From contig NZ_CP027667.1 of assembly GCF_003008575.1 (NCBI RefSeq), forward strand, positions 2,050,501 to 2,114,500: a stretch of DNA of 64,000 nt, in the 5' to 3' direction. A program made the position numbers and the translations under genes. A model generated the notes under the pieces. That model saw only the letters and a program-made list of their open reading frames with translations. It was not told the origin of the DNA and did not search any database. Numbering within the stretch: position 1 is the stretch's first letter; the number at the start of each line of letters is the position of its first letter. This document shows positions 1 through 64,000 of this stretch, piece by piece. Source of the stretch: Melaminivora suipulveris. GTDB taxonomy: Bacteria; Pseudomonadota; Gammaproteobacteria; Burkholderiales; Burkholderiaceae_C.

Positions 1-2
1 TG

Positions 3-1010
3 GGGCCGGGGCTCAAATTCGGCCAGCGTCTGTGCTACTTCAACGCCATGCTGCACTTCTTCTACGGGCTGCCGCGGCTGGTGTTCCTCACGGCGCCGCT
101 GGCTTACCTGTTCCTGGGCGCGCACGTGTTCCAGGCGACGGCGGCGATGATCACCGCCTACGCCCTGCCGCACCTGGCGCACGCCAGCATCACCAATTCG
201 CGCATCCAGGGGCGCTTCCGCTACTCGTTCTGGAACGAGGTCTACGAGTCGGTGCTGGCCTGGTACATCATGCGCCCGGTGCTGCTGGCGGTGATCAACC
301 CCAAGCTGGGCAAGTTCAATGTGACAGCCAAGGGCGGCGTGGTCGAGCAGTCGTACTTCGACTGGTCCATCGCCCGGCCCTACCTGATCCTGCTGCTGGT
401 CAACGCCCTGGGCTTTTTCGTCGGCATCTGGCGCCTGAGCGTGGCACCCGACACGGTGGTGCTCACGACCATCATCATCAACATGGTCTGGACGGCCTAC
501 AACATCATCCTGTGCAGCGCCAGCCTGGCCGTGGCCAGCGAGACGCGCCAGGTGCGCAGCACGCCGCGCGTGTCGGTGGCGCTGCCGGCTGCGCTGCGTT
601 TCGCCGACGGCCGCACGCTGATGTGCGAGACCGACGACTTCTCGCAAAGCGGTGTCGGCCTGCGCGTGCAGGGCGGCCCTGACATCCCCGCCGGCACCCC
701 CGTCGAAGTGGCACTGTTTCGCTCCGACGAGGAAGCCACCTTTCCGGCCATCGTCACGTTCAGCGGTGGTGGGCGCATGGGCCTGCAGTTCGATGGCCTG
801 AGCCTGCGCCAGCAGGCGGATCTGTCGCGACTGACGTTTGCGCGCGCCGACGTATGGCTGGAGTTCTGGGGCAACCGCCAGCACGACCGCCCCCTGCGCT
901 CGCTCAAGAGCGTGATCATCATCGGCATGCGCGGAATCGGTCAGGTGGTGGGCAACCTGCCGAACATCGTGCGGGGGCGCCGCGTGGCGCTGGGCGAGCG
1001 CTCATCGTGA
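3..1010 (+). CDS. bcsA: Cellulose synthase catalytic subunit BcsA, C-terminal part (5' end outside window)
   Basis: Inner-membrane glycosyltransferase that polymerises UDP-glucose into beta-1,4-glucan and feeds it through its own membrane channel. The frame is open from base 3, so the catalytic GT2 part lies upstream and is not visible. What is visible: the end of the interfacial and transmembrane region, the gating-loop motif FNVTAKGG (bases 315-338), two further hydrophobic helices, then a PilZ domain with RSTPR (RxxxR, 555-569) and DFSQSG (DxSxxG, 636-653). Those are the two c-di-GMP contact motifs, so activity should be c-di-GMP dependent. The stop is followed after 52 bases by bcsB in the same direction. 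Identification is secure from the motifs and the downstream bcs genes. Confidence 0.96.
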   Translation, partial: GPGLKFGQRLCYFNAMLHFFYGLPRLVFLTAPLAYLFLGAHVFQATAAMITAYALPHLAHASITNSRIQGRFRYSFWNEVYESVLAWYIMRPVLLAVINPKLGKFNVTAKGGVVEQSYFDWSIARPYLILLLVNALGFFVGIWRLSVAPDTVVLTTIIINMVWTAYNIILCSASLAVASETRQVRSTPRVSVALPAALRFADGRTLMCETDDFSQSGVGLRVQGGPDIPAGTPVEVALFRSDEEATFPAIVTFSGGGRMGLQFDGLSLRQQADLSRLTFARADVWLEFWGNRQHDRPLRSLKSVIIIGMRGIGQVVGNLPNIVRGRRVALGERSS

Positions 1011-1062
1011 ACCGGCGGCCGGCTTGCAAGGCATTGACGACAAGACAAGAACAGGAGCGTCC

Positions 1063-3411
1063 ATGAACGTCCATCTCCACTCCCCTGCGGGGCGGCGGCG
1101 CCGCCGGCGCCCGGCTCTGGCACCGCTCGCCGTGCTGCTGGCGGCGCTGGGCAGCACCAGCCTGGCGCCGGCCCAGCCCACCCCGGCGACGCGCGCGCAA
1201 CCTCCTGCGCGGCTCGCGCCGGCGCCCCTTGAGCAGCAGCTCCAGCCCTCCGCCGCAGGGCGCACCTACCAGGTCTCGCTGCGCCAGCTGGGCGCCGTGT
1301 TCCCGCTGCAGCTGCGCGGCGTGCAGGGCGCTGCAGGCGTGCAGTTCGGCGTGCGCGGCGACGAGGTCGTGACCTCGGCGCGACTGCACCTGAACTACGC
1401 CTATTCGCCGGCGCTGCTGCCCGACATCTCGCACATCCGCGTGCTGGTCAACGAGCAGGTGGTGATGACCATTCCGGTGCCCAAGGAGCAGGGCGGTGAG
1501 AGCCTGCAGCGCGTGATCGACATCCCGACACGGCTGATCGGCGAATTCAACCGCCTGAACCTGGAGTTGATCGGCCACTACACCATGGAGTGCGAGGACC
1601 CGGCGCACACCAGCCTGTGGGCCAACGTCGGCAACGACAGCACCCTGGAGCTGTCCGTCAACCCGCTGGCCCTGCCCAACGATCTGGCTTTCCTGCCCGA
1701 GCCGTTCTTCGACCGGCGCGACGCGCGCCAGCTGGTGATGCCCATCGTCTTCTCGCGTGTGCCCGATGCCGGGCAGCTCGAAGCCGCCGGCACCTTGGCG
1801 TCGTGGTTCGGCGGCATGGCGGGCTTTCGGGGCGCGAGCTTTCCGGCCTCGGTCGGCCAGCTGCCGCCCAAGGGGCACGCCATCGTGCTGGCCCAGGGCG
1901 GTGGCGAAGGCATCGCCGGCGTTCCGGCGGCGGCCGCCAGCGGGCCGACCATCACCATGGTCACGCACCCCAACGATCCCGCCTCCAAGCTGCTGATCAT
2001 CAGCGGGCGTGACGCCGCCGAGCTCAAGCGCGCCGCCACCGCCCTGGCGGTGGGCGGCATGTCGCTCTCGGGCCCCAGCGCCAGCATTTCCGAGCTCAAG
2101 GAGATCGCCGCGCGCAAGCCCTACGACGCGCCCAACTGGCTGGCCAGCGACCGCCCGGTCAAATTCGGCGAGCTGGTCGATCCGGCGACGCTCAGCGTGG
2201 CCGGCTATTCGCCCGACCTGATCCGCGTGAACTTCCAGGTGCCGCCAGACCTGTTCGCCTGGCGCAAGAAAGACATTCCGGTCCACCTCAAGTACCGCTA
2301 CACGGCGCGGCCACTGGAGGACAAGTCGACGCTCAACGTCGGCGTCAACGAGCAGTTCCTGCGTGCGCTGCCGCTGCGCGCCATGGATCATGCCCGGCCC
2401 AGCCGCATCGAGAGCTGGCTGAACAAGGCCGTGCCGCCAGGCGATCTGTTGCCGGCCGAAGACAAGTTCGACATCCCGCTGTTCAAGCTGCCGGCGCGCA
2501 GCCAGCTGCAGTTCCACTATTACCACGACATCATCAAGGAGGGCGCCTGCAAGGACGTGCTGCTGGACAACGTGCGCGGCACGGTGGAGCCGGACTCGAC
2601 CATCGACATCCGGGGCTTCTCGCACTTCATCGCCATGCCCGACCTGGCGGCGTTCGCCAACACCGGCTTCCCGTTCACGCGCATGGCCGATCTGTCGCAG
2701 ACCGCCATCGTGCTGCCGGCGCGGCCCGAGGCCGGCGACTACACGGCATATCTGTCGCTCATGGGCCTGATGGGCACCGTGACCGGCTATCCCGCGCATT
2801 CGGCCACCGTGGTGCTGGGCGGCGATCGTCTGGACGGGCTGGAGGACAAGGATCTGCTGGTCATCGCCAGCGGCAACAACCCGCCGCTGGTGGGGCAGTG
2901 GGCCGACCACCTGCCGTTCAGCCTCAAGGAGGGCACCAAGCGTTTCCGCCTGTCGGATTACGCATCGCGCCTGCTCAACTGGTTCGATCCCGAGCAGCGC
3001 GACCGCATGCGCCCTGGGCGCAGCGAGATCGTCTACACCAGCGCCAGCAGCGACGCGGTGTATGCCGGCTTCGAATCGCCCCTGAAGAGCGGGCGCAGCG
3101 TGGTGCTCCTGATCAGCAACCAGGCCAGTGGGCTGAAGCAGGCGGTCGATGCCCTGCTCGACCCGGACCTGCTCAAGCGCATCCAGGGCAGCACCGCCGT
3201 GATCCGCGGCAAGCAGGTCGACAGCCTGGTGGCCGAGCAGAGCTACCACGTCGGCCAGCTCAACCCGGTCACGCGCGTGCAGTGGTGGCTTTCGCGCAAC
3301 CCGCTGGCGCTGATCGTGCTGGGCGTGGTGGCTGCCGCGCTGGTGGCATTCATCCTCTATATCGCGCTGCGTGCCCGCGCCCGCCGGCGCTTGCGCCTGC
3401 AGCAGGGTTGA
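1063..3411 (+). CDS. bcsB: Cellulose synthase periplasmic subunit BcsB
   Basis: Periplasmic, membrane-anchored partner of BcsA that guides the nascent glucan across the periplasm. The protein is 782 residues, a normal BcsB length. It opens with a signal peptide (Arg-rich start, then a hydrophobic stretch ending near PAQ) and ends with one transmembrane helix followed by a basic tail, the helix that docks on BcsA. I chose ATG 1063 because AGGAG (1053-1057) precedes it by five bases; an in-frame TTG at 1024 lacks such a site. It sits between bcsA and bcsZ and is clearly co-transcribed with them. Confidence 0.96.
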   Translation: MNVHLHSPAGRRRRRRPALAPLAVLLAALGSTSLAPAQPTPATRAQPPARLAPAPLEQQLQPSAAGRTYQVSLRQLGAVFPLQLRGVQGAAGVQFGVRGDEVVTSARLHLNYAYSPALLPDISHIRVLVNEQVVMTIPVPKEQGGESLQRVIDIPTRLIGEFNRLNLELIGHYTMECEDPAHTSLWANVGNDSTLELSVNPLALPNDLAFLPEPFFDRRDARQLVMPIVFSRVPDAGQLEAAGTLASWFGGMAGFRGASFPASVGQLPPKGHAIVLAQGGGEGIAGVPAAAASGPTITMVTHPNDPASKLLIISGRDAAELKRAATALAVGGMSLSGPSASISELKEIAARKPYDAPNWLASDRPVKFGELVDPATLSVAGYSPDLIRVNFQVPPDLFAWRKKDIPVHLKYRYTARPLEDKSTLNVGVNEQFLRALPLRAMDHARPSRIESWLNKAVPPGDLLPAEDKFDIPLFKLPARSQLQFHYYHDIIKEGACKDVLLDNVRGTVEPDSTIDIRGFSHFIAMPDLAAFANTGFPFTRMADLSQTAIVLPARPEAGDYTAYLSLMGLMGTVTGYPAHSATVVLGGDRLDGLEDKDLLVIASGNNPPLVGQWADHLPFSLKEGTKRFRLSDYASRLLNWFDPEQRDRMRPGRSEIVYTSASSDAVYAGFESPLKSGRSVVLLISNQASGLKQAVDALLDPDLLKRIQGSTAVIRGKQVDSLVAEQSYHVGQLNPVTRVQWWLSRNPLALIVLGVVAAALVAFILYIALRARARRRLRLQQG

Positions 3412-3537
3412 GTGGGGCGACGAGGAGTCCGCAGCGAGCGCTACACCCGTCTGGCCGGCCGCGTTGGCAAGGGTTTTGCCGCGCTGGTCGGCGACTGGCA
3501 AGGGTGTCATGCTCCTGAAATCGATGCTGCCGCCGCC

Positions 3538-4794
3538 ATGCCAACTGCCTGCCCGCCCGCTACGCCGCCCGCGCCGCTGAACGTCCGCCGTCCGCGCCAC
3601 CGGCGCGCTGCGGCCCTGGCCGCCGCCTGGGCGCTGGTCAGCGTTCCGGCACTGGCCGCGGACGACTGCGCGGCCGCCGCCGCATGGCCGCTGTGGCAGC
3701 AGTTCGCGCAGCGCTTCATGCAGGCCGATGGCCGGGTGATCGACTACAGCGTCGCGCAGCAGCACTCGACATCCGAGGGCCAGTCCTACGCCATGTTCTT
3801 CGCGCTGGTGGCGCGCGACCGCGAGCGTTTCGACAAGCTGTGGAACTGGAGCGTCGCCAACCTGTCCGGCGGCGATGTCGCCGCCCAGCTGCCCGCCTGG
3901 CAATGGGGCCGCAAGGACGACGGCTCGTGGGGCGTGGTCGACGCCAACGCCGCCTCCGACGCCAACCTGTGGTTCGCCTACGCCCTGGCCGAGGCCGGAC
4001 GCGTCTGGGCCGAGCCGCGCTACACCGCGCAGGCGCAGGCCCTGGTGGCACTGATCGCCAAACACGAGGTGGCCGAGCTGCCCGGCCTGGGCGCCACGCT
4101 GCTGCCGGCGACGCAAGGGTTCATGATCGGGCCGCGCACCTGGCGCCTGAACCCCAGCTATCTGCCGGTGCCGCTGGCGCGCGCCATGCAGCAGTTGGAC
4201 CCCAAGGGCCCGTGGAAGGCCGTGCTGGACAGCCACGCGCGCATGCTTGGCGAGACCACGCCCAAGGGCTTCGTCGCCGACTGGGTGGCCTGGCATGTGC
4301 CCGAGGGCGGCGGGACGGGCGCGTTCATCACCGATCCGCAAAAAAGCGACGTCGGCAGCTACGACGCCATCCGCGCCTATCTTTGGGCTGGCATGACGCC
4401 GCGCTCCGACCCGCTCGCGCCGCTGCTGCAAAAGCGCCTGGGCGGCATGGCCAGCCTGCTGCAGGGCGGCGCCAGCGTGCCGCCCGAGCAGGTGCACGTC
4501 TCGATCGGCCACGTGGACGGGCAGGCTCCGGTGGGTTTTTCCGCGGCGCTGCTGCCCTATCTGCAGGCCGCAGGCGCCCAGGGCGCGCTGAAGACCCAGC
4601 AGGAGCGCGTGCGCCGCGAGCTGCTGGAAGCGCCCAAGGATGCGCCGGCGCGCTACTACGATCAGGTGCTGGGCCTGTTCGGCACCGGTTTCATGGAACA
4701 ACGCTATCAATTCCTGCCCACCGGCAGGCTGCAACTTCGCTGGGAAAAGGCATGTCCGCAAAAAGGCCGAAGCGCCACCACCACCACACGCTGA
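3538..4794 (+). CDS. bcsZ: Endo-beta-1,4-glucanase BcsZ (GH8)
   Basis: Periplasmic cellulase of glycoside hydrolase family 8 that trims or detangles the glucan during secretion. Catalytic residues are recognisable: Glu80 in the motif SEGQSYAM (general acid) and Asp276 in GSYDAIRAYLW (matches the conserved Asp of E. coli BcsZ). An N-terminal Arg-rich segment and hydrophobic stretch ending in ALA form a signal peptide. The frame is open back to a GTG at 3412, directly after the bcsB stop, but that would put over 40 extra residues before the signal peptide. I therefore prefer ATG 3538, although it has no clear ribosome binding site. The 3' end overlaps bcsC by 43 bases. Confidence 0.93.
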   Translation: MPTACPPATPPAPLNVRRPRHRRAAALAAAWALVSVPALAADDCAAAAAWPLWQQFAQRFMQADGRVIDYSVAQQHSTSEGQSYAMFFALVARDRERFDKLWNWSVANLSGGDVAAQLPAWQWGRKDDGSWGVVDANAASDANLWFAYALAEAGRVWAEPRYTAQAQALVALIAKHEVAELPGLGATLLPATQGFMIGPRTWRLNPSYLPVPLARAMQQLDPKGPWKAVLDSHARMLGETTPKGFVADWVAWHVPEGGGTGAFITDPQKSDVGSYDAIRAYLWAGMTPRSDPLAPLLQKRLGGMASLLQGGASVPPEQVHVSIGHVDGQAPVGFSAALLPYLQAAGAQGALKTQQERVRRELLEAPKDAPARYYDQVLGLFGTGFMEQRYQFLPTGRLQLRWEKACPQKGRSATTTTR

Positions 4795-7700
4795 TCCTGG
4801 GCCTGACGGCCGCTCTGGCCGCGCCACTGGCGCTGGCGCAGGACGCCGCCACGCGCGCGCTGATCGAGCAGGGCCAGTACTGGCAGTCGCGCGGCGATTC
4901 GCTACGCGCCATCGAGGCCTGGGAAAAACTGCTGCGCGCCAGCCCCGACCAGCCCGAGGCGCTGTACGGCATGGCGCGCGCCCTGGCGCAGCAGCAGCGC
5001 CCCGAAGAGGCTCAGCGCTACCTGGAGCAGCTGCGCCGCGCCCACCCGGACCACCGGCTGGTCGAGCGCCTGCAGCAGGAGATCAACGTGCAGCGCAACG
5101 CCGCCCAGGTGCAGCAGGCGCGCAACCTGGCGCGCTCCGGCCAGGCCGAACAGGCCATGAGCAGCTACCGCCAGGCGCTGGGCGAGGCCGAGCCCACCGG
5201 GCCGCTGGCACTGGAGTACTACCAGACGCTGGGCGGCACCTCTGGCGGTTGGGACTCCGCCCGGCGCGGCCTGGAGCGGCTGGCGCGCGAGTCCCCCAAC
5301 GACTCCAAGATCTCCCTGGCGCTGGCCCAGCACCTGACCTACCGCGAAGCCACGCGGCGCGAGGGCATCAACCAGCTGGCGCGCCTGAGCGGCGACGCGG
5401 AAGTCGGCAAGGCAGCCACCGATGCCTGGCGCAAGGCCCTGGCCTGGACCGGCACGCGCGCCTCCGACATTCCGCTGTACCAGGCCTTCCTGCGCGCCCA
5501 CCCTGGCGACGAGGCCGTCACGGCGCGGCTGCGCGAGGTCGAGGCCGCGCAGCGCAGCGCGCGCACCCAGGCCGTGGCCACGCGCGACCCCCTGCGCGAG
5601 CGCAGCAGCGAGGGCTTCAAGGCGCTGGAAGAGGGCGACCTGGAGGCTGCCGAGGCGGAGTTCCGCAGCGTGCTGCAGGCGCGCCCGCAGGATGGCGACG
5701 CGCTGGGCGGCATGGGCGTGCTGCGCCTGCGCCAGGAGGAATTCTCCCAGGCGCGCAGCTACCTGGAGCGCGCCAGCCGCCAGGGCTCGCCCGCGCGCTG
5801 GAAGCAGGCGCTGGCCAGCGCCACCTACTGGTCGCTGGTCGAGGAGGCGCGCGCCGCGCGCGACGCCGGCCAGCTGGAGGCGGCGCGCCCGCTGCTGGAG
5901 CAGGCCGTGCGCACCGACCCGCAGGAGATCACGGCGCAAAACGATCTGGCCGACGTGCTGGCCGAGCTGGGCCAGCTCGAAGCCGCCGAGGCCGGCTATC
6001 GCCGCGTGCTGGCGCGCCAGGCCGACAACCCGGACGCCATCCGCGGCCTGGTCGGCGTGCTGTCGCAGACCGGCAAGGCGGCCGAGGCGTTGCAACTGGT
6101 CGAGCGCCTGACGCCCAGCCAGCAGGAAAAAGTGGGCGCCCTGGGCCGTCTGCGCGCCACCCAGGCCATGGGCCTGGCCAAGGCGGCGGCGGCGCGCGGC
6201 GACGACAACGGCGCGCGCCTGGCGCTGGAGGATGCGCTGCTCAATGACCCGGCCAACCCCTGGGTGCGCCTGGATCTGGCGCGGCTGTACCTGAAGATGG
6301 GCGCCATCAGCGAGGCGCGCGGCGTCATGGACGGCCTGCTGGTGTCCAACCCCAACATGCCCGAGGCGCTGTACGCCAGCGCCCTGCTGGCGTCCGAGTC
6401 GCGCGACTGGGCCGGCGCGCTGGCGACGCTGGAGCGCATCCCCGAGAAGAACCGCACGCGCGACATCGCCGCGCTGCAAAAGCGCGTCTGGGTGCACGTT
6501 CAGGCCGACGCCGCATCGCTGCTGGCGCGCGAGGGCCGCGTGACCCAGGCGCAGCAGATACTGCTGCAGGCCGAGCCCTTCGTCGGCCAGGATCCGGAAC
6601 TGCTGGGCGCGCTGGCGCTGGCCTGGGCCGACGCGGGCGATCCCAACCGCGCCCTGGCCATGGTGCGCGACATGCTGGCGCGCACGCCGCGCCCCGACGT
6701 GGGCCTGCGCCTGCAATACGCCGCCACGCTGCTCAAGACGCAGCAGGACGTGGAGCTGGCCGGCATCCTGCGCCAGTTGCAGGACACGCCCATGTCGGCG
6801 CAGGACCGGCGCGGCTACGAGGACATCCGCGTCGGCTACATCCTGCGCCAGGCGGACGCGCTGCGCACCGCCGGCGATCTGGCCGGCGCCTACGACACGC
6901 TGGCGCCGCTGCTGGCCGAGCGCCCGAATGACGTCGAGGTCATCGGCGCGCTGGCGCGCATGTACGCCGACAACGGCGACAACGCCCAGGCCCTGGGCCT
7001 GTACCAGCGCCTGCTGGAAAAGGACCCGCGCAACGTCAAGCTGCTGCTGGCCGCGACTAGCACCGCCACCGGCGCCAGGGACTACAACTACGCCGAATCC
7101 ACCGTGCAGGTGGCGCTGCAGCTGGCGCCGCAGGACCCGGAGGTGCTCACGGCCGCCGGCCGCGTCTACCGCGCCAAGGGCCAGGCCAGCAAGGCCGGCC
7201 AGTACTTCGCGGCCGCCATCGAGGCCGAAACGCGCCAGCGCGCGCAGCTGATGGCCGCCACCGGCCAGGGGGGCGGGACCTACGCCGCGCCTGGCGCGCC
7301 CGGCGGCAACCCGTTCCGGCGCAGCGCGGCCCAGCCGCTGTGGGGCGGGCGGGCGCCTGCAGCCGGCATCGGTGGCGGCGCCCTCATGCCTGCGGCCTAC
7401 GCACCTGCCGGCTACGCGCAGGTGGGCAGCAGCGCGTGGGGCGCGGCGCCGGTCGCTGCCGGCGTGCCGCCCGGCGCGCAGCCCTTCATCCCGCAGCCGG
7501 CCGGCGTGGCGCGCTTCCCGGCGCCGCCCGCACCGCCGCCGGCCACCCCGGCCAACTACTACGGCAGCACCGCCGAGCCGGCAGCGCCAGCGGCGCGCAG
7601 CAACACTACCAGCGCCGCGCGCAGCGCGGCACGCCCGGCCGCGCGCGGCGCCGCACCTGCGCCTGCGCCGGCCGCCGCGCCAGCACGCAGCAACGCCGCG

Positions 7701-9200
7701 TCGGCGCAGCGTGGCAGCAGCGCTAATGGCGGCATCCCCGAGCCCGTGACCTCCGTGCCGGCCGGCGCCAGCTCGGCACTGATGACGCCGGCGCAGGCGC
7801 GCGCCATGGCCGCGCAGCCCCTGGCCGCGCCCGCCTATGGTCAACCGGCGCAGGCCTACGTTGCCCCGCAGTCGGCCTATGTGCCCTTGCAGCCCGGCTA
7901 CGCCGGCGCCGCTCCGGCTGCGCTGCCGGCGTCGTCGACGCCGTCGGTCTGGGCCACCGCGCCGCTGGTGCCGGGTGGTGCGCCAACGCGCCCGCGCAGC
8001 GCGCTGGATGATCTGGCCGAGCTGCAGGAGGGCCGCACCTCCATGCTGTCGGTCGGCGTGGTCGGGCGCGGGCGCCAGGGCGAGAGCGGCATGAGCCGCC
8101 TGACCGACATGCAGGCGCCCGTGGAGATGAAGTTCCCCGCCGGCGACGGCATGATGGCCGTGCGCGTGACACCCACCGGCGTCGGCGCCGGCTCGCCCGA
8201 GACCTCCTACGGCACGCTCAGCCGCTTCGGCGCCGGCCCGGCCACGGCGCTGGACATGCCCACGCGTTCGCCGGGCTCGCAAAACGACGGCGGCGTGGGC
8301 ATCGGCATCGGCTACGAGACCGCCAAGCTGGCGGTCGACGTGGGCACGCTGCCGCTGGGATTTCGCCAGAACGACGTCATGGGCGGCGTGCGCTACCGAC
8401 TCGATCTGTCCGACCACATCAGCCTGACCGGCGATCTGTCGCGCCGGCCGGTCACCGACAGCGTGCTGTCGTTCGCCGGAGCGCGCGATGCGCGCACGGG
8501 CGAGAAATGGGGCGCCGTCTCGGCCAACGGCGCGCGGCTGGACCTGACCTGGGACGACGGCGACTTCGGCGCCTACGCCGTGGGCGCGCTGCACGCGCTG
8601 CAGGGTCACAACGTGCAGTCCAACTCGCGCGTCGAGCTGGGCGGCGGCATGTACTGGCGTGTGCACCGCACGACGGATTCCATCTTCACCGCCGGGCTGA
8701 ACGTGACCGGCATGGCCTACAACAAGAACCTGCGCTACTTCACCTACGGCCATGGCGGCTACTTCAGCCCGCAGCAGTTCCTGGCCATGAGCGTGCCCTT
8801 CGACTGGGCCCAGCGCAGCGGCCGCCTGAGCTACCAGATCAAGGGCGCCCTGGGCGTGCAGTACTTCAAGGAGGACGCATCGCCGTACTTCCCGACGAAC
8901 CGCGCGCGCCAGGCCGCCGCCGCCCAGGCCGCCAGCGATGCCGAGGCCTTCGGCGAAGTCGGCACCAGCGCCACCGCCATCTACCCCGGCCAGAGCAAGA
9001 CCGGACTGGGCTACAACCTGGGCCTGGCGATGGAGTACCAGCTGCACCCGCAGCTGTTCGTGGGCAGCCACCTGGCGCTGGACAACGCGCGCAACTACCG
9101 CCAGTTCACTGGCGGCCTGTACGTGCGCTACGCGCTACAGCCCTACGCCGGGCGCCAGAGCCTGCCGGTCAGCCCGCTCAAGTCGCCATACGCGTTCTGA
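4752..9200 (+). CDS. bcsC: Cellulose synthase outer-membrane export protein BcsC
   Basis: Exports the glucan chain from periplasm to cell surface. The 1482-residue protein has a signal peptide (hydrophobic stretch ending LALAQ), then a long array of TPR-like helical repeats to about residue 830. A roughly 250-residue Ala/Pro/Gly-rich low-complexity linker follows (about residues 834-1086, bases 7255-8010). It ends with the BCSC C-terminal beta-barrel, whose last residue is Phe, as expected for BAM-dependent insertion. The start ATG 4752 lies inside the end of bcsZ (overlap 43 bases), which suggests translational coupling; AAAGG lies just upstream. The frame is open further upstream but antiparallel to nothing useful there. 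No bcsD follows: the operon ends here. Confidence 0.95.
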   Translation: MSAKRPKRHHHHTLILGLTAALAAPLALAQDAATRALIEQGQYWQSRGDSLRAIEAWEKLLRASPDQPEALYGMARALAQQQRPEEAQRYLEQLRRAHPDHRLVERLQQEINVQRNAAQVQQARNLARSGQAEQAMSSYRQALGEAEPTGPLALEYYQTLGGTSGGWDSARRGLERLARESPNDSKISLALAQHLTYREATRREGINQLARLSGDAEVGKAATDAWRKALAWTGTRASDIPLYQAFLRAHPGDEAVTARLREVEAAQRSARTQAVATRDPLRERSSEGFKALEEGDLEAAEAEFRSVLQARPQDGDALGGMGVLRLRQEEFSQARSYLERASRQGSPARWKQALASATYWSLVEEARAARDAGQLEAARPLLEQAVRTDPQEITAQNDLADVLAELGQLEAAEAGYRRVLARQADNPDAIRGLVGVLSQTGKAAEALQLVERLTPSQQEKVGALGRLRATQAMGLAKAAAARGDDNGARLALEDALLNDPANPWVRLDLARLYLKMGAISEARGVMDGLLVSNPNMPEALYASALLASESRDWAGALATLERIPEKNRTRDIAALQKRVWVHVQADAASLLAREGRVTQAQQILLQAEPFVGQDPELLGALALAWADAGDPNRALAMVRDMLARTPRPDVGLRLQYAATLLKTQQDVELAGILRQLQDTPMSAQDRRGYEDIRVGYILRQADALRTAGDLAGAYDTLAPLLAERPNDVEVIGALARMYADNGDNAQALGLYQRLLEKDPRNVKLLLAATSTATGARDYNYAESTVQVALQLAPQDPEVLTAAGRVYRAKGQASKAGQYFAAAIEAETRQRAQLMAATGQGGGTYAAPGAPGGNPFRRSAAQPLWGGRAPAAGIGGGALMPAAYAPAGYAQVGSSAWGAAPVAAGVPPGAQPFIPQPAGVARFPAPPAPPPATPANYYGSTAEPAAPAARSNTTSAARSAARPAARGAAPAPAPAAAPARSNAASAQRGSSANGGIPEPVTSVPAGASSALMTPAQARAMAAQPLAAPAYGQPAQAYVAPQSAYVPLQPGYAGAAPAALPASSTPSVWATAPLVPGGAPTRPRSALDDLAELQEGRTSMLSVGVVGRGRQGESGMSRLTDMQAPVEMKFPAGDGMMAVRVTPTGVGAGSPETSYGTLSRFGAGPATALDMPTRSPGSQNDGGVGIGIGYETAKLAVDVGTLPLGFRQNDVMGGVRYRLDLSDHISLTGDLSRRPVTDSVLSFAGARDARTGEKWGAVSANGARLDLTWDDGDFGAYAVGALHALQGHNVQSNSRVELGGGMYWRVHRTTDSIFTAGLNVTGMAYNKNLRYFTYGHGGYFSPQQFLAMSVPFDWAQRSGRLSYQIKGALGVQYFKEDASPYFPTNRARQAAAAQAASDAEAFGEVGTSATAIYPGQSKTGLGYNLGLAMEYQLHPQLFVGSHLALDNARNYRQFTGGLYVRYALQPYAGRQSLPVSPLKSPYAF

Positions 9201-9211
9201 CGCGGCGCCCT

Positions 9212-9246
9212 GCCATATTCCGCCGCAGCTGGCGGCGGAATATGGC
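9212..9246. terminator. Perfect 15-bp hairpin after bcsC
   Basis: Arms 9212-9226 and 9232-9246 are exact inverted repeats around a 5-base loop, sitting between the convergent genes bcsC and mtnN. On the plus strand the stem is followed by six A, and on the minus strand a T-run precedes the stem, so it is not a textbook intrinsic terminator. It may still block or stabilise the 3' ends of both transcripts. It abuts a copy of the dispersed repeat family. Confidence 0.5.
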
Positions 9247-9297
9247 AAAAAACGCCTTCAGTCGGCGTGAATCAATCGTTTGTAGCTATAAATTTCA
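9247..9297 (+). repeat. Dispersed stem-loop repeat, copy 1
   Basis: Contains ACGCC-TTCAGTC-GGCGT, then GTGAATCAATCG and TAGCTATA, the core of a family seen at least 12 times in this window. It lies in the convergent gap between bcsC and mtnN and touches the mtnN stop codon. Confidence 0.85.
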
Positions 9298-10044
9298 GAG
9301 CAACCGCAGAAACCCGTGCACGATGGCATCGGCGCGCGGGCCGGCGACGTGGCGAATGAAGTGCGGAAAGTCCACGTGTGCGCTGTCGTCGGCGCGGTCG
9401 GAGATGGTGCGCACCGCCGCGAACGGCAGGCCGTGGTCGCGGCAGACCTGCGCCACGGCGGCGCCCTCCATCTCCACCGCCAGCACATCGTGCCCGGCGG
9501 CCAGCAGCTCGCCGCGCAGGCGCTGCGACTCGGCGGCGGTGCTGACAAAGCGGTCTCCGCTGGCCATCAGGCCGCAGTGCATGCGCGCTGCCGGTGCGGC
9601 GGCTGATTCAGGGGAAAAACTGCCTTCAGTCGTCGTCAATGCACGGTTTGCTGCTTCTGAAAGAATAGCAGTTAGCTGCCTGTCGCAGGCCAGGCGCGTG
9701 CCATGGCCCGGCACTTCCCAGCGCGGGAAGATGGGCGAGGCGTCCATGTCGTGCTGCAGATACTCGCTGGCGACCACCGTGTCGCCGATGCGCACCCCCT
9801 GTCCCACGCCGCCGGCCACGCCGGTGAACAGCATGCGCCGCACGCCGAAACGCTCGGCCAGCGTGGCGGCTGTGCTGGCCGCCGCCACCTTGCCGATGCC
9901 CGACAGCGCCAGCACGAGGTCGTGTCCATAGAGACGCCCGCGCCAGAAGCTGCGGCAGGCGTGCTCGATGCGCTCGGGCGCCTCCAGGGCTTGCACGAGG
10001 CCGCCCTGCTCTTCGGGCAGGGCGCTCAGGATGGCGATGGTCAT
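9295..10044 (-). CDS. mtnN: 5'-methylthioadenosine/S-adenosylhomocysteine nucleosidase
   Basis: Cytosolic enzyme that hydrolyses methylthioadenosine and S-adenosylhomocysteine, recycling adenine and clearing methyltransferase products. The N-terminus MTIAILSALPEEQ, the GVAGG loop, VEMEGAA (Glu193, equivalent to E. coli Glu174) and the SDRAD Asp identify the family. The protein is 249 residues, about 17-20 longer than usual, and the catalytic Glu is displaced by 19 relative to E. coli. The extra length maps to residues of about 125-147, where the DNA (9604-9671) is a copy of the dispersed repeat read in frame. Function is probably retained because all catalytic residues are present. Confidence 0.93.
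   Translation of the reverse strand: MTIAILSALPEEQGGLVQALEAPERIEHACRSFWRGRLYGHDLVLALSGIGKVAAASTAATLAERFGVRRMLFTGVAGGVGQGVRIGDTVVASEYLQHDMDASPIFPRWEVPGHGTRLACDRQLTAILSEAANRALTTTEGSFSPESAAAPAARMHCGLMASGDRFVSTAAESQRLRGELLAAGHDVLAVEMEGAAVAQVCRDHGLPFAAVRTISDRADDSAHVDFPHFIRHVAGPRADAIVHGFLRLL
9604..9671 (+). repeat. Dispersed stem-loop repeat, copy 2, inside mtnN
   Basis: Carries TGCCTTCAGTCGTCGTCAAT and a terminal stem (TGCTGCTT...AATAGCAG) matching the family. It lies antisense within mtnN and is translated as an in-frame insertion of about 20 residues. Confidence 0.75.
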
Positions 10045-10144
10045 GGCGGGCAGGGCAGGGCAGGGCGCGGCGGGCGTGAAAAAGCCGGGATTATCCCGGC
10101 TTGGAGTGGTGGCGCCTGTGCGGGCGGCGCCGGTCCAGGCTCTT

Positions 10145-11830
10145 TCAGGCCTTCTTCGCGTCGCGCAGCTCGCGCCGCAGGATCTTGCCCACCGGCGTCT
10201 TGGGCAGCTCGTCGCGGAACTCGATCACGCGCGGCTGCTTGTAGCCCGTCAGGTTGGCGCGGCAGAACTCCTTGACCTGCTCTGCGGTGAGCTGCGGATC
10301 CTTCTTGACGATCACCAGCTTCACGGCCTCGCCGGTCTTCTCGTCGGGCACGCCGACCACGGCGCACTCCAGCACGCCCGGCATCATGGCCACCACGTCC
10401 TCGACCTCGTTGGGATAGACGTTGAAGCCGCTGACCAGCACCATGTCCTTCTTGCGGTCGATGACCTTGAAGTAGCCGCGCGCGTCCATGACGCCGATGT
10501 CGCCGGTCTTGAAGTAGCCGTCCTCGGTCATGACCTTGGCCGTCTCGTCCGGGCGCTGCCAGTAGCTGGCCATGACCTGCGGGCCCTTGATGGCGATCTC
10601 GCCGGGCTGGCCGGTGGCCGAGATGTCGCGCCCCTCGTCGTCCAGGATGCGCATCCAGGTGCTGGGAATCGGCACGCCGATGGTGCCCGAGAACTCGGTG
10701 GCGGTGACCGGGTTGCAACTGGCCGAGGGGCTGGTCTCCGAAAGACCGTAGCCCTCGCAGATCGGGCAGCCGGTTTTCTCCAGCCACAGCTTGGCCACGG
10801 CGGCCTGCACCGCCATGCCGCCGCCCACCGACACTTTCAGGTTGCTCCAGTCCACCGTGCCGAAGTCCGGGTGGTGCGCCAGGCCGTTGAACAGCGTGTT
10901 GACGGCCGGAAAGCTGTGGAAGGTGTGCTTGGACAGCTCCTTGAGCACGGCGGGCAGGTCGCGCGGGTTGGGAATCAGGATGGTTTTGCCGCCGGTGCGC
11001 ATGGACAGCATCATGTTCACCGTGAAGGCGAAGATGTGGTACAGCGGCAGCGCGCACACGGCGGTGGGTTGCTGACCGGCCGGCACCCGGCCCATGGCCG
11101 GCGAGTTCCAGGCCTCGGACTGCAGCACGTTGGCGATCACGTTGCGGTGCAGCAGCACCGCGCCCTTGGACACGCCGGTGGTCCCGCCCGTGTATTGCAG
11201 CAGCGCGATGTCGTCGGGCTGCAGCTGCGGCGCCGTGAACGGGGCGCTGGCGCCCTTGGCCAGCACATCGTTGAAGCGCACGGCGCCGGGCAGCTCGAAA
11301 GGCGGCACCAGCTTCTTGACGTTCCTGACCACGTAGTTGACCAGGTGGCCCTTGAGGAAGCCCAGCCGGTCGCCCATGGCGGTCAGCACCACGTGCTTGA
11401 CCTGGGTGCCCGCGATGCAGGCCTGCAGCGTGGCGGCGAAGTTCTCGATGATGACGATGGCCTTCGCGCCCGAGTCCTTGAGCTGGTGCTCCAGCTCGCG
11501 CGGCGTGTACAGCGGGTTGACGTTGACCACCACGAAGCCCGCGCGCAGCACGGCGGCCACGGCGATCGGGTACTGCGGCACGTTGGGCATCATCAGCGCC
11601 ACGCGGTCGCCGCGCTGCAGACCCAGGGTCTGCAGGTAGGCGGCGAACTGGCGGCTCAGGGCATCGGTTTCGCCATAGCTGATGTCCTTGCCCATGAAGC
11701 TGTAGGCGGTGCGGTCGGCGTACTGCTTGAACGCCTGCTCCATCAGTTGCACCAGCGAGGTGTACTGGCTCGGGTCAATGTCGGCGGGCACGCCCTGTGG
11801 GTAGGCGGCCAGCCATGGACGATCGGTCAT
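10145..11830 (-). CDS. fadD: Long-chain fatty-acid-CoA ligase
   Basis: Activates fatty acids to acyl-CoA for beta-oxidation, using ATP through an acyl-adenylate. The 561-residue protein has the AMP-binding signature YTGGTTGVSKGA, the adenylate motif GYGLSETSP, and a C-terminal hinge and catalytic Lys region ending PKTPVGKILRREL. I chose ATG 11830, spaced nine bases from AGGAG; a TTG two codons upstream is the alternative. It follows pntB in the same direction but is separated from it by a hairpin terminator, so it is probably its own transcript. Confidence 0.94.
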   Translation of the reverse strand: MTDRPWLAAYPQGVPADIDPSQYTSLVQLMEQAFKQYADRTAYSFMGKDISYGETDALSRQFAAYLQTLGLQRGDRVALMMPNVPQYPIAVAAVLRAGFVVVNVNPLYTPRELEHQLKDSGAKAIVIIENFAATLQACIAGTQVKHVVLTAMGDRLGFLKGHLVNYVVRNVKKLVPPFELPGAVRFNDVLAKGASAPFTAPQLQPDDIALLQYTGGTTGVSKGAVLLHRNVIANVLQSEAWNSPAMGRVPAGQQPTAVCALPLYHIFAFTVNMMLSMRTGGKTILIPNPRDLPAVLKELSKHTFHSFPAVNTLFNGLAHHPDFGTVDWSNLKVSVGGGMAVQAAVAKLWLEKTGCPICEGYGLSETSPSASCNPVTATEFSGTIGVPIPSTWMRILDDEGRDISATGQPGEIAIKGPQVMASYWQRPDETAKVMTEDGYFKTGDIGVMDARGYFKVIDRKKDMVLVSGFNVYPNEVEDVVAMMPGVLECAVVGVPDEKTGEAVKLVIVKKDPQLTAEQVKEFCRANLTGYKQPRVIEFRDELPKTPVGKILRRELRDAKKA

Positions 11831-11904
11831 TGTCAAAGTCTCCTGATGTGTTTGTTACTGGATTACGTACCGGATGAACCAGGGCCTGGGCAGACGTTGC
11901 GCCG

Positions 11905-11930
11905 CAAAAATGCACGGTCGTGCTTTTTTT
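11905..11930 (-). terminator. Intrinsic terminator between pntB and fadD
   Basis: GCACG-GT-CGTGC (11912-11923) is flanked by five A on the left and seven T on the right, so it can act in both directions. On the minus strand it ends the pntA-pntB transcript. Confidence 0.6.
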
Positions 11931-11983
11931 GGATTATGCCGTCTGACCAGTGAATCGGGCGCTGCCGCATCTGCGGCAAAAAC

Positions 11984-13399
11984 TCAAGCCTTGAGCGCGC
12001 TCAAGACTTCATCGAGCATCTTCTTGGCGTCCCCGAACAGCATGCGGTTGTTCTCCTTGTAGAACAGCGGGTTGTCCACGCCGGCATAGCCGGAGGCCAT
12101 GGAGCGTTTCATGACGATGGAAGTGTGCGCCTTCCATGCCTCCAGCACCGGCATGCCGGCGATCGGGCTGGCCGGGTCGTCTTGCGCCGCCGGGTTCACG
12201 ATGTCGTTGGCGCCGATGACGATGGCCACGTCGGTATCCGGGAAGTCCTCGTTGATCTCGTCCATCTCCATGACGATGTCATACGGCACCTTGGCCTCGG
12301 CCAGCAGCACGTTCATGTGGCCGGGCATGCGGCCGGCCACCGGATGGATGGCAAAGCGCACCTGAACGCCGCGCTCGCGCAGGGTCTTGACGATGTCGTT
12401 GACGGTGTGCTGCGCCTGCGCCACCGCCATGCCGTAGCCGGGGATGATGATGACGCTCTTGGCCTCGCGCAGCAGCTCGGCGGTCTCCACGGCGCTGATT
12501 GGCACCACCTCGCCCTGCGGCTCGGCGGCGTCGCCCTTCTTGGCCGGTGCGCCGCCGCCGGAGCCGAAGCCGCCGGCGATCACGCTGATGAAGTTGCGGT
12601 TCATCGCGTTGCACATGATGTAGGACAGGATGGCGCCCGACGAGCCCACCAATGCGCCGGTGACGATGAGCAGGTCGTTGGACAGCATGAAGCCCGTGGC
12701 CGCCGCTGCCCAGCCCGAATAGCTGTTGAGCATGGACACCACCACCGGCATGTCGGCTCCGCCAATGGCCATGACCATGTGGATGCCGAACAGCAGCGCG
12801 ATCACCGTCATGACGACGAGCGGCAGCATGCCCTGCTCGATGGTTTCTGCGCGCAGGAACTCCCGACCGAACCAGATCACCACCAGCAGCGCCGCCAGGT
12901 TCAGCCAGTGGCGCGCGGGCAGCAGGAGCGGCTTGCCGCCGATCTTGCCGTTGAGCTTGCCGAAGGCGATCAGCGAACCCGAGAAGGTCACGGCGCCGAT
13001 CAGGATGCCGATGTAGATCTCCACCTCGTGGATGGTCTTCTCGGCGCCCGTGAGCGCAATGGAGGTATCGACATAGCTGGCAAAACCCACCAGGCATGCC
13101 GCCAGGCCGACCAGGCTGTGCATCAGCGCGACCAACTCGGGCATCTGCGTCATCTTCACGACGCGCGCGGCGTACAGGCCGATGGCGCCGCCGATGACCA
13201 GGGCGCCGGCGATCCAGCCCAGGCCGGCCGGGCTGACGCGCGGGCCCAGCACCGTGGCCACCACGGCCAGCGTCATGCCGACGATGCCCAGCAGGTTGCC
13301 TCGGCGCGAGGTTTCAGGGTTGGACAGCCCACCCAGGCTGAGGATGAAAAGAATGGCGGCGCCCAGATAGGCCGCAGTGGCGAGACTTGGAGAGATCAT
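11984..13399 (-). CDS. pntB: NAD(P) transhydrogenase subunit beta
   Basis: Membrane subunit of the proton-translocating transhydrogenase that reduces NADP+ with NADH at the expense of the proton gradient. The 471-residue protein has about nine hydrophobic helices (residues 1-270) and then the NADP-binding domain III with a [10 protein letters not shown] motif and the conserved [18 protein letters not shown] region. It lies 42 bases after pntA in the same direction, as an operon. Confidence 0.96.
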
Positions 13400-13441
13400 G
13401 TTGCTTGGCTTCCTCGTGTTCCGGTTTTTCTGCGTCTCGCT

Positions 13442-15040
13442 TTATTTGCGGAACATGGCCAGCATGCGCTGCGTGACGGCAAAGCCGCCGAACATGTTGA
13501 CGGCGGTGAGCACCAGCGCGGCAAAGGCCAGCCAGGTGATCAGGCCGTCAGGGCGGCCGGCGACGCCCATGGCGGGCGGCGCGATCTGCACCAGCGCGCC
13601 GATGGCGATGATGCTGGAGATGGCGTTGGTGACGCTCATGAGCGGCGTGTGCAGCGCCGGCGTCACGTTCCAGACCACCATGTAGCCGATGAAGCAGGCC
13701 AGCACGAAGACCGTGAAGTGCCCCAGGAAGGCCTCGGGCGCGTAGGCGCCGATGGCCCAGAACAGCACGGCCAGTACGGCAAAGACGATGGTCAATGTCT
13801 TGGCCGACATGGGCTCGCCCGGGCCGTGGGCGGATTTCTTCTCGGCCACGGGAGTGGCGGCCTTGGGCGCCGGCGCGGGTGGCGCGGCCAGCGGCGGAGG
13901 CGGCCAGGTGATGGAGCCGTCCTTGGTCACCGTCAGGCCGCGGATGGCGTCGTCCTCCATGTTGACCACGGCCACGCCATCCTTGGCGCGGGTGAGCTCC
14001 TCGGCGACGCGCAGCAAATTGGTGGCGTACAGCGTGGACGACTGCTTGGCCAGGCGCGAGGGCAGGTCGGTGTAGCCGATGATGGTCACGCCGTGGCGCA
14101 CTACCGATTCGCCGGGCACGGTGAGCTCGCAGTTGCCGCCCTGCTCGGCGGCCATGTCGACGATGACGCTGCCGGGCTTCATGCTCTGCACCATCTCGGC
14201 GGTGATGAGCTTGGGCGCCGGCTTGCCGGGGATCAGCGCGGTGGTGATGATGATGTCGGCGTCCTTGGCCTGCTGCGCGTACATCTGGCGCTGCGCCGCC
14301 TGGAAGCCCTCGCTCATGACGCGGGCGTAGCCGCCGCCGCCCGAGCCGTCTTCCTCGTAGTCCACCTTGACGAACTCGCCGCCCAGCGACTTGACCTGGT
14401 CGGCCACCTCGGCGCGCGTGTCGTTGGCGCGCACGATGGCGCCCAGGTTGGCGGCGGTGCCGATGGCCGCCAGGCCCGCCACGCCGGCGCCGGCGATGAA
14501 GACCTTGGCCGGAGGCACCTTTCCGGCTGCCGTGATCTGGCCGTTGAAGTAGCGGCCAAAGGCGTTGGCCGCCTCGATGACGGCCCGGTAGCCCGAAACC
14601 CCGGCTGTGGAGGTCAACGCGTCCATTTTCTGCGCACGGCTCAAGGTGCGCGGCAGGCTGTCGATGGCCAGCACGGTGGCGTTCTTGGCCGTGAGCTGCT
14701 GCATCAGCTCGGGGTTCTGCGCCGGCCAGATGAAGCCGATCAGGATGCCGCCCTGGCGCATCAGCGCCACCTCTTCAGGAGTCGGCGGGCGCACCTTGAA
14801 GACGATGTCCGATGCCGCCCACAGGGCGGCGGCATCCGGCAGCACCTCGGCGCCGGCGGCGCGATAGGCATCGTCGTCAAAGTTGGCGGCCTCGCCAGCG
14901 CCCGCTTCGATGGCGACGGCAAAGCCCAGCTTGATGAGCTTTCCCACCACGTCGGGCACGGTGGCGACGCGCTTTTCGCCGGGGAATATTTCCCTGGGTA
15001 TGCCGATGCGCTGCGCCTGGGGCGCGTTGGGGGTTTGCAT
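13442..15040 (-). CDS. pntA: NAD(P) transhydrogenase subunit alpha
   Basis: NAD-binding domain I plus part of the membrane domain II of the transhydrogenase. The 532-residue protein starts [18 protein letters not shown], typical of alanine dehydrogenase/PNT N-termini, and contains the dinucleotide fold [13 protein letters not shown]. An Ala/Pro-rich linker leads to four C-terminal transmembrane helices. This is the undivided form of the alpha subunit, as in E. coli, not the split PntAA/PntAB form. ATG 15040 is preceded by CAGGAG; upstream in-frame codons are not family-like. Together with pntB it supplies NADPH. Confidence 0.95.
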
Positions 15041-15221
15041 GTGGTTGCTCCTGGAGGTTGAAAATCCTTGACCGGCGCGCAAAGACTTGCGTGCTCTGGA
15101 GACCCAGGCACCAGGTAGAAAGACCCCGCGACTACACGGCTTGACTGAACGCGAGCTTACATGAAGTGTTTTCAGTTGCTTGTCGCTACCAGTCACAAAA
15201 AAGCTGTTTGCGCAAACAAAA

Positions 15222-15248
15222 CGGCAACCCCCGCGGGGGTTGCCGTGA
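15222..15248 (-). terminator. Intrinsic terminator of the lipoprotein gene
   Basis: A perfect 24-base palindrome (15222-15245) with a GC-rich stem. On the minus strand it is followed by TTTTGTTTG, so it ends the transcript of the lipoprotein gene that stops at 15294. Confidence 0.75.
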
Positions 15249-15293
15249 GATGGCGATTGGCCCCTTGGGCCCACGCCGCAGACGATTGAGGGC

Positions 15294-16052
15294 TTACTGC
15301 GCTTGCGGCAGTGTCTGAGGGAAGGGCGGCAGCACCAGGCGCCCGTCCATCATGGCCGGGCTGGTGCGTGCCGCTTCGCGCAGGCGGTGCATCCATTCCT
15401 GCGCCGGCAGGCCGGCGCGCAGGAACTCCAGGTTGTTGTGCGTGGGCGCGCGCAGCAGGCGCTGATCGGCCAGCACATCGATGGCGATGAAGCCGCCCTC
15501 CTGGGTGGAGTAGCGGTAGGAAACATGGGAGAAAGGCTGCGCCGGGATGGCCTGGTGCGCGGCCAGGGTCTGCGACAGGAGCGGCCAGTTCGCGGCCAGG
15601 TAGCCGTCCGCATCCGCGCGGCGGCGATAGCGCAGGCAGTCGATGCGCACCCTGCTGCCACGGGTGGCATCCTCCACCTGCACGCCCTTTTGCGGCGCAC
15701 AGCGCCAGTCCCAAAGGGTGATGTCGCGCGGGTGGTTGGTGGCGTTGGTCTGCACCAGCACGCTGGCCAGCAACCCGCCCTGCGCATCGCGCAGACCCAG
15801 CAGGCGCGACTGCATGGGCAGATCGTGCGAAACATCGTCGGGCCGCACGTCAAAGAGAGCCTGATCCGTGGCCAGGGGCGCCCAGGAGCCCGGCGGCAAC
15901 TCCAGCTGGGCGCGGCCCACGCGTACCAGGTCGGGCTGCACCGGGGCGCAGGCCGACAGCGTTGCGCCCAGCACGACAGGTGCCAAAGCCTGGACGAGAC
16001 GACGGGTGGAGGGAAAAAGAGTCAAGGCAGCTTTCCTCGGGGTGGCAGGCAT
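15294..16052 (-). CDS. Putative lipoprotein of unknown function
   Basis: I do not recognise a family. The protein has a basic N-terminus, a hydrophobic helix and the lipobox LSAC, so it should be exported and lipidated. The mature part (about 217 residues) is soluble, contains several aromatic and acidic stretches and two further Cys (in WRCAP and IDCLRY) that could form a disulphide. I prefer ATG 16052, which puts the lipobox Cys at residue 35; ATG 16085 is possible but its ribosome binding site is too close. It is monocistronic, followed by a strong terminator. Confidence 0.75.
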
Positions 16053-16113
16053 ACGCGAAAGCGCCGAATTGTGCCCGTGCGCCATCCCCTCGACCGCTGC
16101 CCGGGGCAGGAAA

Positions 16114-17178
16114 TCAGCGCACGACCTGCGCCAGCTCGCCGGCGGCGTACCTCTTCGCCATCTCGGCCAGCGAGTAGCCTTTGATCTTGCTGCCCTGGCC
16201 CTCGCAGCCGAACTCCAGGTAGCGCTGCCTGCAGATCAGGCGCGCGGCCTCGCGCGCCGGCTTCATCCACTCGCGCATGTCGAATTTGTCGGGGTTCTCG
16301 GCCTGGAACTTGCGCACGGCGCCGGTCATGGCCAGGCGGATGTCGGTGTCGATGTTGATCTTGCGCACCCCGTGCTTGATGGCCTCCTGGATCTCGGAGA
16401 CCGGCACACCGTAGGTCTCCTTCATCTTGCCGCCGTACTGGTTGATGATGGCCAGAAGCTCCTGCGGCACGCTGGAGCTGCCGTGCATGACCAGGTGCGT
16501 ATTGGGGATGCGCGCGTGGATCTCCTTGACGCGCGCAATCGACAGCACATCGCCCGTGGGCGGGCGCGAGAACTTGTAGGCGCCATGGCTGGTGCCAATG
16601 GCAATGGCCAGAGCGTCGAGCTGCGTGGCCTTGACGAATTGCGCGGCTTCCTCCGGGTCGGTCAGCAGCTGGTCGTGGCTCAGCTTGCCCACCGCGCCCA
16701 CGCCGTCTTCCTCGCCGGCCTCGCCGGTCTCCAGGGAGCCCAGGCAGCCGAGCTCGCCCTCCACCGTCACGCCCACCTTGTGCGCCATCTCGACCACCTT
16801 GCGGGTGACATCGACGTTGTAGTCGAAGGACGAGGGCGTCTTGCCGTCCTCCAGCAGCGAGCCGTCCATCATGACCGAGCCGAACCCTAAGTCGATGGCG
16901 CCCTGGCAGATGGCCGGCGAGGTGCCATGGTCCTGGTGCATGACCAGCGGGATGTGCGGATAGGCCTCGACGGCCGCCTGGATCAGGTGCTTGATGAAGC
17001 TCTCGCCCGCGTATTTGCGCGCGCCGGCGCTGGCCTGCAGGATCACCGGCGCGCCCACCTCGTCGGCGGCGGCCATGACGGCCTGCACCTGCTCCAGGTT
17101 GTTGACGTTGAAGGCGGGGATGCCATAGCCGTGGTCGGCGGCATGGTCGAGCAGTTCGCGCATCGAGACGAGAGGCAT
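16114..17178 (-). CDS. fba: Fructose-bisphosphate aldolase, class II (CbbA type)
   Basis: Zn-dependent aldolase splitting fructose-1,6-bisphosphate into dihydroxyacetone phosphate and glyceraldehyde-3-phosphate. The 354-residue protein starts [13 protein letters not shown] and carries the metal-binding HQDHG, the SHGAYKF and the HGSSSVP motifs of class II aldolases; INIDTDIR near the C-terminus is also typical. The open frame runs about 33 codons further upstream, but ATG 17178 gives the family N-terminus. It lies just downstream of pyk in the same direction (about 106 bases), giving a small glycolytic group. Confidence 0.96.
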
Positions 17179-17284
17179 GGGTCGGATCCGTTCGAAGGAG
17201 TGAAAGAGGAAGGCAGCGGCGGTAACCGCTTCGTAACCGGCCGAGTTTACCCGGCCACCCCTTTTCCCCGCCCCCATGCCACCA

Positions 17285-18721
17285 TCAGCGCGCCCGGCAG
17301 ATTTTCAGCATGTTGGTGCCGCCCGGCTGGCCCATGGGCTCGCCGCAGGTGATCACGTACAGATCGCCCTGCTGCACGATGCCGCGCGCCTTCAGGTGGC
17401 TTTCGGCCTGCTCCAGCGCCGTGTCGCGGTCGCAACTGGTGTCCATCAGCAGCGGGCGCACGTTGCGGTACAGCGCCATCCTGCGCTGCGTGGCCACCTT
17501 GGGGGTGAGGGCGTAGATGGGGATGTGGATGCGGTGGCGGCTCATCCACAGCGCCGTGGAGCCGCTCTCGGTCATGGCGACGATGGCCTTGGCGCCCAGG
17601 TGGTGCGCGGTGAAGAGGGCCCCCATGGCGATGGACTGGTCGATGCGCCCCAGCGTCTGCGCGCGCGGGTTGCCGTCCTGCTCGGGGTCCTCGGCGGCCT
17701 CGGCGGCGGCGCAGATCTTGGCCATCTCCTGCACCGTCTCCAGCGGATATTTGCCGGCGGCCGTCTCGGCGGACAGCATCACCGCGTCGGTGCCGTCCAG
17801 CACCGCGTTGGCCACGTCGCTGACCTCGGCGCGCGTGGGCACCGGGTTGGTGATCATGCTCTCCATCATCTGCGTGGCGGTGATGACGACCTTGTCCATG
17901 TCGCGCGCCATGCGGATCATCTTTTTTTGCAGCGCCGGCACCGCCGCGTTGCCCACCTCCACCGCCAGGTCGCCGCGCGCGACCATGATGCCGTCCGAGA
18001 CGCGCAGGATCTCCTCCAACAGCGGCACGGCCTCGGCGCGCTCCATCTTGGCGATCAGCCCGGGCTTGTGGCGGTACGGCGCCGCGGCGACATTGCACAG
18101 CTGGCGCGCCATCTCCATGTCGGTGGCGTTCTTCGGAAAGCTCACCGCCACGTAGTCGGCCTGAAAGCCCATGGCGGTCTTGATGTCCTCCATGTCCTTG
18201 GCGGTGAGCGCCGGGGCTGTCAGGCCACCGCCCTGCTTGTTGATGCCCTTGTTGTTGGACAGCTCGCCGCCGATGCGCACCGTGGTGCAGACCTGCTCGC
18301 CGCGCACGGCGTCCACGGTGAGCTCGATCAGCCCGTCGTTGAGCAGCAGCACGTCGCCCGGCTTCACGTCGCGCGGCAGCTCCTTGTAGTCCAGGCCCAC
18401 GCCGGCCTCGTCGCCCGCCTCGGTGCGCTCGGCGTCCAGGACGAAGCCCTGGCCGGGCTGGAGCATCACGCGGCCGTTGGCAAAGCGGCCGACGCGGATC
18501 TTCGGGCCCTGCAGGTCGGCCATGATGGCCACCTCGCGCCCGGCGCGCTGCGCCGCCTCGCGCACCATGGCGGCGCGCTGCACATGGTCCTCGGCGCGGC
18601 CGTGGCTGAAGTTCAGCCGCACCACGTTCACGCCCATGGCGATCATGCGCTCGAGCAGTTGCGGATCGCTGGAAGCAGGCCCCAAGGTGGCGACGATCTT
18701 GGTGGCACGGCGGATGCGCAT
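17285..18721 (-). CDS. pyk: Pyruvate kinase
   Basis: Last glycolytic step, phosphoenolpyruvate plus ADP to pyruvate plus ATP. The 478-residue protein opens [15 protein letters not shown], has RLNFSHG, the active-site region [16 protein letters not shown] motif (IAKMERAEA) and [10 protein letters not shown], followed by the [13 protein letters not shown] [11 protein letters not shown]. Length and order are normal. It is upstream of fba and transcribed toward it. Confidence 0.96.
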
Positions 18722-18808
18722 GGCGTTGGGTCTCCGGGTTTGTAATCGAGTTTCGATTTTTGCACGAAACTGGTTACATGCGGTGGCGGCTTTGACCGAG
18801 TCGCCAGA

Positions 18809-18866
18809 TTGCTATCAAAAAGATAGCTTGCAGCACTTTATTTACGCCGACTGAAGGCATATTTGT
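18809..18866 (-). repeat. Dispersed stem-loop repeat, copy 3
   Basis: Minus-strand copy: GCTATCTTTTTGATAGC stem at 18811-18827, then ACGCCGACTGAAGGCAT at 18844-18860. It lies between pepP (ending 18875) and pyk, 3' of pepP, where it can form the end of the pepP transcript. Confidence 0.85.
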
Positions 18867-18874
18867 CTCGTATT

Positions 18875-20260
18875 TCAGGCGGCGCGCATCAGCGCCTCGA
18901 TCTCGTCCGGCTCTACCGGCACGCCGCGCGTGATCAGCTCGCAGCCGCCGTCTTGCACGATGGCGTCGTCCTCGATGCGAATGCCGATGTGGTGGAACTC
19001 CTCCGGCACCCCCGGCGCCGGGCGCACGTACAGGCCGGGCTCGATGGTCAGCACCATGCCGGGCCGCAGGATGCGGCTGGGGCGGTTGGTGATCGTCTCG
19101 CCCGACAGCGGATCGCGCCGCTGGCTGGTCTGGCCGATCTCGGAGGGCTCGACGTAGCTGCCGCAGTCGTGCACGTCCATGCCCAGCCAGTGGCCGGTGC
19201 GGTGCATGTAGAACTGGAAGTAGGCGCGGCTGTCGATCACGTCCTGGGCGTTGCCGACCTTGCTGCGGTCCAGCAACCTCAGGTCCAGCAGGCCCTGCGC
19301 CAGCACGGCCACGGTGGCGTCGTGCGGGTCGTTGAAGCGGTTGCCGGCGCGCGTGGCGGCGATTGCCGCTTTCTGGCTGGCCAGCACCAGCTCGTACAGC
19401 GCACGCTGCGGGCCGGAAAAGCGCCCATCGGCCGGAAAGGTGCGCGTGATGTCGCTGGCGTAGCCGTCCAGCTCGCAGCCGGCGTCGATCAGCACCAGCT
19501 CGCTCGCGCGCACGGCGGCGGCGTCGGCGCGGTAGTGCAGCACGCAGGCGTTGGCACCGGCGGCGACGATGGAGCTGTAGGCTGGGTACTGCGAGCCCTC
19601 CTCACGAAAGGCGGCCAGCAGTTCGGCGTCCAGGTGGTATTCGCGCACGTCCTGGCCGGCGCGCAGCATGCGCGCGCTGCGCTGCATGGCGCGGATGTGG
19701 GCGCGCGCGCTGATCTGCGCGGCGCGGCGCATGATGTCCTGCTCGTGCGCGTCCTTGATGAGGCGCATCTCGTCGAGCAGCAGGCACAGGTCGGCCTGCT
19801 CGGCCGGGCACAGTGCGCCGTAGCGCACGCGCGTGCGCACCTGGGCCAGCCAGCCCTCCACACGCTCGGCCAGGCCTGCGTGCGTGGCGAACGGAAACCA
19901 CAGGCGCTGGCGGTTTTCCAGCAGGCGTGGCAGCTCGGCGTCCAGTTGCGACGAAGGCAGGGCCGCATCCACTCCCAGCGTGGCGACGGCCGCTTCGGGC
20001 CCCAGGCGGTAGCCGTCCCAGATCTCGCGCTCCAGGTCCTTGGGCAGGCAAAACAGCAGGCTGCGGCCCTCGCTGTCCAGCACCAGGCAGGCGCCGGGCT
20101 CGGCAAAGCCCGTCAGGTAGTAAAAGTAGCTGTCATGCCGGTACAGGTAGTCGCTGTCGCGGTTGCGTGCTCGCTCGGGCGCCGTGGGGATGATGGCGAT
20201 GCCGCCCGCGCCCAGCTGGGCCGCCAGGCGCGCACGCCGCTGTGCGTAGATGGAAGTCAT
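18875..20260 (-). CDS. pepP: Xaa-Pro aminopeptidase P
   Basis: Cytosolic metallopeptidase removing N-terminal residues in front of proline. The 461-residue protein has the aminopeptidase P N-terminal domain (YLYRHDSYFYYLTGF) and a pita-bread catalytic domain. The metal ligands are visible: Asp in LIDAGCE, Asp in SDITRTFP, His in HRTGHWLGMDVHD, Glu in TIEPGLY and Glu in IRIEDD. All five are present, so it should be active. Confidence 0.95.
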   Translation of the reverse strand: MTSIYAQRRARLAAQLGAGGIAIIPTAPERARNRDSDYLYRHDSYFYYLTGFAEPGACLVLDSEGRSLLFCLPKDLEREIWDGYRLGPEAAVATLGVDAALPSSQLDAELPRLLENRQRLWFPFATHAGLAERVEGWLAQVRTRVRYGALCPAEQADLCLLLDEMRLIKDAHEQDIMRRAAQISARAHIRAMQRSARMLRAGQDVREYHLDAELLAAFREEGSQYPAYSSIVAAGANACVLHYRADAAAVRASELVLIDAGCELDGYASDITRTFPADGRFSGPQRALYELVLASQKAAIAATRAGNRFNDPHDATVAVLAQGLLDLRLLDRSKVGNAQDVIDSRAYFQFYMHRTGHWLGMDVHDCGSYVEPSEIGQTSQRRDPLSGETITNRPSRILRPGMVLTIEPGLYVRPAPGVPEEFHHIGIRIEDDAIVQDGGCELITRGVPVEPDEIEALMRAA

Positions 20261-20312
20261 GCCCGCAATGCTACTGCGCCGCCACGCGGCGCCGGCGTGG
20301 TTTTTGTTTCGC

Positions 20313-21059
20313 TCACCAGGCCGCAGCCAGCAGGCTCGCGCCGGCCGCCAGCAGCAGCGTGCACACCAGCCAGCGCACCAGCACCACCGGCAGCTGCAGG
20401 GGGTGGCGCGCCTGCCACCAGGTCACGGCGGTGACCACTGGCAGCGCCAGCGCGCTGGCCACGAGCGTGTGCCAGGGCAGGGCGCCGGCCAGCGCCACCG
20501 CGATCAGGCGCACCAGTGCCAGCACCGTGAACAGCGCCACCAGGCACTGGCGGATCAGCGAGGGTGGCAGCGGCTGGCGGTACAGGTGGTAGACGATGGG
20601 CGGCCCGGCCGTGGAAAACAGCCCGCCCAGAACGCCCGAGACCAGCCCCACGCCCCACAGCACGCCAGGCGGCGACGGCGTGGCGCGCGGCTTCGACCGC
20701 GCCAGCAGCAGCACCGCGCAGGCGATGATGGACACGCCCAGCACCACGCGCAGGCCATGCAGCGTATTGCCGCTGAGCCAGGCCAGCAGCGCCAGGCCGA
20801 CGCCCACGCCGGCCACGCCGCTGGCCAGCATGGGTTTGAGCAGATCCCAGCGTGGCTCGAAGCTGTGGCTGCGCAGGTAGATGAAGCCATTGACCGCCGA
20901 CAGCACGCTGGCGACGTTGGCCGCGTCGGCAATCGGCATCAGTTGCAGCGCTCCGGCGGCGCCGACGAAGATCAGGGCAAAGGCAAAGCCCGTCAGGTTC
21001 TGGCACAACGAGGCCACCGCCGCCAGCAGCGCCATCTGCGCATAGTCCACCGCACCCAA
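20313..21059 (-). CDS. TauE/SafE-family permease
   Basis: Small membrane permease of the sulphite exporter TauE/SafE family; substrates of this family include sulphur-containing and other organic anions, and the one here cannot be read from sequence. The 248 residues form about seven to eight hydrophobic helices, with the family-like GFAFALIF near the N-terminus and GGLFSTAGPPIVYHLY in the second half. The start is a TTG at 21059, chosen because GAGGAG precedes it by eight bases; no in-frame ATG with a comparable site exists upstream. It follows the nucleotidyltransferase gene in the same direction. Confidence 0.85.
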   Translation of the reverse strand: MGAVDYAQMALLAAVASLCQNLTGFAFALIFVGAAGALQLMPIADAANVASVLSAVNGFIYLRSHSFEPRWDLLKPMLASGVAGVGVGLALLAWLSGNTLHGLRVVLGVSIIACAVLLLARSKPRATPSPPGVLWGVGLVSGVLGGLFSTAGPPIVYHLYRQPLPPSLIRQCLVALFTVLALVRLIAVALAGALPWHTLVASALALPVVTAVTWWQARHPLQLPVVLVRWLVCTLLLAAGASLLAAAW

Positions 21060-21183
21060 TCGCTGATCTCCTCATCACCGCGTCGTGCGCGGCGGGCGCC
21101 CGAAAGTCCGGCAGTCTGCCTGCCTGGCGCCGCACATGCTGGTGCGCGCCGCAGTGCCGCAGCGCCGCAGCCCGTCTTTGTCT

Positions 21184-21948
21184 TCAGGCCCCCTGCGGCG
21201 CATTGAGTCGCGCCAGCCGCTCGGGCGTGCCCACGTCGACCCACAGGCCCTGGTACAGCTCGCCGCCCACCCGGCCGGCGTCCATGGCGCGGCGCAACAG
21301 CGGCGCCAGCGGGGCCGCCAGGCCCTGCGGATTGCCGGGCGCGATGTCGCACCAGGGCGGCGCGAACAGCTCGGCGCGCAGCAGGGCGATGGTGCTGTAG
21401 GTGTGGCGCGGGGCGCTGCTGTCCTGCGGCAGGTTCAGCACGCGGGCGTCCGGCGCCAGGCCGAAGTCGCCGCGAGGGTTGTGTTCGGGGTTCGGCACCA
21501 GCCACAGGTGCGCCAGCGCGCTGCTGGCGGCAAAGCGCCGCGCGGCCTGGACATCGAAGCGGAAGTCCGGCGCGAACACGTCGCCTGCGGCCAGCCAGAA
21601 GATGGGCGAGTCCAGCAGCGGCAGCGCGCGCGCGATGCCGCCGGCCGTCTCCAGCGCATGGCCGAAGTCGCGGTCCTCGTGCGAGTATGAAATTGATAGC
21701 AAACTATCGTTATTATTCGCCGGATGAAGACCGAAATGACTTGAAAACCGCTGGCTGATCTGCTCGCCCAGCCAGGCGGTGTTGATGACCGCGCGGCGCA
21801 CGCCGGCCTCGGCCAGCGCGCGCAGATGCCAGTCCAGCAGCGGCCGGCCGCGCACAGCCAGCAGAGGCTTGGGGCAGGTGTCGGTCAGGGGCCGCATGCG
21901 TTCGCCGCGGCCGGCGGCCAGCAGCAGGGCGGGGATGGGTGGCGTCAT
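21184..21948 (-). CDS. Sugar-1-phosphate nucleotidyltransferase (MurU-like)
   Basis: Transfers NMP to a sugar-1-phosphate; the closest remembered type is the MurNAc-1-phosphate uridylyltransferase/mannose-1-phosphate guanylyltransferase group. The N-terminus LLLAAGRGERMRPLTD and PKPLLAV are the nucleotide-binding signature, and ALETAGGI and VDVGTPERL are conserved downstream. Residues about 68-89 are an insertion rich in Asn, Ser and Leu encoded by a copy of the dispersed repeat (21684-21748), placed where relatives are shorter. ATG 21948 gives the family start; the long upstream extension of the frame is ignored. No amgK kinase gene is adjacent, so the MurU role is a guess. Confidence 0.85.
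   Translation of the reverse strand: MTPPIPALLLAAGRGERMRPLTDTCPKPLLAVRGRPLLDWHLRALAEAGVRRAVINTAWLGEQISQRFSSHFGLHPANNNDSLLSISYSHEDRDFGHALETAGGIARALPLLDSPIFWLAAGDVFAPDFRFDVQAARRFAASSALAHLWLVPNPEHNPRGDFGLAPDARVLNLPQDSSAPRHTYSTIALLRAELFAPPWCDIAPGNPQGLAAPLAPLLRRAMDAGRVGGELYQGLWVDVGTPERLARLNAPQGA
21684..21748 (-). repeat. Dispersed stem-loop repeat, copy 4, inside the nucleotidyltransferase gene
   Basis: On the minus strand it begins GTTTTCAAGTCATTTC, contains CTTCATCCGGCG and ends with the stem GATAGTTTGCTATC. The opening matches copies 5 and 6. It is locally AT-rich compared with the gene around it and is read in frame. Confidence 0.7.
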
Positions 21949-22013
21949 GGCCGCGCAGTGTAGGCAGGCCAGGCTGCGGCAGATAATGACCGCGCCCTTT
22001 TTTTCGCGCAGCC

Positions 22014-23084
22014 ATGCCCGCATCCGCCGCCTCCATCGCCGCCGCCCGCCAGCGGCAGTGGCATGCGCTGGGCATGCTGTGCGGCCTGGGGCTGGGCCTG
22101 GCACCCATCGCCCCCGAGGTCTGCGCCGCGCTGCGCGCCCTGGTCGGCGCCGATGCGGCGGCGCTGTTCTGGCTCGACGCGCAGGGCCGGCCCGAAGGCT
22201 TCTTCCACGAGGATTCGCCGGCCGAGGTGCAGGACCTGTTCCTGAACGAATTCGAGCGCCTGTTCGCCGGCCCGGACGAGGTCAACGTGCACACCCTGGC
22301 GCGCGCCGACGGCCCACGCATCGGCCGCCTCATGGCGCCCGATGCGCAGTACCTGCGCTCCAACTCCTACAACCTGCTGGTGCGCGCCAGCGGCCATCGG
22401 CACACGCTGGACCTGCGTGTGGAGGCGGATGGACGCACGCGTGCCATCGTGATGCTGTTTCGCGCGTCGGGCGCAAGCTTCACCGCGGACGACGCGGCGC
22501 TGCTCGAGCGCTCGGCCGGCTGGCTGGCGCGCGCGTTCGAGCGGCCCATCGGAAACGATTGCAACCAGGCCGGCGGCCCCGGCGGCCCGCTGGGCCATGT
22601 GGTGCTGGACGCCGCCGGCCAGCGCCCGCTGTACGCCGACGAGACCGCCGCGCAACTGCTGCGCCAGTCCAACCTGGCGGGCCTGGGCCTGCACGCCGCC
22701 GCCGGCCTGGTGTTGCCGCCCGATCTGCCGCAGCGGCTGGGCGTGGCCCACGCAGGCGCCGCCGCGCGCAGCGCCGTGCCGGGCGGCTGGCTGGCAGCCA
22801 GCCGGCTGGCGCTGCATGCCCTGGCGGGCGGGCCGGCGCAGCACCTGCTCACGCTGCAGCTACAGCGCCCGCTGGGAGTGGAGGTGGTGCGCCGCGTGCT
22901 GGCGCTGCCGCTGTCGCCGCTGCAGGGCGACATTGCCCTGCTGGCCGGCCTGGGCCATGCGCGCGCCGACTGTCACCGGCTGGCGGGCGTGAGCGAGGCG
23001 GCGTTGAAAAAACACCTGCGCGCCATCTTCGCGGCCACCGGCGCCGCCGACTGGGAGGACCTGATGCAGCGCCTGCGCCGCTGA
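22014..23084 (+). CDS. LuxR-like regulator with GAF-like sensor (degenerate HTH)
   Basis: The 356-residue protein seems to be a transcription regulator. Residues about 20-180 resemble a GAF/autoinducer-type sensor domain. The last 60 residues (LPLSPLQGDIALLAGLGHAR, then a helix with VSEAALKKHLRAIF) match the layout of a LuxR helix-turn-helix but diverge in the usual core residues, so DNA binding is uncertain. It is divergent from the nucleotidyltransferase gene and convergent with a second LuxR-like gene (stop codons seven bases apart). The two may be diverged paralogues. Target and ligand are unknown. Confidence 0.7.
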   Translation: MPASAASIAAARQRQWHALGMLCGLGLGLAPIAPEVCAALRALVGADAAALFWLDAQGRPEGFFHEDSPAEVQDLFLNEFERLFAGPDEVNVHTLARADGPRIGRLMAPDAQYLRSNSYNLLVRASGHRHTLDLRVEADGRTRAIVMLFRASGASFTADDAALLERSAGWLARAFERPIGNDCNQAGGPGGPLGHVVLDAAGQRPLYADETAAQLLRQSNLAGLGLHAAAGLVLPPDLPQRLGVAHAGAAARSAVPGGWLAASRLALHALAGGPAQHLLTLQLQRPLGVEVVRRVLALPLSPLQGDIALLAGLGHARADCHRLAGVSEAALKKHLRAIFAATGAADWEDLMQRLRR

Positions 23085-23090
23085 GCGCGT

Positions 23091-24290
23091 TCAGGCGACC
23101 TGCTGTTGCACGCCCTCACCCGGCGACAGCAGCATCAGCCGCGCCACCAGCGCCACCAACTCCTGCTGGCGCTGCGTGCGCGTCTTGAGCAGCAGCGTGC
23201 TCATCTGCGTGCGCGCGGTGCGGATGCGCACACCGCGCGCGTCGGCAAAGTCCTGCGGCGTCTGGCCGCGCATGAGCGCCAGCAGCAGCGCCGCCTCGGC
23301 CGGGCTCAGGTGGTAGGCCTGGCGCGCCAGCGCGACTGCGGCGGCGGCGTCAAGCGAGCGCTCAAGCAGCACCCAGGCGATGCCCGGCGCGCCGTGGCTC
23401 AGGCCCATCCCGGTCAGGTCCCCCGCCGAAAGCGCAACCAGCACCAGCCCGCCCGGCAGCTCGGCGCAGCCGCTGCCGCCGCGCAGGGACTGCGCGAACA
23501 GCGCGCGCATGGCGGCGTCCGCCTGCAGCGGGCCAGCCAGCAGCTTGCGCAGGCTGGTGTGCTCGCGCTGCTGCGCCAGGGCGTGCGCCCTGGCATTGGC
23601 GTGCAGCAGCCGTCCCCCGGTGTCGAAGAACAGCATGCCCAGGGACAGGCGCTCCATCAGCGTCTCCAGGCCGCTCACGCGCGCGCGCAGCGCCACCGTT
23701 TCGCGGTGCAGGAAGGCCGCGTGCCGGACCGCGTTGAACTCCCGCTGAAAACGCCGCACCTGCGCCGGGGTGAAGCCCTCGTCATTGCGCAGCCGATACA
23801 CCGAGGCGAACAGATTGCCGCCTGGGTGATGCGCGCCGCGACTGCCGCCGAACATGCGCGTGCCAATGCCGTGGCGGCTCAGGAACTCGTTGTGAAAGGC
23901 CGCGCTGCGGCGCCGGTGCGACGGGGGCAGGGCCTCGTCCGTGACCACCCACACACCACCGCGCGGTGCCTGTGCATAGCGCTCCATGGCCGCGTCCCAC
24001 AGGGGGTCCTGCTCGCGGTAGCGCGTGGCGTAGCAGGCGGTGGCCTGCGCAGTGATGCCCCGGCCCACCAGCGCCGGCATGCCGCTGGTGGAAGGCCGGT
24101 GCAGCCAGTACTCGGGGTCGGGGTGCGCAGCGAAATTCGCTCCCTGCTCCACCAGTTGCTGCGGGTCGCGCGCCAGCACGAACCAGCCGACCTGATCGCC
24201 CCCCAGGCTCAACGCATAGGCGTGCAGCGCGTGGGCCCAGCGCTGCTCGTCGGCCACGGCGCCCCACAAATCCATCAGCGCCTGGTGCAA
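23091..24290 (-). CDS. LuxR-family transcription regulator
   Basis: The 399-residue protein has an N-terminal sensor region of no recognised family, a PAS-like segment (GMLFFDTGGRLLHANARA) and a C-terminal LuxR-type HTH (LSPAEAALLLALMRGQTPQD, then VRIRTARTQMSTLLLKTRT). I chose TTG 24290 because GAGGAG precedes it by eight bases; ATG 24275 is the alternative. The ribosome binding site lies in the 3' arm of a small hairpin. The divergently placed neighbour is a small Cys-rich ORF followed by a cytochrome c gene, which this regulator could control. Confidence 0.8.
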   Translation of the reverse strand: MHQALMDLWGAVADEQRWAHALHAYALSLGGDQVGWFVLARDPQQLVEQGANFAAHPDPEYWLHRPSTSGMPALVGRGITAQATACYATRYREQDPLWDAAMERYAQAPRGGVWVVTDEALPPSHRRRSAAFHNEFLSRHGIGTRMFGGSRGAHHPGGNLFASVYRLRNDEGFTPAQVRRFQREFNAVRHAAFLHRETVALRARVSGLETLMERLSLGMLFFDTGGRLLHANARAHALAQQREHTSLRKLLAGPLQADAAMRALFAQSLRGGSGCAELPGGLVLVALSAGDLTGMGLSHGAPGIAWVLLERSLDAAAAVALARQAYHLSPAEAALLLALMRGQTPQDFADARGVRIRTARTQMSTLLLKTRTQRQQELVALVARLMLLSPGEGVQQQVA

Positions 24291-24298
24291 GGCGATTT

Positions 24299-24317
24299 CT
24301 CCTCGTTTTTTGCGAGG
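24299..24317 (-). promoter_or_regulatory. Hairpin covering the ribosome binding site of the LuxR-family gene
   Basis: On the minus strand CCTCG-CAAAAAA-CGAGG is followed by AG, so the 3' arm contains most of the GAGGAG site used by the TTG start at 24290. If folded it would reduce initiation. Five base pairs is short, so this is a candidate only. Confidence 0.35.
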
Positions 24318-24492
24318 CGCGATTCTTGTGCCAGGGGCCTCGTGCGGCCATTCCCCCTGGGGATACCTGGGGCGCTCACCAGACCACGCCGCTGCCCTCG
24401 CATCGGCCAGGTGGCCGATAGGCAGCGCGGGACGCATTCCCAAGAATCGGCGCCGGCCCGCCATGGGCCGTTCTTTGCAGAGGAAACACCAC

Positions 24493-24738
24493 ATGACCCC
24501 GATTGCCTGGGCCGGCGCGGCCCAGCACGTACTGGAGACTTCGGCGCGCTACCTGTGCCTGACCGGCGCGCCGCCGCAGCTGCCCGAGCGGCGCTGCCAG
24601 CCCACGGCGGACCGCTGTCCCGGCAGCATTGCGCTCGGCCAGCCAGCCTGCCGCGTGGTGCAGCGGCGGGGCGCTGGCGCACGCATCGCGCCGTGCCGCC
24701 AGGCTGCGCCCGAACAGCAGCAGCGGGGCAGGCCATGA
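24493..24738 (+). CDS. Small Cys-rich hypothetical protein coupled to the cytochrome gene
   Basis: An 81-residue ORF with five Cys (positions 22, 35, 42, 53, 68), a basic C-terminal half and no signal peptide or transmembrane helix. GAGG lies nine bases before the ATG. Its stop overlaps the next gene's start in an ATGA arrangement (24735-24738), typical of translational coupling, which is the main reason to believe it is real. No family recognised. It could bind metal or simply act as a leader for translation of the cytochrome gene. Confidence 0.5.
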   Translation: MTPIAWAGAAQHVLETSARYLCLTGAPPQLPERRCQPTADRCPGSIALGQPACRVVQRRGAGARIAPCRQAAPEQQQRGRP

Positions 24739-25241
24739 AGACCTCCCGCATCGCCAGGCGCTCATCGCGTCTGCTGCCGGGCCTGTGTGCCCTGGCCCTG
24801 CCGTTGGCCGGCTGGTGCGCGTCGTCGTCCCCGAAGGCGGAGCAGATCGAGCGCGGCCGCTACCTCGTCAGGGTCGGCGGCTGCAACGACTGCCACACGC
24901 CGGGCTACGGCGCATCCGGCGGCAAGGTGCCCGAGCGGCAATGGCTGACTGGCGACACCCTGGGCTACAGCGGCCCCTGGGGCACGACGTATGCCGCCAA
25001 CCTGCGGCGCCAGGCCGCCGAGATGACGCAGCGCCAATGGCTGGCGATGGCGCAACACCAGCCGATGCGCCCGCCCATGCCCTGGACGTCGCTGCAGGCG
25101 ATGGCGCCGCGGGACCTGGCCGCCGTCTACCAGTACCTGCGCTGGCTGGGCCCGCAGGGCGATGCCGCGCCCCGCTACCTGCCGCCCGGCACGCCGCCGA
25201 GCGGCCCGGCGGTGGTGTTTCCCGCCCCCGCCGGTTCGTAG
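24735..25241 (+). CDS. Monohaem c-type cytochrome
   Basis: A 168-residue exported protein with an Arg-rich start, hydrophobic signal segment and one CNDCH haem-binding motif (about residue 55) in the context RVGGCNDCHTPGY. A candidate axial Met is in QPMRPPMPW, 60 to 70 residues later. The sequence around the haem resembles cytochromes that serve as electron acceptors of periplasmic dehydrogenases, but no dehydrogenase gene is adjacent, so the partner is unknown. It is translationally coupled to the small ORF upstream and followed after 52 bases by the GH18 gene. Confidence 0.85.
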   Translation: MKTSRIARRSSRLLPGLCALALPLAGWCASSSPKAEQIERGRYLVRVGGCNDCHTPGYGASGGKVPERQWLTGDTLGYSGPWGTTYAANLRRQAAEMTQRQWLAMAQHQPMRPPMPWTSLQAMAPRDLAAVYQYLRWLGPQGDAAPRYLPPGTPPSGPAVVFPAPAGS

Positions 25242-25293
25242 GCGCGCGGCGCAGCCCCGTTCGCATGGCCATTCACATCGACATCACCCGAGC

Positions 25294-27429
25294 ATGAACA
25301 GACCGTCCCTCTTCCATCGCCTCGCGCCCCGAGCGCTCGCGGCCTCCCTGCTGCTGGCCGGCGTCCAGGCCTTTGCCCTGGACTGCGCGCCCGGCCAGTG
25401 GCGCGCCGAGTACTACCCCAACATCAACCTCAGCGGCAGCCCGGTGCTGCAGCGCTGCGAGGCCGGCCCCATCGACTACTACTGGCCCACCGGCAGCCCT
25501 GACCCGCGTCTGCCCGCCGATGCGTTCTCGGCGCGCTGGACGGCCAGCCTGCCGTTTGCCGCCGGCACCGCGCGCCTGACCACCTATACCGACGATGGCG
25601 TGCGCGTATACGTGGACGGCAAGCGCGTCATCAACAACTGGAAGCGCCACTCCATCACGCGCGACGAGGCTGCCGTGCGCCTCAAGGCCGGCCTGCACAC
25701 CGTCAGCATGGAGTACTACGAGGCAGGAGGCGAAGGGCTGGCGCAGCTGTTCATCGAAGGGGGCGAGGCGCCGCCTCCACCGCCGCCGCCGCCGCCGCCG
25801 GCTCCGCCTCCGCGCATCGCCGCGTTCACCGCGCAGCCGGCCACCATCGACGCCGGCGGCGCCAGCATCCTGAGCTGGAGCAGCGAAAACACCACCGCCT
25901 GCAGCGCCAGCGGCGCCTGGAGCGGTGAGCGCTCGTCCAACGGCAGCGCCAGCGTGCGCCCGTCCGCCACAGCCAGCTACGGCCTGAGCTGCCGCAACGC
26001 GGCCGGCGCGGCGGTGCAGGCCTCGGCCACGGTCACCGTGCGCAGCGCGCCCCCGCCGCCCCCGCCGCCTCCTGGTGAAGGCGGCGACGGTCTGAGCGCC
26101 ACGCCCATCGCCGGCGGCGTGCGCCTGGCCTGGAACCCCTCGGCCCAGCAGCGCAAGTGGGTCAACGGCTACTACGCCGGCTGGTTCTGGGAAACCTATC
26201 CGCCCGAGGCGGTGGACATGGCGACCATGACGCACTTCGTCTTCGGCCGTTACGCGCCGGCGCTGGGCTCGCTGCCCGGCGGCCGCGCGGGCGACCTGCT
26301 GGAGGGTGCCGGCAGCGCCCACGTCCAGGTCGAGGACGCGCTGATCGCCAAGGCGCACGCGGCCGGTGTCAAGGCCGTGATGATGGTCGGCGGCGACAGC
26401 GACGGCCCCGGCTTCGTTGCCGCCACCGCCAACGCCACCGTGCGCGCGCGCTTCATCCAGAACATCCTGGACAAGGCGGTGCAAAAAGGCTACGACGGCG
26501 TGGACATCGACTGGGAGGAAAACCTGGACACGCCCGCCGTGCGCGCCCAGGCGCTGGCGCTGCTGCGCGAGCTGCGCAGCGCGTCCGCCCAGCGCCCGCG
26601 CTACCAGGCCGCGCCGCTTCAGATCAGCTGGCCGGGCTTCTGGGTCAACAGCAACGAGCCCGACATCACGCCCTGGCACGCCGAGGTCGCCGCCGCGGTG
26701 GACCGCTTCAACCTCATGACCTACAGCATGGCTGGCGACTGGGGCTGGCAGTCGTGGCACCACTCGCCGCTGTTCGGCGCGGCCGCGCTGCACCCCACCT
26801 CCATCGAGAGCACGGTGCAGGCCTACCTGGCCGCCGGCGTGCCACGCGCCAAGCTGGGCATAGGTATCGGCCTGTACGGCGCCTACTACAACCGCCCCGT
26901 CACCGGCCCGCGCCAGAGCCTGCAGGGCATGCAGGGCTGGATGAACAACGGCGACTGGGAGAACAACTACCAGCGCCTGGTGGCGGAGAACGCCTTCGGC
27001 CAACCCGGCGCCACCTACCACTGGGACGACGTGGCCAAGCAGAGCTACATCACCTTCGGCCAGCCCTGGAACCGCGGCGCGAACACGCCGGTGACCTACC
27101 TGAGCTACGAGGACGAGCGCTCCATCGCCGCCAAGGGCCAGTGGGTGCGCGCGCAAGGCCTGGGCGGCACGCTGGTGTGGACGGTGAACTACGGCTATCT
27201 GCCGCAGCAGGGCGCCAACCCGCTGATGCAGGCCGTGCGCCAGGGCTTCATGGCCGGCGCGGCGCGCTACCGCATCTACCGCGACGGCGCGCTGCTGGCC
27301 ACCACCGACGATCCGCGCCACTTCGACGCCGCGGCGCCCAGGGGCAGCCACGGCTACCAGGTCAGCGTGGTGAACGCAGCCGGACAGGAGGGGCCGCTGT
27401 CGGCGCCCGTGACCGTGCAGGTGCCGTAG
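25294..27429 (+). CDS. Secreted GH18 glycoside hydrolase with PA14 and Ig-like domains
   Basis: A 711-residue modular secreted protein. Order: signal peptide (1-28, ending FALD); PA14 domain (about 30-155, with TYTDDGVRVYVDGKRVINNW); Pro-rich linker; Ig-like domain (about 172-250, four Cys); second Pro-rich linker; GH18 catalytic domain (about 285-660) with YDGVDIDWE, Glu408 being the catalytic acid; and a short fibronectin-like tail. The DxxDxDxE motif is intact, so chitinase or related activity is likely. PA14 domains often bind carbohydrate. A strong terminator follows. The upstream cytochrome and the two LuxR-like genes give no firm clue to the substrate. Confidence 0.9.
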   Translation: MNRPSLFHRLAPRALAASLLLAGVQAFALDCAPGQWRAEYYPNINLSGSPVLQRCEAGPIDYYWPTGSPDPRLPADAFSARWTASLPFAAGTARLTTYTDDGVRVYVDGKRVINNWKRHSITRDEAAVRLKAGLHTVSMEYYEAGGEGLAQLFIEGGEAPPPPPPPPPPAPPPRIAAFTAQPATIDAGGASILSWSSENTTACSASGAWSGERSSNGSASVRPSATASYGLSCRNAAGAAVQASATVTVRSAPPPPPPPPGEGGDGLSATPIAGGVRLAWNPSAQQRKWVNGYYAGWFWETYPPEAVDMATMTHFVFGRYAPALGSLPGGRAGDLLEGAGSAHVQVEDALIAKAHAAGVKAVMMVGGDSDGPGFVAATANATVRARFIQNILDKAVQKGYDGVDIDWEENLDTPAVRAQALALLRELRSASAQRPRYQAAPLQISWPGFWVNSNEPDITPWHAEVAAAVDRFNLMTYSMAGDWGWQSWHHSPLFGAAALHPTSIESTVQAYLAAGVPRAKLGIGIGLYGAYYNRPVTGPRQSLQGMQGWMNNGDWENNYQRLVAENAFGQPGATYHWDDVAKQSYITFGQPWNRGANTPVTYLSYEDERSIAAKGQWVRAQGLGGTLVWTVNYGYLPQQGANPLMQAVRQGFMAGAARYRIYRDGALLATTDDPRHFDAAAPRGSHGYQVSVVNAAGQEGPLSAPVTVQVP

Positions 27430-27460
27430 GCAGGCACAGCCCGAGGCATTGCGGCTTCGA

Positions 27461-27503
27461 GGGCGGGCGCTGCGAACGGGCAGCGGCCCGCCCTGGCCTT
27501 TTC
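27461..27503 (+). terminator. Intrinsic terminator of the GH18 gene
   Basis: GGGCGGGC-GCTGC (27461-27473) pairs with GCAGCGGCCCGCCC (27480-27493) with one bulged base, followed by TGGCCTTTTC. Confidence 0.7.
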
Positions 27504-27610
27504 ATGCCGCCGCGCGGGGCGAGGCCTAGACCCCAGGGACAGGGCGTGAGCACCCGCCCAGTAAAATCACGGGTTTGCACCAACTCAAGCGCCCGCCTGG
27601 GGCCCGCCAC

Positions 27611-30716
<3,106 letters not shown>

Positions 30717-30743
30717 GCCGCGGCTGCCCATTGCACTGAACGA

Positions 30744-30770
30744 CGCGCCCTTCAAGGGCGCGTTTTCGTT
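30744..30770 (+). terminator. Intrinsic terminator after gap
   Basis: CGCGCCCTT and AAGGGCGCG (30744-30762) form a GC-rich stem followed by TTTTCGTT. Confidence 0.85.
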
Positions 30771-30898
30771 GGGGCCGGCGCCCAGGCAGGCGCGGGTGGC
30801 GGACGGCGGCGTGCAGGCGTTTCCTACAGGCGCGCGGTGGCGGCGCGACCACACTGCGGGCCTCACGCCTTGCCGCTCAATTTCGCACGCGCATCACC

Positions 30899-31900
30899 AT
30901 GACCATCTCCCGCCGCTTCCTGCTCGTTTCCGCCGCAGCCCTGGGCCTGGCTCCTGCCGCCTGGGCACGTGGCGCCAAGCCCGCCGCCAACGCGCTGGAC
31001 TTCGACACTTTCAACGCCACCGACGACAGTCCCGCGCTCGCGCAAGGAGCGAAATCGGCCGCCGTGGCGCGCGCGCAGATCCTGCTGGATCGCGCCTGGT
31101 TCTCGCCCGGCGAGATCGACGGCATGTTCGGCCAGAACATGCGCCGCATGGTGCGCGCCTTTCAGCTGTCCGAAGGCCTGAAGGACAGCGGCCGCATCGA
31201 CCAGGGCACCTGGGCCGCGCTGCGCAAGGCCAGCGAAGGGCCGCTGCTCACGCGTTACGCCATCACCGACAAGGACGCCGAAGGCCCGTTCGAGAAAACC
31301 CCCGCTGACATGGCCGAGCGCGCGAGGATGAAGGCGCTGCCCTACCAGTCGCTCGATGAGATGCTGGGCGAGCGCTTCCACGTCAGCCCCGAATACCTCA
31401 AGCGCCTGAACCCCGGCACGAAGATCGCCGCCGGCAGTGAGATCGTCGTGCCCAACGTGCGCGAGGGCAAAACCCCGGCGCGCCTGTCGCAGCACATCGA
31501 AATCGACAAGAGCGAGCGCGTGCTCTACGTGCTGGACAAGGACGGCAAGCTGGCGGCAGGCTTTCCCATCAGCATCGGCAACGAGGACAACGACCCGCTG
31601 CCCCTGGGCAGCATGGCCATCAAGAACGCCGTGGACAACCCCAGCTTCACCTTCGACCCCAAACTGCTCAAGAGCGCCTCGCAGGACGCCGAGAAGGCCG
31701 AAATCCCGCCCGGGCCGAACAACCCCGTGGGCACCATCTGGCTGGGCCTGAGCAAGCCGCACTGGGGCATCCACGGCACGCCCGATCCGTCCAAGGTCGG
31801 GCACTCGGAGACCAACGGCTGCATCCACCTCACAAACTGGGACGCCGAGCGGCTGTCCAGGGTCATCAAGGTCGGCGCCAAGGTCGAGGTCAAGGCCTGA
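30899..31900 (+). CDS. L,D-transpeptidase (YkuD) with peptidoglycan-binding domain
   Basis: Exported cell-wall enzyme that makes 3-3 crosslinks or attaches proteins to peptidoglycan. The 333-residue protein has an N-terminal signal with SRRFLL (Tat-like) ending AWA, a peptidoglycan-binding domain 1 region (about 50-110) and a C-terminal YkuD domain. The catalytic segment reads HGTPDP...[10 protein letters not shown], with the conserved His, Gly and Cys. The usual SHGC is replaced by TNGC, a variant seen in this subfamily as far as I recall. It lies upstream of the M23 peptidase gene, with a repeat copy between. Confidence 0.92.
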
Positions 31901-31911
31901 GGGGCAGAGTT

Positions 31912-31972
31912 TCAAGCCAAATCGGCCTTGAGTCGGCGTGAATCAATGGCAAGCAGCTATGCAAAACATAGC
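31912..31972 (+). repeat. Dispersed stem-loop repeat, copy 5, providing the M23 gene start
   Basis: Begins TTTCAAGCCAAATCGGCC, then TTGAGTCGGCGTGAATCAAT and the stem GCTATGCAAAACATAGC. It fills the gap after the L,D-transpeptidase gene and runs 27 bases into the M23 peptidase CDS. Confidence 0.85.
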
Positions 31973-32584
31973 GCCACGTTCGCGCTGGGGTTGCTGTTGG
32001 CGGGGGGCGCCGCGTTGGCGCAGCCACCTGCGCCACCTGCGGCTGTCGACATCGCCATCCTGGCCGCGCGCCAGCTCACCCTGCCCGTGCAGGGCGTGGC
32101 GCGCGAGGCGCTGACCGACACCTTCAGCAACGCGCGCAGCGCCGGCCGCCGCCACGACGCCATCGACATCCTGGCACCCGCCGGAACGCCGGTGCTGGCG
32201 GTCGACGACGGGCGCATCGCCAAGCTGTTCCTGAGCAAGCCCGGCGGCATCACCCTCTACCAGTTCGACCCCAGCGGCCGCTACAGCTACTACTACGCGC
32301 ACCTGGAGCGCTACGCCGACGGCCTGCGCGAAGGCCAGATGGTGCGCCGCGGCCAGGTCATCGGCTATGTGGGCGACACCGGCAACGCCCGAGGCGGCGC
32401 GCCGCACCTGCATTTCGCCATCGCCCGACTGCCGCCCGAGCGCTCGTGGTGGAAGGGCGAGGCCATCAACCCCTATCCGGTGCTGCGCGGCCTGGAGGGC
32501 GCAGCCCACACGGCCGACAATGGCCCGTCCGCCGCCTCACCTCCACTCTCCAGGCGCCCGCCCGGCGCGCCCGATCTGCCATGA
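31946..32584 (+). CDS. M23-family (LytM) metallopeptidase
   Basis: Periplasmic peptidoglycan endopeptidase or amidase activator. The 212-residue protein has a signal peptide (hydrophobic stretch ending ALAQ) and one LytM domain. The Zn ligands are visible: the HxxxD site in RRHDAIDI and the HxH site in PHLHFAI. The start ATG lies inside repeat copy 5, and the first nine codons (MASSYAKHS) are repeat-derived. An in-frame TTG at 31928, also in the repeat, is the alternative. The stop overlaps the DUF924 start in an ATGA junction. Confidence 0.9.
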   Translation: MASSYAKHSATFALGLLLAGGAALAQPPAPPAAVDIAILAARQLTLPVQGVAREALTDTFSNARSAGRRHDAIDILAPAGTPVLAVDDGRIAKLFLSKPGGITLYQFDPSGRYSYYYAHLERYADGLREGQMVRRGQVIGYVGDTGNARGGAPHLHFAIARLPPERSWWKGEAINPYPVLRGLEGAAHTADNGPSAASPPLSRRPPGAPDLP

Positions 32585-33123
32585 AGCCCTACCAAGACGT
32601 CCTGCATTTCTGGTTCGACGAGACCGCGCCCAAGCAGCGCTTCGCGCGCGACGATGCGTTCGATCAGACCATCCGCCAGCGCTTCGGCGCGCTGCACGCC
32701 AGCGCCGCGCAGGGCGAGCTGTGGGCGTGGCGCGGCACGCCCGAAGGGCGGCTGGCGGAGATCGTGGTGCTGGACCAGTTCTCGCGCAACCTGCACCGGG
32801 ACAGTCCGCTGGCCTTCGCTCACGATGGCATGGCGCTGGTGCTGGCGCAGGAGGCGGTCGCGGCCGGGCTGGATGCGCAGCTCGATCCCGAGCAGCGATC
32901 CTTTCTGTACATGCCCTACATGCACAGCGAATCGCGCGCCGTGCAGCGCGAATCGCTGCGCCTGTTCACGGCGCTCGGGCGCCAGGAGAACCTGGATTTC
33001 GCGCATCGCCACGGCGAGATCATCGAGCGCTTCGGCCGCTACCCCCACCGCAACGCTGCACTCGGGCGTGAAAGCACGGCCGAGGAGCTGGAGTTTCTGA
33101 AGCAGCCCGGCAGCAGCTTCTAA
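32581..33123 (+). CDS. DUF924 family protein
   Basis: A 180-residue soluble protein of the DUF924 (YbbN-like TPR-fold) family. Family hallmarks: VLHFWFDE at the N-terminus, VVLDQFSRNLHRD, YMPYMHSES, and RYPHRNAALGRESTAEE near the end. Function is not established. It is translationally coupled to the M23 peptidase gene by ATGA overlap at 32581-32584. Confidence 0.93.
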   Translation: MKPYQDVLHFWFDETAPKQRFARDDAFDQTIRQRFGALHASAAQGELWAWRGTPEGRLAEIVVLDQFSRNLHRDSPLAFAHDGMALVLAQEAVAAGLDAQLDPEQRSFLYMPYMHSESRAVQRESLRLFTALGRQENLDFAHRHGEIIERFGRYPHRNAALGRESTAEELEFLKQPGSSF

Positions 33124-33145
33124 AAGCTCTTTCCGCGGCGCGGAC

Positions 33146-33175
33146 CAAAAAAAGGCCGCCATCGCTGGCGGCCTT
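33146..33175 (-). terminator. Intrinsic terminator for the HPF/RaiA gene
   Basis: GGCCGCC-ATCGCT-GGCGGCC (33154-33173) is preceded by seven A on the plus strand, so on the minus strand a strong stem is followed by a T-run. Confidence 0.85.
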
Positions 33176-33225
33176 GCACTCAGGCCAGACGGCGCTCGTC
33201 GCGCCGCCGGTCCTTCATCGAACCA

Positions 33226-33588
33226 TCAACTGCCCGCCGGGCGGCCATCCGGCGTGCGGATGGTGTCGTGGCCCTGCTTGGCGCGGTGGCGGCCCTGGTC
33301 GTCGCCGACCACGCGGATCACTTTTTCGATGGCGGCGTGGAAAGCCTCGGCCACCGTGGCCGCGTCGGCCTGGGCGCTCAGCGGCTGGTGGTTGGCCGGG
33401 CGCGCCTCGATGATGCAGCGCTTGTCGTTGGCGCCGCCCTTGCCGGCGTTGGTGTCGGAAAAGTGGATCTCCACGCGCGTCAGGTATTCGCGGAAACGCG
33501 CCAGCTTGGTCGTGGCTTCCTGCTGCGCCCACTGGATCAGCGATTCGCCGCCCTGGATGTTGTCGTCGGTCTGCACTTGCACTTGCAT
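33226..33588 (-). CDS. HPF/RaiA family ribosome-associated protein
   Basis: A 120-residue protein with the ribosome hibernation/stress fold: MQVQVQTDDN start, a central VEIHFSDTNAGKGG strand, and CIIEARPANHQPL. Members bind the 30S decoding region and slow translation or promote 70S dimers in stationary phase. AAAGGAG precedes the ATG by a few bases. It is monocistronic with its own terminator. I cannot tell HPF from RaiA type by eye. Confidence 0.85.
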   Translation of the reverse strand: MQVQVQTDDNIQGGESLIQWAQQEATTKLARFREYLTRVEIHFSDTNAGKGGANDKRCIIEARPANHQPLSAQADAATVAEAFHAAIEKVIRVVGDDQGRHRAKQGHDTIRTPDGRPAGS

Positions 33589-33782
33589 GCTTTCTCCTTT
33601 GCTCGGGTCGAGGTGTTGCGGGGCCGGCGCCAGGGGCGCTCGGTCTGGCGAACATCATGCCCCAGCGCGTGCATGCTCCCGTCAATTCAGGCCAACAACC
33701 CCGGCCCGCGCTGGGCCTGTTCCTACAGCGGTTTGCCAGGCACCCCAGAACAATGCATCCGGGTGAAGGAGCGTTTTATTTC

Positions 33783-34655
33783 ATGTCCCATCCAGCCACC
33801 GAGCGCCTGAAGATCGGCCTGTCGGCGTGTTTCTTCCACGCCGACCCGCAGCGACCGCTGTTCACCAACAAGACTTTGCAATACGTCGAGCAGTCGATCG
33901 CGCACTGGCTGATGTCCGCCGGCGCGCTGGTGGTCATGGTGCCCTGCCCGACGGGCGAGACGGCGCGCGGCGACGTCACCCTCAAGCATTACGCCGAGTG
34001 GCTGGACGGCATGGTCATGCACGGCGGCAGCGACGTCTGGCCCGGCAGCTACGGCGAGGAGCCGCTGCGCGACGCCTGGATGGGCGACCGCATCCGCGAC
34101 CTGTACGATCTGGCCGTGGTCGAGGCTTTCGAGCAGCGGGGCAAGCCGATCTTCGGCGTCTGCCGCGGCCTGCAGCTGATCAACGTGGCCTTTGGCGGCA
34201 CGCTCTACCAGGACATCGAGATGCAGCACCCTGGCGCCATGCGCCACCGCGACCCCGGCACCTACGACCAGCACTTCCACGAGGTCGACCTGGTGCCCGG
34301 CACGCATCTGGCGAACATGTATCCAGGGCAGCAGCGCGTCACCGTCAACAGCATCCACCACCAGGGCATCAAGGACCTGGCGCCGGGCTTCGTGATCGAG
34401 GCCTGGAGTTGGCCCGATTGCGTGCCCGAGGCCATCCGCCGCCACCCCAGGCAGGGGCGCGGCTATATCGCCGCCACGCAGTGGCACCCGGAGTTCCGCG
34501 CCAAGAGCGGTGCGGTGCTGGACGACACGCCCATCCTGCATGACTTCCTGGCGGCCTGTCAGCTGGCGCGGGCGCTGCCGCGGCCGGGCAGGAGCCCGCT
34601 GCACATCCGCGACCGGGCCTCGCGCCTGTTGCGCCAGGCGCTGCTGCGCAGGTAA
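33783..34655 (+). CDS. Class I glutamine amidotransferase, gamma-glutamyl-GABA hydrolase type (C26)
   Basis: A 290-residue cytosolic hydrolase. The nucleophile Cys is in FGVCRGLQLINVA and the catalytic His in TQWHPEF, which fits the PuuD/peptidase C26 family; MHGGSDVWPGSYGE is also typical. PuuD members hydrolyse gamma-glutamyl-GABA in putrescine degradation, but no other puu gene is nearby, so the substrate is open. ATG 33783 is preceded by AAGGAG. It is divergent from the HPF/RaiA gene. Confidence 0.88.
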   Translation: MSHPATERLKIGLSACFFHADPQRPLFTNKTLQYVEQSIAHWLMSAGALVVMVPCPTGETARGDVTLKHYAEWLDGMVMHGGSDVWPGSYGEEPLRDAWMGDRIRDLYDLAVVEAFEQRGKPIFGVCRGLQLINVAFGGTLYQDIEMQHPGAMRHRDPGTYDQHFHEVDLVPGTHLANMYPGQQRVTVNSIHHQGIKDLAPGFVIEAWSWPDCVPEAIRRHPRQGRGYIAATQWHPEFRAKSGAVLDDTPILHDFLAACQLARALPRPGRSPLHIRDRASRLLRQALLRR

Positions 34656-34692
34656 GGAAGAAACAGAGGCTCCGGCGCGCGGCCGGGCGCCG

Positions 34693-34758
34693 GTTTTCAA
34701 GCCAAATACGCCTTCAGTCGGCGTGTTTCAAGCGTGAGCAGCTACGTTCTTTGTAGCG
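34693..34758 (+). repeat. Dispersed stem-loop repeat, copy 6
   Basis: TTTTCAAGCCAAATACGCC, TTCAGTCGGCGTGTTTCAAG, then GCTAC-GTTCTTT-GTAGC. It fills the convergent gap between the C26 gene and slyD and ends four bases before the slyD stop. Confidence 0.9.
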
Positions 34759-34761
34759 AAA

Positions 34762-35235
34762 TCAATGATGGTGACCATGCCCGCCGTGCACGTGGCGGTG
34801 GGCGATTTCCTCGGCCGTGGCGGCGCGCACCTCGGTCACCTTGCATTCGAAGCGCAGCGCCTTGCCGGCCAGCGGGTGGTTGCCGTCCAGATGCACCTCG
34901 GGCCCCTTGATCTTCATGACATGGAAGACCTGCGGGTTGCCGTCGGCGCCGGGGCCTTGCAATTGGCCGCCGACCTTCACGCCGGGCGGAAACTCGGCCT
35001 TGGGGATGGTGCGCACCAGCGACTCGTCGCGGGCGCCGAAGGCGTCTTCCACGCTCAGTTCGACGGTCGTGGCATAGTCCGGCTGCTGGCCTTCCAGCGC
35101 CGCCTCGACCTTGGCGAAGATGTTGTCATAGCCGCCGTGCAGATAGGCGACGTGGCCGCCGTCCAGCTGCTTGCCGGTAGCGGGGTCGGTCAGGCGATAG
35201 TTCAGGGTGACGGCGGTGTCCTTGGCGATGTTCAT
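34762..35235 (-). CDS. slyD: FKBP-type peptidyl-prolyl isomerase SlyD
   Basis: A 157-residue prolyl isomerase and chaperone that also handles metals such as nickel. The start MNIAKDTAVTLNYRL, GGYDNIFAKVEAALEGQ and the insert-in-flap region (FPPGVKVGGQLQ) followed by HPLAGKALRF are SlyD features. The C-terminal tail is His-rich (HRHVHGGHGHHH), a likely metal-binding tail, though shorter than in E. coli and without its Cys. Confidence 0.93.
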   Translation of the reverse strand: MNIAKDTAVTLNYRLTDPATGKQLDGGHVAYLHGGYDNIFAKVEAALEGQQPDYATTVELSVEDAFGARDESLVRTIPKAEFPPGVKVGGQLQGPGADGNPQVFHVMKIKGPEVHLDGNHPLAGKALRFECKVTEVRAATAEEIAHRHVHGGHGHHH

Positions 35236-35302
35236 GGTGTGCAGAGGTCAGGCAACAAAGGCTCCATTGTCCCGCACGCCCCGCGCGCCAATCGCGTGGC
35301 CG

Positions 35303-35749
35303 TCAGGGCGCTGCTTCGACGGCCGGATTGGCGTGGCCCAGCGGGTCCAGGGTGACGCGCACCTGCGGCGCGTCGGGCAGGTCGGGCCGGTGCACGTCCG
35401 ACAGATCGCGCTGCGCGGTGAACTGCCCGTCCAGGTACAGGAAGGTGATGCCGCGGGCGACTTCCTGCAGCGCCTCCTGAGCGCTGGCGAAGCCCGAGCC
35501 GTCCGGGCAGTCGTCGCCATCGATGGCGTAGGCCCAGCCGCCGCCGTTGTCGCCCTGCGTCAGCGTGCCCAGTTCGATGAGCTTGCCCCGCACATTGCTG
35601 GCGTAGAGATGCCCCTGGTAAGCGTAGAGCGTGAAGGTGCTGGCAGCGCGCGTGGTGGGCGCCAGCTCGGGCGTGGGGATGGCCTTGTCGGTGGCTTCGG
35701 GCAGGGCGGTGCCGGACAGGCGGTTGGCGGAGGGCTGGGCGGTGACCAT
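35303..35749 (-). CDS. Conserved-looking hypothetical protein
   Basis: A 148-residue soluble protein without signal peptide or transmembrane helix; I recognise no family. The central part (STFTLYAYQGHLYASNVRG) and an acidic GDDCPDG segment look like a folded small domain, with a low-complexity Pro-rich tail. It is probably real, given good third-codon-position GC bias and a well-placed ATG. It lies 67 bases upstream of slyD, same strand, possibly co-transcribed. Confidence 0.7.
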   Translation of the reverse strand: MVTAQPSANRLSGTALPEATDKAIPTPELAPTTRAASTFTLYAYQGHLYASNVRGKLIELGTLTQGDNGGGWAYAIDGDDCPDGSGFASAQEALQEVARGITFLYLDGQFTAQRDLSDVHRPDLPDAPQVRVTLDPLGHANPAVEAAP

Positions 35750-35904
35750 GGCGGATGTCTCGCGGCAAGGGTGGATGCGAAAGGGAGAGCGAAAGGCAGG
35801 CGGGGCGGCGGCCCGGTCGGCCTTGCCCGCTGTGCATCGATGCTAGAAAGACCGCCCCGGCCGCGCTGTAGGAAAACGCCGGCCGCCTCTGCCATGCGGC
35901 GCCG

Positions 35905-36936
35905 TCAGCGCCGCCGGCGCCCCAGCCACCAGCCCGCGGCCAAGCCCAGCACCCCCAGCGCCGTGACCACCCCGGCGCCGGCGACGGCGCCGCTGCGCCG
36001 CGCGCGCCGCCCGCCGTCCACCGAGGTCTGCAGCGACGGGCGAAACAGATTGCCCTCGGACAGCGGCACGCGATCGGCGCGGCGCAGGCCGAAGTCGCTG
36101 GCCCAGCGCATCAGCCGCCCCACGCCGCGCGGGGCCACGGCATGCGCCATGCGGCCGGCCAGCGTGCCCGTGCCCAGGAAGGTGACGGCGCGCGGCTGCG
36201 GCGCGCCAGCCAGGGCGACGATGGCCTGGGCCACCGCGCGCGGATCGACCATGGGCAGCGATGGATTGATGCGCCGGCCGGTGTAGTTGGCGCCATGCGA
36301 CAGGCCGGGCGAATCGACGAAGGTCGGTGCCACGTCGCACACGTGCACGTGCGGCAGATCGGCGACTTCGGCGCGCAGGCTCTCGGACAGGGCGCGCGCA
36401 CCGGATTTGCTGGCGGCGTAGGCGGCGGCATAGGGCGTAGGCAGCCAGCCGCCGATCGAGATCATGTTGACCAGCCGGCCATGGCCCTGCTGACGAAAGC
36501 GCGCCAGCGCCGCGTGCGCGCCGTGCAGATGGCCCAGCAGGTTGGCCTCGATCACGCGCCGGTGCGCGGCCAGCGGCACCTCGTCGAAGCGTCCGATGGC
36601 GCCCACGCCCACGGCGTTGACCCACACGTCGATGCGGCCGAAGTGGCGCACCGCCTTGTCCGCCAGCGCCTGCACGGCGGCAGGGTCGGTCACGTCGGTG
36701 GGGATGCCGATGGCGCGGCCGCCCTCGGCGCAGCAGGCCAGCGCCACCGGCGCCAGGGTGCCGGCGTTGCGCGATGCCAGCACCAGGCGCGCGCCGCGCC
36801 GCGCAAAGGCCAGCGCCGTGGCGTGGCCGATGCCGCTGGAGGCGCCGGCGATGACCACCACCGCGCCGGCGGGCAGCGCACCGGCGGCGGAATCGGTCGG
36901 GACGGGGGAGGAGGAGGTGACGGCGGCAGGGCTCAT
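35905..36936 (-). CDS. Short-chain dehydrogenase/reductase with C-terminal membrane anchor
   Basis: A 343-residue classical SDR. The NAD(P)-binding GASSGIGHATA motif, NAVGVG and the catalytic YAASK are present; the conserved Ser is in SIGGW. After the Rossmann domain come about 90 residues ending in one hydrophobic helix (VVTALGVLGLAAGWWLG) and a basic tail, so it may be tail-anchored. ATG 36936 gives a Ser/Pro-rich lead before the fold. Substrate unknown. Confidence 0.88.
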   Translation of the reverse strand: MSPAAVTSSSPVPTDSAAGALPAGAVVVIAGASSGIGHATALAFARRGARLVLASRNAGTLAPVALACCAEGGRAIGIPTDVTDPAAVQALADKAVRHFGRIDVWVNAVGVGAIGRFDEVPLAAHRRVIEANLLGHLHGAHAALARFRQQGHGRLVNMISIGGWLPTPYAAAYAASKSGARALSESLRAEVADLPHVHVCDVAPTFVDSPGLSHGANYTGRRINPSLPMVDPRAVAQAIVALAGAPQPRAVTFLGTGTLAGRMAHAVAPRGVGRLMRWASDFGLRRADRVPLSEGNLFRPSLQTSVDGGRRARRSGAVAGAGVVTALGVLGLAAGWWLGRRRR

Positions 36937-37030
36937 GGCGTGGTGGCGGCAACAGCGGATTCGGCTGGCCATTTTGTAACAGGCCGGCCCGATTGCCGCG
37001 TAGGACGAGGGCGGCCAGCGTTGTGTGAAT

Positions 37031-37085
37031 GTAAAACCGCCCCAGCCGGCGTGGATCAAGCGCGGGTAGCTATCGAAAACGCAGC
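37031..37085 (+). repeat. Dispersed stem-loop repeat, copy 7
   Basis: AAAACCGCCCCAGCCGGCGT, GGATCAAGCG, TAGCTATCGAAAACG. The second stem is degenerate. It lies upstream of the SDR gene and just after the DUF1439 gene. Confidence 0.75.
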
Positions 37086-37090
37086 AGCGG

Positions 37091-37687
37091 TCAGGACGCG
37101 CGGCGCGGCCCGAAATCCACCGCCAGCCCGCTTGGCGTGACGCGGATGCGCTCGGGCTGCAGGCCCAGGCCGTCGGCCAGCGCCAGATCGCCGGGGCGCA
37201 GCTGGTGCAGCGCCAGGCCATCGAGCGCCTGCTGCGCCAGCCGCGCGCCCTGGCGCGCCAGCAGCTCGGACAGCGCCGGCGGCAGACCCTGCACGGCGAG
37301 CGCGTTGACCTGCAGCCGCTCGGTGCGGATGGTGCGGTCGCTCGCCTCGTAGCGCAGGCCGAAATCCAAGTCCAGCACGCCCTGGGGCTGGCGGCCCTGC
37401 AGCAGCAGGCCGCTGGTCTGCACGTCGATCAGGGCATTGAGCTGGTCGCGCTCGGGGCGCAGCGCCAGGCGCGGCGTGAGCAGCTGCAGCTCCAGCACCC
37501 CCGCCAGCGGATAGCGGCGCGGGAAGCGCCCGGCCATGGCCTGCTGCAGCTCGGCCAGGCTCACCGTGTAGCGCGGCGCGGCGGCGCTGGCGCAGCCGGG
37601 CAACAGCAGCGGCGCCAGGGCGGCGGCGACCAGGGCACTGGCCGCGCGGCGGCGGGCGAGGCGAGCGGGGGCGGGCAGGGCGGTCAT
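37091..37687 (-). CDS. DUF1439 lipoprotein (YceB-like)
   Basis: A 198-residue lipoprotein: Arg-rich start, hydrophobic helix and lipobox LPGC. The mature part begins RYTVSLAELQQAM and alternates beta-strand-like stretches, matching DUF1439. Role unknown; members are periplasmic lipid-binding-like folds. Its ATG overlaps the DTW gene stop (ATGA, 37684-37687), so the two are translationally coupled. Confidence 0.8.
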   Translation of the reverse strand: MTALPAPARLARRRAASALVAAALAPLLLPGCASAAAPRYTVSLAELQQAMAGRFPRRYPLAGVLELQLLTPRLALRPERDQLNALIDVQTSGLLLQGRQPQGVLDLDFGLRYEASDRTIRTERLQVNALAVQGLPPALSELLARQGARLAQQALDGLALHQLRPGDLALADGLGLQPERIRVTPSGLAVDFGPRRAS

Positions 37688-38562
37688 GAGGGGGCAAGGG
37701 CGCAAAGGCCGGGCGTGGAAGCGGCCAGGGCCGCAGGCTCAGGCAGCAGGATGGGCGGACGCGCCGAAGTGGCAGCGCCGGCCGGCGCGGTCGAGCTGGC
37801 TGATTCGGACAGCGCCGCCAAGCGCCGCTGCGCGGCGCTGTCCGGCCGCACCGCCCGCTGCTGGCGCGCCAGGTCGTAGCGCTCGGTGAACAGGCCCAGC
37901 CAGGCGTTCAAAAGCGCGGCGGTGGGCGCATCGCCCGCCAACTCCAGGCAGCGCGCCGCCACTTCGCTGGTGCACCACTGATCGTCCTGGCTGGCACGCC
38001 GCAGCCGGTAGCGCGACGGCGCGCCGCCCTCCAGGCCCAGTACCGGCAGGTGCTCCAGCCACGGGCTGTGGCGGAACATCTTGCGCGCCTCGGCCCAGGT
38101 GCCGTCCAGCAGCACGAACAGCGGGCGTGGCGCGTCCGCGCCGCCGGCCGGCGGCTGCAGCGCCGCGTGGCAGGCCAGGGGGCGTGAGGGCGCCAGCCCC
38201 TCGGCGGGGAACACCACGCAGGGCTGCCACTGCGGGTTCCGCAGCAGCGCCAGCAGGGCCGGGTCGGCGCTGGTGCGCGCCCAGCCGAAGGCATGGGTGT
38301 CGGCCACCACATCGGCGATCAGCCAGCCGGTGTTGCTGGGCTTGAGCGGCTCGATGTCGTGCATCAGCAGGCAAAAGCCGGCGCGCGTGTCCCGCTGCCG
38401 GCGCAGCGCGCAGGTGCAGTGGCTGGACACCAGCCGGCAGCCCGCGCAGTGCACCCGGCGCGATCCGCCGCGCGCCGCGAACGGTTTGCTGCTGCGTGCC
38501 AGGCGCGCGTCGCGCAGGCGGGCGACGGCGTGGGGCGGTGCGCTGGTGGGGTTTTGGGTCAT
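37684..38562 (-). CDS. DTW-domain protein, probable tRNA aminocarboxypropyltransferase
   Basis: A 292-residue protein with an N-terminal Cys cluster (HCAGCRLVSSHCTC), a Zn-ribbon-like site, and the name-giving DTW-type motif LDGTWAEARKM. Members of the TapT/YfiP group add acp to uridine 47 of tRNA. An Ala/Pro-rich C-terminal extension of about 45 residues is unusual. The start codon touches repeat copy 8, which supplies AAGGG four bases upstream as the only candidate ribosome binding site. Confidence 0.88.
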   Translation of the reverse strand: MTQNPTSAPPHAVARLRDARLARSSKPFAARGGSRRVHCAGCRLVSSHCTCALRRQRDTRAGFCLLMHDIEPLKPSNTGWLIADVVADTHAFGWARTSADPALLALLRNPQWQPCVVFPAEGLAPSRPLACHAALQPPAGGADAPRPLFVLLDGTWAEARKMFRHSPWLEHLPVLGLEGGAPSRYRLRRASQDDQWCTSEVAARCLELAGDAPTAALLNAWLGLFTERYDLARQQRAVRPDSAAQRRLAALSESASSTAPAGAATSARPPILLPEPAALAASTPGLCALAPS

Positions 38563-38615
38563 TTTGCCCTTAAGTCGGCGTGTATCAAGCGTGGTTAGCT
38601 ATGCAATATATAGCA
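38560..38615 (+). repeat. Dispersed stem-loop repeat, copy 8
   Basis: CATTTTGCCCTTAAGTCGGC, GTGTATCAAGCG, then GCTAT-GCAATAT-ATAGC. It lies between the GST gene stop (38629) and the DTW gene start (38562), both on the minus strand. Confidence 0.9.
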
Positions 38616-38628
38616 ACGGGGCTGTGAT

Positions 38629-39330
38629 TCAGCCTTCGCGCGAGGGGATTTTCAGCCCGCGCTGCACCGCTGGCCGGTCCAGGAAGTTGGCCAGCACGCG
38701 GCGCACCTGCACGAAATCCTGAATACCCACCAGATCGCCGGCGCCGTAGAACTCGATCAGGTTGCGCACCATGGGCAGCACGGCGATGTCGGCGACGGTG
38801 TAGTCCTCGCCCATGATCCAGGTCTGGTCTTTCAGGCGCTCATCGAGCACGCCCAGCAGGCGGCGCGATTCCTTCACATAGCGGTCGCGCGGGCGCTTGT
38901 CTTCCCAGTCCTTGCCGTCGAACTTGGTGAAAAAACCCAACTGGCCGAACATCGGCCCCACGCCGCCGACCTGCCAGAACAGCCACTGCAGCGTCTCGTA
39001 GCGTTCGATGTCGTCCTTCGGTAAAAGCGAACCGGTCTTGGCCGCCAGGTAGACCAGGATGGCGCCGGATTCGAACAGCGCGATCTGCCGCCCGCCCGGC
39101 CCGTTGGGGTCGATGATGGCCGGGATCTTGTTGTTCGGGCACAGCGACAGGAACTCGGGCGAGTGCTGGTCGTCCTTGCCGAAATCCACCAGGTGCGGCT
39201 CGTAGTCCAGCCCGGTCTCCTCCAGCATGATCGACGCCTTCACGCCGTTGGGCGTGTTGAGCGAGTACAGCTGCAGCACGTTGGGATCGCGGGCGGGCCA
39301 TTTGGCGGTGATGGGGTGGTCGATGGGCAT
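38629..39330 (-). CDS. Glutathione S-transferase (YghU/Nu-class type)
   Basis: A 233-residue cytosolic GST. The thioredoxin-like half contains LYSLNTPNGVKASIMLEETG and NNKIPAIIDP, with an ALFESGAILVYLA helix; these are typical of the YghU/YfcG group, where the Thr/Asn after the first strand contacts glutathione. The all-helical C-terminal half is complete. GAGGAG lies seven bases before ATG 39330. Upstream extension of the frame is not family-like. Confidence 0.9.
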   Translation of the reverse strand: MPIDHPITAKWPARDPNVLQLYSLNTPNGVKASIMLEETGLDYEPHLVDFGKDDQHSPEFLSLCPNNKIPAIIDPNGPGGRQIALFESGAILVYLAAKTGSLLPKDDIERYETLQWLFWQVGGVGPMFGQLGFFTKFDGKDWEDKRPRDRYVKESRRLLGVLDERLKDQTWIMGEDYTVADIAVLPMVRNLIEFYGAGDLVGIQDFVQVRRVLANFLDRPAVQRGLKIPSREG

Positions 39331-39560
39331 GGCGTGGCTCCTCGGGCAGGCGAATGGGGCGGGAACGGACAGCTGCCCACTGTAGGCAAAGAAGGCGCCA
39401 AGCGCACGCGCCGGCAGGCCGCTCGCGGCGCCGGGTGGCAGCGCACACGGGCGCCGTCCGACACGCACTCCGGGCATCGGCGGGCAGCATGCCGCGAGCG
39501 GCTGCGCAAGGCGTGCCGCGCCCGCTTTCCTTCCCTGACCAGCACCACACACAAAACTCC

Positions 39561-40547
39561 ATGTCCGACACGCACAACCACGGCGCAGGCGCCAGCGAAT
39601 CGCAACTGAAGAAAGCCCTGGCGCTGACGGGCACCTTCCTGATCGTGGAGGTGGCGGGCGGGCTGTGGAGCGGCAGCCTGGCGCTCTTGTCCGACGCCGC
39701 GCACATGCTGACCGACGTGGTGGCGCTGGCGATTGCCCTGCTGGCCGTGCGCATCGGCCGGCGCCCGGCGGACGACCGGCGCACCTTCGGATATGCGCGC
39801 TTCGAGATCCTGGCCGCGGCTTTCAACGCGCTGCTGCTGTTTGCCGTGGCCGGCTACGTGCTGTACGAGGCCTGGCGGCGCTTTTACGAACCAGCCGAGG
39901 TGCAATCCGTGGCCATGCTGGTGGTGGCGGCCGCGGGCCTGGTCATCAACCTGGTCAGCATGCGCCTGCTGTCCGCTGGCCGTGACCACAGCCTGAACGT
40001 CAAGGGCGCGTATCTGGAGGTCTGGGCCGACCTGCTGGGCTCGGTCGGCGTGATCGCCGGCGCTGTTCTCATCTGGCTCACTGGCTGGTTGTGGGTGGAC
40101 ACGCTGGTCGCCGTAGCCATCGGCCTGTGGGTGCTGCCGCGCACCTGGGTGCTGCTGGGCGAGAGCGCGCATGTGCTGCTGGAGGGCGTGCCGCGCGGCA
40201 TCTCGCTGCCCGAGGTGCGCAGCGCCCTGGCCGAACATCCGGGCGTGGCCAGCGTGCACGAGCTGCACGTGTGGAGCCTGACCAGCGGGCAGATCAGCCT
40301 GACGGCGCACATCGTGAACGCACCGCAGGCGCACCCGCAGGAGCTGTTGGTGCAGCTGCGCGCAATGCTGGCCGAGCGCTTCGCGCTGCACCACACCACG
40401 CTGCAGGTGGAGGCGCAGGCCTGCGAGCTGGCCGGGCAGGAGCACACCTTCGGTGGTGCGCACCGAGGGCATGGACACGCGCACGGCAGCGAACAAACGC
40501 ACGAGCACGGCCACACTCCGGACGAGCGCGGCGCGCACGTACATTGA
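39561..40547 (+). CDS. Cation diffusion facilitator (CzcD-like, Zn/Co/Cd efflux)
   Basis: A 328-residue inner-membrane metal/proton antiporter. Six hydrophobic helices, metal site DAAHMLTD in helix 2, EVWADLLGS in helix 5 (Glu in place of the first His, which I recall from CzcD-type members), and a C-terminal cytoplasmic domain with VHELHVWSL. His-rich stretches are present at both ends, the C-terminal one being long (HRGHGHAHGSEQTHEHGH). Substrate is probably zinc. It is divergent from the GST gene. Confidence 0.92.
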   Translation: MSDTHNHGAGASESQLKKALALTGTFLIVEVAGGLWSGSLALLSDAAHMLTDVVALAIALLAVRIGRRPADDRRTFGYARFEILAAAFNALLLFAVAGYVLYEAWRRFYEPAEVQSVAMLVVAAAGLVINLVSMRLLSAGRDHSLNVKGAYLEVWADLLGSVGVIAGAVLIWLTGWLWVDTLVAVAIGLWVLPRTWVLLGESAHVLLEGVPRGISLPEVRSALAEHPGVASVHELHVWSLTSGQISLTAHIVNAPQAHPQELLVQLRAMLAERFALHHTTLQVEAQACELAGQEHTFGGAHRGHGHAHGSEQTHEHGHTPDERGAHVH

Positions 40548-40549
40548 GC

Positions 40550-40576
40550 AAAAAGAAAGGGGCTGAAAGCCCCCTG
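40550..40576 (-). terminator. Intrinsic terminator of the VOC gene
   Basis: GGGGCTGAAAGCCCC (40559-40573) is preceded on the plus strand by AAAAAGAAA, which gives TTTCTTTTT after the stem on the minus strand. Confidence 0.75.
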
Positions 40577-40603
40577 TCGATCTGGAGCGCCGGATGTTGC
40601 GCC

Positions 40604-40996
40604 TCAGGCCGCCTTGGGCGGGCGGTGCAGCAGGCAGACCTTGTTGCCGCCGGGGTCGCGCAGGTAGGCCAGGTACATGCCGCCCGCGTCCTTGTCGCCG
40701 CGCCAGCCGGGCGGGTCCTCGCAGGTCGTGCCGCCCGCGGCCACGCCGGCTGCGTGCGCCGCGTCGGCCTGCTCGGTCGAGCTGGCGGCAAAGCCGATGG
40801 TGCTGCCGTTGCCGTGGCACGCCGCCTCGCCGTTGATCGGCTTGGTGATGCCGAAGGTGTTGCCCTCGTGGCGCCAGAAGGTGCGGTTCTTCGGGTCGGT
40901 GAAGCCGGGCTTGGCGCCCAGCGCGCCCAGCAGGGCGTCGTAGAACTTGCGGGATTTGTCGAGATCGCTCGCGCCGAGCATGACGTGGCTGAACAT
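40604..40996 (-). CDS. VOC (glyoxalase-like) family protein
   Basis: A 130-residue single VOC domain: MFSHVMLGASDLDKSRKFYD start, GRFW-like FWRHEGNTF, and YLRDPGGNKVCLLH at the end. Candidate metal ligands are His4 and the C-terminal segment; substrate is unknown. The frame continues for hundreds of codons upstream without a stop but only as a high-GC artefact; ATG 40996 gives the family start. It is divergent from dodecin. Confidence 0.9.
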   Translation of the reverse strand: MFSHVMLGASDLDKSRKFYDALLGALGAKPGFTDPKNRTFWRHEGNTFGITKPINGEAACHGNGSTIGFAASSTEQADAAHAAGVAAGGTTCEDPPGWRGDKDAGGMYLAYLRDPGGNKVCLLHRPPKAA

Positions 40997-41224
40997 GGGG
41001 TTTGTCTCTCCTGTTGGAAGCAGGGCGCGTTGGGCGCCCCGCATCGCATCGTAGTGCGCCGCCGGCGCGTCGGCGGTCACCTTGGAGTCTGCAGCGCGCA
41101 TGCGGACGGGCACAGGGCGATGGCCGCGGTTGCGCATGACTACCGCAGGGCAGCAGTCCGTCCCACAGAAGCGAGCCGGTGCGGACCCTAGGATGGAATT
41201 TTTCACCCCAACAAGGAGCCAGCC

Positions 41225-41431
41225 ATGAGCGTTGCCAAAGTCATTGAAATCAGTTCCACCAGCTCCAAGAGCTTCGAAGATGCCATCACCGACGGCATCA
41301 ACAATGCCTGCAAGGACGTGAACAACGTCCGCGGCGCCTGGATCAAGGAGCAGAAGGTAGCGGTGGAGGGCGGCCGCGTCACCGCCTACCGGGTCAACAT
41401 GCAGGTGACCTTCGTCGAGAAATCCGCCTGA
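41225..41431 (+). CDS. Dodecin, flavin-storage protein
   Basis: A 68-residue protein that assembles into a hollow dodecamer binding flavins. The sequence VAKVIEISSTSSKSFEDAI is the dodecin signature and Trp39 in GAWIKEQKV is the flavin-stacking residue. AAGGAG lies before the ATG. A strong terminator follows, so it is monocistronic. Confidence 0.95.
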   Translation: MSVAKVIEISSTSSKSFEDAITDGINNACKDVNNVRGAWIKEQKVAVEGGRVTAYRVNMQVTFVEKSA

Positions 41432-41441
41432 TCCTGGTGAG

Positions 41442-41481
41442 CGCCGCACCCGGCAAGCGCTGCGGTGCGGCGTTTTCTTTT
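41442..41481 (+). terminator. Intrinsic terminator of dodecin
   Basis: CGCCGCACC (41442-41450) pairs with GGTGCGGCG (41464-41472), followed by TTTTCTTTT. The rest of the gap up to the MFS gene (41482-41716) shows nothing I can name. Confidence 0.85.
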
Positions 41482-41716
41482 GTGTTCGCGCCCTCGGCAC
41501 AAGGGGACGTTGTTGACCCAGGCGCGCCGGCGTGACGCGGCGGTGCATCCTGCCAGAATGGCGCCCTTTTACCGCCGCAGCGCGTGCCGGGCCGTGCCTG
41601 ATTTCGCGCCACTGCAGCATTTGATCGCAGGTCTGCGGTGAGCTGTCCGGGCGCTCGGAGCAGGATCTGATCCGCAGCGCGGCTGAACACCGGGCCGCTG
41701 CCGCGCGCCGCTCTCC

Positions 41717-43012
41717 ATGTCCTCCCCCTCCGAACCCCACCCTTCCACCGGTCCCGCTCCGGCGGACAGCATCTTTCGTCACGGTGGCTTCACCGCCTTC
41801 CTGGCCGCTCGCATGGTGGCCGTGGTGGCCACGCAGGTGCAGGCGGTGGTTGTCGCCTGGCAGGTGTATGACCTGACGCGCGAGCCGCTGGCGCTGGCCT
41901 GGGTGGGGCTGGCGCAGTTTCTGCCCATGCTGGGCCTGCTGCTGCCGGCCGGCGACCTGATCGACCGCTTTGACCGCCGCCGCATCCTGGCTGCGAGCTG
42001 GTCGGTGGGGGCGCTGTGCAGCGCGCTCTTGTGGTGGCTGTCCGGCCACGGCGCCAGCGGCGTGGCGGGCATCTATGCCGTGCTGGTGCTGTATGGCTGC
42101 ACGCGCGCGTTCTCGGGGCCGGCGCTGCAAAGCCTGCTGCCGCAGATCGTGCCGCGCGGCCAGCTGGCGCAGGCAATCGCCGCCAACAGCATGCTGATGC
42201 GCGGCGCCGCCGTGGGCGGGCCGCTGCTGGGCGGCATGCTGTACGCGCTGGGCGGTGGGCGGCTGACCTATGCGGTGTGCTGCTCCTGCTTCGTGCTGGG
42301 CGCGCTGCTGCTGCGCCGCGTGACGGTGGCCCACGCCGGAGCGCGCGTGCAGGCGCAGGGCAGCATGGTGCAGCGCTTCGGCGCCGGCATCACCTTCATC
42401 CGCACGCGGCCCATCATCCTGGGCACCATTTCGCTGGATTTGTTTGCCGTGCTGCTGGGCGGCGTGGTGGCGCTGCTTCCCATCTACGCGCAGGAGGTGC
42501 TGCACGTGGGCCCCGCCGGCTTGGGCGCGCTGCGCAGCGCCATGGCGGTGGGCGAGGTGGGCATGGGGCTGCTTTTGAGCGTGCGGCCGATCTCGCGCCA
42601 CGTGGGCCGCACCATGTTCGCTGCGGTGGCGGTGTTCGGCGCGGCCAACCTGGTGTTCGCGCTGTCGCACTGGTTCTGGCTGTCGTGCCTGATGCTGGCC
42701 GTAGCCGGCGCCGCCGACATGGTGAGCGTGAACATCCGCGGCACGCTGGTGCAGTTCTCCACGCCGGATGCGATGCGCGGACGCGTGAACGCGGTCAACA
42801 TGTTATTCATCGGCTCGTCCAACGAACTGGGCGAATTCCGCGCCGGCACCAGCGCGGCGTGGCTGGGCGCGGTGCCGGCGGCGGTGCTGGGCGGGCTGTG
42901 CACGCTGGGGGTGGTGGCGGCGTGGATGAAGGTGTTTCCGCTGCTGCGGCGGGTGGATCGGTTTGAGGAGGCGGCGCGGGCGAGTGAGGCGCAGAGGCAG
43001 GAGAGCAGTTGA
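41717..43012 (+). CDS. MFS transporter (EntS/DUF894-like)
   Basis: A 431-residue inner-membrane transporter with about 11-12 hydrophobic helices. The motif between helices 2 and 3 (LLPAGDLIDRFDRRRIL) is the MFS signature, and the general layout, with WQVYDLTREPLALAWVGL early on, resembles the EntS/enterochelin-exporter-like group. Substrate cannot be inferred; neighbours give no clue. It converges on the NERD helicase gene. Confidence 0.9.
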   Translation: MSSPSEPHPSTGPAPADSIFRHGGFTAFLAARMVAVVATQVQAVVVAWQVYDLTREPLALAWVGLAQFLPMLGLLLPAGDLIDRFDRRRILAASWSVGALCSALLWWLSGHGASGVAGIYAVLVLYGCTRAFSGPALQSLLPQIVPRGQLAQAIAANSMLMRGAAVGGPLLGGMLYALGGGRLTYAVCCSCFVLGALLLRRVTVAHAGARVQAQGSMVQRFGAGITFIRTRPIILGTISLDLFAVLLGGVVALLPIYAQEVLHVGPAGLGALRSAMAVGEVGMGLLLSVRPISRHVGRTMFAAVAVFGAANLVFALSHWFWLSCLMLAVAGAADMVSVNIRGTLVQFSTPDAMRGRVNAVNMLFIGSSNELGEFRAGTSAAWLGAVPAAVLGGLCTLGVVAAWMKVFPLLRRVDRFEEAARASEAQRQESS

Positions 43013-43203
43013 GGCGGTGTTGCGGTGGAAACTGAAGAAAAAATCCGGGAAAAGCTGGTTTCTGCAAGAAATGTTGTAACGCTGCGGATTTTTCCTGCGT
43101 GACGCCGCGTTCTGAACGAACGCTGAGGAGTGCCTGCTCGGTGGAGCTGACGGCGGGACACGCGCTCTGCCGCCGCGCCCCTTGCGTGCCACTCACTGTT
43201 GGC

Positions 43204-45006
43204 TTACAGCGATGAAGCCCGCACCACGGCCAGTCGGTGCGTGGCTCGCGTCGCCGCCACATAGCGCACACGCGCTTGCGCCGCGGCCTGTTCGGGCTCG
43301 GGCGTGAGGCCGGCCTCGCCCTCCACCAGCGCCACCACCGGAAACTCCAGCCCCTTGCTGACTTTCATCGTCATCAGCTTGATCGCGTTCGCCAGCGGGT
43401 CGTAGTCGCCGGTGCCCAGGCGGTTTTGCACCGGCATGCCGCGCCGCGCCAGGGTGCGGGCGCACAGGTCGCGGGCTTTGGCATCGCGGCACAGCACGGC
43501 CATGTCGCCCCAGGCGAAGCCATCGGCGTAGGCGCCCTGCAACAGCACGGCCACCTTGTGCGCCTGCTCGGGCAGGCTGGGCAGATCGATGACCAGGGGC
43601 TCGGGGCCGTCCCGGCCGCAGCTGACTGGCTGCACCAGCGGCACGCCATCGTCGTCCCGGTCCTCGGCGGTCAGCAGGCCGCCGGCCATGGCGTGCGCGG
43701 TCGCGAGGATCTGCCGCGTGTTGCGGTAGTTGATGCGCAGGATGCTGGTGCGCCCCTGCGCCTGGATGCCCACGCTCTTGAAGCTGAAGTTCTTCTTGCG
43801 GCCGCGCTCGTAGATGCTTTGCGCGTCGTCGTACAGCACCAGCAGGCTGTTGGTGGCCGGGTCCACCATCTGCGTGACGAGCTTGAGCCACTCGGGCGCG
43901 AAGTCGTGTCCCTCGTCGATCAGCACGGCCAGGTACTGGCCCTGCGGTACGTGGCCGCGCTGCACGCCGTCGATCACGCGCTGCACCATGTCGGCGAAGA
44001 ACGCATCGGGCGGCAGCTGCGCGGGCGGCAGCGCCAGCCCGAAGGCCACCAGCTGCGCGCGTGCCCACTTGTGAAAGTGCACGCAGTGCACGCGCTCCTG
44101 CAAGCCCTTGGCGGTCATGGTGGCAGCCAGCTTGACAGCCAGCGGCTCGTTGTAGCAGAGCACCAGGATGGGCTTGCCGCTGGCGTTGGCGCGCGCCAGG
44201 TGCTCGGCGCGCCAGCCCAGGATCATGGTCTTGCCCGAGCCGGCCACGCCGTGGATCACACGGTGGCCATCGCCCAGCGAGCGCGCCAGCTGCTCCTGCT
44301 GCAAGTCCATCACGCGCAGCATGTCGGGCACCTGCGCGTCCTCGGCGGCGTCGTCGAACAGGCCCGCCTGATCGGGCACGCGCACCTGCGGAAAGAGCAG
44401 CCAGCGCACGCGGTCCAGCTGCGGCAGGCCCAGGGTCTGGTAGCGCTCGTAGGGGAACATCTCCCACAGCCGGCTCTGGAATTCCTCGGCGTCCACGCCC
44501 TCGGTCATTTCGTCGCTGCAGATCACGCGCCGCGCGGCAACGGCCTGCGCCAGCCCGGCGTCGGTAAATTGCCTGCGCGTGATGTTGGCCAGCACCACGC
44601 CATAGCTCCAGGCAAAGACCAGCTCGCCCTTGCGCGGGCCGTCGGGGTGGACCAGGCGCTGGTCGCGGCGCAGGGTGTCGAGCACCTCGCGGGCGTAGTT
44701 GCGCGCCTGCGCGTCGGGCGACTGGATGGATTTGGGCTGGCCGGTGGCGCCGTCCAGGATGGTCCAGCGGTCCCGGTCGGCCTGCACGATGGTGGACAGG
44801 CGAAAGTCCTTCACCTCCAGGATCAACAGGCCGCGGCTGGGGTGCAGCACGATGAAGTCCGGGTGCACCTGGCGCGGGCCGACGGGCACGTCGTACCACA
44901 GCAGGTAGTCATCCTCCAGCTTGGCCTCCAGACGCTCGGCCAGGCGGCGCTCGCCGCCCGTCATGCGTGGCTTGCAGGAGTTCAGCGAGGGGATCAGGGT
45001 GGCCAT
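43204..45006 (-). CDS. NERD-domain UvrD/Rep-like helicase
   Basis: A 600-residue protein joining an N-terminal NERD (nuclease-related) domain to a superfamily 1 helicase. NERD: ERRLAERLEAKL, then HPDFIVLHPSRGLLILEVKD, with the Asp and Glu-x-Lys of the nuclease fold. Helicase: Walker A GVAGSGKT (about residue 250), Walker B LIDEGHD, YDDAQSIYERG, INYRNT, VSKGLEF and YVAATRATHRL. All core motifs are present, so both activities are plausible. Biological role is unknown. It is not in a visible defence cluster. No partner gene is coupled to it. Confidence 0.92.
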   Translation of the reverse strand: MATLIPSLNSCKPRMTGGERRLAERLEAKLEDDYLLWYDVPVGPRQVHPDFIVLHPSRGLLILEVKDFRLSTIVQADRDRWTILDGATGQPKSIQSPDAQARNYAREVLDTLRRDQRLVHPDGPRKGELVFAWSYGVVLANITRRQFTDAGLAQAVAARRVICSDEMTEGVDAEEFQSRLWEMFPYERYQTLGLPQLDRVRWLLFPQVRVPDQAGLFDDAAEDAQVPDMLRVMDLQQEQLARSLGDGHRVIHGVAGSGKTMILGWRAEHLARANASGKPILVLCYNEPLAVKLAATMTAKGLQERVHCVHFHKWARAQLVAFGLALPPAQLPPDAFFADMVQRVIDGVQRGHVPQGQYLAVLIDEGHDFAPEWLKLVTQMVDPATNSLLVLYDDAQSIYERGRKKNFSFKSVGIQAQGRTSILRINYRNTRQILATAHAMAGGLLTAEDRDDDGVPLVQPVSCGRDGPEPLVIDLPSLPEQAHKVAVLLQGAYADGFAWGDMAVLCRDAKARDLCARTLARRGMPVQNRLGTGDYDPLANAIKLMTMKVSKGLEFPVVALVEGEAGLTPEPEQAAAQARVRYVAATRATHRLAVVRASSL

Positions 45007-45117
45007 GGCGTGGCTCAGCTGCGTGCGTGGTTCATGGCCGGACGGTTATAGCCCAGGAGCCACAGGCCCGCGCAGTCGCCACCGTCCAGGCTGACCGCAC
45101 GCATGCTTCCAGGCCGT

Positions 45118-45312
45118 TTATTGCTGCGGTGGCGGCAGCGATGTCACGGCCCCGTCCACCGCCGCCTCGCGGCTGCCCGGCGGGCAGGGCTGGTCGGTAT
45201 AGACGACGGAACTGCCGCGCAGGCATTTGCGGGGCGGAGGCGGTTTGGACGTGCCCGCAGCAGCAACGCCACGGGCGCTCCTCGCTGCGGGCTGTGCATG
45301 GGTGGTAGACGC
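45118..45312 (-). pseudogene. Start-less ORF remnant with KCxxGxxVYTDxPCPxG-like motif
   Basis: Directly after the small lipoprotein stop (TGA at 45313-45315), the same minus-strand frame stays open for 64 codons to a TAA at 45118-45120. It encodes a Pro-rich stretch and then RKCLRGSSVVYTDQPCPPGS, a pattern I associate with small secreted DUF4124-like proteins. There is no ATG, GTG or TTG in the frame, so as it stands it cannot be translated alone. It is either a decayed 3' end or joined to the lipoprotein by a premature stop. The remainder of the gap (45007-45117) shows nothing. Confidence 0.45.
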
Positions 45313-45516
45313 TCAGCGCGAGCGCCGCGTGCCGACGTTCACGTCCACCGTGCCGAACACGGTGACGCCGCTGGCGTCGTCCTGCTGGCTGCCGGGCGCG
45401 CCGGACTGGCGCGCGCCGCTGCCCGTGGCCGTGCAGCCGCCCAGCGCAGCGGCACAGGCCAGCGCGGCCAGCACGCAGCGCGCGGCGGCAGCGGCGGTGC
45501 GTGCCGTCATCGTCAT
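45313..45516 (-). CDS. Small lipoprotein
   Basis: A 67-residue ORF with an Arg-containing start, Ala-rich hydrophobic helix and lipobox LGGC, so probably a lipid-anchored small protein. The mature part (about 39 residues) is polar and ends TVFGTVDVNVGTRRSR. Its ATG overlaps the topB stop (ATGA at 45513-45516), suggesting translational coupling to topB. A second in-frame ATG at 45510 is possible. No function assignable. Confidence 0.7.
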   Translation of the reverse strand: MTMTARTAAAAARCVLAALACAAALGGCTATGSGARQSGAPGSQQDDASGVTVFGTVDVNVGTRRSR

Positions 45517-48455
45517 CCTTCGCCCCCCAGGTGCTTGCCCAGGATGCCCGCCAGCTCGAACATGCCCACCCGGTCCTTGCCGAAGACGGCGCGCAGCTTG
45601 TCGTCGGCATTGATGCTGCGCTTGTCCTGCGGGTCCTGCAGGTTGTGGGCCTTGATGTAGTCCCAGGTTTTCTTCATGGCCTCGGTGCGGGGTACGGGCT
45701 CCGGGCCGATCACGGCGGCGAGCTGGGCGCTGGGCGCCTTGCCGGCGGCCGTGCTGGGCTTGCGCGGGGCTTTGGTGGCGGCGGCCTTCTTTGCGGCCGG
45801 TTTGGAGGTTTTTTGGGTGTTTGTCGGCGTCCTTGCTGCGCTGGCAGCTACTTTTTTGCTAGCAGGAGCTGCGGCGGTCTTGCGCGCTGGGTACTTGCCC
45901 TCGCGCTGCTCGAACTCAAAGTTGACCTTGCCGGCGGCGGCGTCCCAGGCCAGGTGGGCCTTGAACGGGCGGCGCGTGCGCATGCTGACGAACTTGTCCA
46001 GCAAGTCGGTCTTGCCGGTGGCCAGCAGCTTGTGCATCTGCGCGCGCTCCACGGGCTGCTGCAGGATGATCTTGCCGCTCTTGAAGGTGCATGACGGCGC
46101 CGGCTGCTGGGCCGTGGGCACGGCGCGACTGCAGACGTAGTTGCTGCCGTGCTCGTACACCGGCGCGCCGCAGACGGGGCACGGGCCCAGGCTTTCCTGG
46201 CCGCTGAAATCCACCAGCTCGCCAGCGCCCTCACCGGCTGCCGCGTCGTCGCCGAAATCGAACTCCAGCTTGTAGTTGCCCGCTTCCTCGTCGCGCACGA
46301 TGGCCACCTCGGCCGTGAACGGCCAGCCGGCCTTGGAGCGGAAGCCCTCCAGCGGGCCGATGCGGCGCTCGCGCAGCAGGCTTTCGGCTTCAGCCGTCTC
46401 GAAGGTGCGCCCGGCGGGCGACTTGGTGAACGAGAAGCCGCAGCCCTCGCCGGCGCCATTCGCGCCCGTGCAGACATAGCGGCGGTAGTTTTCCTTCACC
46501 ACGCCGCCGCAGTTCGGGCAGGGCGAAGCCAGCGTGGCGTAGTCGCCGGGGATGCTGTCGCGGTCGTATTCCTTGGCCTTTCGGACGATCTTTTCCGTCA
46601 TCGCCTGGATCTGCTGCATGAAGGCGTCGCGGGCCAGCTCGCCGCGCTCCATCTGCGCCAGCTTGTATTCCCACTCGCCGGTGAGCTCGGCGCGCGACAG
46701 CTCGTGCACGCCCAGGCCGCGCAGCAGCGTCATCAGCTGGAAGGCCTTGGCCGTGGGGATCAGCTCGCGGCCCTCGCGCAGCATGTATTTCTCGGTAAGA
46801 AGCCCTTCGATGGTGGCGGCGCGCGTGGCGGGCGTGCCCAGGCCCTTTTCCTGCATGGCGCTGCGCAGTTCCTCGTCTTCCACCTGCTTGCCGGCGCTCT
46901 CCATGGCGCCCAGCAGCGTGGCTTCGGAGTAGCGGGCGGGGGGTTTGGTCTTCAGGCCCTTGGGCTCCACCGTCTCGGCCAGCGGGCACTCGCCGGGGCG
47001 CACTGCCACCAGCGGCTGGCCCTTGTCACCGTCCTTGCCGCCTTCGGCATCAATGGCTGCCTCCTTGCCGTAGATCGCCAGCCAGCCGGGCTTGACCAGC
47101 ACCTTGCCGTCGGTGCGGAAAGAGTGCCCCTCCACGCGGCTGATGCGCGTGGTGACCAGGTATTCGGCACTGGGGAAGAACACCGCCAAAAAGCGCCGCA
47201 CCACCAGGTCGTAGAGCTTTTGCTCGGCCTCGGACAGGCCGCTGGGCGCCTGCGTGGTGGGGATGATGGCGAAGTGGTCGCTGACCTTGCTGTTGTCGAA
47301 GACCTTCTTGGACGGGCGCACGTAGCCCTCGTCCAGCGCCTGCTGGGCGAACGGCTCCAGGTGGCGCATGCCGCTGGTGGCCAGCATGGCCATGGTGTTC
47401 TTGGCCACGGGCAGGTAGTCCTCGGGCAGGGCGCGCGAATCGGTACGCGGGTAAGTCAGCGCCTTGTGCCGCTCGTACAGGCTTTGCGCCAGCGCCAGCG
47501 TGGTCTTGGCCGAGAAGCCGAAGCGCCCGTTGGCCTCGCGCTGCAGGCTGGTCAAATCGAACAGCAGAGGCGAGGCCTGCGTGGTGGGCTTGGCCTCTTC
47601 GGTGACGGTGGCCGGCTTGCCGCGCACGGCGTCGGCGATGCGCTGCGCGTCGGCCTGCACCCACAGCCGGTCGGCGCGGGCTTCCGGGTCGTCGCTTTTC
47701 TTCCATTGCGGGTCGAACCACTTGCCCAGGTACTGGCCGGCCTCGGCAGCAAAGCCGGCGTGCACCTCCCAGTAGTCGCGCACGACGAACTTGCGGATCT
47801 TTTCTTCGCGCTCCACCACCAGCGACAGCGTGGGCGTCTGCACCCGGCCCACGGTGGTCAAAAAGAACCCGCCGCCCTGCGAGTTGAACGCCGTCATGGC
47901 GCGCGTGCCGTTGATGCCCACCAGCCAGTCGGCTTCGCTCCTGCTGCGCGCGGCGTCGGCCAGGCCGCGCATCTGCGCGTCGCTGCGCAAATTCGCAAAG
48001 CCGTCGCGGATGGCCTGGGGCGTCATGCTTTGCAGCCACAGGCGGCGCACGGGTTTGCCAAGCCCCCCCTTGGCGCCGCCGGCGTACTGCTCGATCAGGC
48101 GGAAGATCAGCTCGCCCTCGCGCCCCGCGTCGCAGGCGTTGACCAGTTCCGTCACGTCCTTGCGCCTGGCGAGCTTGACGACCGCGTTCAGGCGGCTCTT
48201 GGTCTTGTCCACGGGCTTCAAGTCGAAGTACGGGGGGAGGACGGGCAGGTGGGCAAAGCTCCACTTGCCGCGCTTGACGTCGAATTCCTCGGGCGCCTGG
48301 ATTTCCACCAGGTGGCCCACGGCGCTCGTGACCACGTAGCGCTCGTTTTCAAAATGATCCTCGTGCTTGTCGAACCTGCCCGCCACGGGCGTGAGGGCGC
48401 GCACGATGTCCTGTGCCACCGAGGGCTTTTCTGCGATTACCAGAGTCTTGCTCAT
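45513..48455 (-). CDS. topB: DNA topoisomerase III with C-terminal SWIB domain
   Basis: Type IA topoisomerase that relaxes and decatenates DNA. The 980-residue protein has an N-terminal Toprim domain (LVIAEKPSVAQDI; DAGREGELI), the active-site Tyr in LTYPRTDSR, and C-terminal Zn-finger-like CPNCGG and CPVCGAP segments. A Lys/Ala/Pro-rich linker follows (about 859-912, with KPAAKKAAATKAPRKP). The last 68 residues (about 913-980) are a SWIB/MDM2-like domain (RTEAMKKTWDYIKAHNLQDP, INADDKLRAVFGKD). Part of the linker (about 864-886) is encoded by repeat copy 9. ATG 48455 is preceded by GGAAAAG. It is divergent from a SET-domain gene. Confidence 0.95.
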   Translation of the reverse strand: MSKTLVIAEKPSVAQDIVRALTPVAGRFDKHEDHFENERYVVTSAVGHLVEIQAPEEFDVKRGKWSFAHLPVLPPYFDLKPVDKTKSRLNAVVKLARRKDVTELVNACDAGREGELIFRLIEQYAGGAKGGLGKPVRRLWLQSMTPQAIRDGFANLRSDAQMRGLADAARSRSEADWLVGINGTRAMTAFNSQGGGFFLTTVGRVQTPTLSLVVEREEKIRKFVVRDYWEVHAGFAAEAGQYLGKWFDPQWKKSDDPEARADRLWVQADAQRIADAVRGKPATVTEEAKPTTQASPLLFDLTSLQREANGRFGFSAKTTLALAQSLYERHKALTYPRTDSRALPEDYLPVAKNTMAMLATSGMRHLEPFAQQALDEGYVRPSKKVFDNSKVSDHFAIIPTTQAPSGLSEAEQKLYDLVVRRFLAVFFPSAEYLVTTRISRVEGHSFRTDGKVLVKPGWLAIYGKEAAIDAEGGKDGDKGQPLVAVRPGECPLAETVEPKGLKTKPPARYSEATLLGAMESAGKQVEDEELRSAMQEKGLGTPATRAATIEGLLTEKYMLREGRELIPTAKAFQLMTLLRGLGVHELSRAELTGEWEYKLAQMERGELARDAFMQQIQAMTEKIVRKAKEYDRDSIPGDYATLASPCPNCGGVVKENYRRYVCTGANGAGEGCGFSFTKSPAGRTFETAEAESLLRERRIGPLEGFRSKAGWPFTAEVAIVRDEEAGNYKLEFDFGDDAAAGEGAGELVDFSGQESLGPCPVCGAPVYEHGSNYVCSRAVPTAQQPAPSCTFKSGKIILQQPVERAQMHKLLATGKTDLLDKFVSMRTRRPFKAHLAWDAAAGKVNFEFEQREGKYPARKTAAAPASKKVAASAARTPTNTQKTSKPAAKKAAATKAPRKPSTAAGKAPSAQLAAVIGPEPVPRTEAMKKTWDYIKAHNLQDPQDKRSINADDKLRAVFGKDRVGMFELAGILGKHLGGEG
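45808..45866 (+). repeat. Dispersed stem-loop repeat, copy 9, inside topB
   Basis: Plus-strand TTTTTTGGGTGTTTGTCGGC, GTCCTTGCTGCGCTG, then GCAGCTACTTTTTTGCTAGC. It lies within the topB linker region, antisense, and is read in frame. Confidence 0.6.
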
Positions 48456-48507
48456 ATCTTTTCCAACGACCGGATGCACCACGGTGCGTGCCTACAATGG
48501 CCGCCTT

Positions 48508-48542
48508 CGCGTGCGCACGCACGCGCACACCTGTGTGCATAT
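48508..48542. promoter_or_regulatory. Alternating purine/pyrimidine tract with two palindromes between topB and the SET gene
   Basis: Bases 48508-48530 alternate pyrimidine and purine for 23 bp (C/G/A steps), followed by an 11-bp alternating run (48532-48542). It includes the perfect palindrome GCGTGCGCACGC (48509-48520) and GCACAC-CT-GTGTGC (48525-48538). It is the divergent promoter region of topB and the SET gene. Such tracts can flip to Z-DNA under negative supercoiling; whether it acts as an operator is unknown. Confidence 0.5.
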
Positions 48543-48569
48543 CCACGCTAACAGAGTTTTTTTCCGCCC

Positions 48570-49079
48570 ATGCCCGCCAAGCCATCAGCCCCCAAAAAGC
48601 CCGCCGACGGGCGGCGCATCCAGACCCGGCGCTCGGGCGTGCATGGCAAGGGCGTGTTCGCCGTGCAGGCCATCGCCGAGGGCGAGGTCATCATCGAGTA
48701 CACGGGCGAGGTCATCAGCTGGGACGAAGCCCAGGCGCGCCACCCGCACGACGCCAAGCAGCCCAACCACACGTTTTATTTCCACGTCGATGAAGACCAC
48801 GTCATCGACGCAAAGTTCGGCGGCAACTCCTCGCGCTGGATCAACCACAGCTGCGACCCCAACTGCTGGGCCGACGAGCAGGATGGCCGCATCTTCATCA
48901 CCGCGCTGCGCAATATCGCCGCCGGCGAAGAGCTGAACTACGACTACGGCCTGACCACCTCCGAGCGCTACACCAAGAAGCTCAAGGCCGAATACCCCTG
49001 CTGGTGCGGCGCGGCCCACTGCCGCGGCACGCTGCTGGCGCCCAAGCGCGGCTGGTCGCCGCCCGGCCCGCGCGCATAA
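48570..49079 (+). CDS. SET-domain protein lysine methyltransferase
   Basis: A 169-residue stand-alone SET domain that should methylate protein lysines using S-adenosylmethionine. Seen: GVHGKGVFA (residues 23-31), IIEYTGEVI, the pseudoknot NHSCDPN (92-98) and ELNYDY (121-126), plus a post-SET-like Cys cluster CWCGAAHC (144-151) that with Cys95 can bind zinc. All cofactor and catalytic elements are present. The N-terminal 20 residues are Lys/Pro-rich. birA starts three bases after its stop, so it heads a small operon (SET, birA, SPOR). It is divergent from topB, whose linker is a possible substrate. Confidence 0.92.
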   Translation: MPAKPSAPKKPADGRRIQTRRSGVHGKGVFAVQAIAEGEVIIEYTGEVISWDEAQARHPHDAKQPNHTFYFHVDEDHVIDAKFGGNSSRWINHSCDPNCWADEQDGRIFITALRNIAAGEELNYDYGLTTSERYTKKLKAEYPCWCGAAHCRGTLLAPKRGWSPPGPRA

Positions 49080-49082
49080 ACG

Positions 49083-49931
49083 ATGGCGAGCGCGGCGCTG
49101 ATCCCGGTCTGGCCGGCTGAAAGCCTGTGGCAGCGCATCGAGCCGCTGCTGCCAGGCTTTAGCGTCGAGGTGCTGGCCAGTGTGGATTCGACCAGCAGCG
49201 AGCTGATGCGCCGCGCGCGCGCCGGTCGCACCGAGCCCACGTTGCTGATTGCCGAGACGCAGACCGCCGGGCGCGGCCGTCTGGGTCGCCAGTGGCACAG
49301 CGCCGGCGTGTACGAAGGCACGGGCGTGGTGCCGGCGCTGACCTTCTCGCTGGGGTTGATGCTGGCGCCGCGCGACTGGTCCGGCCTGTCGCTGGCCGTG
49401 GGCGTGGCGGTGGCCGAGAGTCTGGACGGCAGCGCCGCAGAGCCGCGCATCTGCCTGAAGTGGCCCAACGACCTGTGGCTGCGGGACGGCCGCAAGCTGG
49501 GCGGCATCCTGGTGGAGACGGCCAGTTTCGCGGCCGGCCCGCAGACTGCCGGCCAGCCGCGCTACGTGGTGATCGGCGTCGGCCTGAACGTGTTGCCGGT
49601 GCTGTCCGGCGACCTGACCAACACGCCGGCCTGCCTGCGCGAGCTGGACGGCGCCCTGACCGCGACGCGCGCGCTGGGCCAGATCGCCGAGCCGCTGGTG
49701 CACGCCCTGCTGGGCTTTGCCGAGCACGGCTTTGCGCCGTTCCAGCCGCGTTTTGCCCGGCGCGACGTGCTCGCCGGGCGCGCCGTGACCCTGTCCGGCG
49801 GCCAGCACGGCACGGCGCACGGCGTGAGCGACGAGGGCGCGCTGCTGGTGCATACGGCCGGCGGCATGCAGACCATCACCAGCGCCGAGATCAGCGTGCG
49901 CCCCCAGGGCGCGGCCGCCGCGCCGCGCTGA
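49083..49931 (+). CDS. birA: Biotin-[acetyl-CoA-carboxylase] ligase
   Basis: Attaches biotin to biotin carboxyl carrier protein. The 282-residue protein has the catalytic GRGRLGRQWHS loop, KWPNDLWL and KLGGILVET, plus a C-terminal SH3-like domain. There is no N-terminal winged helix, so it is the monofunctional ligase, not a repressor. It lies three bases after the SET gene and four bases before the SPOR gene, in one operon. Confidence 0.94.
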   Translation: MASAALIPVWPAESLWQRIEPLLPGFSVEVLASVDSTSSELMRRARAGRTEPTLLIAETQTAGRGRLGRQWHSAGVYEGTGVVPALTFSLGLMLAPRDWSGLSLAVGVAVAESLDGSAAEPRICLKWPNDLWLRDGRKLGGILVETASFAAGPQTAGQPRYVVIGVGLNVLPVLSGDLTNTPACLRELDGALTATRALGQIAEPLVHALLGFAEHGFAPFQPRFARRDVLAGRAVTLSGGQHGTAHGVSDEGALLVHTAGGMQTITSAEISVRPQGAAAAPR

Positions 49932-49935
49932 AGCC

Positions 49936-50649
49936 ATGCTGCGCCTGGCCGTCCTCGTGCTGCTGCTGGCCAACGCCGGCTACTACGCCTGGTCGTCGGG
50001 GTGGCTGGCGGATTGGGGCCTGGCGCCCACCAGCGACGCAGAGCCGCAGCGGCTGCGCCAGCAGATCGAGCCGGACCGGCTGCGCCTGCTGCCGCCGGCC
50101 GGCGCCGAAGGCGATGCCACCGCACCCGCGCCACCCGCCGCCCCACCCGCGCAGGTGCTCGCCAGCCAGCCACAACCCGCAACGGCCCCAGCCGCGCCGC
50201 AGCCCGGCGTGTGCCTGCAGGCCGGCTCCTTCGACGCGCGCCAGGCCGATGCCCTGCGCGCCACGCTGGCCGCGTGGCCGCAAGGCAGCTGGCAGCTGGA
50301 CGCCACGCCAGTGGCGGGACGCTGGATGGTCTACATGGGCCGCTTCGCCGACGAGGAGGCGCTGGCGCGCAAACGCTCCGAGCTGCGCGCGCTGAAAGTG
50401 CCTTACGACCGGCCGGGCGCGGCACTGGAGCCCGGCTTGTCGCTGGGCCGCTTTTCCACCGAGGAGGCGGCGCAGCGCGGCATGGCGCAGTTGGCCGCGC
50501 AGGGCGTGCGCACCGCGCGCGTGGTGCAGGAGCGCGCCGAGACTTCGGCCTTCACCCTGCGCCTGCCTGCGGCCACGCCGGCTCAGCGCGCACAACTGCA
50601 AGCCGCCGGCGACGCCCTGGTTGGCAAGACCCTGCGGCCCTGCGACTGA
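49936..50649 (+). CDS. SPOR-domain protein
   Basis: A 237-residue protein with an N-terminal transmembrane helix (LAVLVLLLANAGYYAW), an Ala/Pro-rich periplasmic linker, and a SPOR-like domain (CLQAGSFDARQADALRATL; YMGRFADEEALARKRSEL) that binds denuded peptidoglycan at division sites. Related genes follow birA in other Burkholderiales as far as I recall. Not a known named member. Confidence 0.85.
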   Translation: MLRLAVLVLLLANAGYYAWSSGWLADWGLAPTSDAEPQRLRQQIEPDRLRLLPPAGAEGDATAPAPPAAPPAQVLASQPQPATAPAAPQPGVCLQAGSFDARQADALRATLAAWPQGSWQLDATPVAGRWMVYMGRFADEEALARKRSELRALKVPYDRPGAALEPGLSLGRFSTEEAAQRGMAQLAAQGVRTARVVQERAETSAFTLRLPAATPAQRAQLQAAGDALVGKTLRPCD

Positions 50650-50742
50650 CGGTTTCGCTGCCCGCGCATCGCGCAGGCTGCAGCCTCTGGCGGTAGCGGC
50701 TCTCGTGCCGCGTGAGCGGGGTGTCGATCAGCCCTGGTGGCG

Positions 50743-51504
50743 TCAGCGCTGGCTGCGCGCGCCGCCTTGCAGCACCAGCGCCTGCAGCGCCGCGACATCG
50801 GTCAGCACCCAGGCCTTGCGCCCGTCCTTGCGCAGCAGGCCGCTGCGCGTGAGCGCCGAGAGTTCGCGCGTGACCTGCTCGCGGTTGGTGCCGATGCGGC
50901 CGGCCAGTTCGGCATGCAGCGGCGTGGGCGCCAGGCGCGCCTGGTTGCCCTGCACGCCGGCCTCCTGCGCCAGGCGCAGCAGCTCGCTGTGCAGCCGCGC
51001 GTGCACGGCCAGGGTGCTCAGCTCGACGACGCGCTGCGCCAGCACGCGCACCGCCTGCGTCAGGAACAGCACCATCTGCTGCGCCACCAGCGGCTCGCGC
51101 CGCACCAGGGCGACGAATTGAGCGGCCGTCAGGCTGGCCAGCAAGGCCGACTCCAGCGTCGTCCCATCGGCGACGCGGGGCTGGCCGTCGAGGGCCTCGA
51201 TGGTGCCAAAGTGCATCCCCGGCCCGAAATCGTGCAGGTTGACCTCGCGCCCTTGCGCGGCATAGCTGGCGACACGCACGCGCCCGCTGATGACGAAATA
51301 CACGTCCGTGCTGCACGAGGCCCGCGTGAACAGCGTCTGGCGTGCATCGAGCTGCTGCCAGCGGCATTGCGCCGCCAGGTCGGTCAGGCTGGCGTCATCC
51401 AGCCCCTGCAGCAGTTGCACGCTGCGCAGCGCGAGACCCGAGCGCCGCGGCGCACCGGCAGCGGCGCCTGAAGGGGAGGCATCAAGGGGAGGGGAGGCGG
51501 ACAT
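50743..51504 (-). CDS. Crp/Fnr-family transcription regulator
   Basis: A 253-residue regulator with a cyclic-nucleotide-binding-like domain (SCSTDVYFVISGRVRVASYA, PGMHFGTIEALDGQPR) and a C-terminal HTH (LAGRIGTNREQVTRELSALT). It has no N-terminal Cys cluster, so it is not an Fe-S Fnr. The ligand is unknown. ATG 51504 lies 203 bases from the divergent DUF4148 gene. The open frame upstream of this ATG is non-coding artefact. Confidence 0.9.
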   Translation of the reverse strand: MSASPPLDASPSGAAAGAPRRSGLALRSVQLLQGLDDASLTDLAAQCRWQQLDARQTLFTRASCSTDVYFVISGRVRVASYAAQGREVNLHDFGPGMHFGTIEALDGQPRVADGTTLESALLASLTAAQFVALVRREPLVAQQMVLFLTQAVRVLAQRVVELSTLAVHARLHSELLRLAQEAGVQGNQARLAPTPLHAELAGRIGTNREQVTRELSALTRSGLLRKDGRKAWVLTDVAALQALVLQGGARSQR

Positions 51505-51707
51505 GAACGTTTGAAGCGACAGGCGCCGGCAGCGCCGGGGCCGCCAGTATCGACGCTGCACGGGCGGCTGCCGAGCCGGCCAGGCAATGCATGAAACGTG
51601 TGCCAAAACGCACTGACGGCTGCGCCGCGCAGGGCGAGACTGCAAGCACTGCAGACCCTGACGCTGCCGTGAAAAGTCAACCCTTACGTCGGGAACAGGA
51701 CCCCAAC

Positions 51708-52073
51708 ATGATGAACAAGCAAAACACCTTCCGCACCCTTCTCGCCGCCGCAACCATGGCCGGCGCTTCGCTGGCGGCACCGGCCTTCGCCGCCGATGCG
51801 CCTTCGGAAAACTGGGGCGCGACCAACCTGCAGGCCCAGCCCTCGAGCGTGTCGCGCGCCGAAGTGCTGGCCGATCTGGCGCTGTACCGCCGCGCCGGTC
51901 TGGATGCGTTTGACACTGGCGAAGCCAGCAGCCTGGGCAACCCTGGCTACGCCCGCGCCCTGGCCGAATACCAGCGCCTGCGCAGCGGCCCCGAGTATCT
52001 GGCCGAGGTGCGCCGCTACGGCGGCGATGCTCGCACTGTGGCGAGCGAGCGTGCGCAAAATCCGGTCCGCTGA
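51708..52073 (+). CDS. DUF4148 secreted protein
   Basis: A 121-residue exported protein: signal peptide ending AFAAD, then SRAEVLADLALYRRAGLD and GNPGYARALAEYQRL, the DUF4148 pattern common in Burkholderiales. Its function is unknown. AGGA lies upstream of ATG 51708; ATG 51711 is nearly equivalent. It is divergent from the Crp/Fnr-like gene, which could regulate it. Confidence 0.85.
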   Translation: MMNKQNTFRTLLAAATMAGASLAAPAFAADAPSENWGATNLQAQPSSVSRAEVLADLALYRRAGLDAFDTGEASSLGNPGYARALAEYQRLRSGPEYLAEVRRYGGDARTVASERAQNPVR

Positions 52074-52097
52074 CCCTGTGCCGCCGGCGCCCCCGTT

Positions 52098-53543
52098 TCA
52101 GCCGTGCCCGCGGCTGGCGGCAAAGCGCAGGCTGAAGCGCGCGCCCGGCATGCTGCTGCCCGGGCGCACTTCTTCCAGCACCACCTCGGCGCCGTGCTGG
52201 CGCGCGATCTCGCGCACGATGGGCAGGCCCAGACCCGAGCCATCGGCGTCGGTGCCCAGCGCGCGATAAAACGGCTGAAACACCAGATCGCGCTCGGCCT
52301 CGGGAACGCCCGGGCCGCTGTCCTCGATCTGCAGCAGCACCACGCGCCCGAAGGTGTCGGGCAGCAGCCGCGCGGTGACCACGCCGGCCTGCTCGGGGCT
52401 GGAGGGCGTGTAGTTGATGGCGTTGTCCAGCAGGTTGCGCGCCAGCTCCTTGAGCAGCACCGGGTTGCCGTCCACGCACACGCCGGGCGCGCCCGGCTCG
52501 GGGCCGTCATACCCTAGGTCGATGCGCTTGTGCAGCGCGCGCGGCACGGCGTCCTGCACCACGTCGATGATCAGCTCGGCCATGTCCACCGGCTGGCGCT
52601 GCAAGGTGGTGGCGCCACCCTCGGCGCGCGCCAGCGCCAGCAGCTGGTTCACGGTGTGCGTGGCGCGCACGGAAGAGCGTTCGATCTGCTCCAGCGATTG
52701 CTTCAGCTCCTCGGTGCTGGTGCCCTCGCGCTGCGCCAGGTCGGCCTGCATGCGCAGGCCGGCCAGCGGAGTTTTCAGCTGGTGCGCGGCGTCGGCCAGA
52801 AAGCGCTTTTGCGTGGCCATGGATTCGTGCAGGCGGCGCAGCAGGTCGTTGACCGAGTCCACCAGCGGCGCCACTTCCATGGGCACGGCGCGCACGTCCA
52901 GCGGCGACATGTCGTCGGGCTTGCGCGCGCGGATACGCTCTTCCAGCAGGTGCAGCGGCTTGATGCCGCGCGCCAGCGCCAGCCACACCAGCAGCACCGC
53001 CAGCGGCAGGATGACGAACTGCGGCAGCATCACGCCCTTGATGATCTCGGTGGCCAGCACGCTGCGCTTGGTGCGCGTCTCGGCCACCTGCACCAGCGCG
53101 GCCGGCGCGCCTTCGAGCGGCACGCGAACCCAGATGTAGGCCACGCGGATGCCCACGCCGCGCAGCTCGGCGTCGCGCAGGCGCACCTCGGCGGAAGTGG
53201 CCTTTTCGTCGTCGGGCGGGGCCGGCAGGTCGCGCTCGCCGGCCAGGTAGGTGCCATCGGGCGCGAGCACCTGGTAGTACACGAAATCCGACTCGTCGGC
53301 GCGCAGCAGCTCGCTGGCCGGCTGTGGCAGGCTGAAGTGCACCTGATCGCCCTGCACGGTGACGAACTGCGCCAGAGCGTGCGCGTTGTATTCCAGCGCC
53401 CGGTCAAACGGCTTGTTGGCCAGGCCCTGCGCCACCAGCCAGGTCAGCGCCAGGCTCACCGGCCACAAGAGCAGCAGCGGCGTGAGCATCCAGTCCAGGA
53501 TCTCGCCGAACAGGGAGCGCTGCTCACGCTGGAAGATCTTCAA
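52098..53543 (-). CDS. Sensor histidine kinase (TctE-like)
   Basis: A 481-residue inner-membrane kinase: transmembrane helix, periplasmic 2CSK-type sensor (about 40-180), second helix, HAMP-like segment, H-box DAAHQLKTPLAGL (phospho-His) and the ATPase NLLDNAINYTPSS, DSGPGVP, GSGLGLPI motifs. The start is a TTG (53543) that gives the family N-terminus (KIFQREQRSLFGEI); no strong ribosome binding site. It pairs with the response regulator upstream, but 255 bases separate them where overlap is usual; that gap carries repeat elements. Stimulus unknown; relatives sense tricarboxylates. Confidence 0.92.
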   Translation of the reverse strand: MKIFQREQRSLFGEILDWMLTPLLLLWPVSLALTWLVAQGLANKPFDRALEYNAHALAQFVTVQGDQVHFSLPQPASELLRADESDFVYYQVLAPDGTYLAGERDLPAPPDDEKATSAEVRLRDAELRGVGIRVAYIWVRVPLEGAPAALVQVAETRTKRSVLATEIIKGVMLPQFVILPLAVLLVWLALARGIKPLHLLEERIRARKPDDMSPLDVRAVPMEVAPLVDSVNDLLRRLHESMATQKRFLADAAHQLKTPLAGLRMQADLAQREGTSTEELKQSLEQIERSSVRATHTVNQLLALARAEGGATTLQRQPVDMAELIIDVVQDAVPRALHKRIDLGYDGPEPGAPGVCVDGNPVLLKELARNLLDNAINYTPSSPEQAGVVTARLLPDTFGRVVLLQIEDSGPGVPEAERDLVFQPFYRALGTDADGSGLGLPIVREIARQHGAEVVLEEVRPGSSMPGARFSLRFAASRGHG

Positions 53544-53586
53544 GACCGCAGCCCGGAATTCGGGTCAAAAATGAGTGTGGTGCACG

Positions 53587-53624
53587 CCAGAAAAGCGTCA
53601 GATGCTACGAAATTAGTAGCTAAA
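53587..53624 (+). repeat. Dispersed stem-loop repeat, copy 10 (partial)
   Basis: AAAAGCGTCAGATGCTACGA and the stem GCTAC-GAAATTA-GTAGC align with the second half of copy 6. The first half is degenerate. It lies between the two-component genes. Confidence 0.55.
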
Positions 53625-53730
53625 GACCACGCCGCATCCCCCGGTGTACCCGCGCCCGCGCGCCGTGCAACCGGCGCTCGCCAGGCCAGCGGCCACCGTG
53701 CAAGGGCCGCCCCGCAGCACCGGTGGCGTC

Positions 53731-53795
53731 CCCCCTCCCACCGCGCGCAGCGCGGCGAGAGAGGGGGCAAGGAGCGCAGCGACACAGGGGGGTGT
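53731..53795. repeat. GC-rich nested hairpin between response regulator and kinase
   Basis: CCCCCTC (53731-53737) pairs with GAGGGGG (53761-53767) and, inside, CCGCG (53741-53745) with CGCGG (53751-53755); a G-rich stretch follows to 53795. It resembles a second kind of intergenic repeat I associate with Comamonadaceae, but I have only one copy here. It lies four bases after the response-regulator stop. Confidence 0.4.
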
Positions 53796-53798
53796 TCC

Positions 53799-54473
53799 CT
53801 ATGCTTGTATTTTTTCCAGGCAGTAGCCCAGGCCGCGCACCGTGGCGATGCGGATCGGGCCGCGCTCGATCTTCTTCCTCAGGCGGTGGATGTAGACCTC
53901 GATGGCGTTGTTGCTCACTTCCTCGCCCCATTCGCACAGGCGCTCGACCAGTTGCTCCTTGCTCACCAGCCGCCCGGCGCGCTGCAAGAGCACCTCCAGC
54001 AGGCCCAGCTCGCGCGCAGACAGCTCGACCAGCTTGCCGTCGATGGTCGCCACGCGGCCGGCCTGGTCATAGGTCAGCGGGCCGTGGCGGATGGCGCTGC
54101 TGGCGCCGCCCATGCCGCGGCGGGTGAGCGCGCGCACGCGCGCTTCGAGCTCCTGCAGCGAGAACGGCTTGGCCATGTAGTCGTCGGCGCCCAGGTCCAG
54201 GCCCTTGACGCGCTCCTCGATGCCGTCTGCGGCCGTGAGGATCAGCACCGGCAGCGCCGAGCCGCGCCCGCGCAGGCGCTTGAGCACTTCCAGGCCGTGC
54301 ATCCTGGGCAGGCCCAGGTCCAGGATCAGCAGGTCGAATTCGGTGTTGGCCAGCAGCGCGGCGTCGGCCTCGGTGCCACTGGCCACGTGGTCTGCCACCG
54401 CGCCCGAGCTGCGCAGCGAGCGCAACAGGCCATCGGCCAGCACCTGGTCGTCTTCGGCGATGAGGATGCGCAT
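53799..54473 (-). CDS. OmpR-family response regulator (TctD-like)
   Basis: A 224-residue two-domain regulator. Receiver: RILIAEDDQVLADG, phospho-acceptor Asp in LLILDLGLPRMHG, Lys in DDYMAKPFSLQEL. The winged-helix domain contains LVELSARELGLLEVLLQR and NAIEVYIHRLRKKI with VRGLGYCLE. AGGAG lies nine bases before the ATG. It is upstream of its cognate kinase in the same direction. Confidence 0.93.
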   Translation of the reverse strand: MRILIAEDDQVLADGLLRSLRSSGAVADHVASGTEADAALLANTEFDLLILDLGLPRMHGLEVLKRLRGRGSALPVLILTAADGIEERVKGLDLGADDYMAKPFSLQELEARVRALTRRGMGGASSAIRHGPLTYDQAGRVATIDGKLVELSARELGLLEVLLQRAGRLVSKEQLVERLCEWGEEVSNNAIEVYIHRLRKKIERGPIRIATVRGLGYCLEKIQA

Positions 54474-54547
54474 GCGGGCAGTCTCCTGAAGTCGGGCGGC
54501 ACCGGCCTCGCGCCGGCGCCTGGCGCGATTCTAGGAGCCGCCCTGGC

Positions 54548-55858
54548 TCAGGCGGCGCTGCCGGCCACGGGCCGCGCCGCCAGCGCCGGGCCGCGGCCCA
54601 GGTAGCGATCCACCGACAGCCCCTGCGTGGAGATGCCGGGCTGGCGGCCGGTGACGATGTCGGCCAGCAGCTGGCCCGAGCCGCAGGCCATGGTCCAGCC
54701 CAGCGTGCCGTGGCCCGTGTTCAGGTACAGGTTCTTGTGCGGCGTGCGCCCGACGATGGGCGTGCTGTCGGGCGTCATGGGCCGCAGGCCGCACCAGAAC
54801 TGCCCGCGCGCCAGGTCGCCGCCGGGGAACAGCTGGCCCGTGACCATCTCCAGCGTCGCGCGGCGCTGCGGCCGCAGCGCCTTGTCGAAGCCGGCCAGCT
54901 CGGCCATGCCGCCGACGCGGATGCGGTCGCCCAGGCGCGTCAGGGCGATCTTGTAGGTCTCGTCCAGTACCGTGGACACGGGCGCCAGAGCTTCGTCGGT
55001 GATCGGCAGGGTGAGCGAGTAGCCCTTGACGGGGTAGACCGGGATGTCCAGCCCGGCCGACAGCAGCAGCTGGCGCGAATAGCTGCCCATGGCCAGCACG
55101 TAGCGGTCGGCGCGCACCACTTCCTGGCCAGGCGTGGCCAGCCGCACGCCGCAGGCGGCGCCCTGGCCGTCGAACATGAGCTCCCGCACCTCGGTGGCAT
55201 AGCGGAACTGCACGCCCAGCGCCTCGGCCATGCGGGCCAGCTGGTGGGTGAACAGGTGGCAGTCGCCGGTCTCGTCCTGCGGCAGGCGCAGGCCGCCGGC
55301 AATCGGCGCCTGGGCATGGGCCAGCGCCGGCTCGGTGCGGCGCACGCCGGCGGCGTCGAGCAGCTCGTACTCCATGCCGCACTCCTCAAGCACGCGAATG
55401 TCGCGCTGCGCCTGATCCACCTGGGCCTGGGAGCGAAACAGCTGCAGCGTGCCGGCCTGGCGACCTTCATAGGCGATGCCGGTGTCGGCGCGCAACTGCT
55501 GCAGGCAGTCGCGGCTGTAGCCCGACAGGCGCAGCATGCGCTCCTTGTTGACCGCGTAGCGCCCGGCCGAGCAGTTGCGCAGCATGGCCGCCATCCAGCG
55601 CAGCTGGAACAGCGTGCCGTCCGGGCGGATGGCCAGCGGCGCGTGCTTTTCGAACATCCACTTGAGCGCCTTGGCCGGAATACCCGGCGCGCCCCAGGGC
55701 GTGGAGTAGCCAAACGACACCTGGCCGGCGTTGGCGAAGCTGGTGTCCAGCGCCGGCCCCGCCTGTCGGTCGATGACGGTGACCTCGGCGCCGGCGCGCG
55801 CCAGGTAGTAAGCGGTAGTCACGCCGATCACGCCGGCGCCCAGCACGACAACTTTCAC
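54548..55858 (-). CDS. dadA: D-amino acid dehydrogenase small subunit
   Basis: FAD-dependent membrane-associated dehydrogenase converting D-amino acids, mainly D-alanine, to keto acids. The 436-residue protein has the FAD fold [37 protein letters not shown], and [12 protein letters not shown] with [11 protein letters not shown] near the end. The start is GTG 55858, with GGAG seven bases upstream. It is divergent from an Lrp-family gene, the usual regulator of dad genes. Confidence 0.95.
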
Positions 55859-55937
55859 GACTAGTCTCCAGTATCTGGTTGATAGGCTTGACTTTATGGA
55901 TTTGCGCGGTGATCTTTTGCTGAAATAATGGCCTGTG

Positions 55938-55951
55938 GCAGCAATTGCTGC
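55938..55951. promoter_or_regulatory. 14-bp palindrome between dadA and the Lrp-family gene
   Basis: GCAGCAATTGCTGC is a perfect palindrome centred in the 126-base divergent region. Its position fits an operator for the Lrp-like regulator encoded next to it, controlling both genes. Confidence 0.5.
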
Positions 55952-55984
55952 TGTTTTTCATCCGCCCAAGCCTCGCTCGCAGCA

Positions 55985-56464
55985 ATGACCGAACTCGACG
56001 CCATCGACCTGCGCATCCTCGACCAGTTGCAGCGCGACGGCCGACTGACCATGACCGAGCTGGGCGAGCGCGTCGGCCTGTCCACTTCGCCGTGTTCGCA
56101 GCGCGTCAGGCGCCTGGAGGCGCGCGGCATCATCACCGGCTACCACGCGCGCGTGCGGCCCGAGGCGCTGGGCCGGCCGCTGCTGGTGTTCGTGGAAATC
56201 ACCCTGGCGCAGAAGTCCGAGCAGATCTTCAAGCGCGTGCGCGACGAGCTGCAAAACATGCCCGAGGTGCTGGAGTGCCACCTGATCTCGGGCAGCTACG
56301 ACTACCTGGTCAAGGCGCGCCTGGCCGGCATGGCCGAATACCGGCACCTGCTGGGCACCATGTTGCAGCAGATGCCGGTGCCGGCGCAGTCCAACAGCTA
56401 TGTGGTGATGGAGGAGGTCAAGGAGAGCTTCGTCATCGCCAGCGCGGGGCGGGCCTGGGGCTGA
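55985..56464 (+). CDS. Lrp/AsnC-family regulator (probable dadA activator)
   Basis: A 159-residue regulator with the AsnC HTH (LDAIDLRILDQLQRDGRLTM, LSTSPCSQRVRRLE) and the RAM ligand-binding domain (EVLECHLISGSYDYLVKARL). Such genes divergent from dadA respond to alanine (DadR/BkdR type). ATG 55985 gives the family start. Confidence 0.93.
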   Translation: MTELDAIDLRILDQLQRDGRLTMTELGERVGLSTSPCSQRVRRLEARGIITGYHARVRPEALGRPLLVFVEITLAQKSEQIFKRVRDELQNMPEVLECHLISGSYDYLVKARLAGMAEYRHLLGTMLQQMPVPAQSNSYVVMEEVKESFVIASAGRAWG

Positions 56465-56475
56465 GGTGCTGCGTC

Positions 56476-56538
56476 TTTGCTATGAAAAATATAGCTAGAG
56501 GCGCTTAATCCACAACGACTGAAGCCCTGTTTCAGGCA
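56476..56538 (-). repeat. Dispersed stem-loop repeat, copy 11
   Basis: On the minus strand CTGAAACAGGGCTTCAGTCG, then GGATTAAGCG and the stem GCTATATTTTTCATAGC. It fills the convergent gap between the Lrp-like and MarR-like genes and includes the MarR stop. Confidence 0.85.
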
Positions 56539-57011
56539 TTTCCGTAGGCTTCCAGCCCGAGCGCGACCACCGTGGCCACATCGTCGCCGACCTCGGCGCG
56601 GAACTCGGCCTCGGCCTGCGCCACGGCGCGCCGGAAGGCCTCCAGCCACAGCAGCCCGGTGGGGGTGAAGCACACCCGCCGGGCGCGCGCGTCGCGCGCG
56701 TCGGCCTCGCGCGTGACCAGGCCCCAGGCCTCGCACTGATCGACCAGGCTGGCCATGGACTGCTTGGCCATGCCGGCGCGCTCGGCCAGGTTGGTCAGGC
56801 GGTCGCCGGCGAGCGACAGGTGGCGCGTGATGTGGATGTGCGCCGCGCCCACCTGCTCGCGCGCCGCCAGGTTGGACAGCGCCAGCGGCACCTGCACGTC
56901 GCGCGCCATGAGCTGCAACACGCGCGCGTCGAAGCGCCGCAGCGCGTGGCCCATCAACCGGCCCAGGTGCGACTGGCGCCAGCGGTCGTCGGAAATATCG
57001 GCTTCCACCAT
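56532..57011 (-). CDS. MarR-family regulator
   Basis: A 159-residue winged-helix regulator: LTNLAERAGMAKQSMASLVDQ is the recognition helix region and VTREADARDARARRVCFTPTG the wing. Probably a dimeric repressor of unknown ligand. ATG 57011 is chosen for family length; TTG codons upstream are possible. It is divergent from recA, sharing the region that carries the recA promoter. Confidence 0.85.
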   Translation of the reverse strand: MVEADISDDRWRQSHLGRLMGHALRRFDARVLQLMARDVQVPLALSNLAAREQVGAAHIHITRHLSLAGDRLTNLAERAGMAKQSMASLVDQCEAWGLVTREADARDARARRVCFTPTGLLWLEAFRRAVAQAEAEFRAEVGDDVATVVALGLEAYGNA

Positions 57012-57045
57012 CCCCGGATTGTCAGCCAAACTGACCAAATATTGG

Positions 57046-57074
57046 TTGAAATAGGTTTTATGCGTCCCTACACT
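57046..57074 (+). promoter_or_regulatory. recA promoter
   Basis: TTGAAA (57046-57051), 17-base spacer, TACACT (57069-57074): a near-consensus sigma-70 promoter 96 bases before the recA ATG. The LexA-like box begins at the last base of the -10 element. Confidence 0.75.
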
Positions 57075-57091
57075 ACTGTTCAAGTATCCAG
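57074..57091. promoter_or_regulatory. LexA (SOS) box of recA
   Basis: TACTGTTCAAGTATCCAG matches the CTG-N10-CAG LexA operator and sits over the expected transcription start, where LexA would block initiation. Confidence 0.75.
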
Positions 57092-57169
57092 GTCTGCAAG
57101 TGCTGCGGGCTGGAGAAAACACCTCTTCGCAACCGACCACTTTTGCCCCGAAAGGGCGAGGATTGAGAC

Positions 57170-58324
<1,155 letters not shown>

Positions 58325-58384
58325 AGGGCCAGGCTTCGGCGGCGCCCGCTTGGCGCAGCTGCCGGCAGCATTGCAACCTTTTGC

Positions 58385-58424
58385 CAGCGCCCGGCCGCAA
58401 GCCGTGCGCTGGCATTCTTTTTTT
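58385..58424 (+). terminator. Terminator between recA and recX
   Basis: CAGCGC-C-CGGC (58385-58395) pairs with GCCG-T-GCGCTG (58401-58411); seven T follow at 58418-58424 after a six-base gap. The gap makes it a leaky terminator, fitting occasional read-through into recX. Confidence 0.55.
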
Positions 58425-58432
58425 GTGGCGCC

Positions 58433-58915
58433 ATGGGATTCCAAAAACTCTCACTCAAGGGCCGCGCGCTGCGCCTGCTGGCGCAGCGCGAGCACTCGCG
58501 CAGCGAGCTGGAGGCCAAGTTGGCGCGGCACGTGCAGGAGGGCGAGGATCTGGCGGCCATCCTGGACGAGCTGCAGGCCAAGGACTTCATCAACCCGGCG
58601 CGCGTCGCCGAATCGGTGGTGCACCTGCGCGCGCCGCGCCTGGGCACGCAGCGCGTGCTGCAGGAGTTGCGCCGCAAGGGCCTGGACGAGGAGCTGGTGC
58701 GGGACGCCGCCCGGCAGCTCGCAGCCAGCGAGCACGAGCGCGCGCTGGCCGTATGGCGCCAGCGCTTTGGCACTGCGCCGCCTGCGACGACGGCGCAGGA
58801 GCGCGCGCGCCAGATGCGCTTTCTGGCCGCGCGCGGCTTTGCCTCGGACGCCGTGCGCCGGGTCATGCGCAGCGCTGCGGCGGGGGAGGACGGCGAGGCG
58901 GGTGGCTGGGAGTGA
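58433..58915 (+). CDS. recX: Regulatory protein RecX
   Basis: Small helical modulator that restrains RecA filament growth. The 160-residue protein has [37 protein letters not shown] and [10 protein letters not shown], the three helix-bundle repeats of RecX. It lies 108 bases after recA, past a leaky terminator. No clear ribosome binding site, consistent with low expression. Confidence 0.93.
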
Positions 58916-58944
58916 TGCGCCGCCCGCTTTTACCGGCGTTTTGA

Positions 58945-58999
58945 TGCAAAAAACCGCTTCAGTCGGCGTGGATCAAGCGTCTTTAGCTACACTTTTATG
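58945..58999 (+). repeat. Dispersed stem-loop repeat, copy 12
   Basis: TGCAAAAAACCGCTTCAGTC, GGCGTGGATCAAGCG, TAGCTACACTTTTATGAGCG. It fills the convergent gap between recX and the DUF1631 gene. Confidence 0.85.
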
Positions 59000-59006
59000 A
59001 GCGTTT

Positions 59007-61541
59007 TCAACCCAGGAGGCGCTCGGGGTGCGCGTCCAGCTGCGTCAGCGCCTCGCGCGTGGCGCGCAGCGTGAGGCTTTCCTCTTCCTGCGGCGTCAGC
59101 AGCCGCGCCTGCAGGTAGGCCGCCAGGCGGCGCAGCTGCAGCAAATAGCTGACGCCGCCGGAGGCGACGAACAGGTGCAGCTGCCGGCGCTGGCTGTGCC
59201 AGACGTACTGCACCTGCGCCGAGCTGCCGCCATGCTCCAGCGTGAACCAGGCGCCCGGCGCCAGGTGCTGCGCCCAGGCGATCATGTCCGGCTCCACCGG
59301 CGCGCCGTTGTCGGCGATGACCTGGATGGATGAGGCGTCGATGCCCAGCAGCAGCTCGATGTTCTCGGCCGACAGCGGCATGTCGCCCAGCGCCTCGTCG
59401 CTCAGGTATTCCTCCAGATTGGCCAGGCGCCGCGCCATGGCGTCGATCTGCTCCTGCGGAATGGGCGCGGTCTTGGACAAGAAGGCGTCGGCCAGGGTGT
59501 CGGTCAGCACCTTGATCTGCGCGTCCTGCTCCGGCCCGTTGACGCCCAGCAGCGCCAGGCCGCGGCGCAGCGATTGCAGCAGCGCCGGCAGGTTCTGGAT
59601 GACCTGCGCGCGGTCAGCGCGGCCCGGCTTGGCGCTGGCGGCCCAGACCAGATCGGCGGCGGCGCGCTTGCACTCGGCGGTGACGGCGTGCTGCGCGCCG
59701 TGGCGCACGGCCGACACCGCCAGCACCTCGGCCCAGGTCTTGAACAGAAATTCGCGGATCTCGTCGCGTACCGGCATGCCCGCAAGCAGCGAGCGCAGCT
59801 CGATGGTGTACTGGATGGCCAGCGTCTCGCGCTGCTCGACCTGCTGCGCCACGCTGGCCAGGCGTGCGGTGGTGGTCTGACGGCCGGTCAGGAAGCGCGC
59901 GAGGAAGGCCTCGAACTCCTCGTGCGCGATGGCGAACACGCGCTGGCCGGTCTCCGGGTACTGCTCGATCATCTGCACGATGCGGCGGATCTCGGCCTCC
60001 AGCGCGCTGCCGTCGATGCTGCTGCTGTTGAAGCCCAGCACACAGGCGCCCATGCGATCGATGAGCTGGCGCGCCGGGTGCGTCAGCGTGCTGAAGAACT
60101 CCGGCTCGGCCAGCGCCACGCGCAGCACCGGCACCTGCAGCCGCGCGAACCACACGCGCACTGCCGGCGGGATGCGCTCCTCGCTCAGGATGGCCTGGAA
60201 CATCAGCGCCACCACTTCGATGACGGCTTTCTCGCTGGGCGTGGTGGCCTTTTTCTTCAGCTCCTCGGTGCGCTCGCGCGCCACGCTGGCGGCCTGCGCC
60301 AGCGCCAGCGGCGGCGCCTCGCGCGCCAGAACCACCAGGCCGCGGTACTGGCTCTCGGTCTGCGCGCGCTGCATGGCCAGGGCCTGCGTCAGCGCCGCCG
60401 TCGCCGGCGCCGCATGGCTGCCGTCGTGGCCCACCGCCGGCTGCGTCATCAACCGGCGCAGCTGGGCCATGACGTTCTGGGCGCGCTGGCGGGCGCGCAT
60501 CAAGGGGCCGGTCAGGCTGCCGCCGGTGGGCAGGTAGGCGCCCCCGCCCAGGAAGGCCGCGGCGCGGCTGCCCGGCCCGACGAATTGCGTCGGCGCAAAG
60601 GCATAGGGCTGTGGTTGGGCGTGCGCCAGTCCGGCGGGTGCCGTGGCCCAGCCGCCCGCGGGCGCGCGAAGCCCCGCAGGTCGCCCGGCCATGGGATGGC
60701 CCGGCATGGGATGGCCTGACATGGGAGCATGGTGTGCCGCGCCCATGGTGGGGTGCATCCCCACGCCCATGGGCCGCGAGACCGGCGCCAGGGGGCCGGA
60801 CAGCGAAGCCGGCCCGCTGTGCGGGCCCACGCCAGGTGCGCCGCCAGTGCCGCCCCCTGGCCCTCCTGCACCCGCGGCGGGGCGGCGCACGCGGGCGCGC
60901 AGGTCCTCGGCCGAGGGCGCGCTCACGCCGCGCGCGTCATAAAACTTGACCAGCTCCTGGTACTGCATCAGCGCCAATCCGCCCAGTTCGCGCTGCAGCG
61001 GGTCGGCGATCAGGGCGAAGTCGTCGCGCTTCAGACCGGCCTGCTGCCAGGCTTCGACCAGGCCCAGGCACCAGCCTTCAGGGCGCAGGATGTCGCTGGC
61101 GGGCAGCTCGGCGCCTTCGAGCTTTTGCGTGCGCTGGCGCACGGCGTCGAAGCTGGTGCTCGTCTGCTCCAGCACCAGCAGGGCCATGCGCGAGGCCGAG
61201 ATGCGGTTTTCCACCACATCGTCGTCCAGCAGCGACAGGCCTTCGGGCAGTACGCTGCGCCGGCTTTCGGGCGCGGCAGAGGGCGCCAGGGCCTCGCTCC
61301 AGGCGCGTGCCGCGCGCTCGCTCCAGACGCGCTTGTGCGCCTGGAAAGCCATCCAGGCGTCGCGGCGCAGCTGCATCTCGCGCTGCGTCGCGGTCTGATT
61401 CATCAGGTCGGAGAGAAAGCTCTCCAGCGCCTGAACCAGCGCCGGCAGCCCGGCGCCCATGCCCTCCACGAATTGCTGGCGCGCCGCCTGGGCGAGGCGG
61501 CGTGCGGCGGCGGGGTGGAGCGCGGCGTCCATGGGCGCCAT
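59007..61541 (-). CDS. DUF1631 family protein
   Basis: An 844-residue cytosolic protein of the DUF1631 family (thymidine-phosphorylase-annotated in some genomes, without support). It is mainly alpha-helical: helical N-terminal third (VEGMGAGLPALVQALESFLS), a Gly/Pro/His-rich disordered middle (about 225-345, with several MSGHPMPGHPM-like repeats), and a long helical C-terminal half (VRVWFARLQVPVLRVALAEP). Function unknown; PilZ-linked in some relatives by my memory only. It is downstream of secF on the same strand. Confidence 0.88.
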   Translation of the reverse strand: MAPMDAALHPAAARRLAQAARQQFVEGMGAGLPALVQALESFLSDLMNQTATQREMQLRRDAWMAFQAHKRVWSERAARAWSEALAPSAAPESRRSVLPEGLSLLDDDVVENRISASRMALLVLEQTSTSFDAVRQRTQKLEGAELPASDILRPEGWCLGLVEAWQQAGLKRDDFALIADPLQRELGGLALMQYQELVKFYDARGVSAPSAEDLRARVRRPAAGAGGPGGGTGGAPGVGPHSGPASLSGPLAPVSRPMGVGMHPTMGAAHHAPMSGHPMPGHPMAGRPAGLRAPAGGWATAPAGLAHAQPQPYAFAPTQFVGPGSRAAAFLGGGAYLPTGGSLTGPLMRARQRAQNVMAQLRRLMTQPAVGHDGSHAAPATAALTQALAMQRAQTESQYRGLVVLAREAPPLALAQAASVARERTEELKKKATTPSEKAVIEVVALMFQAILSEERIPPAVRVWFARLQVPVLRVALAEPEFFSTLTHPARQLIDRMGACVLGFNSSSIDGSALEAEIRRIVQMIEQYPETGQRVFAIAHEEFEAFLARFLTGRQTTTARLASVAQQVEQRETLAIQYTIELRSLLAGMPVRDEIREFLFKTWAEVLAVSAVRHGAQHAVTAECKRAAADLVWAASAKPGRADRAQVIQNLPALLQSLRRGLALLGVNGPEQDAQIKVLTDTLADAFLSKTAPIPQEQIDAMARRLANLEEYLSDEALGDMPLSAENIELLLGIDASSIQVIADNGAPVEPDMIAWAQHLAPGAWFTLEHGGSSAQVQYVWHSQRRQLHLFVASGGVSYLLQLRRLAAYLQARLLTPQEEESLTLRATREALTQLDAHPERLLG

Positions 61542-61583
61542 GTTATCCGGTGGCTGTGCCGCCGGACCGGGGCGCAGTTCAGG

Positions 61584-62537
61584 TCAAACCATGGCGCCGG
61601 CGTTCGGATCGTCCGGGTCGCCCTCGCGCCTGGCCGGGGCCTTGACCAGGTCCTCGCGCTTCACGCCCAGCCACATGGCAATCGCCGCCGCCACGAAGAC
61701 CGACGAGTAGATGCCGAACAGGATGCCGATGGTCAGCGCCAGCGCGAAGTTGTGCAGGCTGGGGCCGCCGAAGAAGAACATGGACAGCACCATGGCCTCG
61801 GTCGAGGCGTGGGTGATGATGGTGCGGCTCATGGTCGAGGTGATGGCGTGGTCGATCACCTCGTGCGTGTTGAGCTTTCTGAATTTGCGGAAGGTCTCGC
61901 GGATCCGGTCGAAGATCACCACCGATTCGTTGACCGAATAGCCCAGCACCGCCAGCACCCCCGCCAGCACCGACAGTGAGAACTCCCACTGGAAGAAGGC
62001 GAAGAAGCCCAGGATGATGACCACGTCGTGCAGGTTGGCGATGATGGCCGCGACGCCGAATTTCCACTCGAAGCGAAACGCCAGGTACACGACGATGCCC
62101 AGCACCACCATGCCAAGGGCCATCAGGCCGCCGTGGACCAGTTCCTCGCCCACCTGCGGGCCGACGAATTCGGTGCGGCGCAGCACCACGCCGGCGTCCT
62201 GGGTCTTGAGCGCGGTGAGCACCTGCTCGCTTTGCTGCGCCGAGGTCACGCCCTTTTGCACCGGCAGGCGGATCATCACGTCGCGCGAGGTGCCGAAGTT
62301 CTGCACCACCACGTCGGGGTAGCCCAGGCCCGCGACGGTCTCGCGCACTTTGCCGATGTCCGCCGTCTGGGTATAGGCGACCTCCATGACGGTGCCACCG
62401 GTGAACTCCACCGAAAGGTGCAGCCCGCGCGTGACCAGGAAGAACACTGCCAGGGCAAAGGTGATGAAGGAAATCGCGTTGAGGATCAACGCGTATTTCA
62501 TGAACGGGATGTCCCGCTTGATCCGGAAAAACTCCAT
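61584..62537 (-). CDS. secF: Protein translocase subunit SecF
   Basis: Membrane component using the proton gradient to pull exported proteins into the periplasm. The 317-residue protein has six hydrophobic helices; VEFTGGTVMEV near the N-terminus, and the C-terminal block VLGYSVNESVVIFDRIRE with TEAMVLSMFFFGG. GAGG lies nine bases before the ATG. It follows secD by 99 bases. Confidence 0.96.
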   Translation of the reverse strand: MEFFRIKRDIPFMKYALILNAISFITFALAVFFLVTRGLHLSVEFTGGTVMEVAYTQTADIGKVRETVAGLGYPDVVVQNFGTSRDVMIRLPVQKGVTSAQQSEQVLTALKTQDAGVVLRRTEFVGPQVGEELVHGGLMALGMVVLGIVVYLAFRFEWKFGVAAIIANLHDVVIILGFFAFFQWEFSLSVLAGVLAVLGYSVNESVVIFDRIRETFRKFRKLNTHEVIDHAITSTMSRTIITHASTEAMVLSMFFFGGPSLHNFALALTIGILFGIYSSVFVAAAIAMWLGVKREDLVKAPARREGDPDDPNAGAMV

Positions 62538-62554
62538 CTTCTTAATCCTCGTTT

Positions 62555-62614
62555 GGAGTTTTCAGTGAAAGCTCATATGCGCGCAGCGCATGTGATGCTG
62601 AAGCTAAAAACTCC
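62555..62614. promoter_or_regulatory. 60-base imperfect inverted repeat between secD and secF
   Basis: GGAGTTTT (62555-62562) pairs with AAAACTCC (62607-62614), and inside ATGCGC-GCA-GCGCAT (62577-62591) forms a tight stem. The whole gap is a potential large RNA hairpin in the secD-secF transcript, 17 bases before the secF start. It could tune secF translation or be a transcript-processing site. Confidence 0.45.
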
Positions 62615-62636
62615 ATGACTACTTATTCCTTCGCGT

Positions 62637-64000
62637 TCATTCGGTGCCGGTGCGGCCGGCCACGGAGCGCAGTTGCGAGGTGTCCTCGGGCCTCCAGACC
62701 TGGCCGATGGCCACGCTCTTGAGCTTCTTTTGCCGGCCATACCAGAGGTTGACCAGGCCACGCGAGAAGAACACCGCCGAGAACATGCTGGTCAGAATGC
62801 CGATGGTGTGTACCACGGCAAAGCCGCGCACCGGGCCGGTGCCGAAGGCCAGCAGCGCCAGGCCGGCGATCAGCGTGGTCACGTTGGAGTCCAGAATCGT
62901 CGCCCAGGCGCGGTCGTAGCCGGTGGCAATGGCCGCCTGCGGCGCGACGCCGGCGCGCAGCTCCTCGCGGATGCGTTCGTTGATCAGCACGTTGGAGTCG
63001 ATCGCCACGCCCAGGGCCAGCGCCATGGCGGCAATGCCGGGCAGGGTCAGCGTGGCCTGCAGCATGGACAGCACGGCAATCAGCATCAGCACGTTCACCG
63101 ACAGCGCCAGCGTCGAGAACACGCCGAACAGCGCGTAATAGACGCACATGAAGGCGGCGATGGCGGCCATGCCCCAGACCACCGACTGCACGCCGCGCGA
63201 GATGTTGTCCGCGCCCAGACTCGGGCCGATGGTGTATTCCTCGATGATCTCCATCGGTGCGGCCAGCGAGCCGGCGCGCAGCAGCAAGGCGGTGTCGTTG
63301 GCTTCCATGGTCGTCATGCGCCCGGAGATCTGCACCCGGCCGCCGCCGATCTCGCTGCGGATCACGGGCGCCGTGACCACTTCGCCCTTGCCCTTTTCGA
63401 ACAGGACGATGGCCATGCGCTTGCCGATGTTCTCGCGCGTGATGTCCTTGAAGATGCGCGAGCCCTTGGCGTCCAGCGTCAGGTTCACCGTGGGCTCCTG
63501 CGTCTGGCTGTCGAAGCCCGGCTGGGCGTCGGTCAGGTTCTCGCCGGTGAGCACGACCTGCTTCTTGACGATGATGGCCTGGCCGTTCCTGTCCAGATAT
63601 TTCTCGTCGCCGAAGGGCACCGGGCCGTTGCCCAGCTCGGCGGCGCGCGCCTCCGTGCCTTCATCGACCATGCGCACTTCCAGCGTCGCCGTGCGGCCCA
63701 GGATGTCCTTGGCCTTGGCCGTGTCCTGCACGCCGGGCAGTTGCACCACGATGCGATCCAGGCCTTGCTGCTGGATGACCGGCTCGGCCACGCCCAGCTC
63801 GTTGATACGGTTGTGCAGCGTGGTGATGTTTTGCTTGAGCGCCTGCTCCTGCACCCGGCGCAGGGCCTCGGGCTTGATGCTGGCGCTGAGCACGGTGGCG
63901 TCGCCGTCCGGGGCGCTGGTGGTCACCAAGTCCTGGAACTGGTCGGCAATCAGGTTGCGCGCCGCCGTCGCCATGGCCTCGTCGCGCACGCGCACGCGCA
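62637..64000 (-). CDS. secD: Protein translocase subunit SecD, C-terminal part (5' end outside window)
   Basis: Partner of SecF. The visible part covers the end of the periplasmic P1 domain (LGVAEPVIQQQGLDRIVVQL, TLEVRMVDEG) and the six-helix membrane domain with IAAMALALGVAIDSNVLINERIREE, plus the typical LRAGSLAAPMEIIEE. The frame is still open at base 64000. The gene is translated toward secF. Confidence 0.95.
   Translation of the reverse strand, partial: RVRVRDEAMATAARNLIADQFQDLVTTSAPDGDATVLSASIKPEALRRVQEQALKQNITTLHNRINELGVAEPVIQQQGLDRIVVQLPGVQDTAKAKDILGRTATLEVRMVDEGTEARAAELGNGPVPFGDEKYLDRNGQAIIVKKQVVLTGENLTDAQPGFDSQTQEPTVNLTLDAKGSRIFKDITRENIGKRMAIVLFEKGKGEVVTAPVIRSEIGGGRVQISGRMTTMEANDTALLLRAGSLAAPMEIIEEYTIGPSLGADNISRGVQSVVWGMAAIAAFMCVYYALFGVFSTLALSVNVLMLIAVLSMLQATLTLPGIAAMALALGVAIDSNVLINERIREELRAGVAPQAAIATGYDRAWATILDSNVTTLIAGLALLAFGTGPVRGFAVVHTIGILTSMFSAVFFSRGLVNLWYGRQKKLKSVAIGQVWRPEDTSQLRSVAGRTGTE

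What the first reader, a model, noticed from the sequence alone, without database searches (positions are those of the whole stretch)
45513..49079. SET-domain methyltransferase divergent from a SWIB-topoisomerase: possible chromatin-like unit
A complete stand-alone SET domain (48570-49079) faces topB, whose linker has several Lys in KAPRK/AAKKA contexts. Chlamydiae pair SET and SWIB proteins with histone-like substrates. Shared control and a ready-made lysine-rich substrate suggest the SET protein may methylate the TopB tail or nucleoid H1-like proteins. I know of no described system of this kind in Comamonadaceae.
Basis: inference. Interest (0 to 1): 0.8.

Follow-up and report, generated by a model that had tools for sequence, protein, structure and literature searches.

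The report
Conserved SET–topoisomerase pair with Z-DNA-prone promoter
In one large family of mostly free-living water and soil bacteria, a histone-methyltransferase-like gene usually sits back to back with a DNA topoisomerase gene, and the short stretch between them usually keeps an unusual zig-zag DNA sequence that could sense how tightly the chromosome is wound.

Summary
In detail: a complete SET-domain gene (48570-49079) lies 114 nt from, and head-to-head with, a topoisomerase III gene with a SWIB tail. It is not chance. SET occurs in 142 of 150 sampled genomes of the family, head-to-head with topB in 136 of 141 SET loci examined, and followed by birA in 140. SET is better conserved than birA in 135 of 135 comparisons, with catalytic and post-SET residues kept: a housekeeping-type enzyme.

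The proposed substrate (TopB tail) is not supported. SET pairs with SWIB-less TopB (70) as often as with SWIB-TopB (66). SET-less relatives mostly keep tail lysines, and another family pairs SET with a lysine-poor TopB tail.

The unexpected find lies between the genes: a strictly alternating purine-pyrimidine tract (48508-48530, the longest in its genome), conserved as a pattern, not as letters. It averages 24 nt against 10 in shuffles and follows a TACAAT -10 box. Letters show no hairpin or dyad signal. I read it as a Z-DNA-prone, supercoiling-sensitive element shared by facing promoters for topB and SET-birA. That function is inference; the pattern and its spread are measured. Close-pair substitution tests are only suggestive, and 19 of 136 loci lack it.

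The parts
48570..49079 (+). SET-domain protein, stand-alone lysine-methyltransferase-like enzyme with CxCx4C post-SET motif (169 aa)
   Evidence: PF00856 90.7 bits; MLL/Set1 SET domains best in PDB; S22, H25-G26-G28, E43-Y44, N92-H93-C95, E121-L122, D125-Y126, C144/C146/C151 at least 97% conserved in 141 family loci
45513..48455 (-). topB, DNA topoisomerase III with C-terminal Lys/Ala linker and SWIB domain (980 aa)
   Evidence: Pfam and NCBIfam PRK14724
45735..45908 (-).
   Evidence: tail analysis; coordinates derived from residue numbers
45528..45734 (-). SWIB domain of TopB
   Evidence: PF02201, residues 908-976; place
48493..48498 (+). TACAAT, inferred -10 box of the SET-birA transcript
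   Evidence: exact TACAAT within 45 nt left of the tract in 100 of 117 loci, 0.6% in shuffles. The generic promoter scan of this stretch found no full sigma-70 site
48508..48530 (.). alternating purine-pyrimidine (Z-DNA-prone) tract, 23 nt exact; a second short run follows at 48532-48542
   Evidence: family statistics; only (YR)x11 match in the 3.75-Mb genome; window census
48545..48553 (-). inferred extended -10 (TGnTAnnnT on the minus strand) of the topB transcript, facing the SET promoter across the tract
   Evidence: pattern in 64 of 117 loci right of the tract, 6% in shuffles; function inferred
49083..49931 (+). birA, biotin--protein ligase without the N-terminal repressor domain, 3 nt after SET: presumed operon
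   Evidence: TIGR00121 and BPL domains; same strand downstream of SET in 140 of 141 loci
49936..50649 (+). SPOR-domain protein, next in the presumed operon
   Evidence: PF05036

Best explanation
This is a conserved divergent housekeeping-type unit of a Comamonadaceae-type family: topB on one side, SET-birA-SPOR on the other. SHOWN: the arrangement, its near-universality, conservation of the SET active site, and a gap that in 117 of 136 loci holds an alternating purine-pyrimidine tract of 15-56 nt, usually after TACAAT and before a second recurring element. INFERRED: (1) the two transcripts start facing each other on either side of the tract, so that both leaders contain it; (2) the tract is selected for its ability to flip to left-handed Z-DNA under negative supercoiling, so that expression of the topoisomerase and of the SET-birA operon is coupled to local DNA topology; (3) SET is an intracellular protein-lysine methyltransferase, most plausibly of basic Lys/Ala tails of nucleoid-type proteins, not an injected effector and not a TopB-dedicated enzyme. 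The sign of the regulation (topB up or down when Z-DNA forms) cannot be told from sequence.
For: Family draw: SET in 141 of 150 genomes, 142 with G318, whose SET start is visible at a contig end. Of 141 SET loci, 136 have topB in reach and all 136 are head-to-head, median gap 122 nt; 79 of the 80 named genome loci have topB's start in reach and all 79 are head-to-head (organisms overlap with the first set). SET more identical to the window protein than BirA is in 135 of 135 loci; SET and TopB distances correlate, r 0.60. Tract: mean exact alternating run 24.2 nt upstream of SET versus 9.9 in dinucleotide shuffles; longest run of the whole locus in 118 of 136, or 100 of 136 if one break is allowed. 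TACAAT left of it in 100 of 117 (null 0.6%). Letters inside are independent, without dyad symmetry (0.097 vs 0.096) or RNA-fold excess (z -0.3): alternation, not a hairpin or a letter motif, is what recurs. Indels in the tract 86 even, 2 odd; flank 126 even, 192 odd. Of the 19 genomes whose runs of 26 nt or more were printed, 16 have one in the SET leader. SET-less genomes keep 17-21 nt of it in 3 of 6 loci read, so it is not tied to SET alone.
Against: No expression, structure-probing or enzyme data. Even-length indels are also what dinucleotide slippage gives. The depletion of transversions is strong only in the broad pair set, where flank misalignment may inflate it and each pair is counted from both sides (59 seen, 174 expected); restricted to closer, ungapped pairs it fades (16 vs 26.8, p 0.04 at 80% identity; 5 vs 10.8, p 0.07; 4 vs 6.2, p 0.5; 1 vs 2.0, p 0.7; 1 vs 1.4, p 1). 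19 of 136 loci have no run of 15 nt or more, three of them with a gap of more than 600 nt. Three of 6 SET-less loci have lost it or keep only short pieces. The right-hand -10 is clear in only 64 of 117, and no consensus sigma-70 site was found in the window. The estimated flipping threshold (about -0.04) rests on recalled parameters, and an 18-nt tract elsewhere in the window scores the same. No such tract was seen in the 11 SET leaders and 47 topB leaders of other families that were examined. SET's substrate is unknown.
Confidence: 0.42

Rival explanations
1. One reading: SET methylates lysines of the TopB Lys/Ala linker (and so tunes topoisomerase or SWIB function).
For: Direct neighbours under apparently shared control. 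Most SET-paired TopB proteins of the family, with or without SWIB, end in Lys/Ala-rich stretches. One SET-less genus (L231, L236) has lost every tail lysine.
Against: Pairing is independent of SWIB (66 with, 70 without). Three of four SET-less genera read keep tail lysines. Family f6 pairs SET tail-to-tail with topB whose tail has 2 Lys. KK in 14 of 16 SET+ versus 19 of 24 SET- TopB tails in other families.
Confidence: 0.15
2. Plain synteny plus drift: SET, topB and birA stay together only because this gene order is ancestral; SET acts on an unrelated target (for example a translation protein) and the tract is a decaying dinucleotide microsatellite without function.
For: Outside the family, SET and topB lie on one contig in 16 genomes and within 20 kb in 10 of these (places), so the neighbourhood is old. 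Even-length indels fit slippage. Transitions keep alternation for free. Close-pair tests do not show clear selection.
Against: Position, TACAAT spacing and alternation persist across the family while letters are scrambled. The run is the longest of its genome here, and 16 of 19 printed genomes with runs of 26 nt or more have one at SET. It persists in three SET-less loci.
Confidence: 0.33
3. SET is a secreted effector that modifies chromatin of a eukaryotic host, as reported for SET proteins of some pathogens.
For: Effector-type SET proteins have been reported in Burkholderia thailandensis and Bordetella (PMC3980110, passages). A weak overlap with a Legionella effector model, 45.9 bits against a cut-off of 550.
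Against: Near-universal in the family draw, whose named relatives include Rhodoferax, Limnohabitans, Polaromonas and Hydrogenophaga, free-living by recall. Operon-like with birA, divergent from topB, and more conserved than birA. No secretion gene among the five window proteins scanned.
Confidence: 0.05
4. SET methylates a small molecule, as BurB does with methionine.
For: BurB, a SET-domain enzyme of Burkholderia thailandensis, makes S-methylmethionine (PMC12542666, passages and start of abstract).
Against: Full MLL-like SET with post-SET cysteines in 141 of 141 loci. The term post-SET does not occur in the BurB paper. BurB was not compared by sequence here.
Confidence: 0.05

Closest known systems
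Chlamydial SET / SWIB / SWIB-topoisomerase I set (CT737 NUE, CT460, CT643)
   Same: A SET protein, a stand-alone SWIB and a type IA topoisomerase with a SWIB tail in one genome; [quoted passage not shown]
   Different: Here the topoisomerase is topoisomerase III, the SWIB tail is dispensable for pairing, and SET is physically linked to topB. A 2025 paper states that SWIB-TopA is not found beyond Chlamydia (PMC12445093, abstract and outline); TopB is a different topoisomerase, so there is no conflict.
Reported Burkholderiales SET effectors (BtSET, Bordetella LegAS4-like protein)
   Same: SET-domain proteins of the same order (PMC3980110, passages).
   Different: Orthology was not tested; I did not fetch those proteins. 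The family studied here keeps its SET as a chromosomal housekeeping-type gene.
Archaeal and chlamydial SET enzymes acting on chromosomal proteins (Go1-SET on MC1-alpha; cpnSET on Hc1, disputed)
   Same: SET acting on a basic DNA-binding protein of the cell's own chromosome (PMC3980110 and PMC6426960, passages).
   Different: No Hc1 match, and no HC2 match over the cut-off, was found in this genome; substrate unknown.
Z-DNA-prone promoter elements such as the RY box of the Halobacterium bop gene (recalled, not found in a call)
   Same: Alternating purine-pyrimidine run near a transcription start, expected to respond to supercoiling. That alternating CG repeats turn to Z-form, helped by negative superhelical stress, is stated in PMC1971269 (passages).
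   Different: Much longer (the length of the bop box is recalled), recurring through a family as a pattern, and placed between a topoisomerase gene and a SET-birA operon.

Membership tests
SET-domain lysine methyltransferases (PF00856) | complete SET fold with SAM (GxG), NHSC and ELxYDY motifs | tested here: met
   PF00856 residues 26-127, profile 1-105; core motif residues at least 97% conserved in 141 loci; narrow patterns matched NHSC in 139, GxG in 134 and ELxYDY in 124 of 141
SET-domain lysine methyltransferases (PF00856) | post-SET zinc motif CxCx4C | tested here: met
   present in 141 of 141 loci
SET-domain lysine methyltransferases (PF00856) | transfers methyl to a protein lysine | not testable with these tools
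   needs enzyme assay
Chlamydia-type SET/SWIB/topoisomerase chromatin set | SET, stand-alone SWIB and SWIB-topoisomerase in one genome | tested here: met
Chlamydia-type SET/SWIB/topoisomerase chromatin set | SWIB fused to topoisomerase I (TopA) | tested here: not met
   the fusion is to topoisomerase III, and the genome has only one other SWIB match, stand-alone
Chlamydia-type SET/SWIB/topoisomerase chromatin set | Hc1/HC2 H1-like substrate protein | tested here: inconclusive
   Hc1: none; HC2: only a sub-threshold, frame-broken match here, 60 of 150 family genomes over the cut-off; such Lys/Ala-rich models are prone to match by composition
Injected SET effector | secretion to a eukaryotic host | not tested
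   distribution and context argue against it
Z-DNA-type regulatory element | long alternating purine-pyrimidine run, more than chance, recurring in relatives | tested here: met
Z-DNA-type regulatory element | selection on alternation rather than letters | tested here: inconclusive
   no letter, dyad or fold signal; transversion depletion strong in broad pairs, weak to absent in close ones
Z-DNA-type regulatory element | forms Z-DNA in vivo and alters transcription | not testable with these tools
   needs footprinting and reporters

The most novel reading that the evidence does not exclude
A family-wide, pattern-conserved Z-DNA switch sits between facing promoters of a topoisomerase and of a SET protein-methyltransferase/biotin-ligase operon, so that a bacterium reads its own DNA supercoiling through a B-to-Z transition and sets topoisomerase and protein-methylation output together.
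Probability: 0.3. Interest if true: 0.88.

Novelty: new variant of a known kind. Interest (0 to 1): 0.6.

Why it matters
In the reviews seen here, bacterial SET proteins are discussed mainly as effectors against eukaryotic hosts. Here one is a near-universal chromosomal gene of a family rich in free-living genera, linked to a topoisomerase, which makes an internal role directly testable in harmless strains that also offer natural SET-less relatives. Independently, a long alternating purine-pyrimidine tract kept as a pattern in most examined members of a bacterial family, at a topoisomerase promoter, would be a rare natural case in which to test whether Z-DNA has a conserved regulatory job in bacteria.

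Tried and rejected
TopB tail coevolution: looked striking at first (SET-less L231 and L236 have no tail lysine) but was not upheld once the other SET-less genera, family f6 and 40 other TopB tails were included. SWIB as the reason for pairing: rejected (66 with, 70 without).

First substitution test of the tract gave 133 transitions and 0 transversions, but that zero is forced by requiring an exact run in both sequences; discarded and replaced, which are weaker. RNA hairpin or cruciform in the leader: rejected as the general explanation; one exceptional locus, L141, has an inverted repeat in place of the tract. Hc1 as substrate: no match. The generic promoter scan gave no full site.

Five of the 141 SET loci are not counted head-to-head with topB: two are cut by contig ends (L095, L190), one genome has a second SET head-to-head instead (L220, see L238), and in two (L122, L135) no topB lies in the stretch read. 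L235 was first counted as SET-less and then corrected. Of the eight SET-less family genomes, six were read at topB; G248 has no topB match and G277 was not fetched. Start codons of SET were assigned by script; for L107 and L136 the computed gaps (4 and 0) are artefacts of an upstream start. My first motif counts used narrow patterns; in the 10 sequences printed the part of the core shown is present, with variants such as NHCC and NHGC in L135 and L227.

Literature searches for this pair and for a Z-DNA tract in this family showed, among the 12 to 20 papers that each one listed, none describing either; several matched many more papers than were listed (up to 421), and the library is open-access PubMed Central only. 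Seen as passages: PMC3980110 (plus its section 4), PMC6426960, PMC12542666, PMC9060813, PMC1971269; abstract and outline: PMC12445093; all others as listings only. PMC9060813 was looked at for H1-like proteins and not used further.
Full report
WHAT IS THERE. The window carries topB (45513-48455, minus), a 114-nt gap, then SET (48570-49079), birA (49083-49931) and a SPOR-domain gene (49936-50649) on the plus strand. SET is a full-length PF00856 match whose best matches among solved structures are MLL1/Set1 catalytic domains. It carries HGxG, NHSCxPNC, EELxYDY and post-SET CxCx4C motifs. TopB is topoisomerase III with a Lys/Ala linker and SWIB domain. The genome has this one SET match and two SWIB matches, TopB and a 96-aa stand-alone SWIB protein.

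HOW GENERAL IT IS. In 200 genomes drawn from the order, 50 have a SET domain. In 150 drawn from the family, 141 have it, and a further one (G318) shows the start of SET at a contig end (L235), so 142. Eight have none: G220, G222, G234, G248, G264, G277, G331, G333. Of 141 SET loci read (140 fetched plus the window), 136 contain topB and all 136 are head-to-head; median gap 122 nt, 115 below 200 nt. The other five are explained in Tried and rejected. birA follows SET on the same strand in 140 of 141, within 150 nt in 135. In ten loci the gap is 600 nt or more; in the two opened, a TlpA-like thioredoxin gene on topB's strand lies between (named from its WCPFC motif, not scanned). A separate collection with names gave 80 loci, mostly titled Acidovorax, Comamonas, Rhodoferax, Limnohabitans, Polaromonas, Hydrogenophaga, Variovorax and kin; a few titles name other taxa (L342, L360), presumably mislabelled bins. 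In 79 of these topB's start is inside the locus, and all 79 are head-to-head. These two sets overlap in organisms and are not independent.

OUTSIDE THE FAMILY. In f6 the pair is tail-to-tail (G005, G054, G097). By my reading of the places, SET and a topB over the cut-off share a contig in 16 SET+ genomes of other families; in 10 of the 16 they lie within 20 kb (the three f6 genomes, G132, G095, G130, G192, G057, and G030 and G074 if their contigs are circular), and in six they are farther apart (G006, G037, G055, G116, G141, G149). In the others the two genes are on different contigs, or topB is missing. The neighbourhood is therefore probably older than the family.

SET IS A CONSTRAINED ENZYME. 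Core positions of the active site and post-SET are at least 97% conserved in 141 loci, as is a block on the probable substrate side (RHP...P.HTF.F). Its median identity to the window protein is 70%, against 72% for TopB, 51% for BirA and 41% for SPOR; SET beats BirA in 135 of 135. SET and TopB distances correlate (r 0.60, 135 loci). In all six SET-less loci read, topB faces birA directly.

IS TopB THE SUBSTRATE? If the tail were the reason for the pair, tail and SET should go together. They do not. SET is paired with SWIB-less TopB in 70 and SWIB-TopB in 66 of 136 loci (one of the 70 is cut by a contig end). Of four SET-less genera with topB read, {L231, L236} have no lysine in the tail, but {L232, L237} keep 20 each including the SWIB, L233 keeps 10 and L234 keeps 9. 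Family f6 has SET with a TopB tail holding 2 lysines. In 40 TopB proteins of other families, 14 of 16 with SET and 19 of 24 without have at least one KK in the tail (p 0.68; six of these tails were taken as the last 80 residues because the core end motif was not found, and two of the SET+ genomes, G006 and G138, have only weak SET matches). These 40 were chosen by me out of the TopB-bearing genomes to span families. The Lys-bearing tail is thus a general trait of TopB here.

THE TRACT. Aligning the gap for 36 close loci revealed a recurring layout: TACAAT, about 8 nt, a tract of alternating pyrimidines and purines, then an A/T-rich element just before SET. Over 136 loci the longest exact alternating run in the 300 nt before SET (plus 60 nt) averages 24.2 nt (median 24, up to 56), against 9.9 in dinucleotide shuffles and a mean maximum of 13.3 in the rest of each locus; it is the longest run of its locus in 118 (100 if one break is allowed) and at least 15 nt in 117. 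In the window it is 23 nt (48508-48530), the longest of the 64 kb and the only (YR)x11 match in 3.75 Mb; the reversed control pattern has two matches per strand, one of which must be the same run shifted by a base, so no other run in the genome reaches 23 nt. Across the family draw, 68 of 150 genomes have a run of 26 nt or more; of the 19 whose places were printed, 16 have one in the SET leader, three (G292, G270, G218) only elsewhere, and one of the 16 (G219) also elsewhere. TACAAT is exact within 45 nt left of the tract in 100 of 117 loci (0.6% in shuffles); where it matches at 5 or 6 of 6, it lies 7-11 nt away in 77 of 111, so the tract begins about where transcription should start. On the right, ANNNTANCA (a minus-strand extended -10, TGnTAnnnT) occurs in 64 of 117 (6% in shuffles). 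In loci where topB's start codon lies a few bases from TACAAT (for example L113, L119, L164, L189) its promoter should lie in or beyond the tract, which fits a leftward promoter on the right side. The facing-promoter model is inference.

WHAT IS SELECTED. In 97 loci with at least 19 nt, 90 start with a pyrimidine; steps are CG 49%, CA 32%, TG 13%, TA 6%, each close to what letter frequencies predict; no dyad symmetry (0.097 vs 0.096) and little folding excess over alternation-preserving permutations (mean z -0.29 and -0.32). So neither a hairpin nor a fixed letter motif explains it; alternation does, and that is the sequence requirement of Z-DNA (established knowledge). Indels within the tract are 86 even and 2 odd, flank 126 and 192, which slippage would also produce. 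Transversions are depleted in 74 pairs, each counted from both sides (59 seen, 174 expected), but the flank there may be misaligned; with ungapped closer pairs the deficit is 16 versus 26.8 (p 0.04), 5 versus 10.8 (p 0.07), 4 versus 6.2 (p 0.5), 1 versus 2.0 (p 0.7), 1 versus 1.4 (p 1) at identity limits of 80, 85, 88, 90 and 92%. I count this as suggestive only. Among the six SET-less loci read, the tract remains in L231 (21 nt), L236 (17 plus 12) and L234 (17), is weak in L233 (11 and 10), and is gone in L232 and L237. It therefore is not tied to SET as such. It was not seen in 11 SET leaders of other families (longest run 12) nor in 47 topB leaders outside the family (longest 15). A rough estimate with recalled energy parameters puts the flipping threshold at superhelical density about -0.04, but an 18-nt tract elsewhere in the window scores the same, so energetics alone do not single it out.

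HOW IT MAY WORK. Two polymerases leaving this gap in opposite directions push negative supercoils into it (twin-domain principle, established knowledge). A Z-prone tract there would absorb that stress and could alter start or escape of both promoters, tying topB and SET-birA output to topology, as topoisomerase genes often are (recalled). SET itself most likely methylates an internal basic protein. The candidates here are Lys/Ala tails (TopB; the stand-alone SWIB with its short AKK start); none is shown.

KNOWN OR NEW. Chlamydiae have a SET/SWIB/SWIB-TopA set, discussed in print as a likely remodelling complex (PMC6426960, passages). SWIB-TopA is described as chlamydial only (PMC12445093, abstract and outline). 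Bacterial SET genes in free-living species have been noted before (PMC3980110, section 4). Among the papers listed by my searches none describes the SET-topB pair or this tract.

Noticed in passing
window 43204-45006 (minus), after topB: NERD-UvrD protein, strong match to PADLOC candidate defence model C3a187 (501.7 bits); a relative was found in only 4 of the 141 family stretches read (window, L126, L153, L157), though those stretches reach only a few kb past topB, so it looks like a variable neighbour.
   Followed up: partly
L093, L126, L131, L139, L147, L155, L165, L167, L184, L213: Gap of 600-713 nt between topB and SET; in the two opened (L147, L213) it holds a TlpA-like thioredoxin gene on topB's strand.
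   Followed up: partly
L141, upstream of SET: In place of the alternating tract this locus has an inverted repeat (AACCA...TTGGTT) between TACAAT and SET.
   Followed up: no
family genomes such as G255, G325, G286, G343, G337: HC2 (H1-like) matches overlap or lie within a few bases of the stand-alone SWIB match (places): stand-alone SWIB proteins there may carry an H1-like Lys/Ala tail, like TopB.
   Followed up: partly
L243, L244, L247 SET proteins: Some SET proteins of other families carry their own Lys-rich C-terminal tail.
   Followed up: no
G000:C1:3594581-3596527: The genome has a second topoisomerase III-like gene (678-aa open frame), scoring higher on TIGR01056 than the window topB (726.8 vs 536.6 bits).
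   Followed up: no
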